A stretch of 35,288 nucleotides of DNA from Synechococcus sp. SB0668_bin_13 (GTDB lineage Bacteria; Cyanobacteriota; Cyanobacteriia; PCC-6307; Cyanobiaceae): positions 1 through 35,288 of the forward strand of contig VXWH01000054.1 of the NCBI GenBank assembly GCA_009836025.1, given 5' to 3'. This document shows positions 1 through 35,288 of the stretch, in pieces. Both the position numbers and the translations under genes were made by a program. The notes under the pieces are model-generated. The model made no database searches. It was not told the origin of the DNA and saw only the letters and a list, made by a program, of their open reading frames with translations. Within the stretch, counting starts at the first letter, position 1. Every line of letters begins with the position of its first letter.

Positions 1-98
1 GTCCCCTTTCCCCTCTCTCCTCTCCCCATCAGGCTTCCCCCAGCCCCAAGCCAGGACGGGGGCAGTTTCCCGCTGCCCCCTTATCCAGAACTCGGGTT
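1..98 (-). repeat. Dispersed intergenic repeat, copy A (3' of cysteine desulfurase)
   Basis: Reverse complement reads aacccgagttctggataagggggcag...tcctggcttgggg...gggaagcctga; it aligns collinearly with 34230-34320 (+). Contains an 8-bp perfect stem gggggcag/ctgccccc at 58-80. Confidence 0.7.
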
Positions 99-120
99 AT
101 GTAATTCCCAGATAAAGGCA

Positions 121-1389
121 TCACCCAGGAATCTGCCGGGGCGATTCAGGCGTGCTCAAGGGGGTGAGGCGGCAACAGAGCTGGCGCACCACCTGGGGGA
201 GCGCCCGGAGGCGGTCTTCCACCGCGGCGGCATCTCCTTCGCAGAGCCAGGGGCCAAGGCACAGCCGCAACCCACTGCGGGCATGGTCCGGGTCGATTCC
301 CATGGCCAGCAACACCGCGCTGGGCTGGGCTGAGCCGGAGCGGCAGGCGGAACCACTGCTCACGGCATAGCCGTGGCCATCCAGGGCGCGCACCACATGA
401 CTGCCCTCCAGGGGTTCGCCCCCCGGCGTGCTCACCAGACAACTGACGTGACCTGGGAGGCGCTCCTCCGGATGGCCTGTGGGTTCGATCCCCGGCACGC
501 TCCAGAGTTGCTCCCGCAGTTGTCGTGTCCAGCTTTGCCAGAGGGGCTCCGACTGCTGCTCCAGCGTCCGCTTCGCCTCCTGGGCTGCCACGCCAAAGCC
601 CACCGCCAGCGGCACCGCCGGTGTGCCGGCCCGGAGCCCCGACTCCTGTCCCCCCCCAAGGCGCAGGGGCTTCAAGGTGAGACGCGGATTGCGGATCAAG
701 GCGCCAATCCCCTTGGGACCGCCAAACTTGTGGGCGGAGATGGTAAGCAGATCCACCCCCAACTGGCGGGGGTGCAGGGGTGCCTTGCCACAAAGCTGGA
801 CCCCGTCGCTGTGGAGGGGAATGCCGCCATGGCTGCTGCAGGTGGCGCCCATGGCGGCCAGCGGTTGCAGGCTGCCAACCTCGCTCTGGGCCGCAATGAC
901 CGACACCAGTTCCACCGGCCCGTCGTGGAGGCGCTCCAGCAAGCTCTGGCTGCTGAGACGGCCATGGCCGTCGGGCCGGAGCAACTCCAGCCGTGTGGCC
1001 GCCTGCTGACGGTTGTGCAGAAGGTTTCCCACCGCCGGATGCTCCACCGCCGAGCAGATGGCGGAGCCCCCCGCAGCGCCCAGCACCCCATGGATGGCCA
1101 GTTGATTGGCCTCGGTGCCCCCGCTGGTGAACACCACCCAGTCAGGCGGCACATCCAGCAGTTGGGCCACATGCTCTCGCGACCGTTCCAGGGCAAGGCA
1201 GGCCTGACGCCCCTCCTGATGGCGGCTGGAGGGATTGCCCCATAGAGCCTCCTGGGCCGCAGCCACCGCAGCACATACTCCCACACTGGGGGGCGTGGTG
1301 GCACAACCATCCAGATAGAGGCGCGGCTCAGTGGCCACGGCGGTCCCAGTCCGGCATGGGTTCACCAGGGGGGGGGATGGGAGGTCCAC
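121..1389 (-). CDS. Cysteine desulfurase (NifS/IscS-like, class V aminotransferase); start uncertain, may lie downstream of the ORF start
   Basis: Motifs YLDGCATTPP, NPSSRHQEGR, FTSGGTEANQLAI, SAHKFGGPKGIGAL (PLP Lys), SSGSACRSGSAQPS (active Cys). Confidence 0.92.
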   Translation of the reverse strand: MDLPSPPLVNPCRTGTAVATEPRLYLDGCATTPPSVGVCAAVAAAQEALWGNPSSRHQEGRQACLALERSREHVAQLLDVPPDWVVFTSGGTEANQLAIHGVLGAAGGSAICSAVEHPAVGNLLHNRQQAATRLELLRPDGHGRLSSQSLLERLHDGPVELVSVIAAQSEVGSLQPLAAMGATCSSHGGIPLHSDGVQLCGKAPLHPRQLGVDLLTISAHKFGGPKGIGALIRNPRLTLKPLRLGGGQESGLRAGTPAVPLAVGFGVAAQEAKRTLEQQSEPLWQSWTRQLREQLWSVPGIEPTGHPEERLPGHVSCLVSTPGGEPLEGSHVVRALDGHGYAVSSGSACRSGSAQPSAVLLAMGIDPDHARSGLRLCLGPWLCEGDAAAVEDRLRALPQVVRQLCCRLTPLSTPESPRQIPG

Positions 1390-2428
1390 CGCGGCGCCGG
1401 GTGCGCTGGGGCAGGGAGTTGGCTGCCAACTTCAGCATCTCGTCCAGGGAGGTGTTGGCCAGAAACGACATGGCCTGGGCATAGGCTGCCGCTTCAGTAT
1501 CCGTCGCAGCGTCGTCTTCCGTAGCCTGCTCGCCGAGGGGGCTGACCGGGGGGACGACCGGGGACTCCGTTGCTGCGGCAGCCGCCAATGAGTCCAACGC
1601 CAGATGGCCAATAAAGGTGCGCTGCGCAGGGCCGGTCATGAAGACATGGTGATCATCGTCGCGCCAGTCAATGGTCAGGGGGCCGCCGGGGAGGATCACC
1701 TGGGCCTTGCGCTGGCTGAGCCCCAACAGGTGGGCAGCCACCAGTGCGGCACAGGCGCCGGTTCCACAGGCCATGGTGGCGCCCACCCCCCGCTCCCACG
1801 TCCTCAGACGCAACTGCTGATCACTGAGCACCTGAAGGACATGCACGTTGGTGCGGTTGGGAAACGCGGGATGGGTTTCCAGGGCAGGCCCCAGTTGCTC
1901 CAGGTCCACCTGGTCCACGTCCGCCACGGGGATCACCACATGGGGATTGCCCATGCTCACGGCGGTCACCTCCAACACCTGACCAACCACCAGGAGCCGT
2001 TCAGCCACCACCTGCCGGGCTCCAGTCCCCAGGGTTGTGGGAATCGCCGGCGGCTCCAGACGGGGTTCCCCCATGTCCACTGTCACCCGCCCATGGTCCT
2101 GCAGGGTGGTGCGCATGAGGCCCGCCATGGTTTCAATGGCGAGGGCGGCTGGACAGATTCCCTGCTGCTGATCCGCCACAAAGCGGGCCAGGCAGCGGAT
2201 GCCGTTGCCGCACATCTCCGGCTCGCTGCCGTCCCCATTGAAAATGCGCATGCGCAGATCGCCCCCCTGCTGCGGCGGGAGCGCCAGGATCACCCCGTCA
2301 GCCCCAATGCCCAGGCGTCGATCACAGATCTGCTTCACCTGAGTCGCATCGGGGTCCACGGGCGGCCCGGAGCGTCCATCCATGATCACAAAGTCGTTGC
2401 CGAGACCTTGGTATTTGGCAAACTCCAC
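1328..2428 (-). CDS. dapF: Diaminopimelate epimerase with an ~80-aa C-terminal extension
   Basis: MEFAKYQGLGNDFVIMDGR; GSEPEMCGNGIRCLARF (first catalytic Cys); ERGVGATMACGTGACAA (second catalytic Cys). Confidence 0.95.
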   Translation of the reverse strand: MEFAKYQGLGNDFVIMDGRSGPPVDPDATQVKQICDRRLGIGADGVILALPPQQGGDLRMRIFNGDGSEPEMCGNGIRCLARFVADQQQGICPAALAIETMAGLMRTTLQDHGRVTVDMGEPRLEPPAIPTTLGTGARQVVAERLLVVGQVLEVTAVSMGNPHVVIPVADVDQVDLEQLGPALETHPAFPNRTNVHVLQVLSDQQLRLRTWERGVGATMACGTGACAALVAAHLLGLSQRKAQVILPGGPLTIDWRDDDHHVFMTGPAQRTFIGHLALDSLAAAAATESPVVPPVSPLGEQATEDDAATDTEAAAYAQAMSFLANTSLDEMLKLAANSLPQRTRRRGGPPIPPPGEPMPDWDRRGH

Positions 2429-2558
2429 GGGCGTTGCTGCTTTGCCGCCATCCTAATATGCCCTGCCGTCATCCAGGGGAAGCGGGAATCCACCCATCAG
2501 GCCACCATCGAGCAGCCCAAATCCCCTGGCGCGGGAAGCATGTGAGAGGCAGGTCTCC

Positions 2559-3440
2559 CTAATCCCCACAGTCCTCGGGGGTATTGGCAGACGAGTCCAC
2601 GGTAATGCTCCAGTTGAAGTGGGAGGTCACCGCACCGGAGCAGATGTAGGTGCCTTGCACAGCGGCAGCCTTGATGGGGTCGGACGGGGTTGAAATGGCG
2701 ATGTACTGCTGGTCGATTTCACCATTGCCACTGGGGTCAAATCCCCGCCAGCCTGCTCCCGGCAGGTACACCTCGGCCCAGGCGTGCAACTCGTAGGTGG
2801 GGGGCGGAGGCTCGGCCAAGTGATAGCCACTCACAAACCGGGCCGGCAGCCCAATGCAACGACAGGACTCAATGAACACCATGGCCAGGTCCCGGCAGGA
2901 GCCAATGCCTTCGCGAATTGTGCGGCCGGCCGGCCAGGCCGGGCCCGTGTGGCGGAGACTGTAACTGATGCGCTCTTTGATCACGGCCACCAGTTGTGAC
3001 AGGAAACCGAGGGGCTGGTGGTCACTCATCATCAGCGCTTCCTGGGCCAACTGCACCGCGGCATAGTCGTGCTGCCCATTGGCCAGCCAACCCAAGGTAT
3101 AACCCTCCAGGGAACGATCCCGATCACTGAGGGCATAGGGAAGCGGCTTGTCCGTGGGTGCGATGCACTCCGCAATGGGAGGGTAAGGGCATGTGAACAC
3201 CTGGGACGTGGCTTCGATGGTGAGGCGATCCGTGCATCCACTGAACCAGGCGCGAATCACCTCGTCGTTGCTGGCCGAGAGCAGGGTGAACTGTTTGCTG
3301 GGATGGGGGCTGATCCTGAGCGTGAAGGATTGCAGCCGCTGGTGACCATCGCTACGCGGCCTGAGACAAAAGCGATGAGAGCCCAGCTCAACCGGTCGGC
3401 TATAGGTATAATGAAAGCTGTGGATGATGGTGGCTTTCAT
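2559..3440 (-). CDS. Transglutaminase-like family protein
   Basis: IREGIGSCRDLAMVFIESCRCIGLPARFVSGYHL...ELHAWAEVYLPGAGWRGFDPS: Cys-His-Asp transglutaminase-like core. 4-bp overlap with upstream gene. Confidence 0.9.
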   Translation of the reverse strand: MKATIIHSFHYTYSRPVELGSHRFCLRPRSDGHQRLQSFTLRISPHPSKQFTLLSASNDEVIRAWFSGCTDRLTIEATSQVFTCPYPPIAECIAPTDKPLPYALSDRDRSLEGYTLGWLANGQHDYAAVQLAQEALMMSDHQPLGFLSQLVAVIKERISYSLRHTGPAWPAGRTIREGIGSCRDLAMVFIESCRCIGLPARFVSGYHLAEPPPPTYELHAWAEVYLPGAGWRGFDPSGNGEIDQQYIAISTPSDPIKAAAVQGTYICSGAVTSHFNWSITVDSSANTPEDCGD

Positions 3441-4414
3441 GATGTCCTCTGGATGGAAGAGCGTGGCGAGAGAAAAGACTGGGGAGTCTGGAAATAGACC
3501 CGTTCCAACTGGTTATGGAGGCCGTTCAGGTCCTGCTGTAAACGATCAATGCTTTCATGCAATCCATACTCGATGATCTCTGCAATATCTGTATAGGTCC
3601 AGCGTGCCTGCATCATACCGACATGGCGCCCCAGGGGCTTTTCACTGGCGCCCTGTGGCGGATCAATCTTGCTCAGGGATTGGTGGATGCCATCCAGACA
3701 GAACCGCACGGAACGGGGAAAATTCGGATCCAGGAGGAGAAACTGAGCCACGCCTTTCGGGGTGATGGAAAGCTGGCGGGACTGGCGGAACATCTGGTAA
3801 CCACCCGCTGTTTTCAGTACAGCAATCCATTGCAGTTGGTCAACCACGCCACCAACTGTTTCCCCATGGGGCAGCAGGAGGAAATATTTGACGTCAAGAA
3901 TACGCGCTGTTTTGTCGGCCCGCTCCACCAGTCGTCCCAACTGGCAGAATTGCCATCCCAGGCCACGGCTGAAGCAGACATCGGCAATTCCATAAAACAA
4001 CTGGCAGTCCTGACGAACCCTGAGCAGCCACTCCTGGCTGGGCAGCCCTGTCATGGGTCGTTCATTCTTGAGTCGCCAATACATGGTGTTAAGATGTTCC
4101 CACATTTCGTTACTGAGCACCTCGCGAATTTGTCGGGCGTTTTCCCGCGCCAAATTGAGGCAACTTCGAATGGAGCTGGGGTTATTCTTGCTTTGTACCA
4201 GGAAATCAACGATTTCTTCGGCGCTAAAGCTGCCCTTTACCAATTGAAACAACTCTCTATCGCCACAAGCATCGATGAGGGGGGTCCATGGTTCAACGGC
4301 CATACCAGAATCCAGATCCATGGCGCTGCTCACTTCCAGAAAGCGCGATAGATTCTCAATCCGCTCAATGTTGCGGAACATCCAATACAGAGACTCAGCA
4401 ACACGACCTAGCAT
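3437..4414 (-). CDS. Alpha-E domain-containing protein (DUF403)
   Basis: MLGRVAESLYWMFRNIERIENLSRFLEVSSAMDLD plus neighbourhood with the ATP-grasp and transglutaminase genes. Confidence 0.9.
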   Translation of the reverse strand: MLGRVAESLYWMFRNIERIENLSRFLEVSSAMDLDSGMAVEPWTPLIDACGDRELFQLVKGSFSAEEIVDFLVQSKNNPSSIRSCLNLARENARQIREVLSNEMWEHLNTMYWRLKNERPMTGLPSQEWLLRVRQDCQLFYGIADVCFSRGLGWQFCQLGRLVERADKTARILDVKYFLLLPHGETVGGVVDQLQWIAVLKTAGGYQMFRQSRQLSITPKGVAQFLLLDPNFPRSVRFCLDGIHQSLSKIDPPQGASEKPLGRHVGMMQARWTYTDIAEIIEYGLHESIDRLQQDLNGLHNQLERVYFQTPQSFLSPRSSIQRTS

Positions 4415-5871
4415 GGGACTGCCACCGAGGAGACATCATCTTGGATAACCCAGGTATCCTTGCAACCACCACCCTGGGATGAGTTGACCACAAGGGAATT
4501 GCGCCTCAGGGCAACACGGGTTAAACCGCCAGGACTGATCCACTGTTGGCGACCCCGTAGACAGTAGGGGCGAAGATCCACGTGACAGGGGTAGATTTCC
4601 CCATGACTGATGGAAGGAACCGTTGATAGATAAAGGGTTGGCTGGGCAATAAAGTTGCGGGGATTTGTTCGAATGCGGTGGGAGAATTCCTCCTGCTCCT
4701 TCGTGGTGGCATGGGGACCAATCAGCATCCCATAACCACCTGCTTCCGAGACAGACTTGATCACCAGCTTGTCTAAATTGGCCAGGACATAGTCTAAATC
4801 TTCAGCGCGAGAGCAACGGTAGGTAGTCACATTCTTCAGTTTGGGCTTTTCTTTAAGATAGAAGTCAATGATTTCAGGAATATATGTATAAATCAGTTTG
4901 TCATCCGCTACGCCGGTTCCTGGGGCATTGGCAATGGACACATGTCCTTGACGGTACACATCCATCAGACCTCTGACCCCCAGAAGGGAATCTGGTCGGA
5001 AGCAGGCTGGATCCAGGAATTCATCATCAATACGACGGTAAATAACATCAACAATCTGACTCCCATTGGTGCTGTTGAGCCAAACACGGCCGTCTTCGCA
5101 GAAAAGGTCACGACCCTCCACCAGCTCAACACCCATTTGCTGTGCCAAGTAGCTGTGCTCAAAATATGCACTATTGAACGAACCTGGCGTCAATACCACC
5201 ACCTTGGGAGTTTCAGTCCAGGGGGCAAGATCCTGTAGTGTTTGAAGCAAATAAGAAGGGTAATCGTCAATGGCTTGGACAGTGCGGCTATGGAACAAAC
5301 TGGGGAACATGCGCTTCATCACCCGCCGATTCTCCAGGTAATAGGCCACGCCAGAGGGGCAGCGCAGATTGTCTTCCAACACTTTCCAGGCGCCTTCTTC
5401 GTCACGAATCAGGTCCAGCCCCGCCACGTGACACCAGCGCTCCAGAGGTGGGGTTATCCCCACCATGGCAGGACGCCAACCCTGGGATGTCTCAATATAG
5501 TCCCGCGGAATGACACCGTCGTTAATAATGTGCTGATCTCCGTAGATGTCACCCAGGAAGAGATCAATGGCTTGCAGGCGCTGAATCAGTCCGGCCTCCA
5601 GCCAGGCCCAGTCCCTTGCTGTAATCAGCCTTGGCAAGGGATCAAAGGGGAGGATACGCTCGCCACTGTCCGTGTCCCCGCTGTACAGTTGAAAGGTGGC
5701 GCCGACTTGCTGAAGCAATGTCTCAGCGGCACGGTGGCTGCGACTGATTTCCTCCAGGCCGAGATGTCCCAGGGAGGAGATGAGGGGTTCAAAGCAGGAT
5801 CTGGGTTGGTTGGGTGCGGCAAAGTACTCATCAAAACCACCTTGGGGCGTGTAGTTAGAGAACATCAGCAT
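4408..5871 (-). CDS. Circularly permuted ATP-grasp type 2 family protein (DUF404/DUF407)
   Basis: GYDEYF-like start (QGGFDEYFA), RPAMVGI, VLEDNLRCPSGVAYYLENR, VIKSVSEAGGYGMLIGP; overlaps the alpha-E gene. Confidence 0.92.
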   Translation of the reverse strand: MLMFSNYTPQGGFDEYFAAPNQPRSCFEPLISSLGHLGLEEISRSHRAAETLLQQVGATFQLYSGDTDSGERILPFDPLPRLITARDWAWLEAGLIQRLQAIDLFLGDIYGDQHIINDGVIPRDYIETSQGWRPAMVGITPPLERWCHVAGLDLIRDEEGAWKVLEDNLRCPSGVAYYLENRRVMKRMFPSLFHSRTVQAIDDYPSYLLQTLQDLAPWTETPKVVVLTPGSFNSAYFEHSYLAQQMGVELVEGRDLFCEDGRVWLNSTNGSQIVDVIYRRIDDEFLDPACFRPDSLLGVRGLMDVYRQGHVSIANAPGTGVADDKLIYTYIPEIIDFYLKEKPKLKNVTTYRCSRAEDLDYVLANLDKLVIKSVSEAGGYGMLIGPHATTKEQEEFSHRIRTNPRNFIAQPTLYLSTVPSISHGEIYPCHVDLRPYCLRGRQQWISPGGLTRVALRRNSLVVNSSQGGGCKDTWVIQDDVSSVAVPC

Positions 5872-6039
5872 AGGCCTGCTTCCCGCTCATCCTAGCAGGT
5901 CAGCCATCAGGACTGGTCCACAGTCGGTACCGGAGCAAAAGAGATCAGAGAAGACAACGTCCTGGCTAAATCCGCTACATTGTCCTTCCGACGCTGGCTG
6001 AACGGTGGGTGTAAGCTGAATGGAAACGATTCAAGCAAA

Positions 6040-6270
6040 ATGACCACAGAAGCCGGTACCCAGGGGTGTCTTGCTCTCATTGCGTGCAAGCACCATCTGG
6101 AAGAGGCCATGGCTGCCCTGCAAGGTTTTGACGGCGGCGGCGATCTGCAGGACAAACTCCTCACTCTCCATGCCCGGGTGGAGCATATGCATGACCAGTT
6201 ACGCCGTCAGGCCGCCAGGCGCCGAACCACCGCCCAGGATGAGCCCCGTCTGATGTCCACATCGGGCTGA
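6040..6270 (+). CDS. Small hypothetical protein (76 aa from the internal ATG)
   Basis: ORF MTTEAGTQGCLALIACKHHLEEAMAALQGF...; no recognised family; stop codon lies in a 21-bp tandem repeat. Confidence 0.4.
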   Translation: MTTEAGTQGCLALIACKHHLEEAMAALQGFDGGGDLQDKLLTLHARVEHMHDQLRRQAARRRTTAQDEPRLMSTSG

Positions 6271-6302
6271 ATCCGCATGGGATCGGGCTGAATCGGCATG
6301 GG
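6261..6302. repeat. Two-copy 21-bp direct tandem repeat
   Basis: atcgggctgaatccgcatggg / atcgggctgaatcggcatggg (20/21 identical). Confidence 0.9.
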
Positions 6303-6361
6303 GATCCAAGGGGCCCAGCCAAGGATTGGGGGAACGCTGAGTGTCCATGCCCCCATGACCC

Positions 6362-6628
6362 ATGTCATGCCTGCCTTGCGGCAGTTCCCCCAATCCCCTT
6401 TACCTGACCCCGCGACAGCGGGATGTTCTGACCCACCTCCAGAACGGCCTCAGCAACCGGGCCATTGCCCAGGCGCTTGCCATTGATGTGCGCACCGTGG
6501 AAAGCCACGTGGCCCACCTGTTGACCAAAACCGGCAGTCGCAACCGCACCCAACTGGCCGTCTGGGCACTCACCACAGGCGCTGGCGACACGCCCCGGTC
6601 CGGTCCCCTTGCAGGGCCAGGGTCCTGA
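6362..6628 (+). CDS. Small LuxR-type HTH transcriptional regulator (PedR-like architecture)
   Basis: LTPRQRDVLTHLQNGLSNRAIAQALAIDVRTVESHVAHLLTKTGSRNRTQLAVWA: full GerE/LuxR HTH with no receiver domain. Confidence 0.85.
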   Translation: MSCLPCGSSPNPLYLTPRQRDVLTHLQNGLSNRAIAQALAIDVRTVESHVAHLLTKTGSRNRTQLAVWALTTGAGDTPRSGPLAGPGS

Positions 6629-6651
6629 ACGGTGTGCTGCCTGGGGACCCT

Positions 6652-7263
6652 TCAGATTTCATGGAGGCCCATCCGTAGATTCAGGAGACGTTTGATGTCC
6701 GCAGCAACGCTGCGCACGGCCCGTCCACGGCTGCCGAATTTCAGTCTCTGACTGGTGGGGAGTTCCCCATAGGTACACCCTGCCGCCCGGATCCAGAAGA
6801 TGTCCCCATAGCCCTTGGCCGTGCCCCGGGGCTGTTCCAGGATTTCACCGCGACACTCTCCTTGGGTTTCCAGGAGGATCTCCCCCAGGGGATTGGCCAG
6901 CGCCAAGGCGCTGACCAAGGAGGCAGCGCGGTAGAGGCTACCCTTCAGTTCCGCCAGAAGCCGTGCTTGACGGCTTGCTGCATCCGGGCCGTAGCGGGCT
7001 GAATAGACACCGGGAGCGCCATTGAGGGCATCCACAACCAGTCCCGAGTCGTCCGCCAGGCTCCATGCCCCGGTGAACCGAGCCACGGTTGCAGCCTTCA
7101 GGCGCGCATTTTCAGCAAAGCTGGAGCCCGTTTCCTCCACCACCAACTCCCCAGGCTGGACCCCCAGCCGAATGTCCATGGGGCCGAGCATGGCGGCGAT
7201 TTCCTCCACCTTGCCGGCATTGCTGCTGGCGATGACCAACAGGGGTGGAGAGGATGGCGACAC
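6652..7263 (-). CDS. rdgB: RdgB/HAM1 family non-canonical purine NTP pyrophosphatase; GTG start inferred (track ORF extends to 7461)
   Basis: LVIASSNAGKVEEIAAML, ETGSSFAENARLKA, LADDSGLVVDALNGAPGVYSARY; the extension upstream would overlap the divergent sbtA. Confidence 0.9.
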   Translation of the reverse strand: MSPSSPPLLVIASSNAGKVEEIAAMLGPMDIRLGVQPGELVVEETGSSFAENARLKAATVARFTGAWSLADDSGLVVDALNGAPGVYSARYGPDAASRQARLLAELKGSLYRAASLVSALALANPLGEILLETQGECRGEILEQPRGTAKGYGDIFWIRAAGCTYGELPTSQRLKFGSRGRAVRSVAADIKRLLNLRMGLHEI

Positions 7264-7337
7264 CTGGAGCCCGTAACACACTCCCCATTGTTGGTGATGA
7301 TCGGCGTGCAAGCCATTAGGATCGCTGAAGATTAGGC

Positions 7338-8348
7338 TTGAGTCCCGGGTTGGTTGACACCGCGCTGGCGTTACAGAACATCCTGACCCCGCCTGTTCTC
7401 TTTTTTTTTCTGGGGATGCTGGCCGTGCTGCTGGGCTCCGATCTGGAGATCCCCGCGCCACTGCCGAAGCTTTTCTCCCTGTACCTTCTGTTGGCCATCG
7501 GGTTCACCGGGGGTGTGCAGTTGGAGCGCAGCGGCCTGTCCCCCACGGTGCTCCTGAGCGTGGGGGCCGCGGTGCTCATGGCCTCGGTGATCCCCCTGTA
7601 CAGCTTCCTTATCCTGCGCACCCGCCTGGACGTCTACAACTCCGCGGCCATTGCCGCAGCCTATGGCTCCACCAGCGCAGTGACCTACATCACGGCGGAA
7701 TCCTTTCTGCGGGTGCTGGGTCTGCCCTACGACGGGTTCATGGTGGCGGCCCTGGCCCTGATGGAGTCACCGGCCATCATCGTTGGCCTTCTTCTGGTGC
7801 GCCTCCTGGGTCGCTCATCCCGGAAGCCGGGTCAGGAGAGGGTGGGTCTGGGGGCTGTGCTCCATGAGGCATTTCTCAACAGTTCCGTATTCCTCCTGAT
7901 CGGCAGCCTGCTGGTGGGGTTTCTGGTGGCCCAGCAGGGCTCCACAGGCGTGCAGAAGCTGGAGCCCTTCACCGACAAGCTTTTCTATGGCGTGCTCACC
8001 TTTTTCCTCCTGGACATGGGACTGGTGGCGGCCCGTCGTCTCAATGAACTGCGTCGCGCCGGACCCTTTCTCATCGGGTTTGCCGTGTTGATGCCCTTGA
8101 TCAACGCCGCCCTGGCCATTGGCCTGGCGTCCGTGCTGGGGATGAGCCAGGGCACGGCGCTGCTGTTTGCCGTGCTCTGCGCCGGCTCCTCCTACATCGC
8201 CGTACCGGCCGCCATGCGGATGACCGTTCCGGAAGCCAATCCCAGCCTGTACATCTCCACAGGTCTGGGGCTCACGTTTCCTTTCAACATCATTGTTGGC
8301 ATCCCCTTGTACCTGGAAGTCATCAAGACCGTGATCCCTGCCGGCTAA
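7338..8348 (+). CDS. sbtA: Sodium-dependent bicarbonate transporter SbtA family
   Basis: 336-aa multi-TM protein; ...AAIAAAYGSTSAVTYITAESFLRVLGLPYDGFMVAALALMESPAIIVG... typical of SbtA (DUF897); followed by an sbtB-like gene. Confidence 0.93.
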   Translation: MSPGLVDTALALQNILTPPVLFFFLGMLAVLLGSDLEIPAPLPKLFSLYLLLAIGFTGGVQLERSGLSPTVLLSVGAAVLMASVIPLYSFLILRTRLDVYNSAAIAAAYGSTSAVTYITAESFLRVLGLPYDGFMVAALALMESPAIIVGLLLVRLLGRSSRKPGQERVGLGAVLHEAFLNSSVFLLIGSLLVGFLVAQQGSTGVQKLEPFTDKLFYGVLTFFLLDMGLVAARRLNELRRAGPFLIGFAVLMPLINAALAIGLASVLGMSQGTALLFAVLCAGSSYIAVPAAMRMTVPEANPSLYISTGLGLTFPFNIIVGIPLYLEVIKTVIPAG

Positions 8349-8352
8349 AACC

Positions 8353-8637
8353 ATGAACCGTGTTGACGTGATTCTCAGCGAGCGTGAGCTTGAGCGGCTG
8401 ATCAACGTGATTGACAGCTCCGGCGCCCCTGGCTATTCCGTGGCGCGACACATCACGGGCCGAGGTGCCCATGGGCTTGTGGCCAGTGAGGCCCTTGAAG
8501 TCACGGGGTTGGGAGCCAACGTCCACGTGGTCATCTTCTGTGAGGAGCCCATTACCGAAGCCCTGCGCACCGCGCTGAGGCCACTGCTGGCCTACTACGG
8601 TGGCGTGGCCTTTCTCTCCACCTGTGAGCCCATTTGA
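8353..8637 (+). CDS. sbtB: SbtB-like PII-family regulatory protein
   Basis: 94-aa ORF 4 bp after sbtA; ISDSSGAPGYSV-like segment (VIDSSGAPGYSVARHITGRG) and small ferredoxin-like PII pattern. Confidence 0.85.
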   Translation: MNRVDVILSERELERLINVIDSSGAPGYSVARHITGRGAHGLVASEALEVTGLGANVHVVIFCEEPITEALRTALRPLLAYYGGVAFLSTCEPI

Positions 8638-9313
8638 GCCACTGCCAGCAGTCGCCGGGGAGGGCGCCCCATCTCCTCCCCAGGCTGTGGCCCTGGTGGT
8701 TCCCCACAGGGCTCCTTCCCCCTCACCCAGGCCGTTGCGGTTGGGTGTGCTGGCCTCCGGCCATGGCTCAAACTTCGAGGCACTGGTCCAGGCTTCACGC
8801 CATGGCGGGCTGCATGCAGAGGTGGTGGGGCTGGTGGTGAACACCCCCCATTGCAAGGCACTGGCCAGAGCCAGGCGCCTGGATGTCGAGGCTGCGGTGA
8901 TGGATCATCGTGGTTACACCAGCCGGGAAGCCCTGGACCATGCCCTGGTGAACCATTTCCGCGCCCTTCAGGCGGATGTGCTGGTGATGGCGGGATGGAT
9001 GCGTATTGTCTCCCCCGTGCTCTGCCAGGCCTATGACAAGCGACTGGTGAACATTCACCCCTCACTGCTGCCCGCCTTCCGGGGGTTGAACGCCGTGGAG
9101 CGGGCTTTGGCTGCCGGCGTTTGCATCACCGGTTGCACGGCCCATCTGGTAGTGCCGGAGGTGGATGCAGGCCCCATTCTGATCCAGGCGGCCGTGCCTG
9201 TCTATCCCAACGACACCATGGCCACCATGGCCACCAGGATTCACGCCCAGGAGCACCGCATTCTGCCCATTGCCGTCGCCATGGCTGGCCAGCACGTATT
9301 TGGGCGCCCCTGA
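8600..9313 (+). CDS. purN: Phosphoribosylglycinamide formyltransferase; start uncertain
   Basis: LGVLASGHGSNFEAL, VLVMAGWMRIVSPV, LVNIHPSLLPAFRGLNAVERAL, GCTAHLVVPEVDAGPILIQAAVPV. Confidence 0.93.
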   Translation: MAWPFSPPVSPFEPLPAVAGEGAPSPPQAVALVVPHRAPSPSPRPLRLGVLASGHGSNFEALVQASRHGGLHAEVVGLVVNTPHCKALARARRLDVEAAVMDHRGYTSREALDHALVNHFRALQADVLVMAGWMRIVSPVLCQAYDKRLVNIHPSLLPAFRGLNAVERALAAGVCITGCTAHLVVPEVDAGPILIQAAVPVYPNDTMATMATRIHAQEHRILPIAVAMAGQHVFGRP

Positions 9314-9332
9314 AGTGTCGGGGATTCAAGTG

Positions 9333-10406
9333 TCAGGGGTAAAAGGGCGCCAGCGGCAGGCCCGTGGACTCGGGCAACCCCAGCATGATGTTGAAGCATT
9401 GCACAGCCTGGCCTGCCTGCCCCTTGAGGAGGTTATCCAATGCCGCCATGACAATCACCTGGCCTGTGTGGGGATTGGTGGCCACCGAGAGGAGGGCACG
9501 GTTGGTCTGGCGCACCCACTTGGTGGAGGGATACACCCCCACCGGCAGGACATCCACACAGGGCTGATGGCGGTACGTGTCAAGAAAGTGGCTGGTGAGC
9601 TGCGCCGCGGCGCAGCTTGGTGGGCTCAACTGGCCATACACCGTTGCCAGCAGCCCCCGCACCATGGGCAGCAGATGGGGAGTGAACTGGAGGCGCAGGG
9701 GACGGCTTCTCCCCAAGGTTGTGGCTTGAATTTCCATTTCCCTGGTGTGGCGATGGCCTTCAACCCCGTAGGGAGCAACGGCTTCCCCGGCCTCTGCCAA
9801 CAGAAGGTGCCGTCGCGCCTCGCGGCCGCCTCCGGATGTGCCGGTCTTGGCATCGATAATGATGCCCTCCGGTAGAATCAAACCCGCTTGCAGCAGGGGC
9901 AGCAGCGCCAGGAGGCTGGTGGTGGGGAAGCAGCCGGGGCAGGCCACCAGGCGGGCTGTGGCAATGGCCTGGCGGTTGAATTCAGGCAAACCGTAGACTG
10001 CTTCCGCACAGAGGCCGGCATCAGCGCGCTCCGCCGCCCCATGGCCCCCATAGACCTGGCGCCAGTCCTCCAGACGAGGGAACCGATAGTCCGCCGAGAG
10101 ATCCACCACCCGCAGACCACGCTCCAGCAGGGCCGGCGCCAGCGTACTGGCCTGTCCATTGGGGAGGCTCAGCACCACCAGGTCAGCGGCGGCAGCGATG
10201 GCGTCGGGATCGGGTTGGGCCACGTGCAGATCCGGCCCCGGATCAAGAAAAGGGGCCAGCTCCCGCCAGTGGCGGCCCACCGAGCCATGGCCTCCCAGAA
10301 ACGTGACCCGAAGATGGGGATGGGACTGGATCAGGCGCACCGTCTGGAGCCCTCCATAGCCAGAGGCGCCAATCACGGCAACACGATGAAGGAGCAAAGC
10401 AGACAC
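9333..10406 (-). CDS. argC: N-acetyl-gamma-glutamyl-phosphate reductase
   Basis: VAVIGASGYGGLQTVRLI; VACPGCFPTTSLLALLPLL; IIIDAKTGTSGGGREA; GHRHTREM. Confidence 0.95.
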   Translation of the reverse strand: MSALLLHRVAVIGASGYGGLQTVRLIQSHPHLRVTFLGGHGSVGRHWRELAPFLDPGPDLHVAQPDPDAIAAAADLVVLSLPNGQASTLAPALLERGLRVVDLSADYRFPRLEDWRQVYGGHGAAERADAGLCAEAVYGLPEFNRQAIATARLVACPGCFPTTSLLALLPLLQAGLILPEGIIIDAKTGTSGGGREARRHLLLAEAGEAVAPYGVEGHRHTREMEIQATTLGRSRPLRLQFTPHLLPMVRGLLATVYGQLSPPSCAAAQLTSHFLDTYRHQPCVDVLPVGVYPSTKWVRQTNRALLSVATNPHTGQVIVMAALDNLLKGQAGQAVQCFNIMLGLPESTGLPLAPFYP

Positions 10407-10453
10407 CGTTCAGGGGGAAACGGCGCGAAAGCGCCACGAAGTCAGCCTAAAAC

Positions 10454-10560
10454 AACCCGGATTCTGGATAAAGTCCCTTCAGAGAAGGTTCCAGGGGAAC
10501 TGTTCCATACGGAACCCCTTGGGAGACTCGGTGTGATGGTCCCCCATGCCTTCTTCCCCT
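10454..10560 (+). repeat. Partial copy B of the dispersed repeat followed by hairpin-forming sequence
   Basis: aacccggattctggataa (10454-10471) matches 16/18 with copy A; then gttcc-atac-ggaac and GGGG/CCCC complementarities. Confidence 0.4.
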
Positions 10561-10624
10561 CAGAAGAGGAGGGAGAGGGTAGCCCCAGGGAATGCCCCGT
10601 TGGAGAGTCGACGGAGACGTGTTT

Positions 10625-10828
10625 TTAGTGCCAAGGCCAGCCCTGGGGTGAGGATGAGGATGACCCTGTATCGGAAAGTGAAACCTCAGCAACCGGACGC
10701 CCATCAAAATCCTTGAGGATGACACGATCAGGCGTCTCTCCCTCACAGCTTTGGTTGGGGCTACATTGTGCTTTTCCGCCGTTGTTTTTGTAAGTATCAA
10801 CGGCCATGAGGAACTTCTGGGCGTCCAT
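10625..10828 (-). CDS. Small hypothetical protein (67 aa)
   Basis: ORF MDAQKFLMAVDTYKNNGGKAQCSPNQSCEGETPDRVILKDFDGRPVAEVSLSDTG...; fills the gap between argC and tRNA-Val; no family recognised. Confidence 0.45.
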   Translation of the reverse strand: MDAQKFLMAVDTYKNNGGKAQCSPNQSCEGETPDRVILKDFDGRPVAEVSLSDTGSSSSSPQGWPWH

Positions 10829-10924
10829 GCAAAGGTCAGGCAACTGCGGAGAATGGGTAAGCCAACTGGTATGCCTCTTGCCCCTGGTGAAACAGACCAG
10901 TAACCCAGGCCAGGACTGAAGGAA

Positions 10925-10996
10925 TGGGCGATACTGGATTTGAACCAGTGACTCCACCGATGTCAACGGTGTGCTCTACCCCTGAGCTAATCGCCC
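10925..10996 (-). tRNA. tRNA-Val (anticodon GAC)
   Basis: Cloverleaf GGGCGAT-TA-GCTC-AGGGGTA-GAGC-..-CACCG-TTGACAT-CGGTG-..-CTGG-TTCAAAT-CCAG-T-ATCGCCC-A. Confidence 0.95.
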
Positions 10997-11064
10997 CTTG
11001 AACCGGCGGCAGGAAGAGTGTAGCAGCTTCCATCGAGATCCTGGCCAAGCGGCGGCCTCGGCCC

Positions 11065-11811
11065 TCAGCAGCGCAGAAGTTGCAGGCGCCAGCGCTGGCG
11101 GCGGGTGAGCACACGGCTTTGCAGGCGCAGTTCGCCTCGCCCCCGCAACACCACCACGTCCCCCGCCTGCAGTTCGGTGTGGGGACGCAACACGGTGCGG
11201 CCGTTGAGGCGCACCCGGCCGGCGCCGATGGCCGCCGCCATGCGGGCCCGGGACAGACCCAGACCTGCCGAAGCAACGGCATCCAGGCGGCAGGAGGCCT
11301 CCACGGTGGTGACGGGGCGGGGCCGGCGGGGTTGATGGCGCAGGTGGCTCCAGGGCACGGCACTGGCTTCCACCGCCACTGTGCGCACCTGCAGGGAACG
11401 GCCAGCCAGTGCCGCCCCGCAGGCTGGCGTGGTGATGAGCTGGGCGCCGTTTTCTCCCAGGAGGATCACGTCCCCCCATCCCCGCGGATCAACGTCCGTT
11501 GTCAGCAAGGCCGCCTCAAAATCCTCCAGCTCGGCGGGATCGAACAGGAAGTTGCCCTTCAACGCCACCAGGGCAAAGTCCATGGACACGTCACCGAGGG
11601 GCAGCTCTTCCCGGGCCAGGAGGAGCCGCTGCCGTTCGGCGGGGGTGATGCCGCCGTAACAACGCCAGTGCAGGCCACTGCGCTGCTGCAGCACAGGCTC
11701 CACCCTCAAGCGCTCCTCCGGATCCAGAAACCCTGTTGGCTCCGGCTGCCAACTGCGCAGGGCCGCCTCGGCTACCGCCAACACATGGTCCAGGGCTGCG
11801 GCTGGAGCCAT
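11065..11811 (-). CDS. Photosystem II S4 domain protein (RNA-binding S4)
   Basis: MAPAAALDHVLAVAEAAL...; C-terminal S4 domain LDAVASAGLGLSRARMAAAIGAGRVRLNGRTVLRPHTELQAGDVVVLRGRG. Confidence 0.88.
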   Translation of the reverse strand: MAPAAALDHVLAVAEAALRSWQPEPTGFLDPEERLRVEPVLQQRSGLHWRCYGGITPAERQRLLLAREELPLGDVSMDFALVALKGNFLFDPAELEDFEAALLTTDVDPRGWGDVILLGENGAQLITTPACGAALAGRSLQVRTVAVEASAVPWSHLRHQPRRPRPVTTVEASCRLDAVASAGLGLSRARMAAAIGAGRVRLNGRTVLRPHTELQAGDVVVLRGRGELRLQSRVLTRRQRWRLQLLRC

Positions 11812-12302
11812 CAGAGGGCCACCACCGCCTGGGGGCGCACCCGCTGCAGCTCCTTCCACGGCATGTCCTGTCCCGCCCTTGATTCCACCACCAGCAACCA
11901 GCAGCCTTCCTCGCTGCGGTTGCGAAGCTGACGCAGGCGGTCTTCGTTGCTGCTGTCCACGCCGGAACTGGCAGCGAAACTGCCCAGAAAGCCGGCGATC
12001 AGCCCCAGCAGGCCGCCAATGAGGCGATTGCCCCAGAGGCCGGCAAAGGCGAACGTGTCCAGATTGGTCATGACGGTGAAGGTCACCCCGGCAAAGAAAC
12101 CGAAGGGCACCAGCCAGAAGGCCATGGTTTGCTGCAGCCGTTGTTGGCGCAATTGAGGATTGAGCACCTCCACCTGACCAAACGGGGTTTCCCCTGGTCC
12201 CACCGCCTGAAGGCGGGCCAGGGGCGTGGAGAGTTCTGCCAGGTGTTGGCGGAGGGTACACAGGTCCTGATGGCGATCAAGCACCACAACAGCAAGGGCC
12301 AT
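11811..12302 (-). CDS. Conserved cyanobacterial hypothetical membrane protein
   Basis: Glycine-rich TM segment AGLWGNRLIGGLLGLIAGFLGSFAASSG; stop/start contact with the S4 gene. Confidence 0.7.
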   Translation of the reverse strand: MALAVVVLDRHQDLCTLRQHLAELSTPLARLQAVGPGETPFGQVEVLNPQLRQQRLQQTMAFWLVPFGFFAGVTFTVMTNLDTFAFAGLWGNRLIGGLLGLIAGFLGSFAASSGVDSSNEDRLRQLRNRSEEGCWLLVVESRAGQDMPWKELQRVRPQAVVAL

Positions 12303-12359
12303 GGGGGGAGGAGGGACAACCAGTCACTACACTGCACCAACGGCACTGTCCCAGGGCGC

Positions 12360-13946
12360 ATGACAAAAGTTTTGGTCTCCGATCCCATTGACCCGGCCGG
12401 AATTGACATCCTCTCCCAGGTGGCCCATGTGGATGTGCGCACCGGGCTGTCGGAGGAGGAGTTGCTGGGCGCCATGGCGGACACTGACGCATTGATGGTC
12501 CGCTCCGGAACCCGGGTGACCACTGCGGTCATTGATGCTGCTCCCCATCTCAAGATCATTGGCCGGGCCGGCGTTGGCGTGGACAACGTTGATGTGACGG
12601 CCGCCACCCGCCGCGGTGTGCTGGTGGTCAACTCTCCCGAGGGCAACACCATTGCCGCCGCTGAACATGCCCTGGCCATGATGCTGGCGCTCACCCGCAA
12701 CATCCCCCAGGCCCATGCCAGCACCATGGCCGGTCGCTGGGACCGCAAACGGTACCTGGGCAACGAGCTTTACAAGAAAAACCTCGGGGTGGTGGGCCTG
12801 GGCAAAATTGGCGCCCACGTGGCCAAAATTGCCCAGGCCCTGGGCATGGTGGTGCTGGCCCACGACCCCTTTATCTCCAATGCACGGGCACAAAAGCTGC
12901 AAGTGCGCCTGGTGGAGCTGGACGCTCTGTTTGAAGAGGCGGACTACATCACCTTGCACATTCCCCGCACCAACGAGACGGCGAACCTGGTGGGAGACAG
13001 GTTGTTGAAGCGCATGAAGCCCACAGCGCGCCTCATCAACTGCGCCCGGGGTGGCGTTGTGGACGAAACGGCTCTGGTGGATGCGCTGGGCAACAACACC
13101 ATTGCCGGCGCTGCCATCGATGTGTATGCCAGTGAACCCCTTCCGGCCGAGAGTCCCCTGCGCTCCATCCGGGACAACCTCATTCTCACCCCCCACCTTG
13201 GCGCCTCCACCGCCGAGGCCCAGGCCAGCGTGGCCATTGATGTGGCGGAACAGATCCGCGATGTTCTTCTGGGGCTCCCTGCCCGCAGCGCAGTGAACAT
13301 CCCGGGCCTGAGTCCCGATCTGATGGAGGAGTTGCGGGCTCACCTGAGCCTGGCTGAGCATCTGGGCCATTGCATCAGCCAACTGGCCGGAGGCAATGTG
13401 CAGGAGCTGGAAGTGCGCATGCAGGGGGAGTTGGCCGCTCAACCGAGCCAGCCCCTGGTCACCGCCTCCCTCAAGGGGCTGTTGAGTTCAGCGCTGGGGG
13501 AGCGGATCAACTACGTCAACGCTGGTCTGGAGGCCAGAAGTCGCGGCATCAAGGTTCTGGAAGTGAAGGATGAAGCCTCTCGGGACTACAGCGGCGGATC
13601 TCTTCAACTCATCTGTCGGAGCAGTTCGGGCCTCCACCAGCTCACAGGGGCTGTTTTTGCCGGGGATGAACTGCGCATTACCAGTGTGGATTCTTTCCCC
13701 ATCAGCGTGCCCCCCAGCAACCACATGCTCTTTACCCGTCACCGGGATATGCCCGGCATTATTGGCCGGCTGGGCTCCCTGCTGGGGCAGCACAACGTGA
13801 ACATCGCCAGCATGCAGGTGGGTCGGCGCATCATGCGGGGGGATGCGGTGATGGTGCTGAGCGTGGATGATCCAATCCCGGAGAGCCTGCTGGACGACAT
13901 CACCAGCATTGACGGCATTCGCGAGGCCCATGCCGTCAGCCTCTAG
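12360..13946 (+). CDS. serA: D-3-phosphoglycerate dehydrogenase (528 aa, with ACT domain)
   Basis: MTKVLVSDPIDPAGIDIL; GRAGVGVDNVDVTAATRRGVLVVNSPEGNT; LGVVGLGKIGAHVAKIA; C-terminal ACT HRDMPGIIGRLGSLLGQHNVNIASMQVGR. Confidence 0.96.
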   Translation: MTKVLVSDPIDPAGIDILSQVAHVDVRTGLSEEELLGAMADTDALMVRSGTRVTTAVIDAAPHLKIIGRAGVGVDNVDVTAATRRGVLVVNSPEGNTIAAAEHALAMMLALTRNIPQAHASTMAGRWDRKRYLGNELYKKNLGVVGLGKIGAHVAKIAQALGMVVLAHDPFISNARAQKLQVRLVELDALFEEADYITLHIPRTNETANLVGDRLLKRMKPTARLINCARGGVVDETALVDALGNNTIAGAAIDVYASEPLPAESPLRSIRDNLILTPHLGASTAEAQASVAIDVAEQIRDVLLGLPARSAVNIPGLSPDLMEELRAHLSLAEHLGHCISQLAGGNVQELEVRMQGELAAQPSQPLVTASLKGLLSSALGERINYVNAGLEARSRGIKVLEVKDEASRDYSGGSLQLICRSSSGLHQLTGAVFAGDELRITSVDSFPISVPPSNHMLFTRHRDMPGIIGRLGSLLGQHNVNIASMQVGRRIMRGDAVMVLSVDDPIPESLLDDITSIDGIREAHAVSL

Positions 13947-14910
13947 CCAGGCCGACGGTCTATGGAGGCTGGCCTGGACCTGCAGCGCTGTGGTGGAAGA
14001 CTCCCTGCTCTGGCGGTTGGAGCAGTTGGGGATTCACCACACCGCCACGGTGCGTGAGCCCGACAGGGAGGAGGTTGTCACGGTGCTGGCCTGGCTGGAT
14101 CGCCAGTCGTGGTCTGAACAACAGGTGCGCGAACTGGCGGCGCCCTTCGCTCCGCTGGGGGCGGTCTTCCAAGCGCCGCCGCCCCGCTTCTCCCTTGCCG
14201 AGCAGACACGGGAAGAGTGGTCCAGCAGTTGGAAGCGGCACTGGCGGCCGGATCCCGTTGGCAACGCCCTGCTGGTGCTGCCGGCCTGGCTGGACTGCCC
14301 GCCTGAGCAGCGCCATCGTCAGGTCCTGCGACTTGATCCAGGACGCGCCTTTGGCACGGGGGAGCATCCCAGCACCCGCCTCTGCATGGAAGCGCTGGAG
14401 CGCCACCAGGGAGTTGTGAAGGATGCTCTGGTGGTGGACCTGGGCTGTGGCAGCGGTATTCTCGGCATCACGGCCCTGACGCTGGGGGCGGCACGGGTGG
14501 TGGCCAGCGATGTGGACACCATGGCCATCTCCACAAGCCGCGAGAATGGCGCCCTCAACGGTCATGGTCCTGAACGATTGCAGGTGGTCCATGGCTCCAG
14601 CAAGGAGTTGGTCCCGTGGGTTGGATCCGGTGCGGATGTGCTGCTGTGCAACATCCTGGCGCCAGTGATCATGCAGTTGGCGCCTGACTTTGCCCAGTTG
14701 CTGAAGCCCACGGGGGGTCAGGGTTGGCTCAGTGGGCTGCTGACCAGCCAGGCTGATGCCGTACGGGAGCGTCTGGCGGGCCTGGGCTGGAGAACAGAGT
14801 TGGCAGCCACCCAACAGGACTGGGCATTGCTGGCCTTCACACCTTGGGAACCTACCCCGAAACCCGACCTGTGCAGGCCTGCGGCAATAAGTAGAACTTA
14901 TCAGCCATGA
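13930..14910 (+). CDS. prmA: Ribosomal protein L11 methyltransferase
   Basis: LDPGRAFGTGEHPSTRLCMEAL; VVDLGCGSGILGITALTLGAARVVASDVD; LLCNILAPVI. Confidence 0.94.
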   Translation: MPSASSQADGLWRLAWTCSAVVEDSLLWRLEQLGIHHTATVREPDREEVVTVLAWLDRQSWSEQQVRELAAPFAPLGAVFQAPPPRFSLAEQTREEWSSSWKRHWRPDPVGNALLVLPAWLDCPPEQRHRQVLRLDPGRAFGTGEHPSTRLCMEALERHQGVVKDALVVDLGCGSGILGITALTLGAARVVASDVDTMAISTSRENGALNGHGPERLQVVHGSSKELVPWVGSGADVLLCNILAPVIMQLAPDFAQLLKPTGGQGWLSGLLTSQADAVRERLAGLGWRTELAATQQDWALLAFTPWEPTPKPDLCRPAAISRTYQP

Positions 14911-15033
14911 ATGTATCGATTGATCTTGCTAGAGATTCGCCCCTGGGGGCGTGAGATTGGTCACAAGTGGGGGTAAAAGTGTGTCGTCCCGCAGGACCGG
15001 GCTTTGCCAGGCTCTGCTCTACATGCTGAATTC

Positions 15034-15333
15034 ATGGCTTCCTACAAGGTCACCTTCATCAACGAAAGCGAAGGTCTGAACCAGACCATTGATGTCTCGG
15101 ACGATCAATACATCCTTGATGCGGCGGAGGAAGAAGGACTGGACCTGCCCTACTCCTGCCGTGCCGGCGCTTGCTCCACCTGTGCTGGCAAGCTCACCAG
15201 CGGCACTGTTGACCAATCGGACCAGAGCTTTCTGGATGACGACCAGATTGAGGCAGGTTTTGTGCTCACCTGTGTGGCCTATCCAACCTCGGATTGCGTC
15301 ATTACCACCCACGCCGAGGAAGATCTCTACTAA
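15034..15333 (+). CDS. petF: [2Fe-2S] plant-type ferredoxin (99 aa)
   Basis: [21 protein letters not shown]...[17 protein letters not shown]...[15 protein letters not shown]...: four Fe-S Cys. Confidence 0.97.
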
Positions 15334-15357
15334 ACGTTCTCCACAGGTCTTCCGTGC

Positions 15358-15384
15358 CCACCCGCCCGCCTCACGAGCGGGTGG
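15358..15384 (+). terminator. Hairpin 3' of petF
   Basis: Perfect 8-bp stem ccacccgc / gcgggtgg 24 nt after the petF stop; no clear T tract. Confidence 0.45.
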
Positions 15385-15405
15385 CGCTTCACCTCAATCA
15401 CTGCG

Positions 15406-15801
15406 ATGGGATCAACTCGCGCCCTGCTCGCCCACCGCAGTCAGCACCCCAGCCCTGGTGGTCAGTACAGCTTCCAGGTTCTGGGGCCTTGCTGTCGCTT
15501 GTTTGACCGGGAGGAGTTGCCCTGGCCCTGCTGTCGGCTACAGTGGCGTAGCAAAGAGCCCAGTTGGCGGCGGATTGGTCGCCGCTTTGTGCCGGATCTG
15601 TCCTGCAAGCGCAGCCCCAGCTATGCCGTTGAGCTGCTCCAGCCTGATCTACGGCCCACGAAAACGGTTCTCACCCTGTTTGCGGAGCGACTCAGCCCGG
15701 AGTTGCAGGAGTGGTGGTACAGCAACCAGCGCTCCCTTCGCCACCCCGATGGCGTTGCGTCCAATCCTCCCCCGCAGAACCTCAGAGAGGCCCATGGCTG
15801 A
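15406..15801 (+). CDS. Conserved hypothetical protein
   Basis: 131-aa ORF in the petF-psbV gap: QYSFQVLGPCCRLFDREELPWPCCRLQWRSKEPSWRRIGRRFVPDLSCKRSPSYAVELL... Confidence 0.65.
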   Translation: MGSTRALLAHRSQHPSPGGQYSFQVLGPCCRLFDREELPWPCCRLQWRSKEPSWRRIGRRFVPDLSCKRSPSYAVELLQPDLRPTKTVLTLFAERLSPELQEWWYSNQRSLRHPDGVASNPPPQNLREAHG

Positions 15802-15827
15802 CCGTCGCGTCAACCATGGGCCTCTCT
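15784..15827. terminator. Strong hairpin between convergent genes (possible bidirectional terminator)
   Basis: 14-bp perfect arms agagaggcccatgg / ccatgggcctctct plus inner tgac/gtca, loop cgtcgc. Confidence 0.65.
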
Positions 15828-15879
15828 CAGCGCCAAGTTCCCAGGGGATTGGAGCCGGATGGCTCAGAAATGAAACGAC

Positions 15880-16416
15880 TTAGAAGTAGATCTTGCCGCC
15901 ACCCCAGGAATCCCCCTGCACTTTGGGGGCCACAAGGATGTAGCCGGCAATGAGGCGCAGGTCGTCGTCCGAGAGATCACGCATCTTTGGAAAGATGTCG
16001 CTGCTGCGAAGGCTGGGGTGAAGATCGGCGATGGAGTACTCCCCGTCATAGGAGGTGGGGTCGTTGAGGTAGTCCACCAGGCTCTCAATGGAGTTGCGCG
16101 GCGGCGTCGCAAGGGCGAGAGTCTCCGGATCCAGCCCGACGTTGTGGTTGGTCTTGGTGATGCCGCTGGCGTGGCAGCTTCCACAACTCTGGTTGAACGT
16201 GGCCTTGCCCGACTTGACCTCGGCTTCTGTCAGAAGCGTTGTGTCCCCTTGAGCGTTCTGAAGAACCGTCAATGTGTCCGCATCCCAGTTGGCCGCATGG
16301 GCGGCAGCGGGATTGCCCAGCATTGCCAGGGGTAGCAAGAACACCGCCAAGAGCGCACCGCAGCGCCTGGCCATGGAGCCCAGTCCAGTGGTGAGGCGGT
16401 GCAAAAAGCTGTTCAT
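15880..16416 (-). CDS. psbV: Photosystem II cytochrome c550
   Basis: Signal peptide ...AMLGNPAAAHAANW; FNQSCGSCHASGITKTNHNVGL (CxxCH); C-terminus WGGGKIYF. Confidence 0.95.
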   Translation of the reverse strand: MNSFLHRLTTGLGSMARRCGALLAVFLLPLAMLGNPAAAHAANWDADTLTVLQNAQGDTTLLTEAEVKSGKATFNQSCGSCHASGITKTNHNVGLDPETLALATPPRNSIESLVDYLNDPTSYDGEYSIADLHPSLRSSDIFPKMRDLSDDDLRLIAGYILVAPKVQGDSWGGGKIYF

Positions 16417-16515
16417 CGGTGGGTGATGCTGATGGGCCACAATCCCTTGTATCACGCAATTCAGCCTCCTTGTCCCCATCGGCTTCAACTCGTCAGAGAG
16501 TGTTTCAGAAACAGG

Positions 16516-17487
16516 TCAGGGCGACGCTGTTCCCGGCCTTGGTCCGTCTGATTTGGACGTCAACTCCAGGGTGAGGAAGTCTTTGGCCATGATGGTGGCG
16601 GGAAAAATGGCCCGGGCTTCCGCCAGCAGGTCATCGGGGCCAATGGCCTGTCCCGGCATGTAACGGGGGCTGAAGTGGGTCAATGCCAACTGGCCCACGC
16701 CTGCGGCCAGGGCCACCTGCGCTGCCATGGTGGTGGTGGAATGGAGGCGCTGCAAGGCCATTTCCCCATCCCGGTGGGCAAACGTGGCCTCATGGACCAG
16801 CAGGTCCGCCCCACGGGCCAGCTCCACAGCCGCGTCACAGAACACCGTGTCGGTGGCGTACACCAGACTCATCCCCGGCTGGGGCGGGCCGCAAAGGCTG
16901 GAGCCTGGAATGGCGCGGCCGCCCACGGAAATGGTTTCACCGTTCTTGAGGCGGCCGTAGAGAGGACCGGGGGGAATGCCCAGGGCCCTGGCTTTCTCCA
17001 CGTCAAACCGCCCCGCCCGCGGCTTCTGCGCAATGCGGAACCCACTGGCCGGGATGCGGTGCCGGAGCGGGCGCGATTCCACAACCAGATCGTCATCCTC
17101 GAAAAGAACATGGCCCTCCGGAGGAGGGATGTTGACATGAAAGTGCAGCGGATAGCTCAGGCGGGTGGAGGAGAACCGCAGGGCCGACTCCACAAAGTTC
17201 TGCAAGGAGGGGGGGCCGTAGAGGTCCAGACCTGTTGATGTGCCTGCCATGCCCAGACTGGCCAGCAGCCCCGGCAAGCCAAAGATGTGGTCCCCATGCA
17301 TATGGGTAATGAAGATGCGCCGCAGTTGGGAGACCCGCAGGGGACTGCGCAACAGTTGATGCTGGGTGGCCTCGCCACAATCCAGCAACCAGAGTTCGCT
17401 GCGCTGGGGGAGGCGGGTGGCCAGAGACGACACGTTGCGCTGACGGGTTGGAACGCCGGAACTGGTGCCCAGGAAGGTGACCTGCAA
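16516..17487 (-). CDS. rnz: Ribonuclease Z (start probably TTG near 17487; track ORF extends to 17556)
   Basis: [77 protein letters not shown]. Confidence 0.93.
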
Positions 17488-17541
17488 CGATGGGGAAGGA
17501 GGGATGAACCCATTGTGCGCTGGCCGGCTACACTGGCATCC

Positions 17542-17763
17542 ATGACCAGACAGCATTCGGCCAGGAATCTCTCCCGGCGCATGGAGTTATTGATCTCCAA
17601 TGCGCCCAACCGCTACCTCACCACGGTGCGGATTGCCTTCCGCGCCAAGCAGCGCCACTTTGACGATTTCGAGGGGCTGCTGGAAGAAAGCGACATCAAA
17701 CCCGTGCAGCGGGCCATCATTGAACTCTCCGACGAGCAACTCACCCCGGAGCTGTTGGCCTGA
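17542..17763 (+). CDS. rpoZ: DNA-directed RNA polymerase omega subunit (cyanobacterial type)
   Basis: [54 protein letters not shown]. Confidence 0.88.
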
Positions 17764-18148
17764 TCTTTTCCCCCTCCAGCGGGAAGGGGCTGGCTGGCGC
17801 CTGGCCGTGGATCCCGCCAGGCCCTTTGCGGCCCTGGTGGGTGGCGAGGGCTGGGCCTGTGAGTTGCGGGCCGCCGAATTCCAGGCGCTGTGCCATGGCG
17901 TGGCGGTGCTGGTGCGCCAACACAGCGTCATGGCAGAGCAGTTGATGGCGGAAGAATCCATCACCATCAACCATGAATCCCGTGGCTTGTGGCTGGAGTT
18001 GTGTGGCACGGCAGCCGCCTGGTCCCTGCGCTTTCTCCTGGAACCGGACACAGATCGCGGCTGTGAAGGGACTTGGTCGGCCCAGGCCAGTCCCCAGGTG
18101 GCCATGGCGCTGCAACAGTTGGGTTGTTCCGGGCCACTGCAGGCTTGA
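17720..18148 (+). CDS. DUF1818 family protein (start unclear)
   Basis: [46 protein letters not shown]...; no ATG/GTG near the expected start. Confidence 0.75.
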
Positions 18149-18161
18149 CGCGCCAGTTCCC

Positions 18162-18965
18162 ATGATGGTCGCGGGCCAATTGTGGGGAATGGGTACAGGT
18201 GATGCAACGAAGCGTCGCAACCGGTCCGGTTCAGCAGGAAGATGGAGGTTCTTGCACCCTGCCGCCGTGGATCTTGCCGCCATTCGCGCCGCCCTCTGTG
18301 GCCATGACCACAGCCAGCGGTTACAAGCACTGGTGGCGCTGCGGCATCACAGCACGGCCGACGCAGAGCCCATCTTGCTGACGGCGTTGGAGAGTGACAC
18401 GTTTATCATTCGCTCCTTTGCCTGCATGGGCCTGGGGCAGAAGCGCACAGAGGCCGGTTTTCACGCCCTCCTGGAGCGGGCACGGCAGGACAAGGATCCC
18501 AACGTGCGGGCAGAGGCCGCCAGTGCGCTGAGCTGGTTCGGCTTTGAGCGCTGCACGTCTCTTCTGCTGCAACTGTTTTCCCAGGATGATCACTGGCTGG
18601 TGCGCCACAGTATTCTTGCGGCACTGTCCGAATGCGGAGATCCCGGCGTGCAGTTGCAAGTGGCGCGTCAGGGTCTTGGGGGTAACGACGATACGGTGCG
18701 CTGCAGTGCGTTGGAGTTGCTGGGTGTGCTGGTGGGCTCACCCCTTGAGGGGGAGGCGGAAACACTGCTGCTGGCCGCCAGCCATGACGACAACCCCTGG
18801 ATGATCCGCCGCACAGCAGCCCGCACCCTGGGCAACTTCCCCGGGGAAGCAGCCCGCCGCCGCTGCCTTGAACTGCGCCAGGATCCCGACCATCGGGTTG
18901 TGGCTGCCAGCCTGGAGTCCGCACTCAAACTGGACAGTGGCCCACAGTCGGAATTTTCGAACTAG
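18162..18965 (+). CDS. HEAT-repeat domain protein
   Basis: Repeated helical pairs: ILLTALESDTFIIRSFACMGLG / DKDPNVRAEAASALSWFG / DHWLVRHSILAALSECGD / DDNPWMIRRTAARTLGNFPG. Start approximate. Confidence 0.82.
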   Translation: MMVAGQLWGMGTGDATKRRNRSGSAGRWRFLHPAAVDLAAIRAALCGHDHSQRLQALVALRHHSTADAEPILLTALESDTFIIRSFACMGLGQKRTEAGFHALLERARQDKDPNVRAEAASALSWFGFERCTSLLLQLFSQDDHWLVRHSILAALSECGDPGVQLQVARQGLGGNDDTVRCSALELLGVLVGSPLEGEAETLLLAASHDDNPWMIRRTAARTLGNFPGEAARRRCLELRQDPDHRVVAASLESALKLDSGPQSEFSN

Positions 18966-18979
18966 ATTTTGATTATCAC

Positions 18980-20477
<1,498 letters not shown>

Positions 20478-20492
20478 TCAGGATGGTGAACC

Positions 20493-20520
20493 CAAAAAAA
20501 GCTCCCCCATCGGGGAGCTT
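20493..20520 (-). terminator. Rho-independent terminator oriented for the minus strand
   Basis: + strand aaaaaaa-gctcccc-catc-ggggagc-tt; read on minus: 7-bp or longer GC stem followed by TTTTTTT. Confidence 0.85.
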
Positions 20521-20541
20521 GGGCCAGCGGTGGGCAACGGA

Positions 20542-20661
20542 TCAGCCGAGGGAAACCGACTGTTCGTGCAGGTCAACACGGCGACGGTAGGCCAGTTCCT
20601 TGGCACGACGGGCGGCCTCCTCCCGGTGCCGCTGCAGATAGTGAACGGTGATGATGGACAT
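20542..20661 (-). CDS. Small basic protein, 39 aa (absent from the supplied ORF track)
   Basis: ATG..TGA on minus: MSIITVHYLQRHREEAARRAKELAYRRRVDLHEQSVSLG*; minus-strand terminator begins ~21 bp after the stop. Confidence 0.65.
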   Translation of the reverse strand: MSIITVHYLQRHREEAARRAKELAYRRRVDLHEQSVSLG

Positions 20662-20755
20662 GGGATGCACCTCCAGATTGTGTGGGACGTGGTGCGTTGC
20701 TTCGGGCCAAGGGACCCTACTTCCGCCTGAGCATCAGGTCAACGAGAATTAAACA

Positions 20756-20769
20756 GTAGCAATTGCTAC
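20756..20769. promoter_or_regulatory. Perfect 14-bp palindrome matching the NtcA consensus GTA-N8-TAC
   Basis: GTAGCAATTGCTAC in the divergent gap between the 39-aa ORF and the 67-aa ORF. Confidence 0.6.
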
Positions 20770-20872
20770 CGAATTTTGTCAAGGGGATGGCTTTTTGTGA
20801 AGCGGCGGATCCTGTCCCGGGGTGGCGGATTGGTTTAGCCTCACCACGTGATCTTTACACTCCGCACTGGGC

Positions 20873-21076
20873 ATGATGCGCACTCCATTCCGTTCTCCGC
20901 ACGCCCTGACGACTCCCTCTCTGCGGGAACAGGGCTTGACCGTGGGGGAACTGGTGCTGATTGTGCTGGTTATTCTGGTTGCCGTGGCCGGAGCCTGGCT
21001 CTTTCTGGGCGGCCAGCAGCCAACCCCCTCTGACGAAGCCACCGTGCAGCCTTCAACCCTGAATCAGCCGTACTGA
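20873..21076 (+). CDS. Small single-TM protein with type IV prepilin-like N-terminus
   Basis: MMRTPFRSPHALTTPSLREQG|LTVGELVLIVLVILVAVAGAWLFLGGQQPTPSDE...: Gly before hydrophobic helix, Glu at +5. Confidence 0.65.
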   Translation: MMRTPFRSPHALTTPSLREQGLTVGELVLIVLVILVAVAGAWLFLGGQQPTPSDEATVQPSTLNQPY

Positions 21077-22228
21077 CAAGGGGCTCAGCATTGAACCTTC
21101 CCCATCCTGGCGGACGGCGATGCATTGGGCATCACGGCGCCAAGCCCCAATGAAATGATTCAGGTGTGTCGTGCTCAGCAGGCATTGCTGCTGCTGACCA
21201 ATGGCCTCCAAAAGCAGGAGTTGGCGGTCCGGGTCCAACTCCGCCAACACGTCGTCCAGAAGCAACACCGGCGCCTCGCCACTCACTTGGGCCACCAGGT
21301 CCACCTCGGCCATCTTCAATGCCAGCACCATGCAGCGCTGTTGGCCGGCTGATCCATAGCGACGGGCCGCTTGTCCATTGAGCTGCAGCACCACTTCATC
21401 CCGCTGGGGTCCGACGCGACAACTTCCCAGACGCAGTTCCACGGCCCGCTGGTGGGCCAACTGCTGCTGCAGCGCCCCTTGCCAAGCCAGCAACGCCTGA
21501 TTCCCCCGATCTGCGGGGTCCGGGGGAAGATCCGTGCCAGGTCGATAGAGAAGACTCAGGACTTCCTGCCCGGCACTCAGCCGCTTCTGCCAACTCCGGG
21601 CCAGGGGATTGAGCCGCAGCAGCGCCCGTTGACGGCGCCGATGGAGCCGTGCCCCCAGATTGGCCATCTGCTGGTCGTAGGCATCCAGAAGCGCCGTCAG
21701 GTGATGATGGGGGCAGGCTCCCCCATGGCGTCGCAGCAGGCTGGAGCGTTGCCGCAGCAGTCTGCCGTAACGGGAGAGCAGGTCCCCATAGGCGGGTTCC
21801 AGTTGCACCACCACCCGATCCAGCCACTGGCGCCGGAGCACGGGCTCACCACGCACCAGGGCCAGATCCAGGGAACTGAAGCACACACAACGGAACGCCC
21901 CCAGAAGATCCATTTGACGGGACAGGGGTTGCTGGTTGCGCAACCCCTGGCGACCCCCCCGCTGGCGCAGGTGCAGCCCAATGTGTTCCAGCCCGTCCGT
22001 GCCGATCCATCCATGGATCCAGCCGTCGGTCTGATCCAACTGGATCAGGTCCCCGTCGCTGGCGGTCCGATGAGAGCGCAGACTGCCCAGCAACTCCACC
22101 GCCTCAAGCAGGTTGGATTTCCCTGCTCCGTTGGCGCCAACAAAAATGACCCGATTGGCCTCCACCTGCAGGGACGCCTGGCGATAGCTGCGGAAATGCT
22201 GGAGCTCCAGCCTGGATAGGGAGGGCAT
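21053..22228 (-). CDS. recF: DNA replication/repair protein RecF
   Basis: LELQHFRSYRQASL, Walker A GANGAGKSNLLEAV, VGPQRDEV, VLLLDDVLAELD. Confidence 0.95.
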   Translation of the reverse strand: MPSLSRLELQHFRSYRQASLQVEANRVIFVGANGAGKSNLLEAVELLGSLRSHRTASDGDLIQLDQTDGWIHGWIGTDGLEHIGLHLRQRGGRQGLRNQQPLSRQMDLLGAFRCVCFSSLDLALVRGEPVLRRQWLDRVVVQLEPAYGDLLSRYGRLLRQRSSLLRRHGGACPHHHLTALLDAYDQQMANLGARLHRRRQRALLRLNPLARSWQKRLSAGQEVLSLLYRPGTDLPPDPADRGNQALLAWQGALQQQLAHQRAVELRLGSCRVGPQRDEVVLQLNGQAARRYGSAGQQRCMVLALKMAEVDLVAQVSGEAPVLLLDDVLAELDPDRQLLLLEAIGQQQQCLLSTTHLNHFIGAWRRDAQCIAVRQDGEGSMLSPLSVRLIQG

Positions 22229-22250
22229 GGTGGACTACAATGATGCCCAT

Positions 22251-22324
22251 GGGCATGTAGCTCAGTTGGATAGAGCGTCAGATTCCGGTTCTGAAAGCCG
22301 AGGGTTCGAATCCTTCCATGCCCG
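22251..22324 (+). tRNA. tRNA-Arg (anticodon CCG)
   Basis: GGGCATG-TA-GCTC-..-GAGC-G-TCAGA-TTCCGGT-TCTGA-..-GAGGG-TTCGAAT-CCTTC-CATGCCC-G. Confidence 0.95.
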
Positions 22325-22364
22325 CTTCTCCGGTTGTGCCACGGCCTCTGGCTTCACGGCATTC

Positions 22365-22832
22365 TCATGGCCTGAGTTGAAGTGCCATGGCGCGAATCCC
22401 CTTGGGGGATTCCAGGAAACCAAAGCGCTCCAGTTCTGCCACATCCTCCGCCCTGGCCATCATGGAAACACTGCATCCCGCCAGATCACGCCGCAGCCTC
22501 AGCAGCATGGATCGCATGAGGAGATGAACGTAGCGGGCCCTGGGCTGAATGTCGTCAAGAATGCACAGATCCCAAAGATTTACGTTCAAGGATCGATCAC
22601 TGGTGGCCCGCACCAGACCCGCCAACTGGTGACCCGCACCGTCAGGGGCCGGACGCCAAAGACTGACCAGAAGCTCACTGCGCTGCAATGCCAGGGCCAC
22701 CCGCTCGATGGTGCGCTCCGGCTGACCACAGGCCTGGAGCAGTCGATTCACGGCGGCCGCATCAGGGCGGTCTGGATCCTGCAACACCAGCCAGCCTTGT
22801 GGAAGCGTTACTGCCGGACGTGGCATGGCCAT
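22365..22832 (-). CDS. GNAT-like N-acetyltransferase
   Basis: QLAGLVRATSDRSLNVNLWDLCILDDIQPRARYVHLLMRSMLLRLRRDLAGCSVSMMARAEDVAELERFGF: GNAT fold pattern. Confidence 0.75.
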   Translation of the reverse strand: MAMPRPAVTLPQGWLVLQDPDRPDAAAVNRLLQACGQPERTIERVALALQRSELLVSLWRPAPDGAGHQLAGLVRATSDRSLNVNLWDLCILDDIQPRARYVHLLMRSMLLRLRRDLAGCSVSMMARAEDVAELERFGFLESPKGIRAMALQLRP

Positions 22833-22838
22833 CTCTCC

Positions 22839-25826
22839 TCAGCCCGTGTTGCGCATCCCCGCAGCGATGCCGTTGATGGTGAGTAAGGCGCCCCGCAGCA
22901 ATTCGCTGCGGCTGTAGGTGCGCTCCTTCTCCTGCTCCTCACGCAACGGGGGCTGACGCACCTGTTCCCGTAGCCGACGCAGCAGCGCCACCTGGATAAA
23001 GCCCAACGGCACGATGGTGCAGTTTCTCAGTTCCACCGACAGCTTAAGGCCCGGATCCTCCGCCAGGAGTTCCCCATGGCCGGTGATTTTCAGCACCAGG
23101 GAGCGGGTGAGTTCATACTCCTGGCGAATGCGGGCAAAAATGGCCGCAAAGGCGTCCCGGTACTTTTCCCTGCTGAGGGACTTCATATAGTGCTCCGCCA
23201 GTTGCAGGTCCACCTTGGCCAACGTCATTTCCACGTTGGAAATGAGGGTGCGCAGGAAAGGCCAGCGGCCGTAGAGCTCACGGAGCACGTCCAACTGTTC
23301 GGGGTTGTCCTGCAACTCCTGGTTCAGGGCAAAGCCCACCCCATACCAACTGGGCAGCAGGAAGCGGCTCTGGGTCCAGCCAAACACCCAGGGAATGGCC
23401 CGCAGGCTGGAGAGATCCCTGGCGCCGTCGCGGCGCCGGGCGGGACGGGAAGAAATTTGCAGCATGGAAATCTCCTCGATGGGCGTCACCTGCTGGAAAA
23501 AAAGCACCAGGTTGGGATCTTCATGGACCAGAGCCCGATAGTGGCTGCGGGAGCGCCGGGCCAGCCGGCTCATCAACTCACTCCACTCCCGGTGCTCCCC
23601 CAGGCGAGACCCCAGCAGGCTGTTCTGGATCACAGCAGAGGTGACGGTTTCCAGGTTGTAGAGCGCCAACTCCGGCAAGGCGTACTTGGACGCCAGCACC
23701 TCCCCCTGCTCGGTGATCTTGATGCGTCCCTCCAGCGTCCCTCCAGGCTGGGCCAGGATGGCCTGGTAGGCGGGGCCGCCGCCGCGACCCACGGAGCCGC
23801 CACGACCGTGGAAGAGCCGCAGGCGAATGTCCTGGCCGCGGGCCAGAGCGGCCAGAGCCTGCTGGGCGCGATAAATTTCCCAGTTGCTGGAGAGGAACCC
23901 GGAGTCCTTGTTGCTATCGGAGTAGCCCAGCATGATTTCCTGCAATAGCGTGTTCTCTTCCGTCCCTCGACCACAGCGCTCCAGCAACGCTCGGTAGGTG
24001 ATCATGCTGAAGAGATGCTCCATCACCCGCGGGGCCCGTTGCAGATCTTCAACGGTCTCGAACAGGGGGATCACCAGGAGCGATGCCTGGCCATCCGGGG
24101 CGCTCACCAGCCCGGCTTCCTTGGCCAGCACCATCACCTCCAACACGTCGGAGACGCTGGCGCACATGGAGATGATGTAGGTGCGACACATCCGCTCGCC
24201 AAACTCCAACTGAAGGCGCTTGAGCATATGGAACACGTCAAGCGTCTCGCGGGTACTGTCCTTCCAGGCCACGGCGGCAGGCACCAGGGGCCGCCGGGTC
24301 TGCAACTCCGCCAGCAACCATTGCACCCGGGCCTCCTCGTCCATGGCGCTGTAGGCCGGTAGTTGCAAAAAGCGCGTGATCTCATCGAGCGCATCGCTGT
24401 GGCGACTGCTCTCCTGCCGTAGATCAAGGGCCGCAAGGGAGAAGCCAAAACTGCTCACCTGCGTCAGCAGGGACTCCAGGCCCGTGTTGCTCAAACCAGT
24501 CTGGAGGAGGCTGTTCTGCAGAAGTTCCAGGTCCTGGCAGAAATCCAGGTAGGACCCATAGTGAAGCGGGCCGGCCAGGTCCTGGCCCAGGGGGGCGATA
24601 CTGGAAATGTCCTTGGAGCGTGGCTGGGGCAAGGGGGAATCCCAGCCCGCTTGATTCAGCGCCTTGTTGCGGGCGTGGGTGCGGTGTAATCGCTCCAGGA
24701 TGTAACTGAGTTTGAGCCGATAGGGCTCCAGGCGGTACCGGGCTGCCAGCCGTTCATAGACGGACGGGAAGCACAGCCGATCCAGCTCCAGGGACTCCAG
24801 CAAGTCACTGCTCACCTGACTCCACTGCATGGAGAGGGACAACTCCGTGCGCAGGGTCTCCACCGCGCCGAGATAGCGCTCCAGCATGAGCTGGCGCTGG
24901 TAGCAGGCCGTTCTCCAGGTCACGTCCGGCGTGACGGAGGGGTTGCCATCCCGGTCAGCCCCCACCCAGGAGCCAAAGGTGATCACCGCCTCACTGTGCA
25001 GTTGCACATCCGGGTAGCTGCGGTGCAGAACCCGCCGCAAGCGCCCATTAAGCTGGGGCAGCGCGTCAAAGAGAACCTCCTGAAAATAGAGGAGGGCATA
25101 GTCCACTTCGTCCAGCACGGACGGCTTGAACTGGTGGAGTTCATCGGTACACCACCAGAGACGAATGTCCTGCTCCAACTGGCGGCGGATCAGTTCCTGG
25201 TCCTCCACGCGGCCAGCGCCATCCAGTTGCTCGTACCGTGTGAGCAGATCCGAGACCCGACGCTGCTTATGACGCACCGTGTGGCGCACGATCTCCGTGG
25301 GATGGGCTGTAAACACCAGGCGGATATCCATCCTGTTGAGCAGGGTCTCCAGTTGGCCCGGCGGCACGTTGAGGCAGCGCAGCCGCCGAAACAACGTGCG
25401 CAGGGGAATGGGGGCCGAACCGAGGGGCAGTGGTGGCGCAAAGGGATTCTCGACAACCGGACCCTTTGCGTAGGCCGCCTGGACGGAGGAGCGATAGCGG
25501 TCCTCCTCAATCTGCTGCTCGACAATGTTGACCAACTGGAAATACAGGGAAAACGCCCGGGCAGCAACGATGGCCTCGCTCAGGTCCATCGTGCGCACCA
25601 GTTCAATGATGGCCTCCGCACTACCGGCCTCGAAGCAAAGCTGCTTGAGGTGCGTCAGACGGGATGCCACGGCCTGGTCGCACTCATGGTTGAGCACGCT
25701 GTGCCAAAGCTCTTCAATGAGACCCAGCCGTTCCTGAAGCAACCGCGGTGTATCAAGCTTCGTCGCAGCAGCGCCCTTGCCTGCATTGGGGAGGTCGGTG
25801 TAAGAGGTGGGAAGCGCCAGAATCAT
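22839..25826 (-). CDS. ppc: Phosphoenolpyruvate carboxylase
   Basis: [82 protein letters not shown]-terminus MRNTG. Confidence 0.98.
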
Positions 25827-27010
25827 GGTGCAGCAAGGGAGGTGGTCGGCGCAAAACAGGGGGTGACGGGTGGCCCTTCACACAGGCGTTGATGGATCTC
25901 ACGCTCACGGCGCTCCAGGGCCACAGCCTCTCGCCTGACAATGGCGCGGATGGACTCCCCTTCCCCATGGGAGCGCAGCCAGCGCATGGAGCGATTCCCT
26001 TTTCTTACAATACCGTGCAGTGGCTGGAGCCAGCCCTCCAGACCCCAAGACTCCGCCATCCCCTGCACATCCTGGAGAGACTGGTGTAGCCACTGGGCAG
26101 CAGTCAGCACATGGCCGTCCCGCCAGTGGTGCAGTTGGGCCGCGAGGGAGTGCTGAGATGCAGCTTGGTCATTGCGGTCCGCCAACGCCGCGAGGGCATC
26201 GGCATCCATGGTGCTGGCCCACAGTGGATCCTGGCGCCCGGGGTTCGCCAACAACTGCAACAGTCGCAACTCGCAAAAGCTGGCAACAGCCAGCAATTCC
26301 AGAGGATCATCCAGCAAGTCGCAGATGCGCACCTCAACGCGGTCAATCTCGTAGGGGCGACGCCTGCCATTGGGCCGCACCGAGCACCACAGGTGGCGCA
26401 CGTTGTGCATGGCGCCAAGCTGCAATTGCTCCTCCATCCACCGGATGTAGTGGCTATGGCCGAGGAAGAGGGGAATCCAGGGGGGTGTAATGGGAAACTG
26501 ACGCCAGCGTTGGGAGTGGGCGCCTGTCGCCCGACCATCCAGAAACGGGGAGCAGGCGCTGAGGGCAAGCAGCAGGGCGCCTTCGCAGCGCATGAGCCGA
26601 CAAGCCGCCATGAGTTGTTCCGGATCGCCAATGCCGAAGTTCAGATGAACACTGGCGGTGGCCACACGGGCGCCGTAGGCGCGCTCAATCAGGCTGTGGT
26701 AGGGATTGGTGGGGTCGGAGCGCTCAAAGTGGCGGCTATCCCCCAGGCTGAGGCAACTGCCAGGCACCAGGGTGAGACCACGCTGCCGCAACCAGGCGCG
26801 CAAGGTGCGCCGGGGTTCCAGCAACTGCCGTAGTTGCTGGTGGTAGTCCGCCGCGGGGGGCGTGGCATATTCCAGGTTGCGGCGATCCGGCTCCACCATG
26901 AAGCCGGGCAACGCCCGGGCCACGTCGTCGGCACACCCCACAACGGTGCCGTCGGGTCGCCCGGTGAACATCTCCACCTCAAAGCCCTTCAGCAGCAGAG
27001 GGGCTGTCAT
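25823..27010 (-). CDS. gshA: Glutamate-cysteine ligase, cyanobacterial type
   Basis: [48 protein letters not shown]...; 4-bp overlaps with trpE and ppc. Confidence 0.92.
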
Positions 27011-28521
27011 GGGTGGTCCACCTCCAGACAGGTGATGGCCCGCAGCATTCCACGGGCCTTATTCATGGTCTCCTCGTATTCCAGGGCGGGTTGAGACTCG
27101 CAGACCACCCCCGCACCCGCTTGAATGGAGATGCGCCACCGGCCAGGCGCCTGGGGCCTGGCCAGGATGGTGCGGATGGTGATGGCCATATTGACGGCGC
27201 CTTGCAAGTCCATGGAGCCATAGACGCCGGAATAGGGTCCACGGCGATCCGGCTCCAACCCGTGAATTAACTGCATGGCGCGGATTTTCGGGGCGCCGCT
27301 GACGGTCCCCGCGGGGAAGCAGGCCGCCAGCACGTCCAGAGGATCACACGTCTCCTGCAACTGACCATGCACCTCCGAGACAAGGTGCATCACGTGGGAA
27401 TAGCGTTCGACCACCATCAGGTCCTTGAGTTGCACGGTGCTTGGCTGGCAAACCCGACCCAGATCATTGCGGGCCAAGTCCACCAGCATGACATGCTCGG
27501 AGCGTTCCTTGGGGTCCGCCAGCAGCTCCTCCGCCAGCGCTGCATCTGCTGCAGGATCCGCGCCGCGGCGACGGGTGCCGGCAATGGGCCGCAACGTGGC
27601 CAGCCGCTTCCCGTCCTCCCGCCGCTCCACTTTGACCATCACCTCGGGACTGGAGCCAATGAGCTGCCAGTTCCCGAAATTGAAGTAGGCCATATAGGGG
27701 CTGGGGTTCACCAACCGGAGGCTGCGGTAGATGGAAAAGGGCTCATGGGGCAGGGTGGCCTCCAGCCGCTGGCTGAGCACCAGTTGGAACACATCCCCAG
27801 CCATGATGTGCTCGCGGGCCGCATGGACCGCGGCTTCAAAATTGGCGCGGCTGCGGTTGGCTGTTGTGGGTGTCTGCCGAGAGGCTGTGTGCTGCCAGGC
27901 CAGGGGCTGAGCCTGGCTGGGTGTCAACATGCAGTGCTGCAACCGCTGAAGCCGGAGCAGGGCGTCCGCCCGTGCCTGTTCAGGGTCCGGCTGATCATGC
28001 AGGTTGATGTAGGAGACTGCCGTCAGCAGTCGGCGCGCCTGGTCAAAAAGCAGCAGGTGGTCGCAAAGCATCCACAGCCCATCGGGACAGTCTCCTTCAG
28101 CCGCTGCATGGACAGGGACAGTGGGTTCAATCCAGCGAATGAGTTCATAGCCCCACATGCCGAAAAGCTGGCCCAGGGCAGGGCAGCCAGGAACAGCGCC
28201 AGCCCGGTAGGGCTGCATCTCACGCCGCAGCCGCTCCAGAGGGTTGCCGGAGTAGACATCACAGCGGCCCTCCCGCCAAAGCCGTATGCTCCGATCACCG
28301 CGGGTTTCAAACACCCAGAGGGGATAGCTGGCCACCACGCTCCAGCGCCCAACATGGGTTCCACCGTCCACGGACTCCAGAAGCACGCCATAAGGGCTGC
28401 CGGGGCTGATGCGCAGCCATGTGGAGACGGGAGTATCAAGATCGGCGGACCATGTTGTCCAGACGGGGAGAAAGGTTTCCCCCTGGCTGGCCCGCCGTCT
28501 GATGTCTTCGAGACTAATCAC
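27007..28521 (-). CDS. trpE: Anthranilate synthase component I
   Basis: HIMAGDVFQLVLSQRLEA, NPSPYMAYFNFG, LIGSSPEVMVKV, RPIAGTRRRG, HVMLVDLARNDLGRV, FPAGTVSGAPKIRAMQLI. Confidence 0.96.
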   Translation of the reverse strand: MISLEDIRRRASQGETFLPVWTTWSADLDTPVSTWLRISPGSPYGVLLESVDGGTHVGRWSVVASYPLWVFETRGDRSIRLWREGRCDVYSGNPLERLRREMQPYRAGAVPGCPALGQLFGMWGYELIRWIEPTVPVHAAAEGDCPDGLWMLCDHLLLFDQARRLLTAVSYINLHDQPDPEQARADALLRLQRLQHCMLTPSQAQPLAWQHTASRQTPTTANRSRANFEAAVHAAREHIMAGDVFQLVLSQRLEATLPHEPFSIYRSLRLVNPSPYMAYFNFGNWQLIGSSPEVMVKVERREDGKRLATLRPIAGTRRRGADPAADAALAEELLADPKERSEHVMLVDLARNDLGRVCQPSTVQLKDLMVVERYSHVMHLVSEVHGQLQETCDPLDVLAACFPAGTVSGAPKIRAMQLIHGLEPDRRGPYSGVYGSMDLQGAVNMAITIRTILARPQAPGRWRISIQAGAGVVCESQPALEYEETMNKARGMLRAITCLEVDHP

Positions 28522-28556
28522 GCGCCCTGGACTCTTCGGGAGAGTTGGGCCGCCCT

Positions 28557-28979
28557 TCAGTCGTAGACCTTCTTCCCGGTGAACTTGATGGTGGCAGGGT
28601 TGACATTGCTGCCGATGGAGCGAGCGTTGTGGTTGACCATAGGACGACCTTCATTCACCTTCTCAGGGAAGACCCCATCCTTGGGATGCAGGTATTCAGT
28701 GTCTCCACCAGGGAAGATCCGGTAGATCTTGTAGTCGTTGATCCTGGGCTTGAAGGTGCGCAGGCTGGCGCCCAGGGCCAGACACTGCTCCTTGCGGGCA
28801 AAGTACATGACGTTTTCACCGCTGTGCATCAGCGCGGCTCCCCCCGTGGGCAACTCAAAAGCCTGGTCTTTCGTGCTGCTCCAGGTGATGGCGTACTTCT
28901 CTTCGGTTTCAGCGGCATCAAGAAGGCCGCCTGTGCTGCCCACATAGGCCGGAAGCTGGCCATTGAGCACCTCTGACAT
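28557..28979 (-). CDS. psaD: Photosystem I subunit II
   Basis: [56 protein letters not shown]...[27 protein letters not shown]. Confidence 0.98.
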
Positions 28980-29089
28980 GGGAATCGGGGAGAGACGTGG
29001 CAAAAGCCTAGCAACAGGACGTCCCCGTCTTCCTCCCACTGTGAATGCCTCTTTACAGCCTGATGCTGTGGCAGGGGCGCGCCATGGTC

Positions 29090-30430
29090 TCAGGCCAGTG
29101 GAAAAAACATGGTCAACTGCTGAGGGCCACGCTCAGCCATGCGTCCCCCCAAGCTGCTGAAGAGTTGCCGGATGGCGGAACGACTGAGATGGAGGCGCCC
29201 TGTCTCGGGTTTCCAGGTGAGAACAGCGCCCAAATGGGTCTCTCCGGGTTCGTTCCGGCCATGCTGGCTGTCCCCCCGCAGTTGCAAGCGCAATTTCCCT
29301 CCGGCGCGGGTCAGGATCACCCGGAGGGTGGTCCCCGAACGCAACCCCTGGGCAAAGCGCTCCACCACACCGGCCAGCATGGGCGTCAACAGCAGGGGAT
29401 CGCTCATGATGTCCGGGAGACTCGGCTTCAACTCCAACTGGACTTGAATGCCATAGTGTTCAAGCTGTTGCTGCCACTGCCTGTGTTGCTGCTCCACAAG
29501 CCGGGCCAGGTCCGTGCGGGACAGCAACCGTTGCGCCTTGGGTTGACGCTGCAGTTCCGCAGTATGAAAAATGAGGCCGAAGCGGTCAATCTGGGCGGTG
29601 CATTCCGCATCAATTTGCGCCAACTGACGTTGCACGTCCTCCCCCAGGTCGGCGCGGCGGCGTAGCGTGCGACTCAGAACACGGATGGTGGCCAGGGGTG
29701 TGCGGATGCCATGGGACAGGGCTTCCAGAAACTCCAGTTCTGTGCTGGTTGCACCTGTATCCAGCCCGTCCTGACCCGGAGACCCTTCCGAGACCGCGGG
29801 GGACGCCATCACCGTGAGGCTGGGGGGCATGGCCGCGAGACGGCAGGCCAGTGCGGACCAGAAGCGTCGCTCACTGCCGAGGTTGTCCGTCATCGTCACC
29901 GGGCCCAACTGCTCCAGAACCCCACGCAGCGCCCCGCCATGACGGGGATCCTCCTGGAGAAGTCGCTGAACCAGCAACTCCAATGCCTGGGACAGGGCAG
30001 CCCCGTCAAAGCGAACCAGCAACTCGCATTGGCCGGCCACCTGACGCAGAGAAATCGCCAGTTGCAGGCGACGGGTGACCAGCACAAGGAAGGGGTCATG
30101 GCCATCCTCCGGTTGCAGCCTCAGCGGAGACCAAAGGCTGGTTTCAGCTTTGGCCTGGCCGGGCAGGAGGGGCAGGTTCAGGGCCCATGGGGAGAAGCGC
30201 TCCGGCACCCACACCCATCCCTGGAGCGCTTGCAGCAGGTTGGGCTCGTAGAGCGCTGGCAGAGGCGCCGCCAGCCAGACTCCCCCTTCCCGCAACTGCG
30301 CAGAGAAGTCCTCCTGGATCACTTGCAGGGCTGCCCACCATTGGCGACGTGCGCTCTCTTCCGTCGTGGTTGCGCCACTCCGGTCCTGCCAGAGTCGTTG
30401 GTGGAGTTCTCCCAAGCTGGGCTGCGCCAT
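29090..30430 (-). CDS. Sensor histidine kinase-like protein with degenerate catalytic domain
   Basis: HisKA-like [30 protein letters not shown]-terminal HATPase-like region without clear N/G boxes; start overlaps rodA stop (TGATG). Confidence 0.75.
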
Positions 30431-32043
30431 CAGGAGAACGACCGCGTCTGCCGACAGCGCCGCTCCACCGCGGCCACCAGACCGATGCCAAGACAATTCA
30501 TGAGCAGCGCAGAACGTCCATAGCTCATGAACGGCAACGGAATACCCGTCACAGGACCCAGACCGGTGGTCATGAACACATTCACCACCACTTGAAACAT
30601 CACCATGGCCAGGATGCCAATGACCAGGAACGATTCAAAGTCGGTTTTGGCCAGCATAGCGATCTTGAGCAGTCGCCAGGCCCAGGCGCCAAACCCTGAC
30701 ACCACCAGAACACACCCCACAAATCCCAACTCCTCCCCCAGGGCGCTGAAGATGAAGTCCGTATGCTGCTCCGGAATGAACTGGAGCCTGGTCAGTTGCC
30801 CCTGGAGCAGACCCGTGCCGGAAAAGCGGCCGGAGCCAATGCCGATGGTGCTTTGAATGACGTGGTAGCCACCCCCCAGCGGATCAACGGAGGGATTCAG
30901 AAACAAGGTCAGCCGATCCCGCTGGTAGTCCTTAAGGCCATGCTCCCAGAGCCAGGGCGTCGCCAAGGATGTTGCCGTTAGCGCTGCTGCTGTCAGCCCG
31001 GCGCCAATCCACCGCCAAGGCAGGTGGCGCCAAGCCATGGTCCCCATGGCGACAATCCAGATGACCCGGACCACGAGGGCGCCCGGCTCTCCCCCGTGCT
31101 GGAGAGCTCCCAGTAGCGCCGTGGGCAGGGGGGACAGCAGCAAGAGAAGCCACTGCCAAGGCATGGCAGACCAATACAGCATCCACAACAACACAGCCCC
31201 GAACACCAGAGACGTGCCCAAATCCGGTTGGATCAACACCAGCGCCCACGGCACCAGAACCACACCAAACGGCCGTAGCAGGTCAACAGGTTTCTGAATG
31301 GGGAACCGATCCAGAATGGCTGCCACAAGAATCGTTGTGGAAAGCTTGGCGAATTCCGAGGGCTGCACCTGGAACGGGCCGAGAACCAACCAGCGCTGAG
31401 CACCGAGGGCCTCGGTGCCGAACAGGTTGACCGCCAGAAGCATGGCAATGGTGACCAGCAGCAGTGCCAGCAGGATAGGAAGACTCCAGCCATTCCCAAT
31501 GGGCCGGTTCCCCTGGGGGGGCGAGCCCTGGGGCGCTTCCCGCCACTGCTCCTCGGGCCTGCGCAACGACAATCTCTGGAGAGGAAGCCGGGATACGCAC
31601 ACCGCCAGCACAAGACCCACACTCCCTGTGATCCAGTGATCCAGCCAGAGCCCATCCATGCTCATCAGCTTGCAGAGGATGAGCGTGACACCCACGCCAC
31701 CGAAGAACAACAGGGGGAATCTCAGAAGGCCGGCCGCCCTTCTGGCAAGCCATGGGGTTTGCAGTTGAAGGCCAATCCAGCGGTTGCAGACGGTGAGCAA
31801 CACGGCGTGAAGCAACGTGGTGGTGCGGGAGATCACAAGAAGCAGCGCCGCGGTGGCAACGCCCTGGCTCAGCCAGGGCAGATCACCGGCCGCCTGCCGC
31901 TGGGTGCTGGCAATGAGCAGACCCGAGACGGCAATCAAGGCCACAGGCACACCCCAAAGCACCAGATCAAACCGGGGCTCCGCGCTTCGCTCCTGGTAAC
32001 GGCTTGAAAACCGGCTGGATCTGCGGTGGGGAAACAGATCCAT
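30430..32043 (-). CDS. rodA: Rod shape-determining protein RodA (SEDS family), 537 aa with apparent insertion
   Basis: GTEALGAQRWLVLGPFQVQPSEFAKL; LIQPDLGTSLVFG; YQRDRLTLFLNPSVDPLGGGYHVIQSTIGIGSG; FIPEQHTDFIFSALGEELGF; GPVTGIPLPFMSYGRSALL. Confidence 0.94.
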   Translation of the reverse strand: MDLFPHRRSSRFSSRYQERSAEPRFDLVLWGVPVALIAVSGLLIASTQRQAAGDLPWLSQGVATAALLLVISRTTTLLHAVLLTVCNRWIGLQLQTPWLARRAAGLLRFPLLFFGGVGVTLILCKLMSMDGLWLDHWITGSVGLVLAVCVSRLPLQRLSLRRPEEQWREAPQGSPPQGNRPIGNGWSLPILLALLLVTIAMLLAVNLFGTEALGAQRWLVLGPFQVQPSEFAKLSTTILVAAILDRFPIQKPVDLLRPFGVVLVPWALVLIQPDLGTSLVFGAVLLWMLYWSAMPWQWLLLLLSPLPTALLGALQHGGEPGALVVRVIWIVAMGTMAWRHLPWRWIGAGLTAAALTATSLATPWLWEHGLKDYQRDRLTLFLNPSVDPLGGGYHVIQSTIGIGSGRFSGTGLLQGQLTRLQFIPEQHTDFIFSALGEELGFVGCVLVVSGFGAWAWRLLKIAMLAKTDFESFLVIGILAMVMFQVVVNVFMTTGLGPVTGIPLPFMSYGRSALLMNCLGIGLVAAVERRCRQTRSFS

Positions 32044-32047
32044 GGCG

Positions 32048-33088
32048 TCAGCGAGGGGTCGCCAGGCGCTTGCGGAGTTGCTGCGCCAACCCCTTCAGGG
32101 CGACACCAGCGGGAGAATCCGGCTGGGACAGCACCAGCGGTCGGTCCTCCTCCGGCGGTAGTTGCAAGGGCAGTTGGGCCAGCAGGGGCACACCGGCCTC
32201 GGCCGCCAGTTGGGCGCCGCCGCCTTCCCCAAACAGGACATAGCGTTTCTCGGGTTGATCCGGTGGTGCAAACCAGCTCATGTTCTCCACAACCCCCAGG
32301 ACCGGCACCCCCAACTGCTGAAACATGGCCAGGCCACGGCGGGAATCCGCCAGGGCCACCTGCTGCGGCGTCGTGACAATCACCACCCCCTCCATGGGCA
32401 CCGCCTGGGCCAGGGACAACTGGGCGTCCCCTGTCCCCGGCGGCAGGTCCACCACCAGCACGTCACGGGCTCCCCATTTCACCTGATAGAGGAATTGACG
32501 GATCACTCCGTTGAGCATGGGCCCCCGCCAGATCACCGGCTGCCCTGGATTGATCAGCAATCCCATCGAGACCATGGCAATACCGCAACCCTCCAGGGGC
32601 AGGAGCAATTGCTGGCCACGCTCTTCCACCGTCTCCGGCTTCTTCTGGCTCAACCCCAGCATGATGGGGGTGTTGGGCCCATAGAGATCCGCATCCAGCA
32701 GACCAACCCGCAGGCCCTTCGCCGCCAGGGCGCAGGCCAGGTTCACGGCAACGGTGCTCTTGCCCACGCCCCCCTTGCCACTGCTCACAGCCACCACGGT
32801 CTTGACGCCGGGAATGGGGCGGGTCTGGGGAGCGGTTGGCGCCGGAGGGGCGGCGGCCAACTCGATCTGCACATCCTCGACACCGTCAAGGGCCAACAGA
32901 GCGGCGCGGGCCGCCTTGGCAATGCGGTCCCGCTGGGGATTGGCATGGGCCGGCAGAGCCAGTTCGATGATGGCTCGTGATCCCTGGAGACGTGGATTGC
33001 GAATCCACTCCAGGTCCAGCACGCTTTTCCCGGTGCCCGCATCGGTCAGGGGGCGAAGACAGGCCAGCGCGTCACGAATGGTGGTCAT
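32048..33088 (-). CDS. mrp: Mrp/NBP35 family Fe-S carrier ATPase
   Basis: [65 protein letters not shown]-terminal MIP18-like domain. Confidence 0.94.
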
Positions 33089-33143
33089 GGGGTGGAAGAA
33101 GGGTGGGGAAGTGTCAAGATCTTGCCTGAACCACGCTTATTCC

Positions 33144-34217
33144 ATGGTGCAGCATCCTCTGCAAGAGGCCCCGTGCCATTCCCCGTCCTTGTCCCCGGAA
33201 CCGCCGCCTGATGCGCGGGAGCGCTTCCGGGCCTTTGCCTGTGGTCTGCAAGACCGGATCTGTGCAGCCCTGGAGGAGATGGATGGCGCTGGCCGCTTTG
33301 CGGAAGAGCGCTGGCTGCGTCCGGAAGGCGGCGGCGGTTGCTCACGGGTGCTGAGGGACGGGGCGCTGCTGGAGCAGGGGGGCGTCAATTTTTCCGAGGT
33401 GGAGGGCAGCCACCTGCCCCCGGCCATTGTGAAGCAGCGGCCCGAGGCGGCAGGGCAGCCGTGGTTTGCCCTGGGCACCTCCATGGTGCTTCATCCCCGC
33501 AACCCCTATGTCCCCACCGTCCATCTCAACTACCGCTATTTCCAGGCGGGGCCGGTGTGGTGGTTTGGCGGTGGCGCCGATCTGACGCCCTACTACCCCT
33601 TTCTCCAGGATGCCCGCCATTTTCACCGCACCCTGCAGGCGGCCTGTGACGGCGTGGATCCCCGCTATTTTCCCGTCTTCAAGCGCTGGTGCGACGAGTA
33701 CTTCTACCTGAAGCACCGCCAGGAAACCCGCGGGGTGGGGGGCATCTTCTTTGACTATCAGGATCCTGACGGTGTGCTCTATCGGGGAGAGAACGGCCAG
33801 GGGGAGGCAGCCCGGTGCAGTGGGAACATTGGCCCGATCCAGCAGGACTGGGAGCAGTTGTTCCAGTTGGCCCAGGCCTGCGGCCATGCCTTCCTGCCCA
33901 GCTTCCTGCCCATCGCAGAGGCGCGCCATGCCATAACCCATGGGGAGCGGGAGCGCCAATTTCAGCTTTACCGCCGGGGCCGTTACGTGGAGTTCAATCT
34001 GGTATTTGACCGGGGCACCATCTTCGGCCTGCAAACCAAGGGGCGCACCGAATCCATCCTCATGTCTCTCCCGCCCCTGGTGCGCTGGGAGTACGGCTAT
34101 CAACCGGAACCCGATAGCTGGGAGGCGCTCCTGTATGAAGAGTTTCTGCGCCCCCAGGACTGGCATGGGGACGGGGCGCTGGAGGCCCGTTGTCGCGCCC
34201 GCGGGGCGCTGGGCTGA
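33144..34217 (+). CDS. hemF: Oxygen-dependent coproporphyrinogen III oxidase
   Basis: [82 protein letters not shown]. Confidence 0.97.
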
Positions 34218-34229
34218 TTTTTGCTAACG

Positions 34230-34320
34230 GACCCGAGCTCTGGATAAGGAGGCCAGAAGGAAATGACCTTGCCCTGGCTTGGGGGGTTGGGGAAGCCTGA
34301 GGGGAAGATGGAGGGGGTAA
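34230..34320 (+). repeat. Dispersed intergenic repeat, copy C (3' of hemF)
   Basis: gacccgagctctggataagg...ccctggcttgggg..ttggggaagcctgagggga aligns with the reverse complement of 1-98. Confidence 0.7.
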
Positions 34321-34421
34321 AGAGAACTCTGCTGTGGCCTGTTGTTGCGGCTGTCCAGGCTTTGCCGTGGGGGGAGGGGGAGCGTCCAGAGTCAGGCATC
34401 GCCTGATTCAACACGGCCCCG

Positions 34422-35288
34422 ATGGTGAGCATCAGCGGGCTGGGCGCCACCATCACCGGGCCGGTCCCCGCCACCATCACCTTCAGTGAGGACGTGACCG
34501 GCTTTGCCGCCAACGACATCAGCGTGGGCAACGGCGCCGCCTCCGCTTTCACCGGCTCAGGCAAAAGCTACACCGCCACCATCACCCCCACCAGCAACGA
34601 CACGGCGGTGACGGTGGCCGTGGCGGCCAACGTCGCCCAGGATGCCGCCGGGAACAATTCCCAGGCCGCCACCCAGGTGAGCGCCAGTTACAGCAAGACC
34701 CTGGGCGCACCGGGCACCTTCACCGCCACGGCAGGCGACGCCAGTGTGACCCTTGGCTGGACCGCCCCGGCGGACAGCGCCGGCACGGCGGCCCATAGCA
34801 AACACCAGTACCGCTACCGGGCCGGGTCGGGCTCCTGGAGTTCCTGGACCGACGTGCCCGATTCAGACAGTGACTCCAGCCTGGCGGATGAGACCTCTTT
34901 GACCATCACCGGTCTGACCAACGGCACGCAATACAGCTTCCAGGTACGTGCCGTGAACAGCGCGGGCAACGGCACGGCCGCCACCGCCACGGCCACACCC
35001 ACTGCTGGGGTCACCGCCCCGGCGAAGCCCACGGGCTTCAGCGCCACGGCGGGCAACGGCGAGGTGAGCCTGGCATGGAACAATCCCGACAACAGTGACA
35101 TCACCGGCTGGCAGTATCGGCGGAAGGCGGGTGGCGGCAGCTACGGCAGTTGGAGCACCATCAGCGGCAGCAGCGCCAGCACCACCAGCCACACGGTGAG
35201 CGGCCTCACCAACGGCACTGTCTACACCTTCCGTGTCACCTATGGACTGGCCATCACCGAGGCGTTGCGGGAGCGGGGTCACGGGGTT
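34422..35288 (+). CDS. Partial Ig-like/fibronectin type III repeat protein, open to window end
   Basis: My translation: MVSISGLGATITGPVPATITFSEDVTGFAANDISVGNGAASAFTGSGKSYTATITP... (bacterial Ig-like) then two FN3-like units APGTFTATAGDASVTLGWTAP...ITGLTNGTQYSFQVRAVNSAGNG and PAKPTGFSATAGNGEVSLAWNNP...VSGLTNGTVYTFRV. Missing from the ORF track because no stop occurs. Confidence 0.8.
   Translation, partial: MVSISGLGATITGPVPATITFSEDVTGFAANDISVGNGAASAFTGSGKSYTATITPTSNDTAVTVAVAANVAQDAAGNNSQAATQVSASYSKTLGAPGTFTATAGDASVTLGWTAPADSAGTAAHSKHQYRYRAGSGSWSSWTDVPDSDSDSSLADETSLTITGLTNGTQYSFQVRAVNSAGNGTAATATATPTAGVTAPAKPTGFSATAGNGEVSLAWNNPDNSDITGWQYRRKAGGGSYGSWSTISGSSASTTSHTVSGLTNGTVYTFRVTYGLAITEALRERGHGV

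Follow-up and report, generated by a model that had tools for sequence, protein, structure and literature searches.

A conserved cyanobacterial gene for a 39-residue mini-protein, preceded by an NtcA-type promoter box and a type-1 glutamine riboswitch

The gifB gene of Synechocystis is repressed by NtcA and activated by a riboswitch (PMC6316151). Its NtcA site at the promoter core and its glnA-type aptamer in the 5'UTR are arranged in series, and the product, IF17, is a small, Arg-rich protein of about 149 aa. IF7 (GifA; NF052599) is likewise small, basic and NtcA-repressed. PirA (Ssr0692) is a basic, NtcA-repressed protein of only 51 aa that acts on PII; NtcA sites overlap its promoter, and the accessible part of the report mentions no riboswitch control (PMC8092223). 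In picocyanobacteria, small DUF4278 (YRG-repeat) proteins such as PMM1846, for which an NtcA motif has also been reported, are encoded downstream of glutamine riboswitches, and both type-1 and type-2 glutamine riboswitches have been reported to be activating switches (PMC6316151, PMC6698751). Marine picocyanobacteria lack IF7, IF17 and PirA, and how their glutamine synthetase is restrained under plentiful nitrogen has been stated to be unclear (PMC6316151); PirA has also been reported elsewhere to be absent from these organisms (PMC8092223).

The window analysed here is a stretch of 35,288 nt from Synechococcus sp. SB0668_bin_13 (contig VXWH01000054.1). Because the named records of its genus are those of Candidatus Synechococcus spongiarum, the host most likely falls within this sponge-symbiont clade. 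The minus strand of the window contains a conserved, selected coding gene for a 39-aa mini-protein (MSIITVHYLQRHREEAARRAKELAYRRRVDLHEQSVSLG) with two nitrogen-related control elements (Table 1), arranged in the order NtcA-type box with the -10, glutamine aptamer, Shine-Dalgarno sequence (SD), ORF and terminator. The ORF, a terminator about 21 bp beyond its stop and a palindrome about 95 bp upstream of its ATG had all been described in a first-pass annotation of this DNA, and each is found as described; the glutamine riboswitch lying between promoter and ORF was missing from that description. A GTG start three codons upstream of the ATG was rejected, as its position falls at the SD.

Table 1. 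Features of the mini-protein locus (window coordinates)
Feature	Position	Strand	Remarks
39-aa mini-protein ORF	20542..20661 (including stop)	-	ATG 20659-20661; TGA 20542-20544; coding 20545-20661
Shine-Dalgarno GGAGG	20670..20674	-	8 nt before the ATG; read from the sequence
Intrinsic terminator	20494..20520	-	9-bp stem (20520-20499) and U-run; onset 21 nt past the stop
Type-1 glutamine riboswitch aptamer (RF01739)	20691..20746	-	Rfam: 47.3 bits, gathering 35, E value 3e-9
Putative anti-SD segment GCACC	20691..20695	-	at the 3' border of P1; could pair with GGUGC at 20667-20671
-10 box TACTGT	20753..20758	-	TACNRT conserved; T-A-n-n-n-T in 35/35 loci
-35-like TTGACA	20777..20782	-	separated from the -10 by 18 nt; most members of the genus have a TTGNCA-like sequence
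NtcA-type box GTAGCAATTGCTAC	20756..20769		overlaps the -10; 94 nt upstream of the ATG

In the host genus, ten genomes were compared (Candidatus Synechococcus spongiarum SH4, SP3, LMB bulk15M and isolate 1, together with metagenome genomes). All ten encode the peptide, with 85-97% identity to the window copy, and all ten carry the type-1 glutamine riboswitch at the locus, the cassette lying between thiC and recF. A GC hairpin at the terminator position is also present in 10/10, although the U-run is weak in two (L003 and L008).

Relatives of the gene were sought in 400 sampled genomes of the host's taxonomic family, 132 of which contain RF01739, and the downstream ORFs were inspected at about 100 of these riboswitch loci. 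Type-2-like loci aside, nearly all of these ORFs fall into two groups, one encoding DUF4278/YRG proteins and the other a 37-aa peptide exemplified by MSITTARQMARQAEEARRAARQLAFSVQNLRKHVLID. The profiles of the 37-aa and 39-aa peptides align from residue 1 of both (probability 93%, E value 2.5e-7), which indicates that the two are homologous; this kinship is further backed, independently of the profile match, by the aptamer and box common to both. By profile search the family is present in about 46 of the 400 genomes, distributed over seven genera (g1, g6, g9, g30, g45, g47 and g59). A class-wide search outside the taxonomic family gave no convincing match, two weak ones, which lie inside long reading frames (266 and 279 aa) of other cyanobacteria, being taken as chance, and no relatives were found in the viral contigs searched. 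In the other genera the 37-aa genes belong to the same promoter-aptamer-ORF cassette and are followed by fba at a distance of 123-438 nt in 25/25 loci measured, usually with their own terminator in between. Since the 37-aa genes precede fba and the spongiarum cassette lies between thiC and recF, the cassette has been kept together at two distinct genomic locations.

The RF01739 match in the window is full length (model positions 1-53 of 53) and includes the conserved core. Downstream of it, the GGUGC that faces the anti-SD segment adjoins and overlaps the SD, and together the two would form a putative translational expression platform. The 37-aa class has GCC(A)UCC opposite GGAGGC, and loci L065 and L070 have CCUC opposite GAGG; thus the anti-SD/SD complementarity is retained between the classes despite differences in both strands, with one locus (L011) pairing through wobble only. 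In the known glutamine aptamer, ligand binding puts G23 into P1, where it pairs with the linchpin C60 (PMC11477058). The base equivalent to C60 would be the first base of the anti-SD at this locus, and the two states would be expected to compete. Three mini-protein genes (L220-L222, in G099, G150 and G189) have the aptamer core deleted but retain the ORF and the NtcA box together with a short hairpin. They are natural single-layer variants in which the two control layers are separated, and so offer a direct comparison of these layers.

The mini-protein is basic and is predicted by AlphaFold to be a single helix (residues 3-38, pLDDT 81). It has no significant family match in Pfam, NCBIfam or PHROG, and searching PDB sequences with the profile of the family returned chance matches only (best E value 0.18). 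Against NCBIfam no match was obtained for the 39-aa peptide at E values up to 1, whereas IF7 matches NF052599; the mini-family and IF7 profiles do not align (hhalign probability 0.3%), and neither the 39-aa nor the 37-aa peptide matches the IF7 model or profile. Compared with IF17, the mini-protein is far shorter, is without the DUF4278 half and cannot be matched to the IF7-like half by any similarity detected. Nor is it a DUF4278 protein, as it does not match Pfam PF14105, unlike the other class of riboswitch-associated proteins, which does. Judged by sequence, therefore, it is not a member of IF7/IF17, though the gene carries the same two kinds of control element as gifB. The first-pass annotation had suggested a nitrogen-responsive small protein like GifA/GifB, and of this idea the nitrogen-related control is supported by two independent sensing elements, the box and the riboswitch, while homology to GifA/GifB is not. 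An IF7 query, validated by its matches to NF052599 and to 86 of the 145 genomes searched in the class, found no match among the listed genomes of the host's taxonomic family, which appears to lack IF7/IF17.

We propose that the gene probably encodes a regulatory mini-protein induced under nitrogen-replete conditions, with NtcA as the off-switch and glutamine as the on-switch, and that its product is likely to restrain a nitrogen-assimilation protein. The two sensors would act in series on a monocistronic gene, and the basic helical product would be made only under nitrogen abundance. At high 2-oxoglutarate, active NtcA would bind the box over the -10 and block transcription. At low glutamine the leader would keep the SD paired with the anti-SD just 3' of P1, while glutamine binding would pull the anti-SD edge into P1 and free the SD, a switching model read solely from the base complementarity of the two segments. 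The peptide would then most likely bind and restrain its target. Glutamine synthetase would be the first candidate, as it is the target of the regulators with the same wiring and as the host's family seems to be without IF7/IF17.

A target other than glutamine synthetase under the same regulation, e.g., PII (as for PirA) or an enzyme of carbon metabolism, has a chance that we put only a little below even. Another target is made possible by the location of the 37-aa relatives upstream of fba, and the lack of a sequence match between the mini-family and IF7 points the same way, as does PirA, an NtcA-repressed basic protein acting on PII (PMC8092223). However, the neighbours in the host genus are thiC and recF rather than fba, a terminator usually intervenes where fba is the neighbour, and PirA itself is reported to be absent from marine picocyanobacteria (PMC8092223). 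Going further with glutamine synthetase or a partner of it as the target, we speculate, as a reading less likely than not, that the family could be a minimal one-helix brake of 37-39 aa, without homology to the known inactivating factors, which replaces IF7/IF17 in picocyanobacteria. If this were so, the brake would be produced only when low 2-oxoglutarate and high glutamine both signal nitrogen excess. The family is a concrete candidate for restraining glutamine synthetase in the symbiont clade and, judged by the searches made, in several other genera of the same taxonomic family; of its two deduced inputs, NtcA would switch it off and glutamine would switch it on. Both the glutamine riboswitch and the NtcA logic are already known; for a non-DUF4278 mini-protein family under both controls we found no description in the literature searched, though an earlier mention in the primary riboswitch literature is possible.

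The sign proposed for the NtcA-type box depends on its geometry. With transcription inferred to start at about 20746, the centre of the box would lie at about -16.5. A TTTAAT does adjoin the palindrome, as the first-pass annotation had pointed out; it was rejected as the -10, however, since conservation is seen for TACNRT but not for TTTAAT. Across the 35 aligned mini-protein loci the left GTA is invariant and the right TA is invariant, followed by NRTTT or a near variant, and in 35/35 the right half-site is at the same time the first half of the -10 (TACNRT). An exact GTA-N8-TAC immediately precedes the leader, at a constant position, in 44/45 mini-protein loci (the 35 aligned, 34 of them with the exact box, and ten added later) against 0/55 DUF4278 riboswitch loci, the mini-protein loci covering seven genera but being related by descent and hence not independent events. 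Within the host genus the box at the orthologous position is exact in 9/10 genomes, and in the tenth TAT replaces TAC, still leaving a TATTAT -10. Farther upstream, many 37-aa loci also have an imperfect second copy, GTA-N8-(A)AC. The first-pass annotation had left activation or repression undecided, and NtcA can also act as an activator elsewhere. At NtcA-activated promoters the site lies near -41.5 (PMC8092223), and at the NtcA-repressed gif and pirA promoters the sites lie over the core promoter (PMC6316151, PMC8092223). Because the box overlaps the -10 in the manner of the latter, repression would be the expected sign.

We consider it improbable that some regulator besides NtcA occupies the palindrome instead, or that the palindrome serves as an activator site or an RNA hairpin. 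The distance from the usual activating position leaves some room for a different regulator or mode of action. On the other hand, the genus encodes NtcA (TIGR03697 scores 362 bits in the host's own genome and exceeds the cut-off in 9/10 genus genomes), and the glnA promoters of two relatives bear the same type of sequence (GTAGCAAGCGCTAC and GTAGCAACCGATAC). As regards a hairpin, the inner bases often break the symmetry (GTAAC...GCTAC), so that the arms lose self-complementarity and GTA...TAC alone is invariant; moreover, the box is located at or upstream of the -10 and therefore should not be transcribed. What is conserved at the palindrome thus has the character of a protein site rather than an RNA hairpin, and the palindrome was rejected as a hairpin or terminator for the same want of conserved arm symmetry.

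A functional product that is a small regulatory or dual-function RNA, with the ORF secondary, is more improbable still. The transcript would be short and monocistronic with a terminator, and yfr6 was initially called a noncoding RNA (PMC2864571). In the 39-aa class, however, synonymous differences exceed amino-acid-changing ones (dN/dS, as pN/pS, of 0.22) and third codon positions account for 23/40 variable columns; the corresponding values for the 37-aa class are 0.38 and 30/66. A purine-rich SD is found at the corresponding position in 35/35 aligned loci, and the start codon is conserved with it. These substitution patterns indicate that the mini-peptide is under purifying selection. The reading as a chance ORF beside a chance palindrome, which could appeal to the shortness of the ORF and to the single GTA-N8-TAC of the window (0.47 expected, hence near expectation), is already refuted, since all the elements are conserved across the seven genera. 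The 2.16-Mb genome has 73 GTA-N8-TAC sites, against 546 for the pattern read backwards.

The DUF4278 riboswitch loci differ from the mini-protein loci in their upstream regions as well as in their products. None of the 55 type-1 loci of this kind has the NtcA box, and 42 of them (among L032 and L038-L111) have instead a GTTC-N5-GAAC palindrome, mostly GTTCACCATGAAC, 39-42 bp before an element AAGGACAAAACGTT that varies slightly among loci, i.e., about where an activator would sit. This palindrome is absent from the spongiarum genus. A second glutamine riboswitch does occur in the host genus, where, in the genomes examined, a DUF4278 protein is encoded downstream of it; in the host's own genome (L021) the riboswitch-DUF4278 gene lies beside glnB (PII), and a 22-bp palindrome after the DUF4278 stop, TTCAGTAGCGATAGCTACTGAA, which contains GTA-N8-TAC, could be either an NtcA site or the hairpin of a terminator. 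Two riboswitch-like loci of genus g5 (L109 and L031) have hybrid ORFs in which one or two YRG motifs come after a basic, helical N-terminal part; these ORFs may link the mini-protein-like helices to DUF4278. Two loci of genus g56 (L106 and L107) have a glutamine motif resembling the downstream-peptide type and a GTAG-N6-CTAC box; the protein encoded downstream is 100 aa long and contains a hydrophobic stretch and no YRG motif.

Two neighbours of the mini-protein gene in the window were also noted. Divergent from it, at 20873-21076 on the plus strand, is a 67-aa ORF with a single transmembrane segment, in which ...EQG|LTVGELVLIVLVILVAVAG, with its G and an E at +5, looks similar to the cleavage site of prepilins; the DNA of this interval is conserved across most of the genus alignment. 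On the other side, a TPP riboswitch (RF00059, 69.7 bits) is located at 18971-19069 on the plus strand, upstream of thiC. As TPP-thiC runs on the plus strand and the mini-protein gene on the minus strand, the two riboswitch genes face each other and converge near 20480-20540.
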